Source: Crocinitomicaceae bacterium (GTDB taxonomy: Bacteria; Bacteroidota; Bacteroidia; Flavobacteriales_D; Crocinitomicaceae). From it: a stretch of 64,000 bases of DNA. Positions 1 through 64,000 of the stretch are shown in pieces. Numbering within the stretch: the first letter of the stretch is position 1; every line of letters begins with the position of its first letter. The stretch spans positions 124,001 through 188,000 of the forward strand of contig JAQWYK010000034.1 of NCBI GenBank assembly GCA_029254025.1, in the 5' to 3' direction. The notes beneath the pieces are model-generated. The model saw only the letters and a list, made by a program, of their open reading frames with translations, was not told where the DNA came from and searched no databases. The position numbers and the translations under genes were made by a program.

Positions 1-135
1 TTTCAATTGACCTTTACGAAAACAGCTTGTCTCGCAGAAGATAGTTGTGGAATCCCGGCTTCAAAAACAAGAATTCAGCTCCAAACCCTAGGGAATGATA
101 ATGCTTCCTGTACCCCTGGAGGAGGCTGTTTCTAG
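1..135 (+). CDS. C-terminal end of an unidentified cysteine-containing protein (partial)
   Basis: The window opens inside a frame that stays open from base 1 to a TAG at 133-135, so only the last 44 residues are visible. They hold four cysteines and finish with a Gly-Gly-Gly-Cys-Phe tail. Paired cysteines with many Thr, Ser and Asn residues suggest an exported protein with disulfides, but that is inference; no family is recognisable from this piece. The start and most of the gene lie upstream of the window. The downstream phosphatase-like gene is in the same direction and its original start (175) is only 40 bases away, so they may once have been cotranscribed. Confidence 0.45.
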   Translation, partial: FQLTFTKTACLAEDSCGIPASKTRIQLQTLGNDNASCTPGGGCF

Positions 136-174
136 CACTCTGAATTCCAACCATGCTAAATTCCGCACAGTATT

Positions 175-270
175 ATGTACCTTACTATTAGAGATTATTG
201 TATACAAAGGATAAAAGAATTTGATCATATACCCCAAGCTCGCAAGGATTTATTAAGACATATTGCATAA
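175..270 (+). pseudogene. Detached N-terminal segment of the phosphatase-like gene, ended by in-frame TAA
   Basis: An ATG at 175 opens 31 codons that stop at TAA 268-270. In the same frame, without any frameshift, the reading continues through residues YIVQNKNKKYPIQLVYM straight into the phosphatase P-loop. The segment (with RKDLLRHIA just before the stop) looks like the N-terminal helix that precedes the P-loop in Bacteroidota homologues of this family. A single substitution in a GAA, CAA or AAA codon would give the TAA. It is therefore read as the cut-off front of the next gene; a sequencing error or readthrough is also possible. Confidence 0.55.
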
Positions 271-318
271 TATATAGTCCAAAATAAAAACAAAAAATAT
301 CCAATTCAGCTTGTATAT

Positions 319-786
319 ATGTGCACTCACAACTCACGTCGGAGTCATTTTGGGCAAATATGGGCTGCGGTGGCTGCTGATTATTACGGTATTGAAAATG
401 TTATAACCTATTCTGGAGGCACAGAAGCTACAGCCTTACATGAAAATGCTATTTATACCTTATTATCAGTTGGTTTTGATCTTATTGCAGAAGATGATAC
501 AGAGAATTCCAAATACACTTTTCTATTTGGAAAAAATAAATCGACCGTATGTTTTTCTAAAACATATGACTCCCCAGAAAACCCTAAAGAAAACTTCGCG
601 GCGATTATGATGTGTTCTGATGCAGAGGATAACTGTCCGTTTATTCCTGGTGTCGATTTGAGAATAGCCACTACTTACGACGACCCTAAGAATTTTGACA
701 GAACAGATTTACAAACAGAAAAGTATGCGCAACGATGTTCTCAAATTGCTCGAGAATGTCTATTTATGTTTAGCCTTGTAGACTAA
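319..786 (+). CDS. Protein-tyrosine-phosphatase / arsenate reductase-like protein, N-terminus cut off
   Basis: The protein begins almost on the catalytic loop CTHNSRRS, a CX5R-S motif of the low-molecular-weight tyrosine phosphatase and arsenate reductase superfamily: Cys2 would be the nucleophile and Arg8 the phosphate/arsenate binder. The rest (155 residues) has the Rossmann-like pattern of the Bacteroidota branch of this family, including FDLIAEDD and a conserved DDP segment where the general-acid Asp is expected. Translation from ATG 319 would leave out the first beta strand, whose codons (PIQLVY) are present just upstream, so this start is unlikely to give a folded enzyme. The natural start appears to be 175, blocked by TAA 268-270. 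Substrate (phosphotyrosine or arsenate) is not decided by the sequence. Confidence 0.7.
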   Translation: MCTHNSRRSHFGQIWAAVAADYYGIENVITYSGGTEATALHENAIYTLLSVGFDLIAEDDTENSKYTFLFGKNKSTVCFSKTYDSPENPKENFAAIMMCSDAEDNCPFIPGVDLRIATTYDDPKNFDRTDLQTEKYAQRCSQIARECLFMFSLVD

Positions 787-860
787 AGTTAGCTTCACCT
801 CTCTTTCACGTTTCGACGCCATCAACTCTTCTTTCAATCTAAAAAGTAAACATCACTATT

Positions 861-2093
861 CTACTTTCTAAAGTCATACTTTAATACATGAACGCGTTGA
901 GCCGAGTACACAGTTGTTCTTCCAGATGTGTAAAACGCTACTACACACACCAATAAATACCATAAACCTCCTGTAGGACCAAACATTTCCACACCCATAA
1001 TAGCGCAAGCCAAGGGTGTATTTGTAGCACCCGCAAAGACAGCTATAAAACCAAGACCAGCAACAAACGATAAAGGCAATCCAAAGTATATGGCCAAAGT
1101 ACTTCCTAATGTTGCGCCGATAAAAAATAAAGGGGTCGCTTCGCCACCTTTAAACCCTACCGCTAAAGTGAACAGAGTGAATAAAAACTTCACAGCGAAC
1201 ACTCCTCCATGAGAAGCCTCGGTAAAAGCATCTTGTATTATTGGGATCCCCAACCCGGAATATGCCTCTAAATTTAGGGTGACAAAAACGACTGCTAGTA
1301 ATAAGCCTCCTAGCGATAAACGAACAATTGAATTGGGTAATAGTTGTTGAACCCCCTCTGTGAGATATTTTTTACCCCAACTAAAAAGCCCTGCTACTCC
1401 TCCGAAAATCCCTCCCAAGAATAGAACAGAACCGATATGCTGTAAGGTGAAAATTGGGACTTCCGAAATGGTATACCCAGTATGCGAAACACCCCATACT
1501 TGACAAGATAAATCTGACAGAAAACTGACTAGTACAATCGGCAATAGGCCTATTAAATTGAAAGCTCGGGCCCTATCTAATTCTACAGCAAAAACAGCTC
1601 CTGCTAATGGCGTCCCGAAGACACCTGCAAATCCCGCAGCCGCTCCCATTCTTAAAATAATTTTTCGGTTTAACTGTATCGTTTTAAACAATCCCCCTAT
1701 CCAATCCGCTATTGCGCCTCCCATTTGAACAGCCGTCCCCTCTCTTCCAGCGGAACCACCAAACAAATGCGTTAAAAGAGTACCAACAACAACCAAGGGC
1801 GCTAACTTCCAATGAATCCTTCTATGAGGCTCCACCATTTCATCGATCAATAAATTGGTCTCTTTTTCAACTCCGTTTGCAAAGAAGTGATAAACAATTC
1901 CAATGATTAATCCACCTAATGGCAAGAAAAATATCAGTACTCCATAATTCGTGCGTGCTTCAGTCACTACGTCAAGTAACCATAGAAATAATGCAGAGGA
2001 AGAACCCACTGCACTGCCGACAAAAAGGATAATTAGTGTCCAAACAACTAGTTTAGGCAATAAAGCCTGTGTCATCAACGTATCATTCTTCAT
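861..2093 (-). CDS. CLC-family channel/antiporter, probably CLC-F fluoride/proton antiporter
   Basis: A 410-residue multi-pass inner-membrane protein of the CLC family. It carries the GREGTAVQ form of the CLC signature with the gating glutamate at Glu118, and a KGGEATPLF segment corresponding to the second conserved pore motif. In the position of the chloride-coordinating GSGIP loop it reads ETNLLIDEM, with Asn80 in place of the serine; such Asn/Met replacement and the NLLIDE context are typical of the fluoride-exporting CLC-F subgroup. A fluoride-riboswitch-like element lies directly upstream (2098-2145), ending 5 bases before the ATG. Together these make fluoride efflux in exchange for protons the best prediction; a chloride transporter is the alternative. 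It has no cytoplasmic CBS domains. Confidence 0.85.
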   Translation of the reverse strand: MKNDTLMTQALLPKLVVWTLIILFVGSAVGSSSALFLWLLDVVTEARTNYGVLIFFLPLGGLIIGIVYHFFANGVEKETNLLIDEMVEPHRRIHWKLAPLVVVGTLLTHLFGGSAGREGTAVQMGGAIADWIGGLFKTIQLNRKIILRMGAAAGFAGVFGTPLAGAVFAVELDRARAFNLIGLLPIVLVSFLSDLSCQVWGVSHTGYTISEVPIFTLQHIGSVLFLGGIFGGVAGLFSWGKKYLTEGVQQLLPNSIVRLSLGGLLLAVVFVTLNLEAYSGLGIPIIQDAFTEASHGGVFAVKFLFTLFTLAVGFKGGEATPLFFIGATLGSTLAIYFGLPLSFVAGLGFIAVFAGATNTPLACAIMGVEMFGPTGGLWYLLVCVVAFYTSGRTTVYSAQRVHVLKYDFRK

Positions 2094-2097
2094 TGTT

Positions 2098-2145
2098 CGC
2101 AGACGTCATTAGCCACAAGGCGCTTCGAGGCGGACATCATCGCCT
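2098..2145 (-). promoter_or_regulatory. Fluoride (crcB-type) riboswitch
   Basis: Read on the minus strand, 2144 to 2129 gives GGCGATGATGTCCGCC, with a GGCG/CGCC stem closing a loop whose GAUGUC can form a pseudoknot with GACGUC at 2107-2102. The next part has GCC-UUGU-GGC followed by UAAUGACGUCUGC, matching the conserved 3' half of the fluoride aptamer (general form CUGAUGAnnnCUAC). Order, spacing and size (about 48 nt) agree with the known class. It begins a few bases after a TAnnTTTG promoter and ends 5 bases before the CLC start codon, so control is likely at translation initiation. No search was run. Confidence 0.85.
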
Positions 2146-2154
2146 ATTTTCCAG

Positions 2155-2181
2155 CAAATTTAGAAAAAAATGAGTAACAAA
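2155..2181 (-). promoter_or_regulatory. Bacteroidota-type promoter of the riboswitch-CLC transcript
   Basis: On the minus strand TAAATTTG (2162-2155) matches the -7 element exactly, with TTTG (2181-2178) 15 bases upstream, slightly closer than usual. Transcription would start near 2148-2150, right at the aptamer. The TTTG lies inside the T-run of the preceding rpmA terminator. Confidence 0.6.
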
Positions 2182-2206
2182 AAAAGGCACATAAAATATG
2201 TGCCTT
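2179..2206 (-). terminator. Rho-independent terminator of rplU-rpmA
   Basis: A perfect 10-bp inverted repeat (2184-2193 with 2197-2206, loop of 3) is followed on the minus strand by a run of T. It lies 24 bases past the rpmA stop and just before the CLC promoter, so it separates the two transcripts. Confidence 0.85.
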
Positions 2207-2229
2207 CTCTAATGTATTTAGCGCTCTAA

Positions 2230-2499
2230 TTAAGCTTCTGTTGCCTCAAAAGGAACTACAGAAACGAAAGAACGGTTATCTTTTTTCTTTCTAAACTCAA
2301 CCATACCATCAGTCAATGCATATAATGTATGGTCTTTTCCAATACCTACATTATTACCTGGGTGGTGTTGTGTTCCTCTTTGACGAACAATGATGTTCCC
2401 AGCAATAGCTGGCTGTCCACCAAAAATCTTTACACCTAATCGTTTACTTTGTGACTCACGACCGTTTTTCGAACTACCGACTCCTTTCTTATGTGCCAT
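2230..2499 (-). CDS. rpmA: 50S ribosomal protein L27
   Basis: This 89-residue protein is bacterial L27 (bL27) at its normal length. It begins [20 protein letters not shown], the conserved basic N-terminal arm that reaches the peptidyl-transferase centre, followed by the LGVKIFGGQ and [10 protein letters not shown] blocks. It starts with MAHKK directly, so there is no N-terminal extension of the kind cleaved in Firmicutes. It follows rplU by 44 bases, the universal L21-L27 pairing, and is followed by a strong terminator. Confidence 0.98.
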
Positions 2500-2543
2500 C
2501 TTATTTAATTTTTTCTGAAATTATCTAAAAGAGAATTTCTAGT

Positions 2544-2855
2544 TTATGCTTTAATTCCTGTAATGGTGATTTCAGTAAGATACTGACGATGACCATTTTT
2601 CTTTTGGTATCCTTTTCTTCGTTTCTTCTTGAAAACGATTACAGTGTTACCTCTCAGGTGACGTTCTACTTTTGCAGAAACTTTTGCACCTTCTATAGCT
2701 GGGGCGCCAACGTTTACGTTACCTTTATCATCTGTCAAAAGAACTTTGTCGAAATCAACTTTAGCTCCTTCTTCAGCGTCTAAACGGTGAACGAAAACTT
2801 TTTGGTCTTTTTGCACCTTAAACTGCTGCCCTGCTATCTCTACAATTGCGTACAT
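2544..2855 (-). CDS. rplU: 50S ribosomal protein L21
   Basis: This 103-residue protein is bL21, a 23S rRNA-binding protein of the large subunit. It shows the family start [14 protein letters not shown], the central strand-rich core, and the basic [16 protein letters not shown] segment followed by TEITITGI. Length is standard. It is the first gene of the rplU-rpmA operon; a promoter with both -33 and -7 elements lies 40-68 bases upstream. Confidence 0.98.
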
Positions 2856-2894
2856 AGCTTTAAATTTTAATTATTCTTCCCAAAAATTGGACTG

Positions 2895-2923
2895 CAAATG
2901 TAATCAAATTTTATTTAACCAAA
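2895..2923 (-). promoter_or_regulatory. Promoter of rplU-rpmA
   Basis: Minus-strand TTTG (2923-2920), 17-base spacer, TACATTTG (2902-2895): a full match to the Bacteroidota sigma-A promoter. The predicted start is near 2890, giving a leader of about 35 bases. Confidence 0.75.
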
Positions 2924-2932
2924 TAAAAATCC

Positions 2933-3859
2933 CTAATTTCTTTGGTCTTTTTTTTCTTTTCTATTACCCAACACATTCGCAATATAAACCCCAGATAAGA
3001 TCACTAGCATAGCAAGTGCTTGATAAATAGACATTACTTCTCCGTCCCACAATCCAATGAGCAAGGCTACAATTGGGATAAAATAGGTAACACTACTCGC
3101 AAATAAGGCCGAGCTATTCGCAATCAGAATATTAAATATAACTACCGAAAACGCTGTTCCTATCAATGCTAAAATACCAATATAAATCAATGCGCTTGGA
3201 GCGTAAGAGTTCGAAACTATAGTCGCCGGTGTATCGAAATGGAAGAACAAGATTAAAGCAGGAATAAACGATAAAGTAAACGCCATAGAGGTAATCTTTA
3301 AGGGCTTTATTCCGTTTAAATTATACTTAATGGTGTTTACGCTAATTGCATAAAATAAGGTGGCCAAGACTACCGCCAACACATGCCACACCGAACCAGA
3401 AGTATCTACTACTGACACTCCATTCACCAACCAAACAATTCCAACCGTACCAATTGCCACCCCTAATACTTGCACTCGAACGAGTGGCTGCTTAAATAAT
3501 AACGTCCCTATGATTAACGTGAAAATCGGTGTACAACTGTTCAACATTCCAGCATATCCTGAAGAAATACCTGTTTCAGCATACGTAAAAAGGAAGGCCG
3601 GCACGAAATTACCTAAGAAAGCGACCACTGCCAAGCTCAAAATAAATTTCACTGAATTGAAGCTTTTGAAGTGCCTCAACCCTAATGGCAACAAAGCGGA
3701 TGAAGCAAAAAGCATACGCATCGCTCCTACTTGGTTACTACTGAAGATGGAATCACCTGAAACCTTATCAATCATCCCTCTTTTCATAAGAATGAAAGAA
3801 CTTCCCCATATCGTTGCCAGGAAAAGGAGCATGCCCCAGTTTTTTAATTCTCGACTCAT
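2933..3859 (-). CDS. EamA/DMT-family transporter
   Basis: A 308-residue inner-membrane protein with about ten hydrophobic helices arranged as two EamA repeats. The first begins MLLFLATIWGSSFILMKRG and the second VLATLFYAISVNTIKYN. These are typical drug/metabolite exporters, often for amino acids or other small metabolites; the substrate cannot be read from sequence. The C-terminus ends in a short charged tail (NRKEKKDQRN). A -7 element (TACATTTG on the minus strand, 3871-3864) sits only 4 bases before the start codon, so the mRNA would be nearly leaderless if this start is right; Met10 or another inner Met is the alternative start. Confidence 0.88.
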   Translation of the reverse strand: MSRELKNWGMLLFLATIWGSSFILMKRGMIDKVSGDSIFSSNQVGAMRMLFASSALLPLGLRHFKSFNSVKFILSLAVVAFLGNFVPAFLFTYAETGISSGYAGMLNSCTPIFTLIIGTLLFKQPLVRVQVLGVAIGTVGIVWLVNGVSVVDTSGSVWHVLAVVLATLFYAISVNTIKYNLNGIKPLKITSMAFTLSFIPALILFFHFDTPATIVSNSYAPSALIYIGILALIGTAFSVVIFNILIANSSALFASSVTYFIPIVALLIGLWDGEVMSIYQALAMLVILSGVYIANVLGNRKEKKDQRN

Positions 3860-3863
3860 CCGA

Positions 3864-3871
3864 CAAATGTA
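3864..3871 (-). promoter_or_regulatory. -7 element before the EamA gene
   Basis: Minus-strand TACATTTG ends 4 bases upstream of ATG 3859. No convincing -33 element was found, so this is a partial match. Confidence 0.45.
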
Positions 3872-3934
3872 ATTTAGAAATCATTGAAAGTGTTAAAAAA
3901 TCTTACTGATTACGCGAATTGTTTCATTTGTTCG

Positions 3935-3942
3935 TACATTTG
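3935..3942 (+). promoter_or_regulatory. -7 element before the metal-binding lipoprotein gene
   Basis: TACATTTG matches TAnnTTTG. Initiation near 3946-3949 would exclude the upstream TTG (3919) as a start codon and leaves ATG 3955 or 3967. Confidence 0.5.
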
Positions 3943-3966
3943 ACAACAAATCGTATGTTTTCGACT

Positions 3967-4428
3967 ATGAAAAATATCCAAATCTTCGCATTTCTTTTCA
4001 TCACTATCTCAGCTCTACTAGTAGCCTGTAGTGAGGATAACTCCATTCCAAACTCTATTTCTGAGTTCAATGTCACCGGCATGGTCTGTCAGCATGGTTG
4101 CGGAGGATCAATCCGTAAAGGACTTTTTGAAAAAGAAATGGCGACGCAAGTGGACGTTACTTTTGATGAACAAACTGGACTTGGAAATATTGCCGTATAC
4201 CACAATAAAATAGGCGTGACAACCGACCAAATCAAAGAACTCATTGAGGATTTAAATGATGGCCAATTTGAAGTTGAATTCGTTGGAACAAAAAAATATA
4301 CTGCTCCTGCTGGCTCAGAAGCCCCAACAAATAACTCAGTTCATGAAGAAGAGTCAATTGTGGAGGCCAAGCAAGAAATGATTACTTTACCGAACATCAC
4401 AGACCTACTGAACAGCTTGATTCATTAG
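3967..4428 (+). CDS. Lipoprotein with heavy-metal-associated (HMA)-like domain
   Basis: From ATG 3967 the protein is 153 residues: a lipoprotein signal peptide ending LLVAC (Cys21), then an HMA-like ferredoxin fold at about residues 32-92. The metal-site loop reads GMVCQHGC, giving Cys41 and Cys45 in a CX3C arrangement with a histidine between, rather than the classic CXXC; this spacing is common in Bacteroidota HMA proteins. The C-terminal 50 residues are Glu/Ser-rich and probably disordered. It is likely a periplasm-facing, membrane-anchored carrier of copper or another soft metal. The frame extends upstream to TTG 3919, but the signal peptide and the promoter position favour 3967. Confidence 0.75.
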   Translation: MKNIQIFAFLFITISALLVACSEDNSIPNSISEFNVTGMVCQHGCGGSIRKGLFEKEMATQVDVTFDEQTGLGNIAVYHNKIGVTTDQIKELIEDLNDGQFEVEFVGTKKYTAPAGSEAPTNNSVHEEESIVEAKQEMITLPNITDLLNSLIH

Positions 4429-4497
4429 GCTTTTTTCCCGTGGTGTGAACAGAACACTATTCCACCTGTTTCATGAATAATCCTTGTCACGATTCAC

Positions 4498-5745
4498 ATG
4501 AGTTACAGATACATCATTGCATTCTCCATTATCACAATTCTTTGTTCGCTATTAGATATATATACGTGGAGAGGATTACAAAAAACAGTCAGCAAAAGAG
4601 TTTTTCGCTTCTTTAAGTGGTTCATTCCTGTAACTACTTTTCTCTTTTTCTTGGGATTTATTTTAACCATTTATCGCGCAGGTCAAGGGATGTACAATGC
4701 GCATTACCTATTAAATATCATTACAGGATTCACATTCGGTGTTTTTCTTGCTAAACTATTAATAGCAGCTCCTTTTCTAATTGAAGATATTTTTCGCTAT
4801 CCAGTTTACATCATAAGGAAAATAAAAAAAGAAAAACGTACCGATTCTGCTATGCCCAGCAGAAGAAGATTCGTTCGAAATATTTCCTTGAGCCTTGCCG
4901 CAATTCCAATTTCGGGCACTATTTACGCTATCACTCGTGGGAAATACAACTACCAAGTAAAAGAGCTGACCCTTTTCTTTGACGACTTACCAGAAGAGTT
5001 TGATGGATTTAAAATTGGGCACTTCTCTGATTTTCACGCAGGAAGCTTTGATGATCTTGAACAAGTGCGCGGCGGACTCCAACTTCTTTCTAATGGTAAT
5101 CCTGATATGATTGTATTTACAGGAGACCTTGTAAATAATCGTCCTCAAGAAGCCCTACCCTTCGTTGAAATGCTCCGAGAATTGGAGGCTCCATTCGGAA
5201 AATATTCGATACTTGGAAATCATGACTATGGTGATTATATGCCCTTTAAAAACGAAGAGGAACGTAAAAAAAACCGTACACAATTAGAAGGAATTCATCG
5301 CGACGCAGGCTTTGACTTATTAAATAATACTCGACGAACGATCCATAAAGGGACAGATTCTATTTCCCTACTCGGTGTTGAAAATTGGGGGAATGATCCC
5401 TTTCCTAAATATGGGGATTTGGACTCCGTTACTGACGGATTAAGTGAAAAAGAATTTAAAATTTTATTATCTCACGATCCTGACCACTGGGAATATGTTA
5501 CCAAAGACCATCAACAACACATCCATGTCACACTTAGTGGACATACCCATGGAGCACAGTTCGGGGTGGATATACCCGGATGGCAATGGAGCCCAGTAAA
5601 GTATCGTTATAAAAGATGGCTGGGATTATATGAACACAAAAATCAATTTCTTTTTGTTTCAAAAGGATTTGGCTTCTTAGGGTTTCCTGGTAGGATTGGG
5701 ATGAGTCCCGAAATTATTCAATTCACGCTAAAAAAGAATACCTAA
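4498..5745 (+). CDS. Membrane-anchored metallophosphoesterase
   Basis: A 415-residue calcineurin-like phosphoesterase. The N-terminal third carries three or four membrane helices and a twin-arginine-like RRRFVRN stretch before another hydrophobic segment. The catalytic domain has the metal-binding blocks in order: SDFHAG (Asp178, His180), GD (Asp210), GNHDY (Asn241, His242), a later SHDPD and GHTHG (His349, His351). The set agrees with the YkuE/YaeI type of membrane phosphoesterase, some of which act on UDP-diacylglucosamine or other phospholipid-linked substrates, but the substrate is not known. The domain probably faces the periplasm. A 69-base gap separates it from the lipoprotein gene. 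Confidence 0.88.
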   Translation: MSYRYIIAFSIITILCSLLDIYTWRGLQKTVSKRVFRFFKWFIPVTTFLFFLGFILTIYRAGQGMYNAHYLLNIITGFTFGVFLAKLLIAAPFLIEDIFRYPVYIIRKIKKEKRTDSAMPSRRRFVRNISLSLAAIPISGTIYAITRGKYNYQVKELTLFFDDLPEEFDGFKIGHFSDFHAGSFDDLEQVRGGLQLLSNGNPDMIVFTGDLVNNRPQEALPFVEMLRELEAPFGKYSILGNHDYGDYMPFKNEEERKKNRTQLEGIHRDAGFDLLNNTRRTIHKGTDSISLLGVENWGNDPFPKYGDLDSVTDGLSEKEFKILLSHDPDHWEYVTKDHQQHIHVTLSGHTHGAQFGVDIPGWQWSPVKYRYKRWLGLYEHKNQFLFVSKGFGFLGFPGRIGMSPEIIQFTLKKNT

Positions 5746-5842
5746 TCTTTACTCTTGGTTTGCTCTGTCCAGTTTATGCAACAAATGTTACCTGAAAAGA
5801 ACAAGAATTGGATTATTTTTGTTGAATAAGAAAACGTAAGAC

Positions 5843-6742
5843 ATGAGCGGATATATTGAAACACTTGTAAACTCGTATAAAGGATATGCCTCGTACCTTT
5901 GGAATACAATTACAAATCCATTTCCAGAAGGTGATTTGAACTATTTTTATTTCCTAATTGTGCTTTCTTTGATCGTTTGGGGGTTAGAAATTGTATTTCC
6001 TTGGCGCAAGAAACAAGCAATAATTCGAAAAGACTTTTGGCTAGATGGGTTTTACATGTTTTTCAACTTTTTCATATTCAACTTATTGTTATTCGTGGCG
6101 CTGTCTGATGTTTCTATTCAATTTCTAAATAACATATTAGCTCCAATCGGATATTCTGAAGGTCACCTATTTGACACTTCCAGTTGGTCTGTTGCATTGC
6201 AACTATTGGCATTCTTCCTGATCTCCGACTTCGTGCAATGGAATGTTCATGTTTTACTTCACCGAATACCTTTTTTGTGGCAATTTCACAAAGTACATCA
6301 CTCTGTTAAAGAAATGGGATTTGCAGCGCATTTGCGGTATCATTTTGGCGAAACGTTCATATACAACACGTTCAAATACATTTCACTCTCGATGATCTTC
6401 GGATTTGATATCCAATTGGCATTCATTGTACATGGAATTGCTATAACCATTGGCCACCTCAATCACGCCAATATTGGTTGGGATTACGGCCCACTAAAAT
6501 ATATCTTTAACAATCCTAAAATGCACATCTGGCACCATGCAAAAGAACTTCCGCAAAGCCATCCGTTCGGAATGAATTATGGAATTAGCCTTAGTGTTTG
6601 GGACTATATCTTCAAAACAAATTATATTCCACACGAGGGGCGAGACATTGAATTAGGATTTGAAAATGACGAAAATTATGCACCAACGTTTTGGCAACAG
6701 CTAATTGCTCCTTTTAGACGCAAATCAACTTCCTCTAGATAA
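5843..6742 (+). CDS. Sterol desaturase / fatty acid hydroxylase family protein
   Basis: A 299-residue membrane di-iron protein. The histidine clusters that bind the two irons are visible: His136-X3-His140, HKVHH (His149, 152, 153), NHAN (His208) and HIWHH (His228, 231, 232). Three or four hydrophobic spans surround them. Bacterial members hydroxylate or desaturate lipid chains, carotenoids or ornithine lipids; the exact substrate cannot be told here. The last 20 residues are basic and probably cytoplasmic. It is followed after 30 bases by a small membrane protein in the same direction, so the two are probably cotranscribed. Confidence 0.88.
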   Translation: MSGYIETLVNSYKGYASYLWNTITNPFPEGDLNYFYFLIVLSLIVWGLEIVFPWRKKQAIIRKDFWLDGFYMFFNFFIFNLLLFVALSDVSIQFLNNILAPIGYSEGHLFDTSSWSVALQLLAFFLISDFVQWNVHVLLHRIPFLWQFHKVHHSVKEMGFAAHLRYHFGETFIYNTFKYISLSMIFGFDIQLAFIVHGIAITIGHLNHANIGWDYGPLKYIFNNPKMHIWHHAKELPQSHPFGMNYGISLSVWDYIFKTNYIPHEGRDIELGFENDENYAPTFWQQLIAPFRRKSTSSR

Positions 6743-6772
6743 GGATAAACGACACGTAATAAGACCACACCC

Positions 6773-7000
6773 GTGAGAAAAAACCTTCTAATTGCTTTAC
6801 TAGCTTCGCTTACCTTAGGACTAGCTCCATTCATTCCAGAGCCTCATCTTTTTGGGAAGATTAAATGGATTCTTGGAGGTGGAGTCGGAATGAAAGCAGA
6901 AGATTGGTTTGATTTCGTAATGCATGGAGCCCCATTTCTTTGGCTTACCTATGAGCTCGTGATGTTTATTAAAGATCAATTCGTGCAGAAAAAACGCTAA
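6773..7000 (+). CDS. Small conserved membrane protein
   Basis: A 75-residue protein starting at GTG 6773. Two hydrophobic segments (about residues 5-19 and 48-66) flank a short loop with EPHLFGKIKW and GGGVGMKAEDWFD. Similar small proteins occur in many bacteria, sometimes labelled RND transporter without good reason; no function is established. The spacing of 30 bases after the hydroxylase gene suggests one operon. Its stop codon shares bases with the convergent gene on the minus strand (overlap of four bases at 6997-7000). Confidence 0.7.
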   Translation: MRKNLLIALLASLTLGLAPFIPEPHLFGKIKWILGGGVGMKAEDWFDFVMHGAPFLWLTYELVMFIKDQFVQKKR

Positions 7001-8487
7001 GTTATTTGCTGGAAGGGAAGCCTCTTCTTTATTTTGCAATAGTCAACAAGTAATGCGAAAACTATAGTAAGTACTAATACACCTGGAACTTTATACCGAA
7101 CAATAGCGCCTAATACAGGTGTTGTCCATCCTACCACTACAAATACGAGAGCAGCAAAAAGTAAAAAAGTCCATACCATTCGCTTAATACGTTTATTCAA
7201 TTTTCTACGCGCAAAAAATGTCACCAACAGCAACCCGAGAAATAAAATTATATTTTCAATAAATGCAGGATATTTCAACCAACTCCCTTTATCAGTTGGC
7301 AAAGGTCGTATAGCAGTATTAAAAAGAACCTCTGGCACAATGCGCAACATTGTTGAAAAGGAATTGTTGATTCGTGTTACTTCAATTCCACTTCCCGCCT
7401 GAGTCATAACGAGATGTATTTGATATTCTTTGCCAATTTCTGATAATTGAACAGGTTTCCTGTCATTATGGTCGCGTTTATGTGCTAAAGATGCTCCCGT
7501 TGATTCCGAAAGTATAGCTGTCCCTTTATTGTTGTACGTGAATTTATCGCGATTGGAAAAATACACGTAATAATAATAATCCTCATCAATCTCTAAATAC
7601 AACCCTCCGTCGCGAACATTCATAAAATCTTGTTGCTGACGCGAGATAACTTCAACTGCACGATCCAGCATCCCGGTCCATTGTACGATTAAAGTTCCAA
7701 AGATCAAAAAGAGTATGACATTGATGAGCTGAAGTTTCATAAAAATGCGCGAAAACAAAAAATAGAACACCAATGCAACGAGAAGAACTGCTAAAACATA
7801 TGGTTTAAACATATACATCAACAAAGTACCTAAGACCAATCTCCACCAACGGCGCCTGAAGGATATATCGTCAAAAACACCCCTTATTAAAATACATATA
7901 CCTGCCAGCATAAGTGGTTCTTTTATTATTGAGCTACCCCAAAATGCAACGCTCGGCATCAATGTAAGAACGGCTAAAACAGCCGGAAAAGAGAGTGTAG
8001 ACCATTTCCGAATAAATTGGGCTAAATCAATTGTTGCCAGAAATGAAAGTAAACTAAAAACTAAAAAGTGGACGAGGATATATCCATTCGAAATTAGAAA
8101 TATTAGACTATTCACGCGAATGACGTTACGAGAATCGTTAGGCATTGCGCGATCTGGAGCATTCCAATGACCCATTTCTTCCATAAAAGTGTCTACGACT
8201 AATGGATCATTCTCAATTCCCCAAAAGAATTCCCAATACATCAGCGGATGCTCCCATAAAAGGGCATAAAAAATCCGTGATTCTTCAAAAAAGCGTCCTG
8301 AGTCTGCAGTAAGCTCTCCCCCACCGTAATGATATGTATAAACATATAAAAAGAACAGCGAGAACAATAATTTGCCGATAAAAATAAATGGAAGGTAGAC
8401 GCGCAAACTAGGATGCCGCTGTTTACACCACCTATCCAATAAATAGAGAATGATAATTAAATATATGAGCGGTAAAATTATATTCAC
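6997..8487 (-). CDS. Large multi-pass membrane protein of unknown function
   Basis: A 496-residue protein with roughly ten hydrophobic helices and a GTG start. Between the first helices there is an extracytoplasmic loop (about residues 52-130) containing ADSGRFFEES and WNAPDRAMPND; a second soluble stretch (about 275-375) is rich in charged residues and YYYYVYF. The short motif WGSSIIKEPL at the edge of a helix resembles segments in bacterial membrane glycosyltransferases and polysaccharide polymerases, but there is not enough to assign it. The gene is convergent with the small membrane protein and overlaps it by four bases. Confidence 0.75.
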   Translation of the reverse strand: MNIILPLIYLIIILYLLDRWCKQRHPSLRVYLPFIFIGKLLFSLFFLYVYTYHYGGGELTADSGRFFEESRIFYALLWEHPLMYWEFFWGIENDPLVVDTFMEEMGHWNAPDRAMPNDSRNVIRVNSLIFLISNGYILVHFLVFSLLSFLATIDLAQFIRKWSTLSFPAVLAVLTLMPSVAFWGSSIIKEPLMLAGICILIRGVFDDISFRRRWWRLVLGTLLMYMFKPYVLAVLLVALVFYFLFSRIFMKLQLINVILFLIFGTLIVQWTGMLDRAVEVISRQQQDFMNVRDGGLYLEIDEDYYYYVYFSNRDKFTYNNKGTAILSESTGASLAHKRDHNDRKPVQLSEIGKEYQIHLVMTQAGSGIEVTRINNSFSTMLRIVPEVLFNTAIRPLPTDKGSWLKYPAFIENIILFLGLLLVTFFARRKLNKRIKRMVWTFLLFAALVFVVVGWTTPVLGAIVRYKVPGVLVLTIVFALLVDYCKIKKRLPFQQIT

Positions 8488-8491
8488 GCAC

Positions 8492-8509
8492 TATTTTTGG
8501 GCAAAAATA
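8492..8509. promoter_or_regulatory. Palindromic pair of -7 promoter elements
   Basis: TATTTTTG at 8492-8499 and its exact complement CAAAAATA at 8502-8509 face each other across GG. The minus-strand copy ends 14 bases before the GTG of the large membrane protein; the plus-strand copy points at the two-component cluster. Neither has a clear -33 partner. Confidence 0.4.
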
Positions 8510-8672
8510 ATCAAAACTCGGAACTAGATGCGACAAGACTACCCTTTTGCCCCAATTTAGAATTAACCCCTTATAGTGTGTAATTTTTCTACATAATTCG
8601 TATTTTCGCATGGATTGTAGCGATTTACACAGGGGTGAACTTTATTGCGTGTATTTTGTTCTAAAACCAACT

Positions 8673-9041
8673 ATGAATACAACCAAGTCAACTGTATTAG
8701 TCGTAGACGATGAAAAAGATATCCGAGATATTTGTCAAGGAATAATTATGCGCTCGTTCGAATGCTCTGTTCTTGCCAAAGAATCCATTGAGTCCGCGCG
8801 GCACACTATTGAATCAGAGCATATAGATTTAGCCATATTAGACATTCATTTACAAGACGGAATCGGATTTGAACTCATACCGTTACTCCGCGCTCAACAC
8901 CCCGACGTAAAAATCATTATGATATCAGCTTACAATCATTGCAATGAAATGGATAAAGCCAAAGAACTCAATGTGAGTCAATTTCTCGGCAAGCCCTTCA
9001 CCGCAAAGGAATTGAAAAATATACTTTACAATTGGTTGTAA
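8673..9041 (+). CDS. Stand-alone response regulator receiver
   Basis: From ATG 8673 this is 122 residues, a single CheY-like receiver domain with no output domain. The acidic pocket Asp12-Asp13, the phospho-acceptor Asp57 (LAILDIHL), Ser85 and the switch Lys107 (GKPF) are all present. The frame is open upstream to 8610 but those 21 residues are not part of the fold. It precedes the sigma-54 regulator by one base and is the first of four same-direction signalling genes, so it may shuttle phosphoryl groups between the kinases and the regulator. Confidence 0.9.
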   Translation: MNTTKSTVLVVDDEKDIRDICQGIIMRSFECSVLAKESIESARHTIESEHIDLAILDIHLQDGIGFELIPLLRAQHPDVKIIMISAYNHCNEMDKAKELNVSQFLGKPFTAKELKNILYNWL

Positions 9042-9042
9042 T

Positions 9043-10446
9043 ATGAAACAGCAGCACTTATTAATTATTGATGACGACGTAGATATTTGCGCCCTACTGA
9101 AACGTTTTTTTGAACGAAAGGGATTTGAGGTAACAACAGCTTTTAAAGCTCAAGATGGAATTGACCTTATTCGAGCGCGCACGTTTGATGTTTTACTGAC
9201 GGACTTTCGCCTACCTGACTTGGATGGTTTAGAAGTTATCAAGACCGTTCGTTCGCTGCGCGCTGAATTACCCATCATCGTTATCACAGGTTATTCAGAT
9301 GTTAATCAAGCCATCAAGGCGATTCGTTTAGGAGCATTCGAATACGTAACAAAACCTATCTATCCAGAAGAGATATTGCTTCACGTTCAAAAAGCGATTG
9401 CTTCTCCTTCTTCTGCTGATGAGATGGTACCAAAAAAGACAATTGCTTCAACTGAAGAAACTGCCTTAACCCAGCAAAATGTCCTTCCGGACTACATTTC
9501 GGGAAGTAGTAATCAATCCAAACGAGTACAACAACTCATCGAGCTTGTAGCTCCGACGGATATGACAGTCGTTATACTCGGTGAGAGCGGAACTGGAAAA
9601 GAAGTCGCTGCCCGAATGATTCATCAATCTTCGAAGCGAAAAAATGCGCTTTTTGTCACCGTCGACTGCGGTGCATTACCACAGGAAATTGCGGGAAGTG
9701 AGTTATTCGGACATATGAAAGGCTCATTCACTGGGGCGGTAGCCGACAAAAAGGGACAATTCGAAATCGCAAATGGCGGAACACTCTTTTTGGATGAAAT
9801 AGGTAACTTATCTTACGAAAATCAAATAAAACTTTTGCGGGTTCTTCAAGAGCGCACCATTCGTAGGTTAGGAAGTGAAAAAGATCAACCTATTGACGTG
9901 CGAATTATCGTAGCAACTAACGAGGATTTGAAAGCTGCTATGGAACGAGGAAATTTCAGGGAAGATATTTACCACCGACTGAATGAATTCAAAGTAGAAT
10001 TACCAAGCTTGAAAGAATGTCCTCAAGATATTGAGATATACAGCTCATTCTTCTTGAAAAAAGCAAATGAAGAGTTATCCAAGAATGTGCTCTCCATTGA
10101 CGAAGATGTTCTTTATTATTTCAAGCAATACACGTGGCCAGGTAACATTCGCGAATTGAAAAATGTTGTACGAAGGTCTGTGCTCTTAAGCGCCAGCGAT
10201 CATATCCAAGCCAAAGTACTACCTACAGAAATTAAAAGTCCCGTTCGCGTCAAAAGTGAGTCTAGTGATGAAACACATCTCGAACAAAATACCTACGACT
10301 TAAAAACAATTGTTGAGGCGACAGAAGCGCGGACTATTTTAAGAGCTCTTGAAAAGACTGCCTTCAATAAGAGTAGAACAGCAGCGCTACTCGGCATTGA
10401 TCGAAAAACATTGTATAATAAAATGGCGACGTACGGAATAAAATAA
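9043..10446 (+). CDS. Sigma-54-dependent response regulator (NtrC family)
   Basis: A 467-residue transcription activator with three parts: receiver (1-120, phospho-acceptor Asp54, Lys in YVTKPI), a linker, an AAA+ domain (about 150-385) and a Fis-type helix-turn-helix (about 425-467, KSRTAALLGIDRKTLYNK). The AAA+ domain has Walker A GESGTGKE near residue 180, Walker B LFLDEIG near 249, and the sigma-54 contact loop in the form GSFTGA near 226 instead of GAFTGA. It would open promoters held by RpoN when phosphorylated. It lies between the lone receiver and a sensor kinase, with one and five bases of spacing, so one operon is very likely. Confidence 0.95.
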   Translation: MKQQHLLIIDDDVDICALLKRFFERKGFEVTTAFKAQDGIDLIRARTFDVLLTDFRLPDLDGLEVIKTVRSLRAELPIIVITGYSDVNQAIKAIRLGAFEYVTKPIYPEEILLHVQKAIASPSSADEMVPKKTIASTEETALTQQNVLPDYISGSSNQSKRVQQLIELVAPTDMTVVILGESGTGKEVAARMIHQSSKRKNALFVTVDCGALPQEIAGSELFGHMKGSFTGAVADKKGQFEIANGGTLFLDEIGNLSYENQIKLLRVLQERTIRRLGSEKDQPIDVRIIVATNEDLKAAMERGNFREDIYHRLNEFKVELPSLKECPQDIEIYSSFFLKKANEELSKNVLSIDEDVLYYFKQYTWPGNIRELKNVVRRSVLLSASDHIQAKVLPTEIKSPVRVKSESSDETHLEQNTYDLKTIVEATEARTILRALEKTAFNKSRTAALLGIDRKTLYNKMATYGIK

Positions 10447-10451
10447 TATCA

Positions 10452-11858
10452 ATGGCAAAGAAAAAGTTAAGTTACTACAATTATTTTCTAGTGTTAGCCA
10501 TGGTACTCATTTCAGGGTATTATATGACCTCGTTGTTCTATTTAAACAAAACCAATTTTTCTGGAGAACAAGCAGACCTTTACGGTCAAATCACCGAAGA
10601 GGCAGATGCCATTTTGAAATCTGCTTACCGCATGGAATCATATGCTCATGGCTACATGCTCACAAAAGGTGAAGATACATACGTCAAATTCAAAGGACTT
10701 ACATGTACATTTAATCGACAATTTCAAGAACTTGATGAACTGTGTCGAGCAAATGATTTGGCAATTGCTCATTTAGACAAATTAGACACCCTTATTCGCG
10801 AACGTTTAAATCATATTCAAAAGTTGGTTAAATCTGACTCTCTTCATCATACCAATCAACAGCAGCATCTTGATATGATTGAACAAGGTGGATTACTTAT
10901 GGATGAGATAAGCGAAGTATTATTCGATATCAGAGAAGCCATTGCACAGCAAAAAGAAGATAATAAAAAAAGAGCACTGCATTCTGCAGAGAACACATTA
11001 TTGCTGCTCACCTTCTTTGGTCTGGTAATGTTGATTATTGTTATCTACAGCTTCAACAAAATGCGCCAAGAAATTCTCATCAATGAAAAAAACGCCCAAG
11101 AGATTGCTCAATTCAACATTGAATTGAGGTCTATGAACGAAAATTTAGAAAGTTTTGCCTATGTCGCTTCGCACGACCTAAACGAACCTCTTCGAAAAAT
11201 TAGAACGTTTGGGGACTTAATCTCCGAAGAGTTGAAAAATTCCACTCCTGATCGTGAACTTGTCTTGAAGCATTTAGAACGAATGCAAAGCTCTGCATCA
11301 CGTATGCAGCAATTAATAAATGACTTGCTATCCTACTCCCGTATTACGGGTCCGATAGAAACATTTGAATCTGTAGATTTAAATACTGTTATTAATACTG
11401 TATGCCTCGATTTAAAGTTTTCTATTGACCAACATAAAGCCACTTTCCAAATTGATGAATTACCTATAGTCTCTGCGAATGCATCCCAAATGCATCAGCT
11501 ATTTCAAAATTTAATCAGTAATGCAATTAAGTTTCACGAACCGAACCGAACCCCATTCATCAAAATCTCTGCTACATCTATTTTAGGTAAAGAGGTAAAT
11601 GCGATGAACGTGAACCTATTAGCCGAGGGCACCTATTGGAAAATTGACGTAGCAGACAATGGAATCGGATTCAGCAATGATTACTTGGATAAGATATTTC
11701 TCATTTTTCAGCGTCTTCATGGTCGCTCTGAATATGAAGGAACCGGTATAGGACTTTCAATCTGTAAGAAAATTTGTGAACAACACCGTGGTGATTTATC
11801 CGCCTCAGGAATAGAAGGGGAAGGAGCTACCTTTTCGATATTTTTACCTAAAGACTAA
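10452..11858 (+). CDS. Membrane sensor histidine kinase with CHASE3-like sensor region
   Basis: A 468-residue kinase. A first membrane helix (about 8-30) and a second (about 177-198) enclose a roughly 145-residue helical extracytoplasmic region that begins EEADAILKSAYRMESYAHGY, in the style of CHASE3 domains. After a coiled linker come the dimerisation/phosphotransfer helix with SHDLNEPLR (His241) and an ATPase domain with the N box NLISNAIKFHEP, DNGIGF and GTGIGLSICKKI. The sequence around the histidine is of the phytochrome-like HisKA type. What the sensor region perceives is unknown. The gene starts 5 bases after the sigma-54 regulator. Confidence 0.93.
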   Translation: MAKKKLSYYNYFLVLAMVLISGYYMTSLFYLNKTNFSGEQADLYGQITEEADAILKSAYRMESYAHGYMLTKGEDTYVKFKGLTCTFNRQFQELDELCRANDLAIAHLDKLDTLIRERLNHIQKLVKSDSLHHTNQQQHLDMIEQGGLLMDEISEVLFDIREAIAQQKEDNKKRALHSAENTLLLLTFFGLVMLIIVIYSFNKMRQEILINEKNAQEIAQFNIELRSMNENLESFAYVASHDLNEPLRKIRTFGDLISEELKNSTPDRELVLKHLERMQSSASRMQQLINDLLSYSRITGPIETFESVDLNTVINTVCLDLKFSIDQHKATFQIDELPIVSANASQMHQLFQNLISNAIKFHEPNRTPFIKISATSILGKEVNAMNVNLLAEGTYWKIDVADNGIGFSNDYLDKIFLIFQRLHGRSEYEGTGIGLSICKKICEQHRGDLSASGIEGEGATFSIFLPKD

Positions 11859-11861
11859 CAC

Positions 11862-13289
11862 ATGAATTTAAAAGTATTGATTATTGAGGATGACGAAGAC
11901 GATTACCTTATCGTAAAGCACTATTTATCCAAAATTACGGAAGCCTCTTATGACGCGTATTGGTCGTCCGATTTTGATAAAGCACTTAACGACATATTGG
12001 AGAATAAGCATGACATCTACCTGATTGATCACTTCCTAGGTAAAGGAGAAGGATTAGATCTTATTCAACAGGCACGTGCCGCTGATGTAGACAAACCTCT
12101 TATTCTTCTAACTGGTGCGAAAAATGAACGCGTAGATCAAGAAGCTATGCGGAATGGCGCATCTGACTTCATCATTAAAAGTGAAGTAAAAGTTGACACG
12201 CTGGAGCGAACACTTCGATATGCCATTGAACGCTATCGTCAGCAAAAATCAATTAAAGAACAGGAAAAAAAATACCGGAGTTTATTCGAATTAAGCATGG
12301 AGCCCGTCGTGATTTTAGACCATGACTTTCATATAATGGAATTCAATTCCGCCTTTGCCAAGTTATTTTTCAAAGGACAAAAAGAAATTCCGCGTAACTT
12401 CAAATCATTCTTTCTGTATGATTTTGATTATCGACTTTTGCTTGCAAAAATAGAAGAAGATGGGTACGTCAAAGGATGGAAAACTGTGCTAAATATTCGA
12501 GAGAATCGAAAAACAGTAATTCTCTCCCTCGCAGCATTACCCAATGACAATCATCCTGACCAACACTTCTTTCATGTTGCCATAAATGACGTAACAAAAC
12601 TAATGTCAGCTCAAGAAGAGATACAACGAATGGAAAAATTAAGCATGACCGGTCGAATGGCGCGGATTATCGCTCATGAGGTAAGAAACCCTCTTACCAA
12701 CATCAACTTGGCCATTGGAGAATTAAAAGAGATTGTTGGTGAAGAAAACGAGGAGGTCAATATGTATAGTGAAATGATTGGTCGAAATGCGCATAGAATT
12801 GCTAAATTGATTGATGATTTGCTAACCAGCGCTAAACCAGCCACACTTGAAGTCATTCCAGGTTGTATGAATGAAATTGTTGAGCGTGCAATCGAATTTT
12901 GCAAAGACCGTATTGACTTAAAACAGGTTGATTTCAAGTATACATTCGATGATCCTAAAATTACTGGTAAGTGGGATCCTGAAAAATTAAAAATTGCGTT
13001 TGTCAACATTATCATCAATGCGATTGAGGCAATGAACGAAAATGAATCACCACAGCTTCTTGTGCATCTTGGTGTCAAAAATGGTAATCCAGTTATTCGT
13101 ATAGAAGATAATGGAAATGGAATGGATGAGGAAACTCAAAACAACTTGTTTGAACCTTTTTACTCTAAGCGAAAAGATGGTCTTGGATTAGGAATGACAG
13201 CAACTCATAATATTGTGAGCATGCACAAAGGGAAAATTAAAGTACAATCAACCATTGGAAAAGGAACCGCGTTTGAGGTTGTTTTGTGA
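11862..13289 (+). CDS. Hybrid receiver-PAS-histidine kinase
   Basis: A 475-residue soluble kinase with an N-terminal receiver (about 1-125; Asp10/Asp11, phospho-acceptor Asp56 in YLIDHFLG, Lys in FIIKSE), a PAS domain (about 138-250), a HisKA helix with IIAHEVRNPLTN (His272) and an ATPase domain (NIIINAIEAMN, EDNGNGMD, GLGLGMT). It has no membrane helix, so it probably works inside the cell and is itself driven through its receiver, for example by the kinase encoded just upstream (3-base gap). It is the last gene of the cluster and converges on dapD with no obvious terminator in the 16-base gap. Confidence 0.93.
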   Translation: MNLKVLIIEDDEDDYLIVKHYLSKITEASYDAYWSSDFDKALNDILENKHDIYLIDHFLGKGEGLDLIQQARAADVDKPLILLTGAKNERVDQEAMRNGASDFIIKSEVKVDTLERTLRYAIERYRQQKSIKEQEKKYRSLFELSMEPVVILDHDFHIMEFNSAFAKLFFKGQKEIPRNFKSFFLYDFDYRLLLAKIEEDGYVKGWKTVLNIRENRKTVILSLAALPNDNHPDQHFFHVAINDVTKLMSAQEEIQRMEKLSMTGRMARIIAHEVRNPLTNINLAIGELKEIVGEENEEVNMYSEMIGRNAHRIAKLIDDLLTSAKPATLEVIPGCMNEIVERAIEFCKDRIDLKQVDFKYTFDDPKITGKWDPEKLKIAFVNIIINAIEAMNENESPQLLVHLGVKNGNPVIRIEDNGNGMDEETQNNLFEPFYSKRKDGLGLGMTATHNIVSMHKGKIKVQSTIGKGTAFEVVL

Positions 13290-13305
13290 TTATAAAAAGT
13301 AGCTC

Positions 13306-14115
13306 TTAAACCGCGACATTATGCTCTCGAAGCGCGTCGTTTAAGGATGTCTTTAAATCTGTACTCTCCTTTCTTTTTCCAATAATTAATGCACAAGGTA
13401 CTTGATAATCACCAGCAGGAAAATGCTTTGTATATGATCCAGGAATTACTACGCTTCGAGCGGGGACTATACCTTTGTACTCGACTGGCTCAGCTCCGGT
13501 AACATCTATTATTTTAGTTGACTTTGTCAACACTACATTCGCACCTAAAACTGCCTCACGCTCCACTCGAACACCTTCTACAACGATACAGCGAGAACCA
13601 ATAAATGCATTGTCCTCAATAATCACCGGTGCCGCCTGAAGTGGTTCGAGTACACCTCCTATACCTACCCCACCACTTAAATGGACATGCTTTCCAATTT
13701 GAGCACATGAGCCCACAGTAGCCCAGGTGTCTACCATAGTCCCTTCGTCGACATATGCTCCGATATTCACATATGATGGCATTAATATAACACCACTTGA
13801 TATATACGCTCCATAGCGCGCAACTGCATGCGGAACAACGCGAACTCCCAATTCTTTATACCCCTTTTTCAGCGCCATTTTATCGTGAAACTCAAAAGGA
13901 CCTACCTCAATCGTTTCCATTTTTCGAATAGGAAAATACATGACTACCGCCTTCTTCACCCATTCATTCACTTGCCAAGAACCATCTGAAAGTGGCTCTG
14001 CAACACGCTGTCTACCCTTATCAATCTCCTCAATAACAGCTTCAATAGCATTTACTGTGTTCGAATCATTTAATAACTCCCTGTTCTCCCAAGCCTCTTC
14101 TATAGTATTTTTCAT
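13306..14115 (-). CDS. dapD: 2,3,4,5-tetrahydropyridine-2,6-dicarboxylate N-succinyltransferase
   Basis: A 269-residue DapD enzyme, which succinylates tetrahydrodipicolinate in the diaminopimelate/lysine pathway and so feeds both peptidoglycan and lysine synthesis. An N-terminal helical domain (about 1-95) leads into a left-handed beta helix built from hexapeptide repeats with the segment VGSCAQIGKHVHLSGGVGIG. The motif MPSYVNIGAYVDEGTMVDTW is the family signature. Length is normal. It is a single minus-strand gene with its own promoter; it converges with the kinase gene. Confidence 0.96.
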   Translation of the reverse strand: MKNTIEEAWENRELLNDSNTVNAIEAVIEEIDKGRQRVAEPLSDGSWQVNEWVKKAVVMYFPIRKMETIEVGPFEFHDKMALKKGYKELGVRVVPHAVARYGAYISSGVILMPSYVNIGAYVDEGTMVDTWATVGSCAQIGKHVHLSGGVGIGGVLEPLQAAPVIIEDNAFIGSRCIVVEGVRVEREAVLGANVVLTKSTKIIDVTGAEPVEYKGIVPARSVVIPGSYTKHFPAGDYQVPCALIIGKRKESTDLKTSLNDALREHNVAV

Positions 14116-14132
14116 GTGTGCTTTTTATTTTA

Positions 14133-14164
14133 CAAAGATAAAAGGGTTCTCCTTTGGGCTGCAA
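14133..14164 (-). promoter_or_regulatory. Promoter of dapD
   Basis: Minus-strand TATCTTTG (14140-14133) with ATTG (14165-14162) about 21 bases further up. Predicted transcription start about 11 bases before the ATG. Confidence 0.6.
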
Positions 14165-14352
14165 TTATTTGATAAATTTCACAGGTAACCCTAAGAATGT
14201 TCATCGGAAAAAACGCTGTATTTCAGGAATCAAAAAAAATAAAAAATCCAAGTCGTCTCCTAACAAAATGATTTTGTGTATTTTGAAGCACAATTAGTCT
14301 AGAGTGAAACACTAGTGTAACATTCGTTACGCTCTTGGCCATTAGTTCACGC

Positions 14353-14360
14353 TAACTTTG
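14353..14360 (+). promoter_or_regulatory. -7 element before the TauE/SafE gene
   Basis: TAACTTTG matches TAnnTTTG and lies 17 bases before the GTG start. No clear -33 element. The 190 bases before it hold a short inverted repeat (CTAGAGTG-AAA-CACTAG, near 14300) and nothing else recognisable. Confidence 0.5.
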
Positions 14361-14376
14361 TCAAAAAAAAGAAGCC

Positions 14377-15180
14377 GTGTTAGAAGTATTCGGTTATATC
14401 TGCGCATTAGTGATTGGCGTCTCATTAGGATTAATTGGGGGAGGTGGATCTATTTTAGCCGTTCCCGTTTTAGCTTATTTATTCAGATTGGATGCTAAAT
14501 TCGCGACAGCCTACTCACTTTTCGTGGTAGGTTTTTCAGCATTAGTTGGAGGAATTCAACAACACATGAAAGGAAGCGTCGATTGGAAAACAGCGATTGT
14601 CTTTGGGATCCCATCTATTATTGGAGTCACGCTCGTACGAAAATTTGTAGTTCCCATGTTGCCAGATGTGATGCTTACGTTTGGAGATTTTGAGTTCACA
14701 CGCCGTATGGCCATGTTTGGTTTGTTTGCTGTGCTTATGATTCCTGCCGGGATATCCATGCTTCGTGAGAAAAAAGATAAAAAAGAGTGCGCAGGAGCTA
14801 CAAAGTACAACTATCCTTTGATATTAATTGAGGGTCTTCTGGTTGGAGGAATTACAGGTTTGATAGGAGCTGGGGGAGGATTTTTAATCATTCCAGCATT
14901 AGTGATTTTGGCCAACATTGAGATGAAAATAGCTGTTGGAACATCCCTTATTATAATTGCCTTCAAGTCGCTACTTGGATTTTTCTTGGGGGATGCAATT
15001 ACCTTAACTATTGATTGGACTTTGCTATTTAAATTTACTGTCGCGTCAGTTGCTGGAATATTCATAGGAAGTTATCTCAGCAACTTTATCGATGGAAAAA
15101 AGTTAAAGAAAGGTTTTGGCTATTTCATTTTTGTGATGGCAGTCTTCATCTTTTATATGGAATTCTTTGTAAAAAGATAA
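14377..15180 (+). CDS. TauE/SafE-family sulfite/anion exporter
   Basis: A 267-residue inner-membrane protein with about eight hydrophobic helices in two homologous halves, each starting with a Gly-rich helix: GVSLGLIGGGGSILAVPVLA and GGITGLIGAGGGFLIIPALV. These repeats define the TauE/SafE (DUF81) family, whose members export sulfite, sulfoacetate or related organic anions; others are uncharacterised. The start codon is GTG 14377, chosen because it leads straight into the first helix. Single gene, with no sulfur metabolism genes nearby, so the substrate stays open. Confidence 0.88.
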   Translation: MLEVFGYICALVIGVSLGLIGGGGSILAVPVLAYLFRLDAKFATAYSLFVVGFSALVGGIQQHMKGSVDWKTAIVFGIPSIIGVTLVRKFVVPMLPDVMLTFGDFEFTRRMAMFGLFAVLMIPAGISMLREKKDKKECAGATKYNYPLILIEGLLVGGITGLIGAGGGFLIIPALVILANIEMKIAVGTSLIIIAFKSLLGFFLGDAITLTIDWTLLFKFTVASVAGIFIGSYLSNFIDGKKLKKGFGYFIFVMAVFIFYMEFFVKR

Positions 15181-15215
15181 CTACACCAAAAACCGGAACT
15201 TAAAGTAAGTGTCGC

Positions 15216-16703
15216 CTATCCTTCAAGTGGCGTCTTCGAGAGCGCAAACAATCCAAAGAAACAAAGGATGCCGTTGATTCCTAGTAACTCATGTCCCGTC
15301 ACATAACCTGGAAACAACTGTTGCTCATAGGTTTTATATACATAACATACTACGGGAACAACTACACAGACTACCCACGTTAGGCGATCACTAACTTGCC
15401 GTTTAGAGATGATACCAAAAAAGAACAGTCCCAATAGCGGTCCATAGGTATATCCTGCCATTTTAAATAAGGTATTGATGACATTTTGCTCTTTAAAAGC
15501 ATTCGCCAAGAGTATCACGAAAAAGAGAATAACAGTCATTCCTATGTGTATCATTTTCCTTTGTCGCTCAGCTTTTTCTTGATCTTCCAATTGATCTACT
15601 CGGAATACATCCACACTGGCAGATGTCGTGAGCGAGGTGAGCGCTGAGTCTGCGCTTGAATAGGCCGCCGCAACTAGTCCCAGAATAAAAAGTATTCCAA
15701 TCAAGCCCTCCATCCCGAGTCCCTGTCCTCCAGAAAGCGCAATTAATGGAAAGAGCCGATCTGCACGACTAGCCTCATCCATGCCTTGAAATGCAGTTTG
15801 AATTTCTGGTTGGCTATCCATGAATAAATACAAAAGCGCACCCAATAAAAGAAAAATAAAGTTTACACCAAACAAAATCACCGAGAACCATATCATGTTC
15901 TTTTTTGCCTCTTTTTCGTTCTTACAGGTTAAGTTTTTTTGCATCATATCCTGATCCAGACCTGTCATTGCAACGGTAATAAAAAACCCACCTAATATAC
16001 CTTTAAGCCAATAATTACTTTTTCCGATATCCTCCGTTATAAACCAGTCTACCAATCCCAACCTCCTCAATCCTTCGTTTGTAGCATCAGAACCTATTGC
16101 CGTATAAATTAAATAGACACTAATTACTAAGGATAAAAGCATAAACGTGGTTTGAAGAGTATCTGTCCACACGATTGTTTTAATTCCTCCACGGTAGGTG
16201 TACACATAAATCAATAAAAGAGTGATGAGTACCGAAATCTCAAAGCTAATGCCATAGCGACTTAAGACAAAATAATCCAATACATCAGCTACTAGGAATA
16301 GTCGAACGGAAGCACCTAAAATGCGTGACAATAAAAAGAAGCTTGCACCCACTCGATGCGTATTTTCTCCATATCTATTACCAAGGTAAGAATAGATTGA
16401 AGTAAGATTGAGTCGATAATAAAGAGGCAAAAGAACAAATGCGATGACCGCGTAACCCAGCATATAGCCGATTACCATTTGCATGTAAGAGAACCCCTCC
16501 GTACCAACCATTCCGGGAACAGAAATAAATGTTATTCCAGAGAGCGAGGCACCAATCATCCCAAAGCTAACTAAATACCATTTAGAAGATTTGTTTCCTG
16601 AGAAGAAAGTATCGTTTTTCGCACCTTTCGAGGTCAAATAGGATATACCCATGAGAACCAAAAAGTAAGCAATAATAATAATCAGAATAGAAATTCCCGG
16701 CAT
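15216..16703 (-). CDS. Sodium:solute symporter (SSS family)
   Basis: A 495-residue inner-membrane protein with about 13 hydrophobic helices. The N-terminal block SNKGAKNDTFFSGNKSSKWY-like region, the helix MIGASLSGITFISVPGMVG and the sodium-site region SADSALTSLTTSASVDVF are typical of the SSS family (sialic acid, proline, panthothenate and similar substrates). The substrate cannot be told from the sequence. It follows the START-like gene by 23 bases in the same direction and is probably its operon partner, an arrangement that occurs elsewhere in Bacteroidota. Confidence 0.92.
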   Translation of the reverse strand: MPGISILIIIIAYFLVLMGISYLTSKGAKNDTFFSGNKSSKWYLVSFGMIGASLSGITFISVPGMVGTEGFSYMQMVIGYMLGYAVIAFVLLPLYYRLNLTSIYSYLGNRYGENTHRVGASFFLLSRILGASVRLFLVADVLDYFVLSRYGISFEISVLITLLLIYVYTYRGGIKTIVWTDTLQTTFMLLSLVISVYLIYTAIGSDATNEGLRRLGLVDWFITEDIGKSNYWLKGILGGFFITVAMTGLDQDMMQKNLTCKNEKEAKKNMIWFSVILFGVNFIFLLLGALLYLFMDSQPEIQTAFQGMDEASRADRLFPLIALSGGQGLGMEGLIGILFILGLVAAAYSSADSALTSLTTSASVDVFRVDQLEDQEKAERQRKMIHIGMTVILFFVILLANAFKEQNVINTLFKMAGYTYGPLLGLFFFGIISKRQVSDRLTWVVCVVVPVVCYVYKTYEQQLFPGYVTGHELLGINGILCFFGLFALSKTPLEG

Positions 16704-16726
16704 AAACGATGAGAGTTCTAACGACT

Positions 16727-17116
16727 TTAGGCGCCAATCATTCGACGCAAATCACCGATTGCATTTTCCCAATATAGCTGCACCTCTTCCATCTCATCTT
16801 CAGTAGCGAAAGATGTAAGATTAAATACTACTTCTTTTGTCATTGGGTCGACAGTATAACGCATTTCTACATATGAGTCAATACCCTCCTCTTCGTCTTC
16901 TAACCATCTAAACTTTATAAATTCATTGTTCTTTTTGGACAATAAACGGGCAGACTCTTCGCTTCCATTCCAATAAAAAGTGAAAATATCATCTTTAATA
17001 TCCACGTCATCAGCGAACCATTCACTCAAGCCACTCGGCGTCATTAACAAATTAGTTAATACTTTGGGAGATGTTTTAAAAATATATTCTTGTTCAAACT
17101 TAATTTTCTCTGTCAT
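16727..17116 (-). CDS. START-like domain protein (SRPBCC/AHA1 type)
   Basis: A 129-residue cytosolic protein with a helix-grip fold. It begins with the strand KFEQEYIFKTSPKVLTNLL and has TPSGLSEWFADDV, the usual Trp/Phe-containing loop of AHA1/START-like proteins, then alternating strands with WNGSEE and FKFRW-like charges, and a long C-terminal helix (VQLYWENAIGDLRRMI). Such proteins bind hydrophobic ligands or Hsp90-type partners, but this Bacteroidota group has no assigned role. It lies 23 bases ahead of the symporter gene. Confidence 0.8.
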   Translation of the reverse strand: MTEKIKFEQEYIFKTSPKVLTNLLMTPSGLSEWFADDVDIKDDIFTFYWNGSEESARLLSKKNNEFIKFRWLEDEEEGIDSYVEMRYTVDPMTKEVVFNLTSFATEDEMEEVQLYWENAIGDLRRMIGA

Positions 17117-17321
17117 AATGAAATGTTAACTATACTTTAAAGGTTGCCCTAGTTGATGTAATATACACAATCTGGCCGATTTACGCTATTTTCTCACCTG
17201 CGTTTTATGAACAGCATGCAAAATTACGAAATAGATAACTGAATTAGAGCATATTAATATGATAGGTTATTAACATACCAAGGTTTTTTTTCACTATTCG
17301 CAAAATACCTTAATTGGAATA

Positions 17322-17352
17322 CTTGGAAGAACAAAAAAAGAAATTATATTTG
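17322..17352 (+). promoter_or_regulatory. Promoter of tRNA-Met
   Basis: CTTGG (17322-17326), 18-base spacer, TATATTTG (17345-17352). Start of transcription would be about 10-15 bases before the tRNA. Confidence 0.7.
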
Positions 17353-17370
17353 CACCCGATTTAATGAGAT

Positions 17371-17444
17371 GGCGAGGTAGCTCAGTTGGTTAGAGCGCAG
17401 GATTCATAACCCTGAGGTCGAGAGTTCAAATCTCTCTCTCGCTA
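17371..17444 (+). tRNA. tRNA-Met (anticodon CAT)
   Basis: A 74-base cloverleaf. Acceptor GGCGAGG pairs with TCTCGCT (two G-U pairs), D stem GCTC/GAGC, anticodon arm CAGGA-TTCATAA-CCCTG, T arm GAGAG-TTCAAAT-CTCTC, discriminator A. The CCA is not encoded (CAA follows). The acceptor has no 1-72 mismatch and the anticodon stem lacks the three G-C pairs of the initiator, so it is the elongator Met tRNA; a lysidine-modified Ile tRNA with CAT cannot be fully excluded. Confidence 0.93.
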
Positions 17445-17467
17445 CAAGTGGGAAAATCAATCCCAGT

Positions 17468-17502
17468 AAAGGTTTCAGAGTTTTCACTGAAACCTTTTTT
17501 TT
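17468..17502 (+). terminator. Terminator after tRNA-Met
   Basis: An 11-bp inverted repeat (17468-17478 with 17487-17497) followed by a T-run to 17503. The rest of the gap to the next gene (17503-17644) shows nothing recognisable. Confidence 0.85.
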
Positions 17503-17644
17503 TGTCCAAACTTTCTTGTGCTAGGAATTTTCCACTTTTATCCCTCATTTTCCGAAGAAACAAGAAAACCTGTATGTTTTTCTTTCCACTTCAAAGGCAA
17601 TCAATAAATCTCTAAGTCAAATTGATTGCTTATAGCTAAACATT

Positions 17645-17881
17645 TCAATTTTGACTTATCGTAATCGAAAGAGTGATTAAAATCACATCACCTGTTTTGA
17701 AATGACAGGCATAACAGAGTTCAACTTTTGATGAATCATGGTAAGATGTAACTTGCTTAACATCGATGTCATGAATAGATAAATAATCAACAATTATCTG
17801 ATGATATTCATTTGTAGTCAAAGAATCGGATTGAATAAATCCATCCCAAGGATTCGCACAACCCGTGATATCCCATCTCAT
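17645..17881 (-). CDS. Small hypothetical protein
   Basis: A 78-residue frame beginning MRWDITGCANPWDG and ending in a beta-rich tail (GDVILITLSITISQN). It contains Cys8 and a CYAC pair near residue 57. The codons upstream of the ATG give no signal peptide before an in-frame TGA, so it would be cytosolic unless the start is wrong. No family is recognised. The flanking DNA is very AT-rich and non-coding: 17882-18128 holds homopolymer stretches and no visible gene. Confidence 0.45.
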   Translation of the reverse strand: MRWDITGCANPWDGFIQSDSLTTNEYHQIIVDYLSIHDIDVKQVTSYHDSSKVELCYACHFKTGDVILITLSITISQN

Positions 17882-18128
17882 TACACTATTTGCTTGATTG
17901 TTTCAAGAAATGATTGTAACAAGAAAAAATGAAAGAAATAAAAAAAATGAAAAAAATTTCATCCGATAAAAGTCTAACCAATTAATCTACTCTGAACCTT
18001 AATCAAATAATTTGAAATACAATTTTTTTCATCACTTTTTGTTTGAAAAAAATAAATCAGAGAATATAAGATTTTTAAGAGAAACTAATCCCCTTTTTAT
18101 TTGAATTAGTTGACCTTCAAAAGACTTT

Positions 18129-18968
18129 TTAATTCGACAAGATAACGGTTGCAAATATATTTGCATGATCTGACAAATACTTACCTTGCTTCATTGGTTT
18201 CTCGGTTGAATGATTAATCAAGGAGGAATTAGATTTTGCATTCAGCAAAATAAAATCAATCCAAACAGGGTCACCATCAACTGGAAACAAATCTTGATCC
18301 TCGAAATTAGCTGTTACAATATTTTTCGATGCTATCGTTTTGACATTTAAAACTCGCTCCAAATCCTCGTAATGTTTAGACTTTCTAGAAATATTGAAGT
18401 CACCCGCAAAAATGATGGTTGAATCTTCATTACTCAATTTAGCTATTTGCTCCAATTGCTTTTTACGTATCAGATTCTTTTTTAATCCTTCTCCAGCTTG
18501 TAAATGTGTTCCAACGACAGACACCTCTTTATTTTTTCGTTTTATTCGAATTTTAACAGCACCTTTTTTAGCCAGCGCATCGGCTCCTGAACCAGAATTA
18601 AAAACAATATGTTTTTCAGAGAGTATAGAATCCTTGCAAAATATATAAACCCCACTTGAAATACCCCAGAAACTTTTTTTCCCTTCTTTTGTATGAAATG
18701 GATAATTATTGGATAGATTTTGAAAAAGAATTTTTTTTGATTTTTTATGGAATACCTCTTGTAGAATGAGGATGTCAGCGTCCTTATGAATCAAATGTTG
18801 GCTAATAGCATCGATCCGTTCTAATTGTCTGTCTTTTAAAATACTGGGACGAAGAAATACATTCCAACTTAGAATTTGAAGCGTATCTTTTGCACCATTT
18901 CTCTCTTGTCCTTGTCCAATAGAACATAGAAGTAAACAAACCAAGATGAACAAATTTCTAATTCTCAT
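18129..18968 (-). CDS. Secreted endonuclease/exonuclease/phosphatase-fold phosphodiesterase (sphingomyelinase-like)
   Basis: A 279-residue protein with a signal peptide (about 1-20, ending SIGQG) and one EEP domain. The catalytic blocks are in order: SWNVFLRP (Asn), LQEVF (Glu metal ligand), GTHLQ (His), FAGDFNI (Asp, Asn) and SDHANI (Asp-His pair). The SWNVFLRP start is closer to neutral sphingomyelinases than to DNA repair nucleases such as ExoIII. It probably cleaves a phosphodiester lipid or similar substrate outside the cytoplasm; a nuclease role is the alternative. It is divergent from the thioesterase gene. Confidence 0.82.
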   Translation of the reverse strand: MRIRNLFILVCLLLCSIGQGQERNGAKDTLQILSWNVFLRPSILKDRQLERIDAISQHLIHKDADILILQEVFHKKSKKILFQNLSNNYPFHTKEGKKSFWGISSGVYIFCKDSILSEKHIVFNSGSGADALAKKGAVKIRIKRKNKEVSVVGTHLQAGEGLKKNLIRKKQLEQIAKLSNEDSTIIFAGDFNISRKSKHYEDLERVLNVKTIASKNIVTANFEDQDLFPVDGDPVWIDFILLNAKSNSSLINHSTEKPMKQGKYLSDHANIFATVILSN

Positions 18969-19069
18969 GCAGCAATGAATCAGTTGAACTTAAGTTCCAC
19001 TATGTGAAGTCGATCAAGGAAAAATAGTATCTTCTTTGGCAAAATATACTTAGTCGTTACTATAAATTG

Positions 19070-19077
19070 TACATTTG
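19070..19077 (+). promoter_or_regulatory. -7 element before the thioesterase gene
   Basis: TACATTTG; predicted leader of about 55 bases. No -33 element at normal spacing. Confidence 0.4.
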
Positions 19078-19138
19078 ATTTTCTAATCAAGAAATGGTAA
19101 TTGCACTATAATGTTTAACTAGTATAACTGCATAAAAA

Positions 19139-19660
19139 ATGTATCCGTACTTCCGCTTAATGCGCGTCATAGCTCATAGCAAAACTAAAAAAAAAATAGA
19201 TTTTCACAACAAGCAATTTGATTCCATTCGTATGCGCGTTTGGCCTCAGGATATTGATCCTTTTTTTGAACTCAATAACGGACGATATGTGACCTTACTG
19301 GATTTAGGGCGGTTTGCTTTTGGAGCGCGTGTGAAAATCAATCAGTTTTTGGCCCTTAAAAAGTGGTCATTGACCATAACGGGAACCTACAACGAATATC
19401 GATATCGCCTCCGGTTATTTCAGCGTTTTACAATTCAAACCCAAGTCATTGGGTACGATGAAAATTGGTTTTATTTTTTTCAGAAATTAGTTCGTAAAGA
19501 TAAGACTCATATGGCATCCATTGTAAAGTTTTCATTTACCTCTAAAAATGGAATTGTCAAACCAAAGGAGGTTATGGAGGCATACGGTGAAGTGTATGAA
19601 CCAACCAATTTACCTAAATGGATAACTGAAATTGGAAGTCATCAGATTTTTAAGAAGTAA
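19139..19660 (+). CDS. Acyl-CoA thioesterase-like hotdog protein (4HBT/Them6-like)
   Basis: A 173-residue hotdog-fold protein. The signature RVWPQDIDPFFELNNGRYV corresponds to the DxDxNxHxNNxxY active-site loop of 4-hydroxybenzoyl-CoA thioesterase relatives, in the variant form seen in the Them6/YbgC-like group: the Asp is present while the usual His is Glu. It is followed by strands ending SIVKFSFTSKNG. The likely role is hydrolysis of an acyl-CoA or lipid thioester. The first 20 residues are basic and may be an extension before the fold. Confidence 0.75.
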   Translation: MYPYFRLMRVIAHSKTKKKIDFHNKQFDSIRMRVWPQDIDPFFELNNGRYVTLLDLGRFAFGARVKINQFLALKKWSLTITGTYNEYRYRLRLFQRFTIQTQVIGYDENWFYFFQKLVRKDKTHMASIVKFSFTSKNGIVKPKEVMEAYGEVYEPTNLPKWITEIGSHQIFKK

Positions 19661-19695
19661 ACAAGTGTCTAGCATTATTGAAGTGTTAATAGAAT

Positions 19696-20361
19696 CTATG
19701 GCAGTGGCGCTCCATTGAAATCGGTTGTCAAAATTTCACTCATGTAATTTAGGAAAGGTCTGATGACTTCAAATTGATGCTCCATCCAATCTGAGAAAGA
19801 ATCATTCATTAATTGCTGATCTCCTATTTTTTGTATAAAAATGAGTTGCTTGAAGCGGAGGTAATTTATACCGGGATGTGTTGGATCAAATCCTTTGGGA
19901 GCCTTTTTCAATTGCTCCCCTTGTAAAACACCAAAATTTTTAATCAATCTCTTTTCTGTTACTACTGCTTCAAATTCATCCGGATACATTTCGATTTCTT
20001 TCCGAATACGAAAAAGATCATCTTTACTCGGTCCCCAAAAACCAATACCTAAAAATGATTCATCTGGAGTGATATGAAGATAATACCCCCCCCTAAAATT
20101 CGGTTTCTGGCGATGAAAAGCGATTCCAAAATGATTTTTGTAAGGTGACTTGTCCTTCGAAAAACGAACATCACGATAAATTCGAAATACCTTATAATCG
20201 TCTAAATCATTTCTAAGTTTCAGCTCCTCAAATAATTGTTGAGCACATAACTTCACATTCCTATTCGCATCATCAAAAAAAGGTTTATTAGCCTGGAACC
20301 ACTCCCGATTATTATTTTGTTTGATTTCTTTCAAAAATGAAAACACGTTGGAATTGAGCAT
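19696..20361 (-). CDS. DUF2461 family protein
   Basis: From ATG 20361 the protein is 221 residues and matches the DUF2461 (TIGR02453) pattern: FLKEIKQNNNREWFQANK at the start, FRIYRDVRFSKDKSPYKNH in the middle, then GGYYLHITPDESFLGIGFW. The blocks are highly conserved in bacteria and fungi, but no activity is established. The frame is open up to 20517, but those 52 extra residues have no counterpart in the family and look like read-through non-coding DNA, so the inner ATG is preferred. Confidence 0.85.
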   Translation of the reverse strand: MLNSNVFSFLKEIKQNNNREWFQANKPFFDDANRNVKLCAQQLFEELKLRNDLDDYKVFRIYRDVRFSKDKSPYKNHFGIAFHRQKPNFRGGYYLHITPDESFLGIGFWGPSKDDLFRIRKEIEMYPDEFEAVVTEKRLIKNFGVLQGEQLKKAPKGFDPTHPGINYLRFKQLIFIQKIGDQQLMNDSFSDWMEHQFEVIRPFLNYMSEILTTDFNGAPLP

Positions 20362-20571
20362 GATTATTAGGTTAATGATATCATTAATTACAAACAATCT
20401 ATTCAATTTGTTTCGCTCATTCGTACAACTTTTTACACTACGCCAATAAACGTTGTTATGAGAAATTGTAGGTTCAAGAATTAAATCTTTGTAAAAAAGT
20501 CGTGGTAAATCAACCATTAATTATCTCTTTTACTTATTGTATTTTTTACTATATTCGTTAAAACTTTTAAC

Positions 20572-22413
20572 ATGAGACTAATTACGATTTATTTATGCCT
20601 AATTGCAGGCTCTATATCAGCTCAGAATTTTCTCGTTGAAGACGATTTTGAGGGATTTGGAACAATTTTTAATTGGCGAGGAGATGACTGCGAAATGATG
20701 ATAAATCGAGCGAACCCATATATTTCAGGTTTAAATTCCTCACCTACGGTATTTGAATACAATGATATTGGAGGCCAATACGCCAATGTGCAGTTTACAT
20801 TAAGTGAAAATCTTGATTTGTCCGAACATCATTCGTTTCAGCTGAAAATTTATATACCATCCAGTGGAGTGTCTGGTAATCAAAACAATCAAGTGTCACT
20901 CAAACTTCAGGATGGATCGCTAAATCAGCCATGGACAACTCAAACTGAGATTATTAAACCAGTAATCCTGGATGAATGGCAAGAAATATCTTTTGATTTC
21001 TTAAATGATCCGTTTATTAACTTCGATGTAAATTCACCCATTCCTGTTTCACGAAATGATCTAAATAGAATTATCATTCAAGTGAATGGAGAAAATAATA
21101 CCGACCACGTAAAAGCCTATTTAGATGATTTTAGTTTTGATGGTTGGATTGGATCTTGTTCTAATTTTAATAACCTTGTCTGGTCTGATGAATTCGAGAC
21201 TGATGGTCCCCTTGATGACTCTAAGTGGTTTCATCAAACGCAACTTCCAAATGGAAACAGTTGGTATAATGGTGAGCTTCAACACTATACTGATAGGATT
21301 GAGAACTCCTACGTTGATAATGGATTTCTTTATCTAGTAGCCAAAAATGAATCATACACCGATCAGGGAGTAACAAAGAACTACACATCGGCCCGTTTAA
21401 ATTCAAAATTTGCTTTCACTTACGGAAGAGTTGAAGTGAGAGCAATTCTACCAGAGGGACCTGGAACCTGGCCTGCAATCTGGATGTTAGGAAAAAATAT
21501 AACTGAGCCCGGAGCTTACTGGGAAACTGAAGGGTTTGGCGCTGTTAACTGGCCTCAATGTGGTGAAATTGACATCATGGAACATTGGGGTACCAATCAA
21601 GAATATGTTCAAAGTGCCTTACATACACCTTCTTCTTTTGGAAATACAATAAATAAAGGTGGAGAACTTGGTAACGACGTTTCAAATGAATTTCATGTTT
21701 ATGCTGTGGAATGGACCCCGACAGAAATGAAGTTTTTTTATGATAACTACAATGTTTACACATATGCTCCTAATCCACAAGACCTTAATACTTGGCCGTT
21801 CTTGAATGAACAATATCTTCTTCTGAACACAGCCATTACAGGTGATATTCAGCCTACGTTTGATGAGAGCCCAATGATTATTGATTATGTACGGATATAT
21901 CAGGGTGGTAACATACCCGATACGCATGAAGCATGTAATTCGTTCACTTGGATAGATAATATAACCTATACTCAATCAACCTCTTCACCTACATTTACCA
22001 ATTTAGATGAATATGGCTGTCCTACAACATTCCAACTTGATCTTACAATTGGAGAGATTAACACAACCGTTTTTTCAAACTTGAATAGTTTGCAAGCTGA
22101 ACAAGCTGGTGCTAGTTACCAATGGTTGGATTGTAACAACAATTATTCAATAATCAACGGTGAAACAAGCCAAAACTTTAGCACACCAAATTCAGGCAGT
22201 TTTGCTGTAGAGATAGAATTAGATGGCTGCGTGGATACTTCTGATTGTTATGTGATTGATTTATCAGATTTACCCGAATTATTATCAACAGAAAAACAAC
22301 TGGTTAAAGTTATTGATTTATTGGGAAGAGAAACTGTCCCTCAGAAAAATAAAGTTTTAATTTACATCTTCTCAGATGGAACATCAAGAAGAATTTTTGA
22401 GGCTGAATATTAA
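20572..22413 (+). CDS. Secreted glycoside hydrolase family 16 (laminarinase-like) with T9SS-type tail
   Basis: A 613-residue exported enzyme: signal peptide (1-18, ending SISAQ), a beta-sandwich of about 170 residues resembling a carbohydrate-binding module, a GH16 catalytic domain (about 200-440), a Cys-rich linker/Ig-like segment, and a short sorting tail. The GH16 site is GEIDIMEHWG, with Glu332 as nucleophile, Asp334 and Glu337 as acid/base. Family members cut beta-1,3/1,4-glucans, here probably laminarin or a similar algal or fungal glucan. The end VIDLLGRETVPQKNK...IYIFSDG resembles the short C-terminal tails seen in related Flavobacteriales, suggesting export by the type IX system. It is divergent from the DUF2461 gene. 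Confidence 0.92.
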   Translation: MRLITIYLCLIAGSISAQNFLVEDDFEGFGTIFNWRGDDCEMMINRANPYISGLNSSPTVFEYNDIGGQYANVQFTLSENLDLSEHHSFQLKIYIPSSGVSGNQNNQVSLKLQDGSLNQPWTTQTEIIKPVILDEWQEISFDFLNDPFINFDVNSPIPVSRNDLNRIIIQVNGENNTDHVKAYLDDFSFDGWIGSCSNFNNLVWSDEFETDGPLDDSKWFHQTQLPNGNSWYNGELQHYTDRIENSYVDNGFLYLVAKNESYTDQGVTKNYTSARLNSKFAFTYGRVEVRAILPEGPGTWPAIWMLGKNITEPGAYWETEGFGAVNWPQCGEIDIMEHWGTNQEYVQSALHTPSSFGNTINKGGELGNDVSNEFHVYAVEWTPTEMKFFYDNYNVYTYAPNPQDLNTWPFLNEQYLLLNTAITGDIQPTFDESPMIIDYVRIYQGGNIPDTHEACNSFTWIDNITYTQSTSSPTFTNLDEYGCPTTFQLDLTIGEINTTVFSNLNSLQAEQAGASYQWLDCNNNYSIINGETSQNFSTPNSGSFAVEIELDGCVDTSDCYVIDLSDLPELLSTEKQLVKVIDLLGRETVPQKNKVLIYIFSDGTSRRIFEAEY

Positions 22414-22469
22414 ATAGACGAGCGCTCTTGAAATAAGTTTATTCCATATGATTAACAGTATTCGTCAAG

Positions 22470-23273
22470 TTAAAAAAGTGCTGTTAAGACATCAAAAATT
22501 TTAGGTTGATCTTTCGGAGAAATTGCTCTCACATTTGACGCGGTTACCGACTTCGTCAACGCTACATTTTCCGTCAGAACTGGAGCCGACACAACCTCGT
22601 CCATCATAACATCACTGTCTAAACGGCTAGTTACACTAGAATAAGCAGCGCCCGCGCTAGATAGATTGAAGGATTCAGCTACTGGATCTGTGATGAATAT
22701 ATCTTCTGCAACGGTTTCTTCGGACGATGTCCTCCCTGAATTCATATCAACATTTTGGGTTACTTTATTGTCAGCCAGCTTTTCGGTTATTGCTTCCTCT
22801 TGAGGGGATTCAACTACTTCTGCTTCCTTTATTACTTCTTTGACTTCTTCGCTTGTTTCATCAATCTTGTACTCTTTTTGAACTGGTTCATTCAGCGCGA
22901 GCCTACTTTCAGTAGAACTAAAGGGTACAAATGTGACTACACACACAATCAATACGACCATCGTCGCCAATTGAAACATTGGACGCGCATAAATTCTTGT
23001 TTCCTCCGGCCAAAGAAACAACCATAAACGGTTGTACCATACGAGCCGCTTTGCACTATACGTTTGATCAAACAAGCTGTCTAATCTACCTTTCACAGAT
23101 TTATCTACCTTTGGTATCTCACTCTTCCTCGTCGAATTCACTTGCATCAATACAAACTTAAGTTGCTCAAAATCAACCTCTGTTTCAGCGAATTCATGTA
23201 TTAACTCCTTCTCTTCAGGAGTTAACTGAATGTATTCTTTATTCAGAATAATATTTTCAATTTCTTTCGTCAT
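22470..23273 (-). CDS. Probable anti-sigma factor (single-pass membrane protein)
   Basis: A 267-residue protein: an N-terminal cytosolic domain of about 95 residues with acidic helices (EFAETEVDFEQLKFV), one membrane helix (about 101-119, ATMVVLIVCVVTFVPF), then a long Glu/Ser/Thr-rich extracytoplasmic region and a small C-terminal end. Its start overlaps the stop of the ECF sigma gene by ATGA, the usual coupling of sigma and anti-sigma. No zinc-binding HxxxCxxC motif is present, so it is not a classic ZAS protein; the assignment rests on position, topology and the cytosolic domain next to the membrane. Confidence 0.6.
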   Translation of the reverse strand: MTKEIENIILNKEYIQLTPEEKELIHEFAETEVDFEQLKFVLMQVNSTRKSEIPKVDKSVKGRLDSLFDQTYSAKRLVWYNRLWLFLWPEETRIYARPMFQLATMVVLIVCVVTFVPFSSTESRLALNEPVQKEYKIDETSEEVKEVIKEAEVVESPQEEAITEKLADNKVTQNVDMNSGRTSSEETVAEDIFITDPVAESFNLSSAGAAYSSVTSRLDSDVMMDEVVSAPVLTENVALTKSVTASNVRAISPKDQPKIFDVLTALF

Positions 23274-23866
23274 ACCTCTCTATTTAAATTCGGATCAAAA
23301 ATGGCGAGTGATTCTGATAGTCTTTTTGTGGCATAAAACAACCGAGACTTCACTGTTCCATCATTGATTTCCATAACCTCCGCAATTTCCTTTATGGACA
23401 ATTCTTGGAAGAAACGAAGTTCAAACACCTCTTTATGCTTTTCATCCATCTGATCCAACGAATGCGCGAGCGCCTCTTTGAACTGTGCATTATGCATTAC
23501 TTCTGTGGCCGATAGTTCATTCATTGATACGTTGTACGAACTGTCCAACCCATTCGAAGTATTCGAACGCACCTCCATTTTTTTATATTCATTTTTACAC
23601 ATATTGTTTGCCACCGAATAAATCCATGTTTTGAACGTCCTTGTTACATCAAAAAGCTCTGGCCGTTCAATCAACTTTGCAAAAATATCATGAACAAAGT
23701 CCTCCCCTTTTTCACGATCGTGCTTCAATTTTCGCATAATGAAATAACACAAATTATCGGCATAGCGCAGATATAACTCATCGAATGCGCCCTTATCACC
23801 TTTACCTAAATAAAGCATGAGCTCTTCGTCCGAGTTCTTCTTATAATTTGTGCGGAATAACCCCAT
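23270..23866 (-). CDS. ECF-type RNA polymerase sigma factor
   Basis: A 198-residue sigma-70 family protein of the extracytoplasmic function group. Region 2 runs about residues 24-90 (DELYLRYADNLCYFIMRKL, FVHDIFAKLI, TWIYSVANNMCKNEYKK) and region 4 about 135-190 (EVFELRFFQELSIKEIAEVM, DGTVKSRLFYATKRL). There is no C-terminal extension. It starts 2 bases after the stop of the secreted-protein gene and overlaps the next gene by four bases, so all three are one operon. It would drive promoters answering a signal from outside the inner membrane. Confidence 0.93.
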   Translation of the reverse strand: MGLFRTNYKKNSDEELMLYLGKGDKGAFDELYLRYADNLCYFIMRKLKHDREKGEDFVHDIFAKLIERPELFDVTRTFKTWIYSVANNMCKNEYKKMEVRSNTSNGLDSSYNVSMNELSATEVMHNAQFKEALAHSLDQMDEKHKEVFELRFFQELSIKEIAEVMEINDGTVKSRLFYATKRLSESLAIFDPNLNREV

Positions 23867-23868
23867 CC

Positions 23869-25035
23869 TTACTTCATCAAAGATTTAATTTGTTGTTCCT
23901 TTCCTCCAGCCTTCGCTAATTCAATCAATTGTTTTTCAACTTTTTTAAGTAACCGTTTATCATTTGTTATAAGTGCTGTATTTCTAATAACAAGTAACAT
24001 TGGTGTTAAATTCAGTTGAAGTTGTTTACCCAAGGTCGTTTTCGGTACATACAACCCTTCTAGCTCTTTCAATAGTTGCTGATATATGTGTTGGTTTTTC
24101 GTGGCAAAATCGGCTGTATTTGTGGTAAAGCTAAGTCCTTCTATTTCCAAAAATGATCTTATGGAATTTAAATAAGGCGAAGGAACAGTCATCGAAATAT
24201 GAAGACCTATTGATGTATTGAGCTGAACCAATTCCTTCAAAAACTGTGTATCAACGAATGAAGATGTTGGCATTCGAAACCCCTTCTTCGCAAAACGCTG
24301 ACAATACGCTTGACTCTGCATTAAATCCAAACTCATAATCGTGACATCCGAACGATAGTTATTGATCTCCTGTAACATCCATAGCGGATATGTATCATTT
24401 GTTCCATGGGTGATCAACACACCGTTTTTGGGCATTGTCGCCAACACTAATTGGGCATAATTCAATAAATCATCTGAAAAATACTTGCTATCGGAAAGTT
24501 TCTTCAAGTAAGTAAGTTTTTCGGCACCACCCGTAATTTCATAATAAGCAGCAAGGTGTAATTGAACCACCTTATTGGTAGGATTAAGTCGCTCAGCCTC
24601 CTTTAAATACCCAATTTTTGAAACATCATAGTTTCCAATTTGATATTCTGCCAATTGATATTCAAAACCTGTTGGATTCGCAGAACGCATTGACTCAAGC
24701 TTCAAATTCATCTCCATAATTTCTTCAGGAGTAGCAGATTTACGGGAAGTCGATTTTTTAGAGGTACTGTAGGTGTTTTGGAAAGCTGCACTCGCCTGAA
24801 GGTAACGTTGCTGAATTAAAGAAGACTCAGGAGATACGATATCCTGAGCACTCATTACGCGCGTGGATTTATCCTTTTTCCGAATTTCTTCGCGTACAAC
24901 GGGCTCAGCATAATTCGAATTCATGGCTGGGGAAACGGAGTTTTCTTTCTCCTCCTCTTGCTTTTCAGGGGAATTTTGCTGCGCAACAGACAACTGATAA
25001 AGTAAAAATAAACCGATAAACAAAATGTACTTCAT
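23869..25035 (-). CDS. Secreted protein with TPR-like and DUF2723-like C-terminal region
   Basis: A 388-residue protein with a signal peptide (about 1-18, LLYQLSVAQ), a charged and Ser-rich stretch (20-85), then helical repeats (EYQLAEYQIGNYDVSKIGYL) and a domain near 205-320 with GVLITHGTNDTYPLWMLQEI and RSDVTIMSLDLMQSQ. The latter resembles the soluble C-terminal portion of DUF2723-type membrane glycosyltransferase proteins, here without any membrane helices. It lies first in the sigma-factor operon, so it may be a periplasmic partner of the sigma/anti-sigma pair or its first product. Function unknown. Confidence 0.8.
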   Translation of the reverse strand: MKYILFIGLFLLYQLSVAQQNSPEKQEEEKENSVSPAMNSNYAEPVVREEIRKKDKSTRVMSAQDIVSPESSLIQQRYLQASAAFQNTYSTSKKSTSRKSATPEEIMEMNLKLESMRSANPTGFEYQLAEYQIGNYDVSKIGYLKEAERLNPTNKVVQLHLAAYYEITGGAEKLTYLKKLSDSKYFSDDLLNYAQLVLATMPKNGVLITHGTNDTYPLWMLQEINNYRSDVTIMSLDLMQSQAYCQRFAKKGFRMPTSSFVDTQFLKELVQLNTSIGLHISMTVPSPYLNSIRSFLEIEGLSFTTNTADFATKNQHIYQQLLKELEGLYVPKTTLGKQLQLNLTPMLLVIRNTALITNDKRLLKKVEKQLIELAKAGGKEQQIKSLMK

Positions 25036-25063
25036 TCTTGTTAATTTTGGGTGCCGTACACCT

Positions 25064-25071
25064 CAAATGTA
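25064..25071 (-). promoter_or_regulatory. -7 element of the ECF operon
   Basis: Minus-strand TACATTTG, about 24-30 bases before the first start codon. No clear -33 partner. The housekeeping-type element suggests basal expression in addition to any autoregulation. Confidence 0.45.
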
Positions 25072-25119
25072 CAAAGGTTCATTGGGAATATGATAAAGTT
25101 GAAATAATTTCCTTTCTAC

Positions 25120-25377
25120 ATGAAAATTAGTCAAAGTGAATTTAGGAAACTAACGTTAGAAAAACGATATACCCTACTGAAAAAAGAAGGGGATTATATT
25201 GGTGCGCGCTCACATGGAGTTCACCGAATTCACCTCTTCGCAATTTGTGGTTTTTACGTTGAGGTTTGGATAGTGATTAGTCTAAATCAGGTTCACTGGA
25301 TAGAAATTCAAGAAAATCAATCTGTTTTGGCTGAATATGCTTCACAGATAGATGTGCGCAAAGAGCTGGATTTATAA
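25120..25377 (+). CDS. Small hypothetical protein conserved-looking in Bacteroidota
   Basis: An 85-residue soluble protein starting MKISQSEFRKLTLEKRYTLL, with RSHGVHRIHLFAICGFYVEVW in the middle and an acidic C-terminus. Composition and codon use are those of a real gene and the pattern of a short helical front followed by strands is like small Bacteroidota proteins of unknown function. There is no signal peptide. It ends just before a bidirectional terminator, which supports expression. Confidence 0.65.
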   Translation: MKISQSEFRKLTLEKRYTLLKKEGDYIGARSHGVHRIHLFAICGFYVEVWIVISLNQVHWIEIQENQSVLAEYASQIDVRKELDL

Positions 25378-25393
25378 CTAATGTATACTTCTT

Positions 25394-25434
25394 GAAAAAA
25401 AATGAGCTACCTCCTAGAGATAGCTCATTTCATT
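25394..25434. terminator. Bidirectional terminator between the small gene and yajC operon
   Basis: A perfect 10-bp inverted repeat (25400-25409 with 25421-25430). On the minus strand it is followed by a run of eight T (25393-25400 region), giving strong termination of nusB-DUF1573-yajC; on the plus strand the T-run is weaker. Confidence 0.8.
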
Positions 25435-25447
25435 TGTTCTAATAGCA

Positions 25448-25729
25448 CTATTTCTGAGCCCCTAATTGAGGATCTATTCCATTCGATACAGCTGATTTTT
25501 CAACTCTGAGTTTACCCCCTTCACAAGACAGTAATACTGTTGTATCATTAACTTCGAGAATTTTTCCGTGAATACCACCAATGGTAATTACTTTATCCCC
25601 TGCAGCGAGACTTTCTCTATACTTTTTCAATTCTTTTTGTTTCTTCATTTGAGGACGTATCATAAAAAAATAGAATACCCCTAAAATCAATAACAACATA
25701 ACTAACTGAGAACCTCCTTCTCCACCCAT
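25448..25729 (-). CDS. yajC: Preprotein translocase subunit YajC
   Basis: A 93-residue inner-membrane protein with one helix (about 8-24, [19 protein letters not shown]) and a cytosolic domain with [19 protein letters not shown] and [10 protein letters not shown], the YajC hallmark. YajC binds SecDF and helps Sec-dependent export. It is last in the nusB-DUF1573-yajC operon. Confidence 0.96.
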
Positions 25730-25762
25730 AACTTACTCTTTTTTGTTTATACTATTTATTAA

Positions 25763-26164
25763 TTAATCAATCACGGTTGCTTTGATCGTCACTTTCGTTG
25801 TTGAAGGACGTGTATTTGCCGTAATTGTAATTGGCTTATTTATAATTCCTTTTCCTGTTTTATCTGTATCTACCTCAGCATTAATATATGCCGTTTCTCC
25901 CGGAGCAACTGGGTCTGTATCATAACTTGGAACGGTGCAAGAACAAGCAGGCTTTACATTGGCAATCACCAATGGATAATCTCCTACATTCTTAATTCCG
26001 ATTTTGGCTTTAACGATTTCTCCTTTTGCTACTGTTCCTGCGTCATAGATTGCTTCATATTCTACCGATGTATATTGACCCACTGTTGCTTCAGTCTCGC
26101 CCGAACATGCGGTTATTACAACTAATCCAACCATCAAAAAACTACCCAATAGAAACTTTTTCAT
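25763..26164 (-). CDS. DUF1573 lipoprotein
   Basis: A 133-residue protein with a lipoprotein signal ending VVITAC (Cys20) followed by the DUF1573 domain: immunoglobulin-like strands with KIGIKNVGDYPLVIANVKPA, CSCTVPSYDTDPVAPGE and TGKGIINKPITITANT. DUF1573 domains are widespread in Bacteroidota and probably bind surface partners through their CSC motif; no molecular function is known. It sits between nusB and yajC, an order conserved in this phylum. Confidence 0.9.
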   Translation of the reverse strand: MKKFLLGSFLMVGLVVITACSGETEATVGQYTSVEYEAIYDAGTVAKGEIVKAKIGIKNVGDYPLVIANVKPACSCTVPSYDTDPVAPGETAYINAEVDTDKTGKGIINKPITITANTRPSTTKVTIKATVID

Positions 26165-26173
26165 CCTTTACAT

Positions 26174-27121
26174 TTAATTCATTAAACCTCTACCCACTTT
26201 CTGGATTTTATTCTCTTTCTCCAAACGCAACACTGCATTATCCAGAACACCATTAATAAACGTATTACTTTTGGGTGTACTGTAAAATTTTGAAATCTCA
26301 ATGTACTCATTGAGCGTTACTTTCTTCGGAATATTGTTAAACGTTTGAAGTTCAGTAATTGCCATTTTCATAAGAATAACATCCATCTTGGCAATTCGTT
26401 CGATTTCCCAATTTTTTGTAAGCTCGTCAATTAACCCTTCATTTTCCTTGTCTAGTTGAATGGTTTGTCTGAACAAGTTGCGTACAAAATCTTGTTCATC
26501 ATCATCCTCTTTATAAAGCGGAAGAATATAATTTGCACCATCACGTTGAAACGTCTTCAACGTTTTGATTACCATGGAGCACGCTAAATCAATATCATCC
26601 AACCAATGAATGCTCTTTTCTTCAAAGTAATGGTATAACCCTTCGTAATTCGCTACTTCAATTTTGAATAGGGCAACGGCAAATGCTTTATCTTCTTCAA
26701 AGCCATCTGCATCATTATTCATAAACTCAAAATAAGTCTCAGAGTCTCGAACTTGAAGGAACATTTTTCTAAAAATCTCTTGTTCCTCAGCTCCTAACCA
26801 ATTCACAGATCGTTCTTCACTGATTTTTCTTAATTGAGCGTGATCTTCAATCTTTTTAATCAATTCATTCTCAACAAATTTCATGTTTGGATTCAAATCT
26901 GCTTCAGTTGGTAGAAGTTTCTTTTTGTTCTCCTCAATTCGATGCAGCGCTTTTTGCTTTAGCTCTGGAAGCGTTAACAACAAGAAAATATACAAATCAT
27001 AAATACGTTCGATGGCATTCATCATTTCCTTCTCACTTTTGAGAAGATTCTCTTCATTCGATTGGAAATACGCATAAAGCGCTTGTAAAACCTTAATTCT
27101 TAAATGTCTTCTATTCAGCAT
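26174..27121 (-). CDS. nusB: Transcription antitermination protein NusB (long Bacteroidota form)
   Basis: A 315-residue protein beginning MLNRRHLRIKVLQALYAYFQ, the NusB RNA-binding start, with the closing NusB helix near residues 245-300 (MDVILMKMAITELQTF, VTLNEYIEISKFYSTPKS, FINGVLDNAV). NusB joins S10 to bind boxA in rRNA antitermination. Enterobacterial NusB is about 140 residues; the extra central segment is normal for this phylum. First gene of the operon. Confidence 0.93.
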   Translation of the reverse strand: MLNRRHLRIKVLQALYAYFQSNEENLLKSEKEMMNAIERIYDLYIFLLLTLPELKQKALHRIEENKKKLLPTEADLNPNMKFVENELIKKIEDHAQLRKISEERSVNWLGAEEQEIFRKMFLQVRDSETYFEFMNNDADGFEEDKAFAVALFKIEVANYEGLYHYFEEKSIHWLDDIDLACSMVIKTLKTFQRDGANYILPLYKEDDDEQDFVRNLFRQTIQLDKENEGLIDELTKNWEIERIAKMDVILMKMAITELQTFNNIPKKVTLNEYIEISKFYSTPKSNTFINGVLDNAVLRLEKENKIQKVGRGLMN

Positions 27122-27130
27122 TACCTCGTT

Positions 27131-28228
27131 TTACATGGGAAGTTTAACCTTACCAATAGCTTCAATTCTTTCCTCTGCCATTATATTTGCTATGACATAT
27201 GTTGGTATATTTTCGGATTGAGATCGATCTACAATACCATAAATTGTATCATAAATGGCCTCGGCTTTGTCCATTGCCCATTTGGCATCTTGTCCATCTA
27301 CCTCGGCAAAACAGTTAATAACACCGCCAGCATTCAAGGCAAAGTCAGGAGCATAAATAATCCCTTTCTCCATCACAATCTTTCCATGAACAGCTTCTTG
27401 TGCCAATTGATTATTTGCTGCACCTGCGATGATTGAACATTTCAAGCGACTCAATGTATCGTCATTTACCGTTGCTCCTAATGCACATGGCGCATAGATG
27501 TCTACATCGATATCATAGATTTCATTCAATCCAACAACTTTGGCATTATACTGAGAAGAAATACGTTTTAACGATTCTTCGTGAATGTCAGAAATAAATA
27601 CTTGAGCTCCTTCTTCTGCCAAGTGCTTAACCAGGTATTCACCAACATGACCTACTCCTTGAACGGCCACCTTCTTACCAGCTAAACTATCTGAACCATA
27701 CTGTTTCTTTGCACAGGCTTTCATTCCCATGTAGGTTCCGAAAGCAGTAACAGGTGAAGGATCACCACTTTTCCCTGGCAAACCAGCTACGTGTTTTGTT
27801 TCCTTACTCACGTAAACCATATCTTTTGGAGAAATACCGACATCCTCCGCTGTAATATATTTACCCGCTAAACTATCGACAAATTTTCCGAAACGACGAA
27901 ACAACGCTTCTGACTTCATTGAGCGCGCGTCACCAATGATGACTGCTTTTCCTCCACCGAGATTAAGACCAGCCAGAGAATTTTTATAGGTCATCCCTCT
28001 CGACAATCGAAGAACGTCGTTCAAAGCTTCCATTTCATTATTGTACATCCACATTCGGGTACCGCCTAAAGCAGGGCCTAGAACAGTATTATGCACTGCG
28101 ATGATGGCTTTGAGACCGGTAGCATTGTCATTACAAAAAAGTAATTGTTCATGACCTAGAGCACCCATCGCAGCGATCACTGGATTTTCGGATGAACTTG
28201 TTGCGTGGATTTCTTTTGTTTCTATCAT
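27131..28228 (-). CDS. Leucine (Leu/Phe/Val) dehydrogenase
   Basis: From ATG 28228 the enzyme is 365 residues. It has the amino-acid dehydrogenase active-site segment GLNLGGGKAVIIGD with the catalytic Lys, the PALGGTRMW region, and an NAD-binding Rossmann domain starting KKVAVQGVGHVGEYL. It reversibly deaminates branched-chain amino acids to 2-oxo acids using NAD and is common in marine Bacteroidota. The frame extends to ATG 28252, but the inner start agrees better with homologues beginning just before the first strand. It ends 9 bases before the nusB start codon on the same strand, so readthrough into the nusB operon is likely. Confidence 0.93.
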   Translation of the reverse strand: MIETKEIHATSSSENPVIAAMGALGHEQLLFCNDNATGLKAIIAVHNTVLGPALGGTRMWMYNNEMEALNDVLRLSRGMTYKNSLAGLNLGGGKAVIIGDARSMKSEALFRRFGKFVDSLAGKYITAEDVGISPKDMVYVSKETKHVAGLPGKSGDPSPVTAFGTYMGMKACAKKQYGSDSLAGKKVAVQGVGHVGEYLVKHLAEEGAQVFISDIHEESLKRISSQYNAKVVGLNEIYDIDVDIYAPCALGATVNDDTLSRLKCSIIAGAANNQLAQEAVHGKIVMEKGIIYAPDFALNAGGVINCFAEVDGQDAKWAMDKAEAIYDTIYGIVDRSQSENIPTYVIANIMAEERIEAIGKVKLPM

Positions 28229-28269
28229 TTCAATGATCAATAATTTAAACATCTTTTAAATCTAATGGT

Positions 28270-28277
28270 TAATTTTG
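28270..28277 (+). promoter_or_regulatory. -7 element of the ABC transporter-uvrA operon
   Basis: TAATTTTG on the plus strand; predicted leader about 40 bases. It lies opposite the leader of the divergent leucine dehydrogenase gene. Confidence 0.5.
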
Positions 28278-28304
28278 CACGCAAGCATTCACCATTAGAC
28301 GTTG

Positions 28305-28312
28305 CAAAAATA
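28305..28312 (-). promoter_or_regulatory. -7 element of the leucine dehydrogenase gene
   Basis: Minus-strand TATTTTTG, about 75 bases before ATG 28228. The two divergent promoters overlap in their transcribed leaders. Confidence 0.5.
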
Positions 28313-28324
28313 GAAAATTAATAC

Positions 28325-30094
28325 ATGAAGTCTCTCAGCTATCTGAACAAATATTTTTTTAAGTACAAATGGCAATTGCTTTTGGGAATCCTTTTCACGT
28401 TTGGACTGAATTACTTATATGTTCAAATGCCCGTAATTGTTGGTTCAGCTGTAGATACTCTAGAGGATAATTTTAATCCAGAAAACTGGCTAAATATTGC
28501 GCTAACAATGGGTGGGATTTACATTGCATTTTCTTTAGGAAAAGGCATACTGTTGTTCTTTCAACGACAAATGATCATTAAGATGTCTCGGTACATTGAA
28601 TTCGATCTCAAAAATGAAATCTATGCTCATTACCAACGATTGAGCTACTCCTTCTACAAACGCAATAGTACGGGCGATTTAATGAATCGAATTTCAGAAG
28701 ATGTAGCCAAAGTTCGAATGTACCTTGGACCGGGAGTAATGTACACCGTCAATTTAGTGATTTTGTTTGCTTTTGTCCTTTACTTCATGCTTAACATTAA
28801 CATAGAGTTGACCTTATATGTGTTGGCTCCGCTTCCATTAATGTCATTTTTGATTTACAAAGTTTCCAGCACGATGAATCGGCAAAGTGAGGAAGTGCAG
28901 CGTGAACAATCAAGAATCTCAACCATAGTTCAAGAATCTTTTTCAGGAATTACAGTGCTAAAAGCATATGGCGGTGAATCACGCTTCGAATCTCAATTTA
29001 ATGCCTCTTCAGATAGCTACCTAAAAAAACAAATGAATTTGGTGAAAACCAATGCGCTTTTCATGCCAACGATCACTTTTCTTATAGGCCTGAGCACAGT
29101 ATTAACGATTTATTTGGGCGGGGTTCTTTCTGCAGAAGCGCAATCCACTTTATCCAGTGGAAACATTCTTACTTTTATTTTTTATGTCAACATGCTTACT
29201 TGGCCCTTTGCTTCGGTGGGATGGGTAACCTCTTTAGTTCAACGAGCAGCAGCGAGTCAGGAAAGAATCAATGAATTCTTGCAGGAACAACCTGAAATTA
29301 GTAACCCTACTCAAGAACCATTTCAATTCAAAGGAAAAATCTCATTCAAAAACGTAAGTTACACCTATCCAAACTCAGGTATTCAAGCAATTAAAAACCT
29401 TTCTTTCACGGTGGAAAAAGGACAAACCATTGCCATTTTAGGAAGAACAGGATCCGGAAAAAGCTCAGTAATTAATCTCGTGATGCGTCAATTTGACCCC
29501 ACTGAAGGAAGCATATCCATTGATAACCAACCGCTATCTTCTATCAACGTTGAAGATTTTCGAAATCAAACAGGTGTCGTACCACAGGAGGTATTCTTAT
29601 TTTCTGATTCGATTCGCAATAATATTAAGTTTGGACTCAACGAAGGAGAAGATAGAACAGATAAAGAATTGAACGAAATCATGAAAGTCGCTCATGTCTA
29701 TCATAACGTTGTTGATTTTCCAGATGGATTAGATACATTACTTGGCGAACGCGGCGTAAACTTGAGTGGTGGACAAAAGCAGCGTTTATCGATATGTAGA
29801 GCACTCATCCGGAAACCAAAATTTTTAATTTTAGACGATTGTCTGAGTGCTGTGGACACAGAAACGGAGGAAATTATACTGAATAATCTAAAGGCACAAA
29901 TACGGGACAATACAACATTAATTGTTAGCCATCGAGTGTCATCCATTCGCTACGCGGACAAAATAATTGTGTTGGAAGACGGAGAAAAAATAGAAGAAGG
30001 TAGTCACGAGGAACTTTTAGCCAAAAAAGGTGTTTACCATGAGGTGTATCAAAAACAACTTCTCGAAGGTGAGCAGAAGGAAAACAATGACTAA
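28325..30094 (+). CDS. ABC transporter half-molecule (permease-ATPase), MsbA/BmrC-like
   Basis: A 589-residue exporter half: six membrane helices (1-310) then an ATPase domain (about 340-580). The ATPase has Walker A GRTGSGKSS, Q-loop VVPQE, signature LSGGQKQR, Walker B FLILDD and switch SHR. In place of the catalytic glutamate after Walker B it has Asp (LDDCLSAVD), as in the degenerate subunit of heterodimeric exporters such as BmrC/BmrD or TM287/288. It therefore may pair with another half-transporter encoded elsewhere. It overlaps uvrA by one base (TAATG). Confidence 0.93.
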   Translation: MKSLSYLNKYFFKYKWQLLLGILFTFGLNYLYVQMPVIVGSAVDTLEDNFNPENWLNIALTMGGIYIAFSLGKGILLFFQRQMIIKMSRYIEFDLKNEIYAHYQRLSYSFYKRNSTGDLMNRISEDVAKVRMYLGPGVMYTVNLVILFAFVLYFMLNINIELTLYVLAPLPLMSFLIYKVSSTMNRQSEEVQREQSRISTIVQESFSGITVLKAYGGESRFESQFNASSDSYLKKQMNLVKTNALFMPTITFLIGLSTVLTIYLGGVLSAEAQSTLSSGNILTFIFYVNMLTWPFASVGWVTSLVQRAAASQERINEFLQEQPEISNPTQEPFQFKGKISFKNVSYTYPNSGIQAIKNLSFTVEKGQTIAILGRTGSGKSSVINLVMRQFDPTEGSISIDNQPLSSINVEDFRNQTGVVPQEVFLFSDSIRNNIKFGLNEGEDRTDKELNEIMKVAHVYHNVVDFPDGLDTLLGERGVNLSGGQKQRLSICRALIRKPKFLILDDCLSAVDTETEEIILNNLKAQIRDNTTLIVSHRVSSIRYADKIIVLEDGEKIEEGSHEELLAKKGVYHEVYQKQLLEGEQKENND

Positions 30095-32874
30095 TGGCTG
30101 AAGAAAATATCCATATCAAGGGCGCGCGCGTTCACAATTTAAAAAATATGGAAGTGAAAATTCCACACGGTAAAATGACCGTAATCACTGGGCTCTCAGG
30201 ATCTGGAAAATCCTCCTTAGCATTTGATACTCTCTATGCCGAGGGGCAGCGTCGCTATATAGAAAGCCTTTCTTCCTATGCACGTCAATTTTTGGGTAAA
30301 CTTGATAAACCCGATGTAGATTTTATCAAAGGTGTTTCGCCGGCAATTGCCATTCAGCAAAAGGTAATTTCTACGAATCCGCGATCCACCGTAGGAACAG
30401 TAACAGAAATCTATGACTACCTGAAGATTTTGTTTGCTCGAATTGGTAAAACATATTCCCCCATTTCCAATGAGATAGTCAAAAAACATTCGGTTACAGA
30501 TGTTATTGATGCCTTACATAAACAGCCGGAAGGAACAAGAGCATTAATCATTGCTCCTATCCATGATTACCAAAGGTATGGCTTTCAGCGACAATTGGAG
30601 ATCTTCAAGGAACAAGGCTACGCCAGAGTTATCGTAGACGAAGTTATGCAATCACTTGATGAATCGATTGCTCTCGGAGAAATAGAGCCTTCCTCTCTCG
30701 GACTCGTGATCGATCGAATCACCACAAAAAAAGAAGACGAGGAGAATGATGCTCGTTTAGCAGACTCCGTTCAACTAGCCTTTGCAGAAGGCAAAGGCTA
30801 TTGCACAATCAACTTCCCCACTGAAGGAATAAATACAACCTTTTCAAACCGTTTCGAACTAGACGGCATAGAATTCGTTGAGCCGAGTGAACATTTCTTC
30901 ACTTTTAACAATCCATATGGAGCATGTAAAACGTGTGAAGGCTTTGGATCTGTGATTGGAATTGATGAAGATTTGGTTATCCCGAACAGATCCATGTCCG
31001 TGTATGAAGGCGCTGTGATGCCCTGGAAAGGAGAAAAAATGAGTCGTTACCTAGACAAATTCATACGGCAAGCTGCTAAAGTCAACTTCCCAATACACCG
31101 TCCAGTCGAGAAATTGAGCGAAGGAGAATATCAACTGCTGTGGGAAGGTAACAAAGAGATAGACGGGATCAATAATTTTTTCGGATTTATAGAGTCTAAA
31201 CTCTATAAAATTTACCACCGTGTCCTACTCGCAAAATATCGCGGTAAAACGCTTTGTAAAGATTGTCGCGGAACGCGTTTGCGCAAGGATGCAAATTATG
31301 TAAAAGTGGATGGAAAAACGATTACAGATATGGTTTTATCCTCCATTGAGGATAACCTCAATTTTTTTCAAGGCATTCAACTTGATGCCTTTGACCAATC
31401 TGTTGCAGGAAGAATTCTAACCGAAATTCAAAATAGATTACAATGGTTGTCAGATGTAGGCTTGGGTTACCTTACGCTTAACCGGCAAGCCAACTCCCTT
31501 TCTGGGGGTGAGTCACAACGCATAAACCTGGCTACTTCTTTAGGAAGTAGCTTGGTGGGATCCATGTATATTTTAGACGAACCAAGTATTGGATTACATC
31601 CGCGCGACACGGAACGGTTGATTGGAGTATTGAAATCCTTAAAAGAACTTGGCAATACCGTAATTATTGTTGAACACGAAGAAGCTGTAATGATGGCTGC
31701 CGACGAAATACTCGATATCGGACCAAAGGCTGGTATTCACGGAGGAAATCTAGTTTTTCAAGGAACGCATGCTGCACTGAAGAAGGCAAAAAATAGTTTA
31801 ACAGCCGACTACCTTTCCGGACGGCGTGAAATACCTATACCAAAAAAGCGTCGAAAAAGTCCCAACAAAATAACCATTGAGCAAGCTCGAGAAAATAATC
31901 TTAAAGGCATTGACGTAGCGTTTCCGCTGCATGAGTTGGTATGCATCTCAGGTGTCAGTGGCTCAGGAAAATCGACACTTGTAAAACAATTGCTTTACCC
32001 AGCCGTGCGCAAACATTTAGGAATTTACGGTGATAAAATCGGGAAATTCGGAGGAATTTCAGGTGATCTTTCACGTATTCAGGCCGTCGAGCTTATTGAT
32101 CAAAATCCAATTGGGCGCAGTTCTCGAAGTAACCCAGTTACATATGTAAAAGCATTTGATGAAATTCGTGATTTATTTGCCAAACAAGTCGTCTCTAAGG
32201 CGCGGGCTTACAAACCTGGTTTTTTCAGCTTTAATGTACCTGGAGGTCGGTGTGACCGTTGCGAAGGCGAAGGTATCATTACTGTATCCATGCAATTTAT
32301 GGCTGATGTTCATTTAACGTGTGAAAGTTGCCATGGAAAACGGTACAAAAACGAAACACTTGAGGTGACTTACCGCGGGCAAACAATCTCTGATATACTC
32401 GACATGAATATCGAAGATGCCTTTCACTTTTTTGCAGCCATCGACGAACGTTTAGAACAAAAGATTGCAGAAAAAATTCAACCGCTCGTTGATGTTGGGC
32501 TCGGTTATCTTCAAATGGGACAGCCATCCTCTACCCTTTCAGGAGGAGAGGCTCAACGGATTAAACTCGCATCATTTTTAGCTAAGGCAAAAAAACCGAC
32601 GCCTACCTTATTCATTTTTGACGAGCCAACGACAGGATTGCATTTTTATGATATCGAGAAACTCTTAGTCGCATTAAATCGACTGATTGACATAGGACAC
32701 TCGGTGATTGTAATCGAGCATGACATGGACGTACTCAAATGCGCCGACCATATTATTGATTTGGGACCTGAAGGAGGAGTTAATGGTGGTTACCTTCAAT
32801 TTTCAGGAACCCCTGAAGAGCTCATAGCATCCACTGAGAGCTTTACTGGTGAGTATATGAAATCCAAGTTATAA
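30094..32874 (+). CDS. uvrA: Excinuclease ABC subunit A
   Basis: A 926-residue UvrA, the damage-recognition ATPase of nucleotide excision repair, at standard length. It has two ATP sites: Walker A GLSGSGKSS (residue about 32) and GVSGSGKST, with two LSGGE signatures (NSLSGGESQR, STLSGGEAQR) and two Walker B/His switches. Two zinc modules are visible: CKTCEGFG...CKDCRGTR and CDRCEGEG...CESCHGKR. It is the second gene of the operon with the ABC half-transporter and is followed by a terminator. Confidence 0.98.
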   Translation: MAEENIHIKGARVHNLKNMEVKIPHGKMTVITGLSGSGKSSLAFDTLYAEGQRRYIESLSSYARQFLGKLDKPDVDFIKGVSPAIAIQQKVISTNPRSTVGTVTEIYDYLKILFARIGKTYSPISNEIVKKHSVTDVIDALHKQPEGTRALIIAPIHDYQRYGFQRQLEIFKEQGYARVIVDEVMQSLDESIALGEIEPSSLGLVIDRITTKKEDEENDARLADSVQLAFAEGKGYCTINFPTEGINTTFSNRFELDGIEFVEPSEHFFTFNNPYGACKTCEGFGSVIGIDEDLVIPNRSMSVYEGAVMPWKGEKMSRYLDKFIRQAAKVNFPIHRPVEKLSEGEYQLLWEGNKEIDGINNFFGFIESKLYKIYHRVLLAKYRGKTLCKDCRGTRLRKDANYVKVDGKTITDMVLSSIEDNLNFFQGIQLDAFDQSVAGRILTEIQNRLQWLSDVGLGYLTLNRQANSLSGGESQRINLATSLGSSLVGSMYILDEPSIGLHPRDTERLIGVLKSLKELGNTVIIVEHEEAVMMAADEILDIGPKAGIHGGNLVFQGTHAALKKAKNSLTADYLSGRREIPIPKKRRKSPNKITIEQARENNLKGIDVAFPLHELVCISGVSGSGKSTLVKQLLYPAVRKHLGIYGDKIGKFGGISGDLSRIQAVELIDQNPIGRSSRSNPVTYVKAFDEIRDLFAKQVVSKARAYKPGFFSFNVPGGRCDRCEGEGIITVSMQFMADVHLTCESCHGKRYKNETLEVTYRGQTISDILDMNIEDAFHFFAAIDERLEQKIAEKIQPLVDVGLGYLQMGQPSSTLSGGEAQRIKLASFLAKAKKPTPTLFIFDEPTTGLHFYDIEKLLVALNRLIDIGHSVIVIEHDMDVLKCADHIIDLGPEGGVNGGYLQFSGTPEELIASTESFTGEYMKSKL

Positions 32875-32875
32875 A

Positions 32876-32908
32876 AAAGCCCGCTATTGATAGCAGGCTT
32901 TCTTTGAT
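32876..32908 (+). terminator. Terminator after uvrA
   Basis: An inverted repeat 32876-32901 with stem of 11 pairs, one internal mismatch and a 2-base loop (AAAGCC-C-GCTAT ... ATAGC-A-GGCTTT), then T-rich sequence. It also lies just beyond the stop of the convergent OmpA-family gene. Confidence 0.75.
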
Positions 32909-32919
32909 TTCAAAATATC

Positions 32920-34077
32920 CTAATTCAATGAGAAAGATACTCTTCGTTCCTTCGCATTTTGTAATTGCTCATCGTCTCCCTCTTCAGCAAACGGTGCTTT
33001 CATATCATTTTTAACGTCCTTTAATTGAACTCTATTCACGTCCACATCCTTATTCACTAGAAGACTGCGAATATATTCAGCGCGCTTCATTGAAATGTCA
33101 TTATACTCATCACTTTGAATTTCTTCTGCATCACAATGTCCAGTTATTGTTATCGATACTTCTGAATTTTCAATCATCCAATTAGCTATTAAATTCAAGG
33201 TTTCATCACCTGCAAGAGTAACGTCATACCTTCCTTTAGAGTAAAATATATTTTGACTAGCAATCTTTTCTCTCAAATCCATGTCATCAGTAATTGATGC
33301 TGAACGCTGGTAAACAGTAGACACCTCTGTTTCAGCATCATCAGAATAACCACATTCACAATTTTGATCTGGACCTAATAGAAATACACTTACATCATCA
33401 ATGTAGTAATAACCAGCAATTACTTGATTCCCTTTTAACTCGCGTGGTTTTTTATTTTTTTCGCTCTTTACCTGATCATTCTGTGTGAAATTACCAATAG
33501 TTATATATCGCTCTCCTCCGTCTGCAACATATTCTCCGCACACAATTTCCCAACCATACATGGCATTAAAAATAATTTCCTGCGGATGTAAAACATGAGG
33601 TTCTTCAATAAGCGCAGGAACCTTTTCTTTTGTTTCAAATGGCTTTTTCGAAATGTGCGCACCTAATTTGTTAGACGAATATTTACTCAATTCAGCTAAG
33701 GATGCACGAAAAGTTACTTTGTAACGCATACCCTTTTTCATTGGAGTACTTAATTTAGAAGTGATATACGATCGTGGCATTTTATCGCCGTAAGAGTATG
33801 CAACAATTCCAGCGTAGTTGGTACCATCCACGGCATCCTCTTTTCCGTAAAAGTTCATCGGAACTTGAATATCTGGAGTGTTAGAACTTTCAGAAAACAG
33901 ATCTGCACCAACTCCTGTTGGAGATACCCAACCTTCTGCAGCTTCAATTCCACCTAAGCGACGAAGTTTACCACTTATTTGTTCAAAACTTCCATTTGGA
34001 ACTAAATTTTCCGCGTCCTGTGCCAACACACCAAACGTCAAACCAACTATTGGTAACAATCTGAAAATACTTTTCAT
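32920..34077 (-). CDS. OmpA-family outer-membrane protein
   Basis: From ATG 34077 the protein is 385 residues: a signal peptide ending GLTFGVLAQ, an N-terminal domain of about 200 residues starting ENLVPNGSFEQ (a carbohydrate-binding-like jelly-roll found in Bacteroidota surface proteins), and a C-terminal OmpA peptidoglycan-binding domain (about 275-375) with ITGHCDAEE and MKRAEYIRSLLV. The first block suggests a surface-exposed anchor bridging outer membrane and peptidoglycan. An open frame to 34161 overlaps hemE and is not used. It starts 10 bases after the hemE stop, so transcripts are probably shared. Confidence 0.85.
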   Translation of the reverse strand: MKSIFRLLPIVGLTFGVLAQDAENLVPNGSFEQISGKLRRLGGIEAAEGWVSPTGVGADLFSESSNTPDIQVPMNFYGKEDAVDGTNYAGIVAYSYGDKMPRSYITSKLSTPMKKGMRYKVTFRASLAELSKYSSNKLGAHISKKPFETKEKVPALIEEPHVLHPQEIIFNAMYGWEIVCGEYVADGGERYITIGNFTQNDQVKSEKNKKPRELKGNQVIAGYYYIDDVSVFLLGPDQNCECGYSDDAETEVSTVYQRSASITDDMDLREKIASQNIFYSKGRYDVTLAGDETLNLIANWMIENSEVSITITGHCDAEEIQSDEYNDISMKRAEYIRSLLVNKDVDVNRVQLKDVKNDMKAPFAEEGDDEQLQNAKERRVSFSLN

Positions 34078-34087
34078 TTTTTCCACT

Positions 34088-35122
34088 TTATAGTTCATAA
34101 TTTTTAACTGTTTCAATGAAAGTTCTGACCTTATCTGGATTGATATCAGGATAAACCCCATGACCCAAATTTACGATATGTCTTTTACTTTCAAACGAAT
34201 TCAACATACTTTTTGTTAAACGTTCGACTTCATTATGAGACGAATACAACGCACACGGATCCAAATTCCCTTGTAAAGTCCGACTCTCTCCTACCAATTT
34301 TCTCATTTCTCGAACGCTCATATTCCAGTCAAGTCCAATGGTATTACACGGCATCTTGGCAATTGATTCTACCGCTCGAAAAGCTCCTTTCGCAAAGATT
34401 GTAATTGGCACTTCATCTATTGCGCGTGCAATCTGATCAATGTATTTCAGCCCAAACTCCTCGTACTGCACTTGACCAAGAATTCCTGCCCAAGAATCAA
34501 ATACCTGTAACATGTGTGCCCCTGCTAAAACCTGTGCTTTCAAATAACGAATTGTAACATCTGTGATGCGTTGAAGCAAGTCGTGTGCCAAAGCTGGATT
34601 CGTGTATAATACTTTTCGCGCTTTAGCAAACGTTTTAGAACCCTGACCTTCTATCATGTAACAAAAGATTGTCCACGGAGCTCCTGCGAATCCAATCAGC
34701 GGAACACGCCCTGCTAATTCTTTGTTCGTTATGCGTATGGCTTCAGTCACATACCCCAATCTATCTTCAATGTCGAAATCAACTTGAGCATGCTTCACTA
34801 AATCTTCTTCCGATTTTATTGTTTTTGGAAAAAATGGACCTTTTTTCTCAACCATTTCGTAGGTCAATCCCATTGCCTCGGGCACCACAAGGATATCAGA
34901 GAAAATTATGGCTGCATCCACACCTAATAAATCCACCGGTTGAATGGTAACTTCTGCTGCCAACTCTGGTGTTTCAACCAATTCTTTAAATCCACTTAAG
35001 GAAGCTCGAACCGCTCTGTATTCAGGAAGAATTCTTCCTGCCTGGCGCATTAACCAAACTGGATAACGCTCAATCTCCTCACCTCTTGCAGCACGGATAA
35101 TTAAATCATTCTTCAAACTCAT
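34088..35122 (-). CDS. hemE: Uroporphyrinogen decarboxylase
   Basis: From ATG 35122 the enzyme is 344 residues. It has the UroD substrate-site block [10 protein letters not shown] (Arg contacts with the propionates), the central [14 protein letters not shown] and GFAGAPWT segments, and GLDWNM with LQGNLDP near the end. It removes four carboxyls from uroporphyrinogen III in heme synthesis. A GTG two codons earlier (35128) lies inside the TATCTTTG promoter element, which rules it out if that promoter is used. Confidence 0.97.
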
Positions 35123-35127
35123 AGTCA

Positions 35128-35135
35128 CAAAGATA
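35128..35135 (-). promoter_or_regulatory. -7 element of hemE, nearly leaderless
   Basis: Minus-strand TATCTTTG ends 5 bases before ATG 35122, so the transcript would start at or within a few bases of the start codon. No -33 element at standard spacing; the 7-mer repeat occupies that position. Confidence 0.5.
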
Positions 35136-35139
35136 AAGA

Positions 35140-35167
35140 GAAGTTAGAAGTTAGGAGTTGGAAGTTC
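35140..35167. repeat. Four tandem 7-mers (GAAGTTA-type) upstream of hemE
   Basis: GAAGTTA twice (35140-35146, 35147-35153), then GGAGTTG and GAAGTTC. The unit is conserved at positions G-A-G-T-T with decay in the third and fourth copies. It sits just upstream of the hemE -7 element. Confidence 0.7.
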
Positions 35168-35218
35168 GAAATAAAGTTAACATCCAAGTAATTCAACTTT
35201 AATTTTTGACCAACATAA

Positions 35219-37324
35219 TCACTTATTATTCTCCAATACATAGGTAAGCACCTTTTCCATAAGGTGTACACGGTCTTTTCCCGAAACATTGTGTTCGTGC
35301 ATTGGATAGGGGAAGAAGTCCACTTGCTTTTCTTTTTTAATAAATGCTTGAATCAACGCGAAATTATGCTGCATAACAACCGTATTATCAATTGCACCAT
35401 GAATTAATAACAACTTGCCTTCTAGCTCATCCGCGTAATTCAGTAAAGAAGCCGTTTTATATCCCTCTGGATTTTGTTGAGGTGTATCCATGTAACGTTC
35501 CCCATACATTACTTCATAGTATTTCCAGTCGGTTACCGGACCACCGGCCACACCTGTGGTAAATACATCGGGAGCGCGGAGCATCATTGTTCCTGTCATA
35601 AAACCTCCAAAACTCCAACCGTGAACAGCGAAACGTGTTGCATCAACATAGGGTAACGATCGTAGATAGTCAACCCCCACCAACTGATCCTCCAACTCCT
35701 TAGTACCTAATTGACGGTGAACAGCGTGCTCAAAAGCAACCCCTCTTTCTCCAGAACCACGATTATCTAGCGTAAAAACTAAATATCCCTGCTCTGCCAT
35801 CCAATACATCCAAAGACTAGCTCCATCAAGCCAAGAATTAGTAATTAATTGTGCATGCGGTCCACCATAAACATAGACCAAAACGGGATACTTTTTAGAA
35901 GAGTCAAAATTGCTCGGCTTTATAAGACGCGTATAAAGATTTGTTCCATCCTTGGCTTTAATAGATTTTACTTCTGCCGTTCCAATTCGTGTCTCCGAAT
36001 AAGGATTCTCTGCCTTCTTTATGGGTTTAACAATTTTACCATCGGTCGAAATAACACGCGCCAAGTTTGGGACATCTGTTGCGCTATATTGATCGAACAA
36101 AAGGGCCTTTTCCGGGTGAAACACCACATCATGAGTACCCTCATCGAACGTCACCAATGTTTGATTCCCATTCAAATCTACCTTATAAACAACCGTATTC
36201 AAAGGATTACGACCTGTAGCAGAGAAATAGATTTCACTCCCTTGCTGATGAAGGATTTCTTTCAACATGAATGAATTATTGGTCAATTGCTTTTTCAAAA
36301 CCCCGTCTATTCCGTAGAGATAGAGATTGTTAAATCCGGTGCGCTCACTCACCCAAACAAAATCGTTTTGATCATTCACACACCATGCTGCGTGCTCCGG
36401 TTCCACCCATGTAGAACTTTGCTCCTCAAACAACGTCCTAATGAACTTACCCTTATGACTGTACAGGTTTAGCCACATATGCTTTTGATCCCTATTTACT
36501 TCTGCAATAATGATGTAGGCATCGTCGCAGGACCAACTCACGTTTGTTAAATAACTCTCTTCTCCCGAACGAGCTGAAATATATACGGTCTTTTTCCTTT
36601 TAACATCGTAAATACCCACACGCGCCTTTTCACTTCCTTGCCCAGCCATTGGGTATTTGATTGATTTCAATGCACCTGGATATGCATCGACATCGAGCAA
36701 TGGATAGTCATGAACGTTGGATTCATCTTTTTGATAGAACGCAAGAAAAGTACCACTGTGCGACCAAAACGTACCCTTTGTAATCCCCATTTCGCTTCGC
36801 GCAATCGCTTGTCCAGAGACAATATTTAGGTCCGTATCTTTCGTTACCTGGCGACTAGAACTAGCATCGGCTACAAAAAGATTGTTATTCACCGTGTAAG
36901 CCACACGATCGGACTCCTTATGCAAATCAGCATGTGCCGCGCCCTCTTCAAGGAGTATTTTCTTACCGTTTTTCAATTTTAAGTTATACAGATAATATCC
37001 ATTATCGTCGCCGACATAGAACTCGTCCGATGTTTTCCAGGTGAAATTTTGAAAATAATAGAGTTGTGTTCCTAATTTACCGTTGACTTCCGCTATTGAA
37101 AGTAGAATCTCCTCACTATTTTCTTCGAGCGATCCTTTTTTCAAATTCACATAACCGTCTAAATAGGAATAATCAGATGAATTCGGAATCCATTCAAAAC
37201 CAAACACATTTTCTGGATAAAACTTACGGTATTGTCCAAGAACAGCGTCCTCCAAGGTTAATTCTTTCTGGCCAAGAACAAGGGTAAGCGAAAAAGCAAG
37301 TACTATAGAACATAAAAATTTCAT
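35219..37324 (-). CDS. Secreted prolyl oligopeptidase (S9, dipeptidyl peptidase IV type)
   Basis: A 701-residue enzyme with a signal peptide (about 1-18, ending TLVLG), an N-terminal beta-propeller (about 30-450) and a C-terminal alpha/beta hydrolase domain. The catalytic triad is visible: Ser in GWSFGGFMTG, Asp in HGAIDNTVV and His in MHEHNVSG. The pattern YVYGGPHAQL and DNRGSGERG is as in DPP IV-like peptidases, which cut N-terminal X-Pro or X-Ala dipeptides in the periplasm. Single gene, with its own promoter. Confidence 0.95.
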   Translation of the reverse strand: MKFLCSIVLAFSLTLVLGQKELTLEDAVLGQYRKFYPENVFGFEWIPNSSDYSYLDGYVNLKKGSLEENSEEILLSIAEVNGKLGTQLYYFQNFTWKTSDEFYVGDDNGYYLYNLKLKNGKKILLEEGAAHADLHKESDRVAYTVNNNLFVADASSSRQVTKDTDLNIVSGQAIARSEMGITKGTFWSHSGTFLAFYQKDESNVHDYPLLDVDAYPGALKSIKYPMAGQGSEKARVGIYDVKRKKTVYISARSGEESYLTNVSWSCDDAYIIIAEVNRDQKHMWLNLYSHKGKFIRTLFEEQSSTWVEPEHAAWCVNDQNDFVWVSERTGFNNLYLYGIDGVLKKQLTNNSFMLKEILHQQGSEIYFSATGRNPLNTVVYKVDLNGNQTLVTFDEGTHDVVFHPEKALLFDQYSATDVPNLARVISTDGKIVKPIKKAENPYSETRIGTAEVKSIKAKDGTNLYTRLIKPSNFDSSKKYPVLVYVYGGPHAQLITNSWLDGASLWMYWMAEQGYLVFTLDNRGSGERGVAFEHAVHRQLGTKELEDQLVGVDYLRSLPYVDATRFAVHGWSFGGFMTGTMMLRAPDVFTTGVAGGPVTDWKYYEVMYGERYMDTPQQNPEGYKTASLLNYADELEGKLLLIHGAIDNTVVMQHNFALIQAFIKKEKQVDFFPYPMHEHNVSGKDRVHLMEKVLTYVLENNK

Positions 37325-37344
37325 ATCACGTTTTTTTAATGATT

Positions 37345-37376
37345 CAAAAATAGCGCTATATTTCTGATTGGATCAA
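37345..37376 (-). promoter_or_regulatory. Promoter of the S9 peptidase gene
   Basis: Minus-strand TTG (37376-37374), 21-base spacer, TATTTTTG (37352-37345); predicted start about 16 bases before the ATG. Confidence 0.55.
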
Positions 37377-37519
37377 CCATCGGTGAAGATTGGTCAACGA
37401 AAATAGACTGAAATACTTTCTGCTTAAAAAATCGCACTACCTTTGAATCGTAGTGGAAGGCAATTTATTTTGCAAAATCTAGGATTCACAAATATTTTTT
37501 CATCTTTTTCCACAAACCA

Positions 37520-37551
37520 TTTGTTAATAAAAGCAAGAAGTTATATCTTTG
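37520..37551 (+). promoter_or_regulatory. Promoter of rplM-rpsI
   Basis: TTTG (37520-37523), 20-base spacer, TATCTTTG (37544-37551). The leader to the start codon GTG 37595 is about 40 bases; the rest of the gap 37377-37519 shows nothing further. Confidence 0.75.
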
Positions 37552-37594
37552 CACCCCAATTTTGGGATTATTGTCTTATTTAAAAAATAAAAAA

Positions 37595-38050
37595 GTGGAT
37601 ACATTAAGTTACAAAACTGTTTCTGCAAACAAGGAAACTGCCGACAAGAAGTGGTTGGTAGTGGATGCAGAAGGGCAAGCGCTAGGTCGTCTTGCGAGTA
37701 AAGTAGCGAAGTTGATCCGTGGTAAACACAAGACGAATTACACTCCTCATGCAGATTGTGGTGACAATGTCATCGTCATCAATGCGGAGAAAGTAGTTTT
37801 AACCGGTAATAAAATGTCGGATAAAGTCTACATTCGTCACACTGGATACCCTGGAGGTCAGCGTTCGTTAACAGCAAGGGAAGTTTTAGAAAAACGTCCC
37901 ATTAGATTAGTTGAGATGGCGGTAAAAGGAATGTTACCGAAAAACAAGTTGGGTAATCAACTGTACACAAACTTAAAGGTGTATGAAGGATCTGCTCACA
38001 ACCATGAGGCTCAAAAACCAGAGGTTTTTAACCTTGAATCATTCAAATAA
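37595..38050 (+). CDS. rplM: 50S ribosomal protein L13
   Basis: From GTG 37595 the protein is 151 residues and starts [20 protein letters not shown] as in Bacteroidota L13. The conserved [20 protein letters not shown] and the C-terminal [12 protein letters not shown] block confirm it. The frame is open from 37562, but those 11 residues lie right after the promoter and do not match the family. Its stop codon overlaps the first ATG of rpsI (TAATG). Confidence 0.97.
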
Positions 38051-38055
38051 TGAGT

Positions 38056-38442
38056 ATGGAAATAATTAACACATTAGGAAGAAGAAAAACTTCAGTTGCC
38101 CGTGTTTACATGAAAGAAGGTAAGGGGAACATCACGATAAACAAAAGAGACTATAAGGAGTTTTTTCCTTTAGCAACTCTTCAATCTAAGGTTTTGCAAG
38201 CATTCGAATTGACAGAAACTACAGGTAAATATGACGTTACAGTAAACGTTGCTGGAGGTGGAATCAATGGACAAGCTGAAGCAATTCGTTTAGGTATTTC
38301 TCGTGCTTTGGTTAAAGTTAACGAAGAGCACAAACCAACGTTGAAAGTAGATGGATTAATGACGCGTGACCCTAGAATGGTTGAACGTAAGAAGCCAGGA
38401 CAGCCTAAGGCTCGTAAGAAATTCCAGTTCTCTAAACGTTAG
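38056..38442 (+). CDS. rpsI: 30S ribosomal protein S9
   Basis: 128 residues from ATG 38056 (MEIINTLGRRKTSVARVYM), the usual S9 start; ATG 38050, overlapping the rplM stop, would add two residues. The C-terminus is the basic tail PGQPKARKKFQFSKR, whose last Arg contacts P-site tRNA. It is the second gene of the rplM-rpsI operon. Confidence 0.97.
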   Translation: MEIINTLGRRKTSVARVYMKEGKGNITINKRDYKEFFPLATLQSKVLQAFELTETTGKYDVTVNVAGGGINGQAEAIRLGISRALVKVNEEHKPTLKVDGLMTRDPRMVERKKPGQPKARKKFQFSKR

Positions 38443-38484
38443 TCAACGATTACATTATTTTGGCGGTTGTTTAGTATCCAAGCA

Positions 38485-38511
38485 AAGAGCACCTTTCGCA
38501 AGAACCCTCTT
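38485..38511 (+). promoter_or_regulatory. Nested hairpin in the rpsB leader (candidate S2-binding leader)
   Basis: An outer AAGAG/CTCTT stem (38485-38489 with 38507-38511) encloses asymmetric unpaired bases and an inner CTT-TCGC-AAG hairpin (38493-38502). The 112-base gap between rpsI and rpsB is long for such a compact region, and an asymmetric internal loop is a usual form for ribosomal-protein autoregulation. No known motif is claimed. Confidence 0.25.
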
Positions 38512-38554
38512 CAGCTGATTACTAAAGGAACGTAAACAATTAAAAAACATTAAC

Positions 38555-39427
38555 ATGTCAAAACAAGCAAATTTTGAAGATCTTTTAAAGGCAGGCGTAC
38601 ACTTTGGTCACCTTAAAAGAAAATGGAATCCAGCAATGGCTCCATATATTTTCGATGAACACAAAGGTATCCACATCATCGATTTAAATAAGACAATCGC
38701 ACATTTAGACAATGCATGTGCAGCAGCTAAGCAAATAGCAAAATCAGGTAAGAAAATTTTATTTGTTGCTACCAAGAAACAAGCTAAGGAAATTTTAGCA
38801 GACAAAGTTGGTGCGGTAAATATGCCTTTCGTTACTGAGCGTTGGACTGGTGGTATGTTGACAAACTTCGCAACTACTCGTAAGTCAATTCGCAAAATGA
38901 CGTCAATCGACAAAATGAAAACTGACGGTACTTGGGAGACTCTCAACAAACGTGAGCGTCTTTTCAAAACACGTCAACGTGATAAAATGAACAAGAACTT
39001 TGGTTCTATTGCAGATATGACTCGTCTTCCAGCAGCAATTTTTATTGTTGACGTAATGAAAGAGGATATTGCATTAGCTGAAGCTGTTCGTTTGAACATC
39101 CCAACAATCGCAATGGTTGATACGAATTCAGACCCAAGAATGGTTGATTTCCCAATTCCTGCGAATGATGATGCAACAAAATCTATTGCTTTAATCCTTG
39201 ACCACATTACAAATGCTATCAAGGAAGGTTTAGAAGAGCGCAAAGCTTCTAAAGACAAGCAAGAGACAGAAGAGAAAGCACCAAGTGCAAAGGCTTCTGA
39301 AAATGCTGCAGATGATAAAGAAGAAGTGAAAGCTGAAGAAACAACAAAAACTCCTCGTAAAAGAGCTGCTAAAGCAGAAAAAGTAGAGGATACAATTGAA
39401 AAAGAAGCGAGTAGCGAAGAAGAATAA
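38555..39427 (+). CDS. rpsB: 30S ribosomal protein S2
   Basis: A 290-residue S2. The core (1-225) has the usual LLKAGVHFGHLKRKWNP, FVATKKQAKEI, TERWTGGMLTNF and ADMTRLPAAIFIVD blocks. The last 60 or so residues are a Lys/Glu/Ala-rich low-complexity tail absent from enterobacterial S2; such tails are seen in some Bacteroidota. It starts 112 bases after rpsI and is followed by tsf, the universal pairing. Confidence 0.97.
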   Translation: MSKQANFEDLLKAGVHFGHLKRKWNPAMAPYIFDEHKGIHIIDLNKTIAHLDNACAAAKQIAKSGKKILFVATKKQAKEILADKVGAVNMPFVTERWTGGMLTNFATTRKSIRKMTSIDKMKTDGTWETLNKRERLFKTRQRDKMNKNFGSIADMTRLPAAIFIVDVMKEDIALAEAVRLNIPTIAMVDTNSDPRMVDFPIPANDDATKSIALILDHITNAIKEGLEERKASKDKQETEEKAPSAKASENAADDKEEVKAEETTKTPRKRAAKAEKVEDTIEKEASSEEE

Positions 39428-39455
39428 TAATTAATATTTTAAGACATATAAGATT

Positions 39456-40280
39456 ATGGCAATTACAGCTAGTCAAGTAAATGAACTAAGAAAAATGACC
39501 GGTGCAGGAATGATGGACTGTAAAAACGCACTTGTTGAAGCGAATGGCGATACTGAGGCAGCAGTTGATATTCTTCGAAAAAAAGGTCAGAAAGTTGCTG
39601 CTAAACGTGGTGACAACGAAGCTAAAGAGGGAGTTATTTTTGCTGAAGGACAGGGAGGCAAAGGTTTCATACTTCAGTTAAACTGTGAAACAGATTTCGT
39701 AGCGAAAAATGATGATTTCAGAAATTTCGTTCAAAGTCTTTTGGACGTTGCTGTTAAAAATGAGGCTACATCTCGCGAAGTGTTACTTGGAATGAAATAC
39801 GATGACAAGTTAACTGTTGAAGAGAAAATAACTGAACAAGTAGGTGTTGTTGGTGAAAAGTTAGATTTATCAAACTATGTGATGTTAACAGCTCAAGAGG
39901 TTGTTGCTTATAATCACCCAGGAAACCAATTGGCTACTCTTGTTGCTTTAAACAAAAGTGGAGAAAATGCAGTAGAGGCTGGTAAGCAAGTTGCTATGCA
40001 GGTTGCTGCTATGAATCCGATTTCATTAAATAAAGACGGCGTTGATCAAGACACAATCAACCGCGAATTAGAGGTTGGTAAAGACTTGGCTATCCAAGAA
40101 GGTAAACCAGCAGAAATGGCTGAAAAAATTGCACAAGGAAGACTTTCAAAATTCTTTAAAGAGAATACATTGTTAAGTCAACCATTTGTTCGCGATAACA
40201 AGCTGACTATTGAGCAATTCTTGAACAGCACTGAGTCTGGACTTACAGTTACAGAGTTTAAGCGCTTTTCATTAAGCTAA
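39456..40280 (+). CDS. tsf: Elongation factor Ts
   Basis: A 274-residue EF-Ts, the nucleotide exchange factor for EF-Tu. It opens with the UBA-like domain ([20 protein letters not shown]) and has [14 protein letters not shown] in the core and the coiled dimerisation helices towards the end. It lies 28 bases after rpsB, in the standard rpsB-tsf operon, and is followed by a strong terminator, so pyrH is partly or wholly separate. Confidence 0.98.
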
Positions 40281-40295
40281 TTGATAATTCATTAA

Positions 40296-40326
40296 AAAGA
40301 GAGAACGTTGTTTCTCTCTTTTTTTT
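40296..40326 (+). terminator. Terminator after tsf
   Basis: A 10-bp inverted repeat (40296-40305 with 40312-40321, loop of 6) followed by a T-run to 40326. It lies between tsf and pyrH. Confidence 0.85.
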
Positions 40327-40357
40327 GTCCATTTTTTTGATCGTATATTACAACCCC

Positions 40358-41062
40358 ATGAACTACAAAAGAATCCTTCTAAAATTGAGCGGTGAATCCC
40401 TAATGGGAGATAAAAACTTTGGTATTGATAATACTCGCTTAAGCGATTACGCAACCCAAATCAAAGAGATTACTGATTCAGGAATTGAGGTGGCCATTGT
40501 GATTGGTGGCGGAAATATCTTTAGAGGTGTTCAAGCAGAAGAAGGAGGAATGGATCGTACTCATGGTGACTATATGGGAATGCTCGCAACAATGATTAAC
40601 GCAATGGCGCTGCAAGCAGCACTTGAATCAAAAGGAGTCGACTCACGCTTACAATCTGCGATCGAAATGCGTGAGATTGCTGAGCCTTACGTGAGAAGAA
40701 AGGCCGTTCGTCACCTGGAAAAGGGACGCGTAGTGATTTTCGGAGCAGGTACTGGTAACCCATTTTTCACAACTGATAGCGCTGCGTCGCTCAGGGCAAT
40801 TGAAATCAATGCAGATGTCATTTTAAAAGGAACACGCGTTGATGGGATTTACACCGCTGACCCAGAGAAAGACCCAACTGCTACGAAATACAAAGCCATC
40901 TCTTTTGATGAAGTGTATGCCAAGGGACTGAATGTGATGGATATGACAGCCTTCACGCTCTGTAAAGAAAATAGCTTACCCATTATCGTATTCAACATGG
41001 ACGAAAAAGGTAATCTCAAACGATTATTAAATGGAGAAGAAGTCGGAACAATCGTTTCCTAG
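40358..41062 (+). CDS. pyrH: Uridylate kinase
   Basis: From ATG 40358 the enzyme is 234 residues: [18 protein letters not shown], the amino-acid kinase start, then [24 protein letters not shown] and the ATP-side [20 protein letters not shown]. It phosphorylates UMP to UDP. The upstream reading frame (from 40325) lies in the tsf terminator and is not coding. The gene usually found next in this phylum, frr, is absent here. Confidence 0.97.
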
Positions 41063-41113
41063 TTTGTAGTGAGACGTATAACAATCTCCTGATTTTTGCG
41101 TTTAATCAACCGT

Positions 41114-41824
41114 ATGCGCAGTATTTTAATCTTCTTGCTTATCTTGGTGGTATTTCCGGCCCTATCCCAGCGGTCAGAATTAACTAAGAACTATCGTAAC
41201 TTCGACAGAAGATTAATCCATTTTGGATTTATGCTTGGCGGTAACACATCCGATTTTTCAACTCGCTACAAGCCGAATCTCTTAGAAGAATACAACTACT
41301 CTTCTATACGAAACCAAAGTCAACCAGGGTTCCAGCTGGGCATAATTAGTTCCCTAAAACTGGGAACTCCACTTATTCGAATGCGCTTTATACCTACTCT
41401 TTCCTTCCAAGAACGTATTCTCTTTTATGATGGTTTTGATCAAGATGGTTTACCCGAGGTAATCGATGAACGTGTCGGCTCTACTAATTTGGATTTCCCA
41501 CTTCTCGCCAAGTTCCGTACCCTACGATACAATAACTTCGCAGCCTACTTTATAACTGGAGCACAGTACACTTTAGATCTTCAAACCAAAGAAGACGCAT
41601 CTCAAAGTTTCTCAGATCCGTTCCTAAAAATTAGACGGCACGATTTTCAAGGGCAAATTGGAGCTGGTGTAGATTTTTTCCTCGAATATTTTAAGTTCGG
41701 AATCGAACTAAAATACTCTCATGGACTGCGTAATACGCTAATTCAGGACAACACCCGATTATCTAGTCCAATTGATCATTTATACAATCGCGTGTGGTGG
41801 ATTAGCCTTACATTTGAAGGATAA
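41114..41824 (+). CDS. porT: PorT-family outer-membrane protein (type IX secretion)
   Basis: From ATG 41114 the protein is 236 residues with a signal peptide (ILIFLLILVVFPALSQ) and an eight-strand outer-membrane barrel pattern. The front FDRRLIHFGFMLGGNTSDF matches the start of PorT homologues, which are needed for the type IX secretion system, and the strand repeats GVDFFLEYFKFGIELKY and the final VWWISLTFEG support a barrel. TTG 41096 is a possible upstream start but would put six charged residues ahead of the signal peptide. It overlaps the next gene by one base (TAATG). Confidence 0.78.
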   Translation: MRSILIFLLILVVFPALSQRSELTKNYRNFDRRLIHFGFMLGGNTSDFSTRYKPNLLEEYNYSSIRNQSQPGFQLGIISSLKLGTPLIRMRFIPTLSFQERILFYDGFDQDGLPEVIDERVGSTNLDFPLLAKFRTLRYNNFAAYFITGAQYTLDLQTKEDASQSFSDPFLKIRRHDFQGQIGAGVDFFLEYFKFGIELKYSHGLRNTLIQDNTRLSSPIDHLYNRVWWISLTFEG

Positions 41825-43377
41825 TGGAAGCTATTCAAATTCAAGTTTTACCAGATGAACTCGCTAATGATCGTTTGATTCATGTCCGCGCCTTAGAGAA
41901 AGCAGGAGTGGAAATCGAGCATTTTCCTTTTTTTAAGGTTAAAAAACGGTCAATTGACGCACGTAAACGTCCAGTCCGCTATAATCTTTCCGTAGAACTA
42001 CTTAAAAATATTCCAACTTCAGATGAGCAGCTATTTGAACCAAAACCATTTAACGGAAAGACCGTGCATATTATTGGTGCTGGACCAGGTGGATTATTTG
42101 CGGCATTAAAAGCCCTCGAACTTGGCATTCGACCAATTATCTTTGAACGTGGAAAAGATGTGCGTTCACGTCGGCGCGACCTGGCCGTATTAAATAAAGA
42201 AGGTATCGTTAATCCCGAATCAAACTATTGCTATGGAGAAGGAGGAGCAGGTACTTACTCAGATGGCAAGCTATATACTCGCTCCAAAAAAAGAGGGGAC
42301 GTTTTAAAGTCACTACAATGGCTCGTTCATTTCGGCGCATCGCCGGATATACTTTTAGATGCTCATCCACACATTGGCACCAATAAACTACCTGATATTA
42401 TAACTGCTATCCGTGATGAAATTATCAAACACGGAGGTGAAGTCCACTTCGAGCATAAACTCACAGATATTCAACATGAACAGGGAACAATAACCTCAAT
42501 AACCATCAATGATTCGACAAATTTCCCCTGCGAACAATTAATTCTTGCTACTGGTCATTCAGCACGCGATATATTCGACATTCTTCATCGGAGAAAAATA
42601 AAAATTGTTGCAAAAGGTTTTGCACTCGGTGTGCGTATAGAGCATAATCAAGAGCTTATTGATCACATTCAATACCACGGTGAAAAGAGCAATGATTTAT
42701 TACCACCAGCGTCGTACAGCCTAGTGACTCAAGTCAACGGACGTGGTGTTTATTCCTTTTGTATGTGCCCTGGAGGGATTGTTGCACCCTGTGCGACCAA
42801 CCAAGAAGAGGTAGTTACCAACGGATGGTCACCTTCTAAGCGCAACAACCCTTATTCTAACTCTGGAATTGTAGTGAGTCTGTTACCGGAAGATTTGCCT
42901 GGTTACAGTGAAGATAACCCATTCAATTGCCTCGACTTTCAGAAAAGCGTAGAACATGCGTGTTGGGTTGCTGCAGGACAATCGCAAGCTGTTCCTGCAC
43001 AGCGTATGATTGATTTCGTTGAAGGAAAGCTCTCTAATGACCTCCCAAAGTCATCGTACCAGCCTGGAGTCGTTTCGGTAGATTTAAATACTATCCTACC
43101 ATCAATAATTGCTGACAGTTTAAAAACAGCATTTGTTGAATTTGGTAAAAAGATGAACGGATATTTCACTAATGAAGCCATCCTTCACGCTCCTGAGTCG
43201 CGCACATCATCCCCTATTTCCATCCCACGGCATAAAGAAACCTACGAACATGTCGAAATTAAAGGACTTTATCCGTGTGCAGAAGGTGCAGGTTATGCAG
43301 GCGGCATTATTTCTGCTGCTGTAGACGGGATGAACTGTATGGAGGCTATATGGCATAAATCCAATCTATCAGAGTGA
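41824..43377 (+). CDS. FAD-dependent dehydrogenase (COG2509 type)
   Basis: A 517-residue flavoprotein. After an N-terminal ferredoxin-like domain of about 80 residues (LPDELANDRLIHVRALEKAG) comes a Rossmann-type FAD site HIIGAGPGGLFAALKALELG and the block NYCYGEGGAGTYSDGKLYTR. The C-terminal domain includes LILATGHSARD and EGAGYAGGIISAAVDG. The family is widespread and uncharacterised; it may reduce or dehydrogenate an unknown substrate. It sits between porT and a transglutaminase-like gene and overlaps both, giving tight coupling. Confidence 0.88.
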   Translation: MEAIQIQVLPDELANDRLIHVRALEKAGVEIEHFPFFKVKKRSIDARKRPVRYNLSVELLKNIPTSDEQLFEPKPFNGKTVHIIGAGPGGLFAALKALELGIRPIIFERGKDVRSRRRDLAVLNKEGIVNPESNYCYGEGGAGTYSDGKLYTRSKKRGDVLKSLQWLVHFGASPDILLDAHPHIGTNKLPDIITAIRDEIIKHGGEVHFEHKLTDIQHEQGTITSITINDSTNFPCEQLILATGHSARDIFDILHRRKIKIVAKGFALGVRIEHNQELIDHIQYHGEKSNDLLPPASYSLVTQVNGRGVYSFCMCPGGIVAPCATNQEEVVTNGWSPSKRNNPYSNSGIVVSLLPEDLPGYSEDNPFNCLDFQKSVEHACWVAAGQSQAVPAQRMIDFVEGKLSNDLPKSSYQPGVVSVDLNTILPSIIADSLKTAFVEFGKKMNGYFTNEAILHAPESRTSSPISIPRHKETYEHVEIKGLYPCAEGAGYAGGIISAAVDGMNCMEAIWHKSNLSE

Positions 43378-43379
43378 CT

Positions 43380-44021
43380 ATGGACGAGTTTTTAACACCA
43401 ACTTCCTTCCTAGACTTTGAAACGCCGGAATTCAACGCTTATGTTCAGCCCTTCCTAGAGATAACAGACAACTCCGAACGCGCAATAGCTCTATACAATC
43501 ACGTACGAGATTCATTTTTGTACGATCCATTTCATTTAGACCTGCGACCAGCAGCACTAAAAGCTTCCTCCATAATTCTAAATAAACGTGCATGGTGTGT
43601 TGAAAAAGCAATTGTTCTAGCCACGTCATTTCGTGCCGCAGGCATACCTTCAAAACTGGGATACGGAACTGTAATTAATCACATCGGTGTTGAGAAACTC
43701 ACGGCAATTTTAAAACGAAAAGAAATCGTCTTCCACGGATACGTTGAGGCCTTCTTAAATAATCAATGGGTAAAATGCACTCCCGCCTTTGACCCTTACG
43801 TTTGTAGAATTTCAGGAGTACCAATCCTCAACTGGGATGGACAAACGGACGCACTGTTTCAGGCTTATAAGGGAGACCAGCAATTCATGGAATACATTCA
43901 CTTTTATGGTGAATTTGCCGATGTTCCGATTGAACTCATGAATGCAGAAATGAAAAAATACTATCCTCACCTCTTCGAAAAAAATTACAATTCACGTAGC
44001 TTCTCCTTCTTTCATTTGTAG
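43380..44021 (+). CDS. Transglutaminase-like domain protein
   Basis: A 213-residue cytosolic protein with the transglutaminase/cysteine protease core: NKRAWCVEKAIVLATSFRAA (Cys), FHGYVEAFL (His) and CTPAFD (Asp). The set of three is in the expected order and spacing. Such proteins may be peptidases or amidases. The upstream GTG 43374 overlaps the previous stop and would add two residues; ATG 43380 is preferred. Confidence 0.85.
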   Translation: MDEFLTPTSFLDFETPEFNAYVQPFLEITDNSERAIALYNHVRDSFLYDPFHLDLRPAALKASSIILNKRAWCVEKAIVLATSFRAAGIPSKLGYGTVINHIGVEKLTAILKRKEIVFHGYVEAFLNNQWVKCTPAFDPYVCRISGVPILNWDGQTDALFQAYKGDQQFMEYIHFYGEFADVPIELMNAEMKKYYPHLFEKNYNSRSFSFFHL

Positions 44022-44105
44022 TTATTAACAATCGACCTTTAAGTTATCAACATTTTTTGTAACCTCCCTCATTTTCTTACGTATTGAGTCTAAAGTAATG
44101 TGGTT

Positions 44106-45020
44106 ATGAAATTGTTTTCCGTTATTTTTATCGCAGTTATTAGTTCTTCAATTAGCTGGGCTACTGGAAAATATACAGTTGAGCAGTATATCGAAACTTG
44201 GAGTGAAACAGCTGTGAATCAAATGGTAGAACATGGGATTCCTGCAAGTGTAACTCTAGCGCAAGGAATTCTTGAGAGTTCTTACGGCAACTCTTACCTT
44301 GCCAGAAATGGGAATAATCACTTTGGAATTAAGTGTCACGATTGGACAGGCCCTACCATACATAAAGATGATGACACTAAAAATGAGTGCTTTCGAAAAT
44401 ACAAAGACGCCAAAGACTCGTACACTGATCATAGCTTGTTTCTTACCACAAGAAGCCGTTACGCTGAGCTATTTACTTTAGACAAAATAGACTACAGTGC
44501 TTGGGCGAAAGGTTTAAAAAAGGCGGGGTACGCTACCAATCCAAAATACGATAAATTGATTATTGAGCTCATTGAAAAACATCAATTGATGCAATTCGAT
44601 CAGCAAGGTCTACTGATTGAACCGGCTCCAGTTAATATAAAAATTGACCCTGATTACATTGCTGATAATTCGGATAAAAGGAAAATTCTAGTCAATGCAA
44701 ATAGAACAAAATATATCATTGCACAGGAAGGCGACACATATTACCGCATAGCATCGGAGTTCGGATTAACAATTCGTCAACTCCACCGCTACAACGATTT
44801 TCCAAAATCGAAAACGACTCTATCCACTGGAGATTTTATTTATCTAATGCCGAAAGCGAATAAGTCTAAAGCCACTGCGAAAATAAAAGTTGAAGAAGAG
44901 AAATCTTTATGGATAGTTAGTCAAGAATACGGAATAAAATTGAAGTCTTTAATGGACAGAAATAATATCACTTCAGCCGATGCGCTGTTAGCCAGTGGTG
45001 ACGTAATCATCCTCAGATAG
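44106..45020 (+). CDS. Exported glucosaminidase with two LysM domains
   Basis: From ATG 44106 the protein is 304 residues with signal peptide (ending SSISWA). The catalytic domain (about 25-165) is of the mannosyl-glycoprotein endo-beta-N-acetylglucosaminidase type used in peptidoglycan hydrolysis: SVTLAQGILESSYGNSYLA (Glu), NHFGIKC, and YADHSLF-like SYTDHSLFL with SRYAELF. Two LysM repeats follow (about 196-245 and 258-304), binding glycan. It is a cell-wall hydrolase. GTG 44100 would add two residues. Confidence 0.93.
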   Translation: MKLFSVIFIAVISSSISWATGKYTVEQYIETWSETAVNQMVEHGIPASVTLAQGILESSYGNSYLARNGNNHFGIKCHDWTGPTIHKDDDTKNECFRKYKDAKDSYTDHSLFLTTRSRYAELFTLDKIDYSAWAKGLKKAGYATNPKYDKLIIELIEKHQLMQFDQQGLLIEPAPVNIKIDPDYIADNSDKRKILVNANRTKYIIAQEGDTYYRIASEFGLTIRQLHRYNDFPKSKTTLSTGDFIYLMPKANKSKATAKIKVEEEKSLWIVSQEYGIKLKSLMDRNNITSADALLASGDVIILR

Positions 45021-45059
45021 TAATTCATCTGTTTTTGAGGTTTTGTTTGTTGTTATGTT

Positions 45060-45087
45060 AAAATCTGCTCCTAGAGCGGATTTTTTT
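45060..45087 (+). terminator. Terminator after the LysM glucosaminidase gene
   Basis: Inverted repeat 45061-45070 with 45074-45083 (one G-U pair, loop CTA) and a T-run to 45087. Confidence 0.8.
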
Positions 45088-45217
45088 ATTTCGAACTTAT
45101 GAATTCTTGGAATCTTATATTGAATAAATCGGATATATTCACACCTCCAATTTGAACAAAACAACACATTCGTCAATTTTTTTTTAGATATTTGTTTGCT
45201 CATACAATACAATTCCT

Positions 45218-46753
45218 ATGAAGCCAAGTAATGAGTTGTTCATGTTGATAAAGTCTCTGAATAAATCCGAAAAACGATTTTTCAAACTATCCTCAACCAT
45301 TCAGGCTGGAGACAAGAATTATTTGCGCATATTCGATTTTGTCGACAAACAGGAAGAGTACGATGAGGAAGCACTCAAGGTTGCCTTTCAAAATGAAACC
45401 TTTATTAAGCACCTGCCTTCTGAGAAAAATCACTTGTATAAGCTGATTTTAAAAAGTCTAAGATCGTATTATGGCGAACAATCAATTTCTAGTATTTTAA
45501 AACAAGAAATAAAAAACATTGAAATACTCTATGCAAAGGCGCTTTATAAGGAATGTGGAAAATTTTTAATTCGCGCAAAAAAGCAAGCGCGAGAATATGA
45601 AAAATTCTACTACCTCTTCGAATTAATCGAATGGGAAAAAAAGTTGATTGAGGAGTCATACGAATCTGGGAATTTTGAGGCTAACCTCAACGATCTCATT
45701 GAAGAAGAGACACAAGTAATAGAACAACTCAGAAATTTAGCCGAATATCAAATCCTATATTCCAAAATCAATTATATTTTCCGAAGTGGCGTATTTACTA
45801 AGAATAGTGCAGAGAGAGAAGTAGTGGACTCAATTGCAGATAATCACCTCATAAAAGGTAAAAATACTGCTCTTTCTACTCGAGCCGCTTCTATTTGTTA
45901 TTACATTAAAGGGTTGTGTGCCGCCACAAATAGAAACTACCAAGATAGCTATGTATTCTTTAATCGAACGCGTGAAATACTAGACCATCACCCTAAATTA
46001 AAATTGGATCTTGGAAAGCGCTACTTGCTAACCTTATTCCATTTGGTAAAGTGTTACATCGACGATCGTAATTACGACCTCGCTCAACAAACTATTGACG
46101 AAATAAAAGCTTTGTCCGAACAAAAAGGATTTCAATCTACAGACCTTATCGTAAAGATCAGTACCCTCTATTTCAGTGAACAATTGAACTTGCTTAATAT
46201 GAAAGGGGACTTTGGACTAGCAGTCAAATTCATTGAGGACATTCAAGAGGACATAAACCGATTAGGTGACAAAATAAGCAAAGAACAACGGCTTAAATTA
46301 TTATTCAACTCAGCATATTCCTATTTTGGAAATGAAGATTATAAGCGCTGTCTTCATTTGATTAATACCATTTTGAACGATAATGAATCTACGCTTCGAC
46401 AGGATATTTTTGGTTTCTCTCGACTCCTGAATCTTCTTGTTCATCTCGAGTTAGAAAATTTTGACTTCCTAGAATATGAGATCAAGTCAACAAATCGATT
46501 TTTTAATAAAATTCAGCGGGACAATCAAATTGAAAGCTTCCTGATAAAAAATGTTCGACGATTAATAAAAACTCAAGATGATCTTGGTCGTAATGATATA
46601 TATGAAAATATGTATGTTGACCTCAACGAAATCCTAGAGGATAATAATGAACGTGTTATTCTAGAATACTTCGATATTTTAGCTTGGGTATATTCTAAAA
46701 TAAAAGATATACCCTTAGGAAAAGCGATAAAATACGAACTGGAACATTCTTAA
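45218..46753 (+). CDS. Conserved helical-repeat protein of unknown function
   Basis: A 511-residue soluble protein starting MKPSNELFMLIKSLNKSEKR, almost entirely alpha-helical and rich in Lys, Glu, Tyr and Leu. Pairs of helices in the central and C-terminal parts (for example NYDLAQQTIDEIKALSEQKG, EDYKRCLHLINTILNDNEST) look like TPR-type repeats. Proteins with this N-terminal pattern are familiar in Bacteroidota but no function is assigned. There is no signal peptide or membrane helix. Its stop codon overlaps that of the convergent FadL-like gene by four bases. Confidence 0.75.
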   Translation: MKPSNELFMLIKSLNKSEKRFFKLSSTIQAGDKNYLRIFDFVDKQEEYDEEALKVAFQNETFIKHLPSEKNHLYKLILKSLRSYYGEQSISSILKQEIKNIEILYAKALYKECGKFLIRAKKQAREYEKFYYLFELIEWEKKLIEESYESGNFEANLNDLIEEETQVIEQLRNLAEYQILYSKINYIFRSGVFTKNSAEREVVDSIADNHLIKGKNTALSTRAASICYYIKGLCAATNRNYQDSYVFFNRTREILDHHPKLKLDLGKRYLLTLFHLVKCYIDDRNYDLAQQTIDEIKALSEQKGFQSTDLIVKISTLYFSEQLNLLNMKGDFGLAVKFIEDIQEDINRLGDKISKEQRLKLLFNSAYSYFGNEDYKRCLHLINTILNDNESTLRQDIFGFSRLLNLLVHLELENFDFLEYEIKSTNRFFNKIQRDNQIESFLIKNVRRLIKTQDDLGRNDIYENMYVDLNEILEDNNERVILEYFDILAWVYSKIKDIPLGKAIKYELEHS

Positions 46754-48222
46754 AAAGTGGCTGTCATGGATACCAGAAAGTGATGCATCCATGATATAAA
46801 TAATGTTCGATTCTCCAACTGAGAAGGATCGAATGCATAATAGTCGTAGTTTAAATTTGCTAATCGGTAAGCAATATCAACATTCAAATTTTTAACCCTC
46901 CAACCCACACCTGCTGAAACAGTTTGGTTAACTCTCGTCACATTGCCAATGGTAGATTTAAAAGGCTGAGGGAGGAACGCATATCCACCTCGCAAGAATA
47001 CATCCCGTAAAACCATGTATTCCATTCCTACGCGCGTATTCAAAACAGAGCGATACTGTGCCTGCACTTCACTATTTTCAATCGCAAAATCGTATCCTCC
47101 AAAATTCTCTAAGGAAGAATTCAATCTTCCACGCTTAAAATCAACATACTCAACGTCGATATTTAGTGCCCCACGATAATTCAATACATATGCGCATGAA
47201 GTCCTTAATTTCATTGGTGTTCTCAAGTTGTATGAATAACGTCCTTCATACAAAAATTGAGGGTCAATTTCTAAGGTTCCAAAATCGTGACGTGCCGTCA
47301 TATCTGCCGTCCATGTATCTTCGAAACTAATAAATGTTGGAGATTCATAAGAAATCCCCATTCGAACAAAATCCACAGGCAAATAAAGAACACCTAGTTT
47401 TATATTAAATCCTGTTCCAGCTGTTTCTTGCCAGTACATGTAATCAAATTCCCTCAACGAAACCCCAGTAGTATCAAGCAGCCGTTCATTATGAGTGTAC
47501 TCTTCGTTATACCGGATTCGCCGAATCCCTAGTGAAGCACCGTAGTAAAGTTGGTTCATATAGTTTTCACTGTACCCGATATGAAAATCTCCCATACCTC
47601 CAGAGGTAGCAATATCCCGATTATGGTACATGTCACCCGCTGTTAGGCGTGACTCATACTCCCCTGTTCCAGCATTATAGTCTAACGCATAAACGTCATA
47701 AGCCAGTCCCGTTGTAAATGGGCGGTCTGTATATATAAAGTCTGGAGAAATCCCAGATCCCATATTCGCAAAAACATCGAGCAAACTGTAAAAATTCTGG
47801 CCTTCATAACGTTGGTTGAAATCGAAGGACTTTAAGCGGCTGTAACCAATGCTCAACTGACGATACATAACACCTTTATTTTCGTTACTCGCATCTGAGG
47901 TAAACACAACACCAAAAACACCAGGTTTGAAAGAGTTCTTAAGCGCTCTTGACGAAGTACCATTGTATTCCCCTCTAGTAGCAACCAGTAAATTCCCAAG
48001 GCTAAATGAAAAATGGGAGCCAGAAAATCGCGCCATTCCTGCTGGGTTAATTTGAATGGCACTAAAATCAGCACCTAATGCCCCGAAAGAACTCGCCATA
48101 GCCTCGAACCGTGCGGAGCCGAACATATCCGTCGTACTATACCGAAGTACATCAGTCTCGTTCTGAGACCAAGAGGAAAAGGTCAATATAACGTACAGAA
48201 GGGTATAGAATGATATCTTCAT
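46750..48222 (-). CDS. OmpP1/FadL/TodX-family outer-membrane protein
   Basis: A 490-residue protein with a signal peptide (ending TFSSWSQ) and a 14-strand barrel pattern. The start RYSTTDMFGSARFEAMASSF and GALGADFSAIQINPAGMARF is the conserved FadL-like plug-and-first-strand segment of Bacteroidota homologues. These proteins take up long-chain fatty acids or aromatic hydrocarbons across the outer membrane. It follows the Ser/Gly-rich lipoprotein gene on the same strand by 31 bases and ends in an aromatic residue (Phe), as outer-membrane barrels do. Confidence 0.82.
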   Translation of the reverse strand: MKISFYTLLYVILTFSSWSQNETDVLRYSTTDMFGSARFEAMASSFGALGADFSAIQINPAGMARFSGSHFSFSLGNLLVATRGEYNGTSSRALKNSFKPGVFGVVFTSDASNENKGVMYRQLSIGYSRLKSFDFNQRYEGQNFYSLLDVFANMGSGISPDFIYTDRPFTTGLAYDVYALDYNAGTGEYESRLTAGDMYHNRDIATSGGMGDFHIGYSENYMNQLYYGASLGIRRIRYNEEYTHNERLLDTTGVSLREFDYMYWQETAGTGFNIKLGVLYLPVDFVRMGISYESPTFISFEDTWTADMTARHDFGTLEIDPQFLYEGRYSYNLRTPMKLRTSCAYVLNYRGALNIDVEYVDFKRGRLNSSLENFGGYDFAIENSEVQAQYRSVLNTRVGMEYMVLRDVFLRGGYAFLPQPFKSTIGNVTRVNQTVSAGVGWRVKNLNVDIAYRLANLNYDYYAFDPSQLENRTLFISWMHHFLVSMTATF

Positions 48223-48253
48223 TCAAGTGATAATTGAGTGATTCAAAAAAATA

Positions 48254-49306
48254 CTAACGTCTTCCTCCACTGCGAGATGAGGAGCTCGATGAACCTCTAG
48301 AGCCTCCAGAGCTTCCAGAGCTTCTCGTAGAAGAACTTCCCGAACTAAACCCAGAACTTCTTGAACTTGAACTTGAACTAAATCCTAACCGAGAAGAGCT
48401 GTTGGTCGGACTAGAAAAAGAACCGCGTGAAGCGTTAGAGGAGGATCCTGCATGAGAACCGGTAAATGTACTTGAACTTGATCGACTACTTGCATTTCTT
48501 CGATCATACGTGCTCGTCGTAACACCTGAATTACGCGCAGTCTGACTTGGTCGGTAAGCCGCACTAGTCCTTGAGGCAGGTATAGAAAGGGACGCCGACA
48601 TGGCAGCACCACGAAGTTGATGGTCTACTGTCGAAGAACTACGCACACCCTGATTATTGACAGTAGTAGGGCGAACGTACTCTCGCGTATCAACCACTCT
48701 GCGGTTCAGTGCTTGTTCATTTGATTTCGGTGACAATTCATTTGAAGCTTTGGAGTTAAAATTATCTGAAGGTCTCGGAGCTTTCAAGTATCCAGATTGA
48801 ACTGAACTTTTCATAGTTTCTGGATATGCACTTGAACGCGCAGATGATGAACTTAATGACCCTCTTGGACCGCAATAGGTAGGCCCGTCATGGGTAGATG
48901 ACCAGAGACTATTGTTTCCACCGAAGAAGCCTCCGTTCTTGTAATAATTTCCGTAACCGTAATTATTTCCGAAAACACTGTTCCATCCGTTGTTCCACCC
49001 ATTCCCACCAAAAGGTGCATATGGATTGTAGAACGGAGAGTACATACCTCCGAAGTTCCCTCCATACACTCCACTTCCTAAACCTAAAAACATTCTAGGT
49101 GCATTATTATTCCTGTTAACAAACTGCCCTTCACGACCCGCGCGAAAATTATTAAACGTAGTTGGATCATTTGCATCACCATCCAACACCACGGCAGAAG
49201 GCTTTTGAAGATACACATCATTGTCTGATATCATTCCGTATTGTGCACACGAAAAAAGAAACCAACTCAGCGTAGATAAGTAAATGATATTTTTAAAACT
49301 CTTCAT
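48254..49306 (-). CDS. Ser/Gly/Arg-rich lipoprotein
   Basis: A 350-residue protein with a lipoprotein signal ending WFLFSC (Cys20). The middle (about 75-145) is a Gly/Asn/Tyr-rich stretch with repeated GNN, GWN and GYG-type units; the second half is dominated by Ser with Arg and Gly (SSSRSS-type runs) and ends RSGGRR. Such low complexity is like matrix, adhesin or filament proteins. The N-terminal segment (SDNDVYLQKPSAV) is less repetitive. It lies upstream of the FadL-like gene and probably forms an operon with it. Function unknown. Confidence 0.78.
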   Translation of the reverse strand: MKSFKNIIYLSTLSWFLFSCAQYGMISDNDVYLQKPSAVVLDGDANDPTTFNNFRAGREGQFVNRNNNAPRMFLGLGSGVYGGNFGGMYSPFYNPYAPFGGNGWNNGWNSVFGNNYGYGNYYKNGGFFGGNNSLWSSTHDGPTYCGPRGSLSSSSARSSAYPETMKSSVQSGYLKAPRPSDNFNSKASNELSPKSNEQALNRRVVDTREYVRPTTVNNQGVRSSSTVDHQLRGAAMSASLSIPASRTSAAYRPSQTARNSGVTTSTYDRRNASSRSSSSTFTGSHAGSSSNASRGSFSSPTNSSSRLGFSSSSSSRSSGFSSGSSSTRSSGSSGGSRGSSSSSSRSGGRR

Positions 49307-49365
49307 AGTGATGAATAATTGTTATAAAGTTACGAATATATCGTCAGACGGGCAAAGCATTTTTG

Positions 49366-49373
49366 TATTTTTG
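49366..49373 (+). promoter_or_regulatory. -7 element before proS
   Basis: TATTTTTG; predicted leader of about 70 bases. No clear -33 element. Confidence 0.45.
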
Positions 49374-49447
49374 CAAACACGCGTTGACAATTACAACGAT
49401 CCGATAAAATATATAATTAACTAAAAATTAACAAATACTATACCAAG

Positions 49448-50920
49448 ATGTCTCAAAAGTACACAACACGCGCAGAGGACTATTCCAAGTGGTACAACGA
49501 ACTAGTTAATAGGGCGGATCTTGCAGAGCACTCTGACGTCCGCGGCTGTATGGTAATCAAACCGTATGGTTATGCGATTTGGGAAAAAATGAAAGATATT
49601 CTAGATAAGAAATTCAAGGAAACAGGACATTCCAATGCTTATTTCCCGCTTTTCATTCCAAAATCATATTTGAGCAAAGAAGCAAAACATGTCGAAGGAT
49701 TTGCGAAAGAATGTGCCGTAGTTACACATTACCGACTAATGAATGATGAAGATGGAAATGTTGTAGTTGATCCGTCTGCTAAATTAGAGGAGGAACTAAT
49801 TGTTCGCCCAACTTCAGAAACTATTATTTGGAATTCGTACAAAAATTGGATCCATTCTTATCGTGATTTACCCATACTTATTAATCAATGGGCAAATGTG
49901 GTCCGTTGGGAAATGAGAACTCGGTTATTTTTGAGAACTGCTGAATTCCTATGGCAAGAGGGGCATACTGCGCATGCCACAAAACAAGAAGCTGTCGAAG
50001 AGGCAGAACAAATGCTACACGTGTATGCTGATTTTGCCGAACAATATATGGCAATGCCAGTGGTCAAGGGAGTGAAATCTCCTTCTGAGCGTTTCGCTGG
50101 TGCAGAGGAGACCTACTGTATTGAAGCGCTAATGCAAGATGGAAAGGCATTACAAGCCGGAACTTCTCATTTCTTAGGTCAAAATTTCGCGAAAGCATTT
50201 GACGTAAAATTTGCGGATAAAGAAGGTAGTCTAGAGTACGTTTGGGCAACCTCTTGGGGGGTTAGTACACGATTAATGGGAGCGCTAATCATGACTCATT
50301 CAGACGATGAAGGTCTAGTTTTGCCTCCTACCTTAGCCCCTATTCAAGTCGCTATTGTGCCGATATACAAAGGAGAGGAACAACTCAATGCCATTTCTGA
50401 TCGCGTAGCAACGTTAACAAGTGAACTTCGCTCCAAAGGAATTAGTGTGAAATATGATGACGACGATAACCGTAGACCTGGATGGAAATTCGCTGAATAT
50501 GAAACTAAAGGAGTCCCAATTCGTGTTGCCATTGGTCAGCGTGACTTGGATAACAACAAAGCGGAAGTAACTCGACGTGACAAGAAAGAGAAAAAGAGTG
50601 TCGACTGGGAAGGTATTGCAGACTATATTGAACAATTGCTAGAGGATATTCAGTCCAATTTATACAATAAGGCTCTTGCTTACCGAAGTGAACACATTAC
50701 CGAAGTCAATTCTTACGAAGAGTTCAAAGACGTTCTCTCCACAAAAGGAGGATTTATTTCCGCACATTGGGACGGAACGGAGGAGACAGAGGACAAAATC
50801 AAGGAGGAGACGAAGGCAACCATTCGTTGTATTCCTTTGGACAGAACAGAAGAGACGGGTGAATGTATCATCACCGGAAAACCGTCAAAAGGACGTGTAC
50901 TTTTTGCCAAAGCATATTAA
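49448..50920 (+). CDS. proS: Prolyl-tRNA synthetase (short, eukaryote/archaea-like type)
   Basis: A 490-residue class II synthetase of the short ProS group without an editing domain. Motif 2 [33 protein letters not shown] and the motif 3 region [14 protein letters not shown] are clear, as is the anticodon-binding domain (VAIVPIYKG onwards). It charges tRNA-Pro. Length and order match the Bacteroidota enzyme. The next gene begins 1 base after its stop. Confidence 0.96.
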
Positions 50921-50921
50921 T

Positions 50922-51599
50922 ATGATTGAAAAAAAGAATCTAGCTCAACTACTCGAGAAACAATCGCTTCTTAAGCAAGATGTATACGAAGTTACAAAAG
51001 ATACCTTCGGAAAAATGAAGACATTTCTTTCTAAGGAGATTGACGAGTTCCGAGGACTCATTCCTGATGAACGTGTTCGCTTAAGCGTAATCGATAAAGG
51101 TGATTTTGAAATACAAGCTTATGTAGGAAGCGACCTGCTTGTATTTCACATGCACACTAACGTTTTTAGCTTTCCAAAAGAACACAGCATTTGGAAGACC
51201 TCATATGTAGAGGAAGATGACTCGCGTGCATACTGCGGAATTATCAATATTTATAACTTTTTAGCGGACTCTTTCTTACAAGATCGACTGAACGATTCAG
51301 GTTATTTGATTGGACGAATTTTCGTGAATAAAGACAATCATTTTTTCATAGAGGGCCAAGGCCAATTAGGTACGCAGTTCCGAAACTTTATTAACGGCGA
51401 ATTAAATGCCGAACACTTCTGTCAAATTATTCGGCACGCTATTCATCACTCGGTCAAATTTGACCTTCTCACCCCACCCTATGATATGGTTAACTATGTC
51501 AGCGTTGGAGACATGAAAATGATGAGTTCCTCTTTGAATTTAAAAACCGCTAAACGACTGGGATTCAGATTTAGTAATGAAAATGATGAAATAATTTAA
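50922..51599 (+). CDS. Hypothetical protein downstream of proS
   Basis: From ATG 50922 the protein is 225 residues: a helical front (KNLAQLLEKQSLLKQDVYEV) and an alpha/beta domain with DERVRLSVIDKGDFEIQAYV, FHMHTNVFSF and IGRIFVNKDNHFFIEGQGQL. There is no signal peptide. It is conserved-looking in related bacteria but has no assigned role. The reading frame is open further upstream (to 50676), where it overlaps proS in another frame and codes for a run of arginines; that part is rejected. Tight coupling to proS suggests cotranscription. Confidence 0.7.
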   Translation: MIEKKNLAQLLEKQSLLKQDVYEVTKDTFGKMKTFLSKEIDEFRGLIPDERVRLSVIDKGDFEIQAYVGSDLLVFHMHTNVFSFPKEHSIWKTSYVEEDDSRAYCGIINIYNFLADSFLQDRLNDSGYLIGRIFVNKDNHFFIEGQGQLGTQFRNFINGELNAEHFCQIIRHAIHHSVKFDLLTPPYDMVNYVSVGDMKMMSSSLNLKTAKRLGFRFSNENDEII

Positions 51600-51617
51600 T
51601 TTTTTTTTCGCATTTCT

Positions 51618-51648
51618 TTTGCCGTGACTGAAATTCAAATTATATTTG
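51618..51648 (+). promoter_or_regulatory. Promoter of the tRNA-Glu pair
   Basis: TTTG (51618-51621), 19-base spacer, TATATTTG (51641-51648): a full match, about 30 bases before the first tRNA. Confidence 0.8.
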
Positions 51649-51677
51649 CACTCCGATTTTTGAAATAATAAAATTAC

Positions 51678-51749
51678 GGCCCATTCGTCTAGTGGTTAGG
51701 ACGCCAGGTTTTCATCCTGGAAACAGGAGTTCGATTCTCCTATGGGCTA
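51678..51749 (+). tRNA. tRNA-Glu (anticodon TTC), copy 1
   Basis: A 72-base cloverleaf: acceptor GGCCCAT/ATGGGCT, anticodon arm CCAGG-TTTTCAT-CCTGG, T loop TTCGATT, discriminator A. Anticodon TTC reads GAA/GAG. CCA is not encoded. Confidence 0.95.
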
Positions 51750-51784
51750 CTAAAGTAAAAAGACAGTTAGTTCTTTAATGTAAT

Positions 51785-51856
51785 GGCCCATTCGTCTAGT
51801 GGTTAGGACGCCAGGTTTTCATCCTGGAAACAGGAGTTCGATTCTCCTATGGGCTA
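51785..51856 (+). tRNA. tRNA-Glu (anticodon TTC), copy 2
   Basis: Identical to copy 1 in all 72 bases; the copies are 35 bases apart and likely share one promoter. rpsT follows 29 bases downstream and may be read from the same promoter. Confidence 0.95.
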
Positions 51857-51885
51857 CTTTTAAAATAATATAATAAACAAGAATA

Positions 51886-52137
51886 ATGGCAAATCATAAG
51901 TCTGCTTTAAAAAGAATTAGATCTAACGACGCAAAACGTCTTCGTAACAAGTATCAGCATAAAACTGCTCGTAATGCTGTTCGTCAATTGCGCGCTACAA
52001 CAGATAAGAAAGAAGCTGAAAAGTTATATCCTTCTGTTGCTGCTATGTTGGATAAACTTGCAAAAAGAAATATCATTCACAAAAATAAGGCTGCGAACTT
52101 GAAATCAGGTTTGGAAGTATTCATTAGCAAGTTATAA
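51886..52137 (+). CDS. rpsT: 30S ribosomal protein S20
   Basis: An 83-residue basic helical protein starting [20 protein letters not shown], the S20 signature, with [18 protein letters not shown] and a C-terminal [15 protein letters not shown] block. It binds 16S rRNA early in assembly. Length is normal. It is followed by a strong terminator. Confidence 0.97.
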
Positions 52138-52156
52138 GAAACGTTATACCATACTC

Positions 52157-52188
52157 AAAGGAGATTCCCGAAAGGAATCTCCTTTTCG
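52157..52188 (+). terminator. Terminator after rpsT
   Basis: Perfect 12-bp inverted repeat (52157-52168 with 52174-52185, loop of 5) with a short T-run. The rest of the gap to the sigma gene (52189-52434) holds only the candidate promoters listed. Confidence 0.85.
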
Positions 52189-52292
52189 TGTTTTTGACAT
52201 TTTCAGCTTTCCATTCCGACACCCAGCCAGATATGCTTTTTCCAGAAGTTTATTTCAATATTCTTTCATAATTTTAAAAACTAATATTCCCT

Positions 52293-52320
52293 GTAACTTT
52301 TCAAAACTTCGTGCGTCTGG
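52293..52320 (+). promoter_or_regulatory. Possible ECF-type promoter before the sigma gene
   Basis: GTAACTT (52293-52299) and TCTGG (52316-52320) with a 16-base spacer resemble the -35 and -10 of ECF/sigma-E promoters (GAACTT, N16, TCTGA), suggesting that the sigma factor could direct its own transcription. A TAATTTTG -7-like element also lies at 52334-52341. Neither is confirmed. Confidence 0.3.
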
Positions 52321-52434
52321 CAGGATAACAAACTAATTTTGGAAGCAAAAGAATACAATAGGGTAGTTTTCAAAAAATCTGAAAAATATGCCCTACATTT
52401 ATGAAGTGAAGCAAGTCTTTGCATCATTATATAA

Positions 52435-53007
52435 ATGCTTAGAAAAAAGAAGACATATCAAGGATTCGAGGATAATCACCTCGCAGAAGAATATCGTCTT
52501 TATCCTTCGAATGCAATCATAAGCGAGATTTATCGCCGGTTTGGTCATTTAATGTTCGGTACGTGCTTAAATTATTTGAAAAATGCACAAGATGCCGAGG
52601 ATTGTGTGATGGAGATTTTTGCAAGGCTACCCGAAAAGCTTGCTAAATTTAAGATAAGTCATTTGAAGTCGTGGCTGTTCATGACAACAAAAAACGCTTG
52701 TCTAATGCGACTCAGAAAGAAAAAAATGCTCACCTCATCGTTAGAAGAAGAGTTAACCGAAGTGATTCAAGATGACCAAGAAAGAAGAACACTCGAGGTA
52801 AAACTGGAGGTACTTGAAGCAGCTATTACCGAATTAACTCGAGAGCAACAGCTTACGATTAATTTATTCTACTTGGAGAAGAAATCCTATCAAGAAATTA
52901 GTGATGCCCTAAAATTACCCCTGAAAAAGGTAAAAAGTGCCATCCAAAACGGAAAACGAAATTTAAAATTGAAATTAGAAAACCATGATAGTTTTAAATC
53001 TGCTTAA
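52435..53007 (+). CDS. ECF-type RNA polymerase sigma factor
   Basis: A 190-residue sigma-70 family member. Region 2 covers about residues 27-92 (IYRRFGHLMFGTCLNYLKN, VMEIFARLPEKL, SWLFMTTKNACLM) and region 4 about 125-180 (TREQQLTINLFYLEKKSYQE, DALKLPLKKVKSAIQNGKR). There is no anti-sigma-like extension. It overlaps the next gene by 23 bases, a strong coupling. It is independent of the first ECF gene (23270-23866). Confidence 0.92.
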   Translation: MLRKKKTYQGFEDNHLAEEYRLYPSNAIISEIYRRFGHLMFGTCLNYLKNAQDAEDCVMEIFARLPEKLAKFKISHLKSWLFMTTKNACLMRLRKKKMLTSSLEEELTEVIQDDQERRTLEVKLEVLEAAITELTREQQLTINLFYLEKKSYQEISDALKLPLKKVKSAIQNGKRNLKLKLENHDSFKSA

Positions 53008-54088
53008 TCAAATTTTTGGACGCAGAGATGCTATCTCTCGTGCTGATATTGATACTTACCAAACCGGTAAGGAAAAACAGCGCATTGAAGAACAAGCCGC
53101 AGCGGATGGGTTTGACAGCAATGCATTGGATGGCTGGTCAACAAGTGGACTAAGCACGGATGCCATGAAAAAAATGGATAATCTGATAGCACAGAGATAC
53201 GGCAGTTCTAATTATTCAATACTCGTCAAAACTGTTTTGGCAATACTCATTATCGGGATTGGATTGCTGGTGTATTTTTCTTATTCACCACAGGAAGAAG
53301 TTCAGTTAGCCGTTGTCACAGACACCGCGCTTTTAAACGAAGCAACGGAGCGTACGGAAATAGATTTAATTCCGGAAATAGAAGCCCTAGAAGAAATAGC
53401 CATAGCATCTCAAGTGAGCCCAAAAGAACTTATTGCCAAAAACATCGCACAAACAAAAGAAGATCAAAACCCTGAAATCGAAAAGGAAGATATTACTGCA
53501 ATACAACCACTTCCGGAATTACCGATAATAGAAAATAATACCTCCCCTGAGATAGCGCCGAAATTGATTTATAACCAAGCGAAAGAGATTTATCTCAGAG
53601 ACCTTAAGTTAATCGATTACAGAGCATACAGAGATGGTCCAATCACCACAGAGCGCCTCCGATATTCTGGGACACCGGCAAATCAGGAACATTGGGAGCA
53701 ATCAAGCAACGAAGAACTAGTTTGGGAAAAAGTGGAAATTCCATACATCGAATACATCGATAAAACAATGGAGTTGATATCACAAAACAAGTACAAAAAA
53801 GCATTACCTCGCCTTGAATTAATCCTTGAAAAGTACCCTGAGGATATGAATGCCAATTTCTACAGTGGATTTGCGTATTTCAACCTTGGAAAATACGATA
53901 TTGCCATACAGCGCTTTGAAAAATCGTTCTCTATTTCTTTTGGGAATTTTTACGAGGAAGCACGTTGGTTTAAATCGTTAGCGCTAGAAAACTTAACGGA
54001 AACATCGGAGGCGAAAAACCTATGGAAGGAAATCGTTGCCGAAAACGGTTTTTATGCCAAGGAAGCGAAAAAAAAGTTGATGAAATAG
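52985..54088 (+). CDS. Single-pass membrane protein with TPR-like C-terminus, probable sigma regulator
   Basis: A 367-residue protein: a cytosolic front of about 75 residues (DTYQTGKEKQRIEEQAAADG), one membrane helix (about 80-98, LVKTVLAILIIGIGLLVYF), a Glu/Pro/Ile-rich extracytoplasmic linker, and two or three TPR-like units near the end (KALPRLELILEKYPEDMNAN, FAYFNLGKYDIAIQRFEKSF). Overlap with the sigma gene and the topology point to an anti-sigma factor whose TPR part senses something outside the cytoplasm. No known anti-sigma domain is recognised. Confidence 0.68.
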   Translation: MIVLNLLNQIFGRRDAISRADIDTYQTGKEKQRIEEQAAADGFDSNALDGWSTSGLSTDAMKKMDNLIAQRYGSSNYSILVKTVLAILIIGIGLLVYFSYSPQEEVQLAVVTDTALLNEATERTEIDLIPEIEALEEIAIASQVSPKELIAKNIAQTKEDQNPEIEKEDITAIQPLPELPIIENNTSPEIAPKLIYNQAKEIYLRDLKLIDYRAYRDGPITTERLRYSGTPANQEHWEQSSNEELVWEKVEIPYIEYIDKTMELISQNKYKKALPRLELILEKYPEDMNANFYSGFAYFNLGKYDIAIQRFEKSFSISFGNFYEEARWFKSLALENLTETSEAKNLWKEIVAENGFYAKEAKKKLMK

Positions 54089-54169
54089 AGCTGCTTGTTT
54101 TCTCGTTTTGAAATCACATTAATATGGCATTGATTTTGTTAATTTCTTGTTAATTCAAACATAGAGGTT

Positions 54170-54604
54170 ATGAGAAATCTTGTATTATTTACCTTGTTAC
54201 TATCCATTTCTATCGTCTTTTCGAGTTGCAGAAAAGATCCCTATCATAAATACGCTCGAAAACTAAATGGAAACTGGCAGTTCACAAAAATTAATCTTAA
54301 AGAATATGGCGCACTTTTCAAAGAGGACTATCTTTCCGTTTATGGAAATTCTACGCTCCGCTTGGAAGAAGATCGACTCGCATATTTCGAACACAATAAT
54401 CGAACTTATTCAGGGAGCTGGGATATTCTGCTGGATGACTGTATAAATTCATGCAGTGAAGAGCTATTTATCTCTGTGTACAATTACGAATTCGACCACC
54501 TCATACAATTTAGTATGAATGACTTCACAATCACTAACCGGAAAATCAATGCCCAAACCTCCACCTATGAAGGAACGTGGACATACCGATTAGTAAAACT
54601 TTAA
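54170..54604 (+). CDS. Lipoprotein, possibly lipocalin-like
   Basis: A 144-residue protein with lipobox FSSC (Cys20) and a beta-rich domain starting YARKLNGNWQFTKINL, repeatedly punctuated by short loops, ending TSTYEGTWTYRLVKL. The opening W-containing strand and the closing strand resemble lipocalin-like Bacteroidota lipoproteins, but only the fold pattern supports this. Its stop codon overlaps by four bases with that of the convergent dehydrogenase gene. No operon partner. Confidence 0.65.
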   Translation: MRNLVLFTLLLSISIVFSSCRKDPYHKYARKLNGNWQFTKINLKEYGALFKEDYLSVYGNSTLRLEEDRLAYFEHNNRTYSGSWDILLDDCINSCSEELFISVYNYEFDHLIQFSMNDFTITNRKINAQTSTYEGTWTYRLVKL

Positions 54605-55764
54605 AAGGTACTACCTGACTTAACCATTCTTCGGAGTAATGGACTTGGTCGATAACGATCTTCTCCATACTCTTGGAATAAGTTTTCGAGCTTAGCCAAT
54701 ACATTTCCTAATCCCATCTCATTGGCCCATTGGAGTAATCCTTTTGGATAATTTACACCTTTAGTCATTGCCAAATCGATATCTTCCTTGCTCGCAATGT
54801 TTAAAAAAAGGGCATCTATAGCTTCATTCATTAACATTACTAGGATACGTTCTTTAATTTGCTCTCCGGTAGCAATATCCTTTATTGGCTCTGGAATTTC
54901 AACCCCATCAGCATAATTGTAGTAACCTCTACCCGACTTTCGACCTAAATATCCAGCTTCAGAGTGACGTTTTTGAGTGAAAGATGGTTTGTAACGCGGA
55001 TCATAGTAGAAAGCTGCAAAGACAGTCTCAGTAACAGTATAATTGACATCATTTCCAATATAATCCATTAACGTGAAGGGCCCCATTCGGAACCCACCCA
55101 GTTCTGTCATTGCCCAATCGATGGTCGCAAAATCTGCTATACCTTCTTCGTAAATCCGCAAGGCTTCCCCATAGAACGGACGTGCGACACGGTTCACAAT
55201 AAAACCAGGCGTGTCCTTTGCAAGCACCGTTACTTTCTCCCAACTGTCCACAAGTTCTCGTGTTACTTGAGTAACCTCATCGCTGGTTTGAACCGCAGGA
55301 ATAATTTCCACTAAGGGCATCAAGGGCGCAGGATTAAAAAAGTGAACTCCGATAATACGATTCGGATTCTTTAATACTGAGCCGATGGAAGCGATAGAAA
55401 GTGAAGAAGTATTGGAGGCAAGAATACACTTCTCACCAACAATCGACTCCATTTTTGAAAAGACAGCATGTTTTACTTCGATATTTTCAACAATCGCTTC
55501 GATAATCATTTCGCATCCAGCGAAATCGTTCATGTCCACAGAAAAATCTATTCGTCCAAAAGCTTCATTCGCAAATTGCTCTGACCATGTGCCTTTTTCA
55601 ACTAAGCGCATCATGATTTTATACAAGGAATTCTTTGCTTTTTCTAATGCTTCAGCGTTAATATCAACTAAGGCAACTTGGTGACCTGCTTGCGCAGCTA
55701 CTTGCGCAATACCAGAGCCCATTGTCCCCGAACCTAAAACTCCTACTTTTATTAAATCTTTCAT
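54601..55764 (-). CDS. 3-hydroxyacyl-CoA dehydrogenase (PaaH-like)
   Basis: A 387-residue NAD-dependent enzyme with a Rossmann start VGVLGSGTMGSGIAQVAAQA and the catalytic block RIIGVHFFNPAPLMPLVEII (His), followed by VLAKDTPGFIVNRVARPF and the C-terminal helical domain. It oxidises 3-hydroxyacyl-CoA to 3-oxoacyl-CoA in beta-oxidation or phenylacetate breakdown. A second C-terminal domain (about 290-387) is present as in PaaH proteins. It lies 1 base after the enoyl-CoA hydratase stop, so the two form an operon. Confidence 0.92.
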   Translation of the reverse strand: MKDLIKVGVLGSGTMGSGIAQVAAQAGHQVALVDINAEALEKAKNSLYKIMMRLVEKGTWSEQFANEAFGRIDFSVDMNDFAGCEMIIEAIVENIEVKHAVFSKMESIVGEKCILASNTSSLSIASIGSVLKNPNRIIGVHFFNPAPLMPLVEIIPAVQTSDEVTQVTRELVDSWEKVTVLAKDTPGFIVNRVARPFYGEALRIYEEGIADFATIDWAMTELGGFRMGPFTLMDYIGNDVNYTVTETVFAAFYYDPRYKPSFTQKRHSEAGYLGRKSGRGYYNYADGVEIPEPIKDIATGEQIKERILVMLMNEAIDALFLNIASKEDIDLAMTKGVNYPKGLLQWANEMGLGNVLAKLENLFQEYGEDRYRPSPLLRRMVKSGSTF

Positions 55765-55765
55765 C

Positions 55766-56539
55766 TTACTCTCCTTTGAAAACTGGTTTTCTCTTTTCTA
55801 AAAATGCCGAAGTTCCTTCTTTAAAGTCATACGTTTGTCCGGCCATCGTTTGCAATTCTTCTTCGAGCGATAGCTGCTGCGTCAAGGAATTGTCAAATGA
55901 AGCATTTACAGCCTTTTTCGTGAGCACCAATCCTTTCGTTGGCATTTTAGCGATTTTTGCTGAAAAACTTGTAACAAACTCACTAAACTCGTCATCTGCA
56001 ACTGCTTTATAAATCATATTCATTCGCTCTGCCTCCTTGGCATCTATACGATCACCTGTCATCATTAATGCAAGCGCCTTTTGCGTCCCCACCAAACGCG
56101 GTAAAAAATACGTTCCCCCACTATCTGGAATTAAGCCAATCGCAGAGAATGCCTGGATGAATTTTGCCGATTCCGCTGCGATAACGACATCACACGCCAA
56201 CGCGATGTTGGCACCAGCTCCAGCAGCGACACCATTTACAGCCGCAATAATCGGCTTATCAGTATTTCTTATTTTCTCAATAATTGGATTAAAGTGTTTT
56301 CCAACAATTGACTTCAATGGTGGACCTTGAGGATCAGTTGCTTCCGCTAAATCTTGTCCAGCGCAAAATGCCTTACCTTCCCCTGTTAATACAACCACAC
56401 GAACAGTTGGATCTGCATGACAATCATCCAAAGCCTTTTGAACCGCAAAAGCAAGCTCTTGATTGAAGCTATTAAACTTGTCAGGACGATTGAATTTAAT
56501 CGTCGCAATACCATTCTTATTTAAGAAATCCAGTACCAT
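55766..56539 (-). CDS. Enoyl-CoA hydratase/isomerase (PaaG-like)
   Basis: From ATG 56539 the enzyme is 257 residues of the crotonase family: FNRPDKFNSFNQEL, the oxyanion-hole block GAGANIALACDVVIA and FSAIGLIPDSGGTYFLPRLV, where the Asp of PDSGG is the catalytic acid of the PaaG/isomerase-type proteins. It hydrates or isomerises enoyl-CoA, possibly the oxepin-CoA isomerisation of phenylacetate catabolism. An open frame to 56605 adds a hydrophobic stretch with no family match and is rejected. It precedes the 3-hydroxyacyl-CoA dehydrogenase by 1 base. Confidence 0.9.
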   Translation of the reverse strand: MVLDFLNKNGIATIKFNRPDKFNSFNQELAFAVQKALDDCHADPTVRVVVLTGEGKAFCAGQDLAEATDPQGPPLKSIVGKHFNPIIEKIRNTDKPIIAAVNGVAAGAGANIALACDVVIAAESAKFIQAFSAIGLIPDSGGTYFLPRLVGTQKALALMMTGDRIDAKEAERMNMIYKAVADDEFSEFVTSFSAKIAKMPTKGLVLTKKAVNASFDNSLTQQLSLEEELQTMAGQTYDFKEGTSAFLEKRKPVFKGE

Positions 56540-56625
56540 ATTATATTTTTTTGCTAAGATAAATAAAATACAAGAAGTGGTTAAAAGGAGAACGTAGCAC
56601 TTCAAAAATGGGTGTAATGAGACAC

Positions 56626-57642
56626 TTAATCTACATAACGTTCGTATGCTTCGCGCAATCGTTTCTTCATTTCTTGGCGGAGCTCATCGGGAGCCATGAC
56701 CTCTAAGGCATCTGCGTAACTCAATAACTCCCGCACTAGTTCTTCTGAAACGTTTGCAAAAAGGTTAAAAACAGTCCTTTTCTTCCCTTCTTTCAACTTC
56801 TCTTGAGAAGCGTGAAGCGGTTGCGAATCAATATACTTTGCCGCAACATTGGTAGCCTTAAACGTTATATTCACCGGACGGTCATTTTCATTTGCAGTAA
56901 TACCTATGGCATGTTTGAAGTAAGTGTCTGGATTAAAATTAATAGGCACGACGCCATCTTCTTCGGAAGTTTGAAAATCAGAAATTCGATCCAACGCATA
57001 CGTGATAATCGTACTTTTTACCATATCGAAAGTTATAGCATACCATCTATTTCTGTATTCTTTCAATAGTAGCGGGGTTACCTTCCGTGGCTTTTTCTCC
57101 CCAGAAACGAAACTTTCGTAAGAAAAATAAACAACCTTTTTGTTTTCAATAGAAGACAGCAATGGCGATAAATAATCGCTACCTGTGTTACGAACACCTG
57201 TTTCAAATTGGACTTTATTTTCAACCTGAGGCTTTTTCGTATCTTCTACTGTTGAAACGCGATCAATAATTTTATCCAACGCGAACCCGAACTGTTTAAA
57301 AATTTCAGCATCCTTAAATTGTGCGAGCGTACTAGCCGCAAACTTAATAGACTGAATATCATCTTCAGATAATGGAATTTCGTTGATGGAGAAACTTTCA
57401 TCGCTGTAGTAATACCCTCCGTACCGTTTACTGTATTTGATGGGCGCATCCATCTCCATGCGCATCGCAAACATATCCTTTTCAATAGTCGAATCACAGA
57501 TATGTTCTCCCAAGGTGGAACCATAGAGAGCTTCTTCACAAGCAAACCGTAAGTCTTCCTTTCTAGGATAAGGGCGCTGTGCATTCTTCAAGCATTTATC
57601 AATAATACGATACCTCAACAAGGCATTTTTTATATGTGGCAT
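56626..57642 (-). CDS. WYL-domain transcriptional regulator
   Basis: A 338-residue protein with an N-terminal winged helix-turn-helix of the DeoR/YafY type (about 1-75, IDKCLKNAQRPYPRKEDLRF), a linker and a C-terminal WYL domain (about 160-250) with KKVVYFSYESF and EYRNRWYAITFDM. WYL domains sense nucleic acid or other ligands and control DNA repair, CRISPR or other genes. The gene is minus-strand, 86 bases upstream of paaG-like genes, and divergent from the YwqK-like lipoprotein gene; either could be its target. Confidence 0.88.
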   Translation of the reverse strand: MPHIKNALLRYRIIDKCLKNAQRPYPRKEDLRFACEEALYGSTLGEHICDSTIEKDMFAMRMEMDAPIKYSKRYGGYYYSDESFSINEIPLSEDDIQSIKFAASTLAQFKDAEIFKQFGFALDKIIDRVSTVEDTKKPQVENKVQFETGVRNTGSDYLSPLLSSIENKKVVYFSYESFVSGEKKPRKVTPLLLKEYRNRWYAITFDMVKSTIITYALDRISDFQTSEEDGVVPINFNPDTYFKHAIGITANENDRPVNITFKATNVAAKYIDSQPLHASQEKLKEGKKRTVFNLFANVSEELVRELLSYADALEVMAPDELRQEMKKRLREAYERYVD

Positions 57643-57665
57643 TGTCTAAATTTATAGATACACAC

Positions 57666-57673
57666 CAAAAATA
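57666..57673 (-). promoter_or_regulatory. -7 element of the WYL regulator gene
   Basis: Minus-strand TATTTTTG, about 24 bases before the ATG. No clear -33 partner. Confidence 0.45.
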
Positions 57674-57775
57674 ATGACTTCTCGCTGTTTCACATCTGAT
57701 TCGAAGGATTTTGTTACCAAGCATATAACATACAGCAAAATGAAACCTATTGCTATTTTTTAACATTTTATGCCA

Positions 57776-57803
57776 TTGAGTGTAGTTAATCCCACTAAAT
57801 TTG
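57776..57803 (+). promoter_or_regulatory. Promoter of the YwqK-like lipoprotein gene
   Basis: TTG (57776-57778), 17-base spacer, TAAATTTG (57796-57803), about 15 bases before the ATG: a full match to the Bacteroidota promoter. Confidence 0.7.
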
Positions 57804-57818
57804 CATAAAAATTGAGAT

Positions 57819-58424
57819 ATGCGTACCTTGCTTTACTTATGTTCTTTAGCACTAGTTGCTTCGTCTTGTGGGCCTTCTAACTCTCCAGAAGAAATTCGTG
57901 AACGACTCCTGAAGGGCGAATTCGATGCTTATACGCACACTGAACGTGTTCATTGCGACAGTATTTATATCGACTCTAACAATGTTCATTGTTATCCCGA
58001 CACTCTACTTTTTACAGGAGTGTGTTATGAGAACTACCCCAATGTTGAGACTACTTTAAAGGAAAAGCAGCTCTTCCAAGGCAAACTTCATGGACACGAA
58101 TTACTTTATTCTATGAGGGGCGACACCATAAGTATGAACCTGTATAAGAATGGAAAACTAATTCGAAAATCAATAGGAAAGGAAGAAGTTGTGCATTGCG
58201 ATTCTCTCGAGGCTGGACAAAACCTAGCAGGCGAGGATATTCTTTTATATTTCGACGAGCCATATAATGGTAAATGTCAAAAATTCTATCCAGCTCCTGA
58301 TTCCGATAAAGTTTACATAACAATTCCCTATCACCAAGGGAAAGTAGATGGTGAAATGATCATATTTGACAAAACTGGAACCCCTATTCTCAAAGAGTAC
58401 TACGTCAATGGTGAAAAAATGTGA
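57819..58424 (+). CDS. MORN/YwqK-like lipoprotein
   Basis: A 201-residue protein with lipobox VASSC (Cys17) and repeated short beta units of the MORN/YwqK kind, for example LFQGKLHGHELLYSMRGD, MNLYKNGKLIRKS and PYHQGKVDGEMIIFDKTG. Four more cysteines lie in the mature part. YwqK-type proteins are often annotated as toxin-antitoxin immunity proteins, but this one is an exported lipoprotein with no toxin next to it, so a surface structural role is more likely. It has a clean promoter and is divergent from the WYL regulator gene. Confidence 0.75.
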   Translation: MRTLLYLCSLALVASSCGPSNSPEEIRERLLKGEFDAYTHTERVHCDSIYIDSNNVHCYPDTLLFTGVCYENYPNVETTLKEKQLFQGKLHGHELLYSMRGDTISMNLYKNGKLIRKSIGKEEVVHCDSLEAGQNLAGEDILLYFDEPYNGKCQKFYPAPDSDKVYITIPYHQGKVDGEMIIFDKTGTPILKEYYVNGEKM

Positions 58425-58484
58425 TGGGTATATTGTGCTTGGCGAGTTATCGATTTAAGCTTCTAAATACCTGACTAATCCCTA

Positions 58485-59435
58485 CTAAAACTGCTCTAGC
58501 AGCTGTATCCGCTTCTCAATGGGGGGGTGTGTAGCAAATAACCCTCCTAACCCTCCAAGGAATCCCATAGCCGAATCTTCGGGCGCATTTTCAATGAACA
58601 TTTGTTGAATGTCTTCGGACTTCACAGTGTCAACATGATGGTTATTGGAAATCTTGCGTAAAGCCGACGCCAACGCCCTAGGGTTTCTTGTCATTTGAGC
58701 GGCGCCAGAATCAGCCAAGTACTCTCTCTTTCTACTTAGTGAAAACTTGAACAAGATAGAAAGCACGTACGCTACAACTGCTATCAATAGAATCACAATC
58801 ATTCCCTTATTATCATCTTTCTTGCGGTTTCCACCCGACATACTTCCATACAAAACACTTCTAAATGCAAGTTGAACGATAAAAGAAAATATACCCACGA
58901 AAATGATGGTTACAATCAGTAAACGGACATCCTTATTACGAATATGCATGAGTTCATGAGCTATTACTCCTTCTAGCTCCTCGTCATTCAATTTCTCAAT
59001 AATTCCGCGTGTAAGAGTTACCGTATACGTCTTTTCATTGATTCCGCTCGCAAAAGCATTAAGCGCAGGACTTTCAATAATGCGCAGCATCGGCATCTTC
59101 ATACCAATACTCATACACAAGTTTTCAGTAAGATTATATTCGCGCATGTGCTCTTTTCGAGACAGGGTATGAGAGCTTGCAGCAGAATTAATCATAGCCG
59201 CATTCGCAAAATAAGCGATGAGAAACCAAATTCCAACAACAGCGAGAACCAAAGGAATTGTTGGTATGTAAACAGCAAGTGCTTCTTGTAATGTGGGAGG
59301 ACCGTCTTCAGTAAAGTTAAAAAAGAACACAACGGCAAAAGTCGCGGCTAGAACAAGGAGCGGAAAAGCTAACAACAGCAAAATGGACTTTCTGTTGTTA
59401 GAGCTTATTTGTTGTTGAATACCTACGTACTTCAT
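58485..59435 (-). CDS. htpX: M48-family membrane metalloprotease HtpX
   Basis: A 316-residue membrane protease with two N-terminal and two later hydrophobic helices. The zinc motif HELMH is at 160-164 (Glu161 catalytic), with REYLADSGAA supplying the third ligand Glu. HtpX degrades damaged membrane proteins. It follows lemA, an order conserved across bacteria. A terminator-like hairpin lies between lemA and htpX. Confidence 0.93.
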   Translation of the reverse strand: MKYVGIQQQISSNNRKSILLLLAFPLLVLAATFAVVFFFNFTEDGPPTLQEALAVYIPTIPLVLAVVGIWFLIAYFANAAMINSAASSHTLSRKEHMREYNLTENLCMSIGMKMPMLRIIESPALNAFASGINEKTYTVTLTRGIIEKLNDEELEGVIAHELMHIRNKDVRLLIVTIIFVGIFSFIVQLAFRSVLYGSMSGGNRKKDDNKGMIVILLIAVVAYVLSILFKFSLSRKREYLADSGAAQMTRNPRALASALRKISNNHHVDTVKSEDIQQMFIENAPEDSAMGFLGGLGGLFATHPPIEKRIQLLEQF

Positions 59436-59448
59436 TTCGATATATTTT

Positions 59449-59480
59449 TAAAAAAGGCACCTAACAAGTCAGATGCCTTT
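59449..59480 (-). terminator. Hairpin with T-run between lemA and htpX (candidate attenuator)
   Basis: On the minus strand a 7-bp stem (59480-59474 with 59459-59453, loop of 14) is followed by a T-run from about 59455 to 59450. It lies inside the lemA-htpX transcript, 18 bases before the htpX start codon, so it may reduce readthrough into htpX. Confidence 0.45.
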
Positions 59481-59542
59481 AACTATTACTATTTTATTGA
59501 TTACTCGAACTTGAATGCCTAGCTTAACATATTAAGATTCCA

Positions 59543-60106
59543 TTAGAATTTTACTTCGGGCGCTTTATCCATCACAGCACGCTGGGTGTCGCCAAGGTCA
59601 AACATCGGTTCAGTCTTGAATCCGAACATTCCAGCAAAAAGAACATTCGGGAATTTCTGAACTGCAATATTTAATTCTTTCGTAGCACCGTTGAAGAAAC
59701 GACGCACTGCAGCAAGTTTATTCTCAATATCAGAAAGCTCATTCTGCAATTGCATGAAGTTCTGACTCGCTTTTAAATCAGGATAAGCCTCTACTTGAAT
59801 ACTTAAACCACTCAAAGCATTAGTTAATTCCGTTTCTGCAGCAATTTTGTCATTAATGGTTGAAGCAGATATAGCCTTTTGACGAGCTTGAGTAATCGCT
59901 TCAAATGTTCCACGCTCGTGCTCCATATAACCCTTTACAGCACCCATGAGCTGAGGCACTAAATCATGGCGTTGCTTCAATTGTACATCAATATCCGCAA
60001 ATGCATTCTCCCTATTATTACGTAATGTAACTAGTGAATTGTATATTCCTGCAATCAACAGCAGTAAAACACCTATAACAATTAAAATTATTCCCCAAGT
60101 TGGCAT
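59543..60106 (-). CDS. lemA: LemA family protein
   Basis: A 187-residue protein with an N-terminal membrane helix (about 6-24, ILIVIGVLLLLIAGIYNSLV) and a coiled helical domain starting NNRENAFADIDVQLKQRHDL, with VPQLMGAVKGYMEHERGTFE and the end motif FGFKTEPMFDLGD. These are the LemA hallmarks; its function is unknown but it is linked to HtpX, encoded downstream. It has its own promoter. Confidence 0.94.
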   Translation of the reverse strand: MPTWGIILIVIGVLLLLIAGIYNSLVTLRNNRENAFADIDVQLKQRHDLVPQLMGAVKGYMEHERGTFEAITQARQKAISASTINDKIAAETELTNALSGLSIQVEAYPDLKASQNFMQLQNELSDIENKLAAVRRFFNGATKELNIAVQKFPNVLFAGMFGFKTEPMFDLGDTQRAVMDKAPEVKF

Positions 60107-60132
60107 AGTTTTATTCTTTAAAATTATTTAGT

Positions 60133-60140
60133 CAAATATA
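60133..60140 (-). promoter_or_regulatory. -7 element of lemA-htpX
   Basis: Minus-strand TATATTTG, about 27 bases before ATG 60106. No clear -33 partner. Confidence 0.45.
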
Positions 60141-60215
60141 ATCAAAATAAATAGCTCTTATCCGAATTAAGATATTTTGGGAAAACGTGATTCACAAAAA
60201 TATAAAAACGAAACT

Positions 60216-60839
60216 CTAGTAAACAAAATTAACAGTCACCGTATCAAATGGTGTTGTAAAGACACTGTCCTGACCATAAATCTGTGTATTCGTAACCCAG
60301 TAATAGTAACTTGTATATGAATTCGCACCATTCGGGCAGATCACTGCTGTATCAACGGCACCGTAGTAGTATGAATTTCCAATTGGGCAACATTCAGCAC
60401 AATCTTCTTTTCCGCGATATTTAAACAATTTAAATTCATCAGAAGCCGATGCAGGTGACTGATTAAAAATCTGAAACCTCACCCACGACTTTGCAGTCAG
60501 CGACTGACTAGCATCATTGTCTTCATTAACCTCCAAGTTAGAAAAATAGATGATCTGCTCCTCTTCAAAATAATTGATCTTATCATATGTCAAACGCACT
60601 TTCTCAATACGCTCTCTGTCGATAACAAACTCGAAGACGCCATCCGAGCTTGTCGTGGCTGTTCCCACCTGGTCTTCCGATTCCCCTAACGGAGTCACAA
60701 ACAACTTCACTTTTACTCCAGGAGATGTAACAGTAAAGGTCGCATCACTGACCACTCCGTTTATTGTAAATTTCAACTCCTTTTTACGACAAAAAGTAAA
60801 AATCACTGCAACGGAAATCAACATAAATAAAATACGCAT
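60216..60839 (-). CDS. Putative lipoprotein with beta-rich domain
   Basis: From ATG 60839 the protein is 207 residues with a hydrophobic signal ending VAVIFTFC (Cys17) before KKELKFTI, which suggests a lipoprotein despite a weak lipobox. Two beta regions follow: one near 22-100 (FTINGVVSDATFTVTSP, VSSDGVFEFVI-like) resembling a carboxypeptidase-regulatory-like domain and one with a Cys-rich CAECCPIGNSYYYG loop. No function assigned. The -7 element at 60857-60864 lies only 3 bases beyond the alternative start at 60854, which supports the inner ATG. Confidence 0.7.
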   Translation of the reverse strand: MRILFMLISVAVIFTFCRKKELKFTINGVVSDATFTVTSPGVKVKLFVTPLGESEDQVGTATTSSDGVFEFVIDRERIEKVRLTYDKINYFEEEQIIYFSNLEVNEDNDASQSLTAKSWVRFQIFNQSPASASDEFKLFKYRGKEDCAECCPIGNSYYYGAVDTAVICPNGANSYTSYYYWVTNTQIYGQDSVFTTPFDTVTVNFVY

Positions 60840-60856
60840 AGCCTCCTTATTCATTT

Positions 60857-60864
60857 CAAATATA
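60857..60864 (-). promoter_or_regulatory. -7 element of the putative lipoprotein gene
   Basis: Minus-strand TATATTTG, predicted start near 60852, about 13 bases before ATG 60839. Confidence 0.5.
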
Positions 60865-61003
60865 GACTATTTCTGCCGAGAAACCCCGAAAAAAAGGAGA
60901 AGATTATAACACTGCTCCAATCTCCCCAAAAAACTTATACACACCCGTTCAAAACTTTCCGTAAATCTTGACTATGGTTTTTCAAACAATTGATTAAAAA
61001 CAT

Positions 61004-61011
61004 TATTTTTG
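61004..61011 (+). promoter_or_regulatory. -7 element of the fur-STAS-purA-ostA operon
   Basis: TATTTTTG, about 20 bases before ATG 61032. No good -33 element. Confidence 0.5.
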
Positions 61012-61031
61012 TTTCTTAATACTTATACGGT

Positions 61032-61484
61032 ATGGAAAACGTGCAGGCAACGGTCAAGAACATCTTTTCGGCCTACCTTGAAAAAAACGGACATAGAAAG
61101 ACTCCGGAGCGGTTTGCTATACTCGAAGAAATCTACAATTACGAAGGTCATTTTGATATCGAGTCGCTCTACATTAAAATGAAGAACCAGAACTATCGTG
61201 TGTCACGCGCTACACTCTACAACACAATAGAATTACTCTTGGCCTGTAACCTCGTAAGAAAGCATCAGTTCGGTAAAAACATTGCGCAATTCGAAAAAGC
61301 GCATGGCTACAAACAGCATGACCACATGATTTGTACCGATACGGGAGAATTAATTGAGTTTTGTGACCCCAGAATTCAAAACATCAAAGCCACGATAGAG
61401 GAAGTTTTTGGTGTAAAAATTCAACACCATTCACTATATTTTTATGGGGTTCGTAACGATAATAAAGAAGAATCCAACTCGTGA
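61032..61484 (+). CDS. Fur-family transcriptional regulator
   Basis: A 150-residue metalloregulator. The winged helix part (1-85) has [20 protein letters not shown] and [20 protein letters not shown]; the dimer domain has [20 protein letters not shown] with the metal-ligand His pair and Glu, and CDPRI. The C-terminal CxxC zinc site of some Fur proteins is absent, as in many Bacteroidota members. It may sense iron, zinc or peroxide; the target is not shown. It overlaps the STAS gene by four bases (GTGA). Confidence 0.93.
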
Positions 61485-61840
61485 GTTTTACTTCGGAAAT
61501 AGCGATGCACCCGAAAGGTGTTGTTTGTTTTTCTTTCGCTGGGAAAATTATCGCACCAGACGATTTTGATGCAATCACAGCTCAGGCAGACAAGTTTTTT
61601 CAAGAAGGTTACAAACGAGTTATCATTGATATGTCGGACATAAGCTACATTAACAGCAGTGGCTTAAATTTGCTCGTTCGACTATTAACGAAAGTACGCA
61701 ATAAAGGGGGAGAATTAATTCTAATCTCACTATCTGAAAGTGTGGAGAAGCTTTTTTTCATAACCAAATTAACATCAATATTCACAATTTGTGCAACCAT
61801 ACAGGAAGCACAAAACATTTTTAATGCACAAGAGGCATGA
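61481..61840 (+). CDS. STAS-domain anti-sigma factor antagonist-like protein
   Basis: A 119-residue single-domain protein with a GTG start overlapping the fur stop. The STAS core [20 protein letters not shown] holds the Ser at the position phosphorylated in SpoIIAA-like antagonists, and the C-terminal [19 protein letters not shown] matches the family. No cognate RsbW-type kinase or sigma-B is encoded in the window, so the partner is unknown. It overlaps purA by four bases (ATGA). Confidence 0.88.
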
Positions 61841-63114
61841 ACAAAGTAGACGTTTTATTAGGCTTACAATGGGGAGACGAAGGAAAAGGGAAAATCGTAG
61901 ATGTTCTCACTCCCAAATACGACATTATCGCGCGCTTCCAAGGAGGTCCTAACGCTGGGCATACGCTCGAATTTGATGGCATCAAACACGTGCTTCACAC
62001 TATCCCTTCTGGAATTTTCCGAGAAGACACCCTCAATGTAGTTGGAAACGGAGTAGTGATTGACCCTGTAATATTCCAACGGGAAATTGAAAAGTTAGCG
62101 CCGTTTAATATTGATGTAAAAAGTCGGTTACTCATTTCAAACAAAGCACACTTAATATTGCCAACGCACCGCTTGCTAGACGCAGCTTCTGAACAAGCAA
62201 AAGGCAAATCAAAAATCGGTTCTACGCTAAAAGGAATTGGTCCTACTTACATGGACAAAACTGGTAGAAATGGTCTTCGAATAGGTGATATTTTCACACC
62301 TAATTTCAAAGAAAAATATGACCAATTGGTGGAAAAACATGTCGGAATCCTTAGCCATCATGACAATTTTGAATATGACCTTCCAGAACTTGAGCCAGCT
62401 TTCTTCGAAGGAATTGAACTTTTAAAGAAGCTTACTACTATTGACAGTGAGCACTATATAAATAATGCACTAAAAGAGGGTAAAACAATACTCGCTGAAG
62501 GAGCTCAAGGAACACTTTTAGATATTGATTTTGGAAGCTATCCATTCGTTACTTCGTCCAATACTATAACTGCTGGAACATGCACCGGACTTGGAGTTGC
62601 GCCAACACGCATCGGTAATGTGATTGGTATTTTTAAGGCGTATTGTACGCGTGTTGGTAGCGGGCCGTTCCCAACAGAGCTACATGATGAAATAGGTGAA
62701 AAAATTCGCAAGGAAGGATTCGAATTTGGAGCAACAACCGGAAGACCAAGAAGATGTGGATGGATTGACCTACCTTCCTTGAAATACGCAATCATGATCA
62801 ACGGAGCTACTGAACTTTCTATGATGAAATCCGATGTACTTGATACTTTTGAAACGATCAAAGTTTGTACACATTACGAAATTGAAGGCAAGAAAATTGA
62901 TTATTTACCGTTTGACATCAAAGATGTGGAGGTAACTCCTATCTACGAAGAGGTAAAAGGATGGAATTGTGACTTAACGAAATTGACTTTCTTCGAAGAT
63001 GCTCCACAAGAACTAAAAGACTATGTAACGTATCTTGAGAAACATCTTGAAGTTCCAATTACAACAGTTTCAGTTGGTCCCGATAGAACTCAAACATTAA
63101 TCAATAAACATTAA
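61837..63114 (+). CDS. purA: Adenylosuccinate synthetase
   Basis: A 425-residue PurA, which joins IMP and aspartate with GTP on the way to AMP. The GTP P-loop and IMP site GLQWGDEGKGKIVDVL, the IMP segment GGPNAGHTLEFDG, and AEGAQGTLLDIDFGSYPFVT are all clear. Length is normal. The gene is within the fur-STAS-purA-ostA operon and abuts the OstA-like gene. Confidence 0.98.
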   Translation: MNKVDVLLGLQWGDEGKGKIVDVLTPKYDIIARFQGGPNAGHTLEFDGIKHVLHTIPSGIFREDTLNVVGNGVVIDPVIFQREIEKLAPFNIDVKSRLLISNKAHLILPTHRLLDAASEQAKGKSKIGSTLKGIGPTYMDKTGRNGLRIGDIFTPNFKEKYDQLVEKHVGILSHHDNFEYDLPELEPAFFEGIELLKKLTTIDSEHYINNALKEGKTILAEGAQGTLLDIDFGSYPFVTSSNTITAGTCTGLGVAPTRIGNVIGIFKAYCTRVGSGPFPTELHDEIGEKIRKEGFEFGATTGRPRRCGWIDLPSLKYAIMINGATELSMMKSDVLDTFETIKVCTHYEIEGKKIDYLPFDIKDVEVTPIYEEVKGWNCDLTKLTFFEDAPQELKDYVTYLEKHLEVPITTVSVGPDRTQTLINKH

Positions 63115-64000
63115 TTGCAGACATCTGTCAACATATCAAAAATTGCGCTTGTCCTGATAAGCGCATTTTTTTTGTGGGACAATTCCTTGGCGCAAATCGA
63201 CTCACTAGAGCTCGTTGAAGGAGTGGACAAGCTTATCCTGCAGGGTAAAAGTGGGCGATATTTACTCAAGGGCAACGTAGTCATTAAACAAAATAATGAC
63301 CGAATGTACTGCGATTCTGCTTATTACTATTACAGAAAAAAAGAGGTGTACGCCTATGGGAAAGTACATCTCAATAAAAAAGACACCTTGAACTTGTATT
63401 GCGATTCCTTGTTTTTCAACATGAAAACGGAATATGCTAAACTATGGGGAAACGTACGATTGAGAGACAATGAATACCGGCTGAGCACAGACTCTATGGA
63501 CTACGATGCTAAACTTGATCGCGGAGTATATAAAAACGGCGGTATCATCACGAACATTGTTTCTGATGAACGGCTAACAAGCAAAGTGGGATACTTCTAT
63601 CCGAAGTCAAAAGACTTCTTTTTCAGAAGCGACGTTATGTACACATCGAATGAATACAAGGTAACTACAGACACCCTTCAATTCAATGGGAGAAAAAAAA
63701 GAGCCTATTTCTTTGGCCCGACAGACATCATGAGTCAAGACGCTAAAATGTATTGTGAAAGTGGCTGGTATGATGTAAACAAAGAAGAAGGAGTCCTTCA
63801 AAAGAACGCATCCATATTGCGGGACCAAGAAACTATTTTCGCGGACAGCCTGTACTACAATAGTCCTAATGGTTTGTCAATTGGTCAGGGTAACGTCTTG
63901 ATTCGAGATAGCTCACAGCACATCGAGTTTTCAGGAGACTATGCGCGCAGCTCAGAAAAAGAGCGTGTAGCACTTATCACCGGAAAAGCGCTTGTAAAAC
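63115..64000 (+). CDS. OstA/LptA-like exported protein (partial, runs off the end)
   Basis: A frame begins at TTG 63115, immediately after the purA stop, and stays open to the last base (295 codons visible, incomplete). It opens with a signal peptide (about 1-27, LVLISAFFLWDNSLAQ) and then many short beta strands in the OstA/LptA style: KLILQGKSGRYLLKGNVVIK, MYCDSAYYYYRKKEVYAYG and YAKLWGNVRLRDNEYRLSTD. Such proteins form beta-jellyroll bridges carrying lipopolysaccharide across the periplasm. The true C-terminus lies past the window. TTG is unusual but no better start was seen. Confidence 0.85.
   Translation, partial: MQTSVNISKIALVLISAFFLWDNSLAQIDSLELVEGVDKLILQGKSGRYLLKGNVVIKQNNDRMYCDSAYYYYRKKEVYAYGKVHLNKKDTLNLYCDSLFFNMKTEYAKLWGNVRLRDNEYRLSTDSMDYDAKLDRGVYKNGGIITNIVSDERLTSKVGYFYPKSKDFFFRSDVMYTSNEYKVTTDTLQFNGRKKRAYFFGPTDIMSQDAKMYCESGWYDVNKEEGVLQKNASILRDQETIFADSLYYNSPNGLSIGQGNVLIRDSSQHIEFSGDYARSSEKERVALITGKALVK

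Follow-up and report, generated by a model that had tools for sequence, protein, structure and literature searches.

Fluoride riboswitches, RNAs of the crcB motif (Rfam RF01734), were reportedly described by Baker et al. in 2012. The gene associated with the riboswitch of Pseudomonas syringae is of the CLC type (eriC). The riboswitches of P. syringae and Burkholderia pseudomallei are translational controls (PMC13273304). Those of Bacillus cereus and T. petrophila act on transcription, the 3′ pseudoknot strand of the aptamer being exchanged with the expression platform (PMC13273304, PMC11077080). Bacteroidota mRNAs are devoid of Shine–Dalgarno sequences, and RNA structure around the start codon adjusts their initiation (PMC6847099). 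On the protein side, the closest described system is CLC-Eca from Enterococcus casseliflavus, with solved structures 6d0j, 6d0k and 6d0n.

The locus compared here with these systems belongs to a Crocinitomicaceae bacterium and lies in a window of 64,000 nucleotides, which is the whole stretch of DNA analysed. It shares with RF01734 riboswitches the aptamer stems, the pseudoknot and a place before a fluoride exporter gene, and differs from them by an AAGC joint instead of the usual AACC. As in P. syringae and B. pseudomallei, there is no terminator and translational control is expected; as in P. syringae, the gene is of the CLC type. The difference lies in the target of the competing strand (the anti-strand): as Bacteroidota mRNAs have no Shine–Dalgarno sequence (PMC6847099), this strand would meet the start region or the first codons. 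The part exchanged in the model for the window, the 3′ pseudoknot strand, is the same as in B. cereus and T. petrophila, but there the exchange builds a terminator, whereas the window has no T-run and the pairing falls at the gene start.

The locus is likely to be a fluoride-activated (ON) translational riboswitch that drives a CLC-F fluoride/proton antiporter. Transcription would proceed from a TAnnTTTG promoter located just past the terminator of a ribosomal-protein operon and would have the 5′ border of the aptamer as its starting point. In the fluoride-free RNA, GACGUCUG, the 3′ strand of the pseudoknot, would re-pair downstream with the first codons (CAGGC) and fold the start region around Met7 (residues are counted from Met1, the first ATG of the open frame), lowering translation. 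With fluoride and Mg2+, the pseudoknot would be stabilised, GACGUCUG withdrawn, the start site freed and the exporter made. The pair formed by riboswitch and CLC-F gene is of a known kind; what is added is a corrected start codon and phylum-wide evidence for a platform at the start site. The locus itself adds one more exporter under riboswitch control. Of more use is the comparison with related leaders, which offers a sequence-supported and easily tested model for a translational riboswitch where mRNAs have no Shine–Dalgarno sequence and, potentially, a small natural element for inducing genes with fluoride in Bacteroidota.

The aptamer, its promoter and the upstream terminator

A cmscan search against Rfam matches RF01734 at window positions 2153–2093 (−) with 48.2 bits (E 2.7e-10) over the full model (1–64), 14 bits above the gathering score of 34 bits. 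This confirms the fluoride aptamer that an earlier, sequence-only reading had placed before the CLC gene, and the significant match covers the interval 2098–2145 in which that reading expected it. The named pieces each sit where they had been put, all on the minus strand: stem P1 (GGCG 2141–2144 with CGCC 2129–2132), the 5′ pseudoknot strand GAUGUC in the P1 loop (2133–2138, complementary to 2102–2107), the hairpin GCC-UUGU-GGC (2112–2121), the 3′ end UAAUGACGUCU (from 2111) and the 3′ pseudoknot strand GACGUC (2102–2107), which the swap test over 67 leaders described below designates as the switching strand as well. Both stems and the pseudoknot are intact. Of the collected loci, 10 have a pseudoknot of the GAUGUC/GACGUC type, and different matched pairs are seen elsewhere in the set (GGUGU/GACGCC, GGAGU/GACUCC); since matched types vary between loci, as expected, the pseudoknot of the window is considered real.

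The joint preceding P3 (2122–2125, −) is AAGC in the window. It is AAUU in the sister species G012, the only other genome of the window's genus in the comparison, and CC is present in 86 of 98 loci. The AAGC/AAUU joint thus appears as a departure in the aptamer core specific to the genus. Judged by its sequence, the RNA is a fluoride riboswitch, and an ordinary member of the class apart from this joint.

On the minus strand, the order is rplU-rpmA, terminator, TAAATTTG element, aptamer and CLC gene. The intrinsic terminator of the rplU-rpmA (L21-L27) operon lies at 2179–2206 (−12.2 kcal/mol, z −4.8), and in the sister species an A-T pair of its stem is replaced by G-C, with changes on both sides. 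The element TAAATTTG (2155–2162, −) fits a primary-sigma promoter: it conforms to TAnnTTTG, the known −7 element of Bacteroidota promoters (PMC7366714), and its counterpart in the sister species is TAAATTTA. Among 66 Bacteroidota CLC-F leaders, 53 have TAnnTTTG abutting the 5′ side of the aptamer, versus 4 of 195 control stretches, and therefore transcription probably begins with the opening bases of the aptamer. The T-run of the rplU-rpmA terminator merges with the presumed −33 region, where a weak candidate TTTG (2178–2181, −) ends the run at a spacer of 15 nt from the −7 element. The weight formerly given to this TTTG nested in a terminator finds no support: the sister species has TCTG, so the element is not conserved, and F. 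johnsoniae yielded no −33 motif (PMC7366714). That promoter and terminator overlap is best regarded as close packing. A scan for sigma-70 promoters of the E. coli type gave no more than chance.

The predicted antiporter and its probable start codon

The CLC gene occupies 861–2075 (−) and encodes 404 amino acids from Met7, or 410 from Met1, with a PF00654 match. Among solved structures, it best matches the CLC-F entries 6d0j, 6d0n and 6d0k, with E values of about 1e-57 (3e-57 for 6d0j), versus 1.5e-10 for the best non-F CLC. In a tree built by a quick method and showing some long branches, which sets the window protein and 31 other CLC-F against 10 chloride-type CLCs of the same bacterial family, the protein groups with the CLC-F, including Eca 6d0j (SH-aLRT 99), and not with the chloride antiporters. 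The gating Glu118 is accompanied by Thr120, where 10 of 10 chloride CLCs have Pro, and Glu318, whose role in CLC-F is described in PMC12035849, is Glu in 32 of 32 CLC-F and in 0 of 10 others. The protein is, by these sequence criteria, of the CLC-F type, with fluoride/proton antiport as the predicted activity; the same assignment had been made in the sequence-only reading, and the alignment with CLC-F and chloride CLCs upholds the retention of Glu118 noted there.

Less straightforward is the choice of Asn80 as the selectivity change. Asn80 is conserved and matches the CLC-F pattern, but in the alignment it is residue 79 that falls on the chloride-coordinating Ser107 of CLC-ec1 and on Met79 of CLC-Eca (PMC12035849). 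At this residue (codon at about 1857–1859, −), the window has Thr and the sister species Ser, and 27 of 32 CLC-F have Asn. In comparison with CLC-Eca, the window protein thus shares the clade, Glu118, Glu318, Asn80 and the GREG motif, and differs by Thr79 for Met79 (Asn in most Bacteroidota CLC-F) and by Thr120 for Val.

The open frame contains two candidate start codons on the minus strand, the ATG of Met1 (2091–2093), taken as the start in the earlier reading, and that of Met7 (2073–2075), which lies 18 bases downstream. Initiation at Met1 would allow the aptamer itself to control the ribosome site with no separate switching strand. In favour of this arrangement, the ATG at 2093 is in frame and has an A at −3, the sister species carries an in-frame TTG near that position, and of the three bases that differ in the aligned codons in between, two are at third positions. 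The comparative evidence points the other way. According to the CLC-F alignment, seven near relatives, which begin at the position of Met7, start 10–12 residues before an invariant Trp, a distance of 12 for Met7 and 18 for Met1. In other CLC-F leaders, the start lies at least 32 nt from the beginning of the 3′ pseudoknot strand, as counted by a script that favoured starts no nearer than 20 nt (an in-frame ATG below that limit was present in only four other leaders); the corresponding distances are 35 nt for Met7 and 17 nt for Met1. In the sister species, the ATG of Met7 is retained, and at Met1 the TTG is accompanied by a one-codon deletion. Scored by the base frequencies of relatives, the start context of Met7 (−1.58) is mediocre, and that of Met1 is lower (−4.75).

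There is also a problem of direction. With a start at 2093, the strand stabilised by fluoride would sit inside the ribosome site and block initiation, so that the exporter would be shut OFF by fluoride; control by the aptamer alone on the start site is therefore not supported, and initiation at Met1 is unlikely. Given the distances to Trp, the leader distances, the ATG of the sister species and this direction problem, the real start codon is probably Met7 (2075–2073). An ATG does occur at 2093–2091, at the end of the aptamer as the sequence-only reading had it (5 bases by its count), but it is probably not the start codon. More generally, start codons beside such leaders are easily annotated too early.

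Predicted pairing between the pseudoknot strand and the start region

The expression platform was approached with 118 fluoride riboswitch leaders, 112 of them different, mainly from Bacteroidota. In most of them, a stretch beside the start codon complements the 3′ pseudoknot strand. In a swap test with 5000 permutations on 67 leaders <75% alike, the strand pairs with its own start region at −10.6 kcal/mol versus −6.8 with swapped ones (z −13.4, 0/5000; z −10.0 for the 41 CLC-F leaders alone), figures that kinship remaining after the thinning at 75% may inflate somewhat. By shuffling, 49 of 91 leaders are individually significant (p<0.05). The pairs are of several types: GCCUAC with GUAGGU-uAUG (GUAGGY), CCUGAU with AUCAGG-auuauuAUG, ACUUC with AUG-AAGU (GAAGU), CUUCAAC with AUGUUGAAG (GUUGAAG), and GUCUACUU with AAGUAGAC, the latter directly before AUG. 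Such complementary changes between types do not appear to be explained by kinship alone. The anti-strand ends at most 12 nt from the start in 52 of 60 leaders, and among 62 Bacteroidota CLC-F leaders only 2 have a T-run of five behind it. Complementarity near the start combined with the rarity of T-runs indicates that the usual CLC-F platform would be a strand exchange onto the start region that dispenses with a terminator; phylum-wide, this suggests that the 3′ pseudoknot strand re-pairs over the start site when fluoride is absent. It is tempting to propose, with somewhat less assurance than for the switch of the window itself, that Bacteroidota have a layout of their own, in which the −7 element abuts the aptamer, the leader consists of the aptamer plus about 20–50 nt, and strand exchange brings the 3′ pseudoknot strand onto the start region or first codons, an arrangement conserved by complementary changes that would need no Shine–Dalgarno sequence. 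If true, this layout may be a model for riboswitch control in bacteria without Shine–Dalgarno sequences.

Two groups of leaders depart from this pattern. In six of them (L025, L029, L077, L149, L157 and L191, Pedobacter among them), the gene starts with AUGCCUG, which is complementary to the CAGGC of the P3 3′ strand and not to the pseudoknot strand; this is possibly a second way to hide the start codon. In four others (L039, L099, L100 and L042), which are non-CLC and mostly crcB leaders, a complementary strand is followed by a T-run, which resembles the arrangement of terminating fluoride riboswitches. It may be that crcB genes are controlled by termination and CLC-F genes by start occlusion.

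In the window, the predicted partner of GUCUG (2100–2104, −), a part of the switching strand, is CAGGC (2065–2069, −) in codons 3–4 counted from Met7. RNAfold gives this fluoride-free pairing a probability of about 0.55, and it is also the best helix in a helix search. The helix encloses a small hairpin at the AUG. The anti-strand is kept in the sister species, where the helix is extended (CGUCUG with CAGGCG) and the AUG paired, the inner helices over the AUG differing slightly between the two species. Taken alone, the pairing is not significant in the window (rank 20 of 67 in the swap test, p 0.28 by shuffling) and barely so in the sister species (p 0.047 by shuffling). Blocking the switching strand raises the unpaired probability of the AUG from 0.51 to 0.78, a modest predicted opening. 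The pairing of GUCUG with CAGGC is thus a plausible model for the window, and the mechanism at its start region is best inferred by analogy with the phylum. A second helix picked out by eye, UAAUGACGU with ACGUUGAUG (2103–2111 with 2073–2081, −), was rejected: it forms 8 of 9 pairs in the window, is poorly kept in the sister species and is disfavoured by RNAfold, which prefers GUCUG with CAGGC.

The proposal of the earlier reading that the aptamer controls translation directly survives in part: control of translation rather than of termination is favoured by the 2 of 62 T-runs and the lack of a terminator, but the aptamer would not act alone on the start. Rho-dependent termination or RNA decay is known alongside translational riboswitches of other bacteria. 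Such processes, coupled to blocked translation, could give most of the regulation here; the sequence is neutral on this point, and a dominant role for them is considered improbable. A further alternative is that the aptamer has decayed or senses fluoride poorly, so that the CLC-F gene is in effect constitutive. The AAGC that replaces AACC, a score of 48 bits when relatives reach up to 62 and the occurrence in the family of CLC-F genes devoid of riboswitch are in line with such decay. Against this stand the margin of 14 bits over the cut-off, the intact stems and pseudoknot, and a 3′ strand of the aptamer identical in the sister species though the flanks have diverged, which make decay very unlikely. 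Finally, termination as in B. cereus, with a terminator formed between aptamer and gene without fluoride, is highly improbable, since, despite the complementary strands followed by T-runs in some crcB leaders of the phylum (L039, L099), such runs are rare in CLC-F leaders, the window shows neither a T-run nor a hairpin in the stretch from aptamer to gene, and a scan for terminator-like sites there detected none. The preferred reading thus remains an ON switch acting on translation at Met7.

Distribution and neighbouring genes

The genome (2.7 Mb in 50 contigs, 99.9% complete by estimate) has a single CLC gene, with the aptamer directly before its CLC-F open frame. A covariance-model search over the whole 2.7 Mb detected no second RF01734 match, and a search of the genome for a CrcB/Fluc gene found none; the CLC-F of the window is thus the only detected member of either main family of fluoride exporters. 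The gene order is the same in the sister species: EamA transporter, L21, L27, terminator, promoter, aptamer, CLC-F and phosphatase.

Of 200 genomes in the family, 12 have a fluoride riboswitch above the cut-off, as do 46 of 395 sampled Bacteroidota genomes (about 12%); among 80 named CLC-F loci, 29 are preceded by one. In Bacteroidota, such a copy is thus neither rare nor unusual. Within the family, no fluoride riboswitch is recognisable in the leaders of 6 of about 18 CLC-F genes (L048, L055, L057, L061, L062 and L063), and the same holds for most Flavobacterium CLC-F loci.

Next to the CLC-F gene, at 160–786 (+), is a phosphatase gene of the low-molecular-weight-phosphatase/ArsC-like type, recognised by eye from its CTHNSRRS motif; no Pfam match was obtained for it at 0.001. 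An in-frame TAA at about 268–270 cuts off its N-terminal part, leaving an open frame of 171 amino acids, compared with 204–238 in relatives and 213 in the sister species. Two readings are conceivable: the TAA is a nonsense mutation, or translation of this gene begins at an internal start. Farther along the window, two identical tRNA genes lie 35 bases apart at 51678–51749 and 51785–51856 (+).
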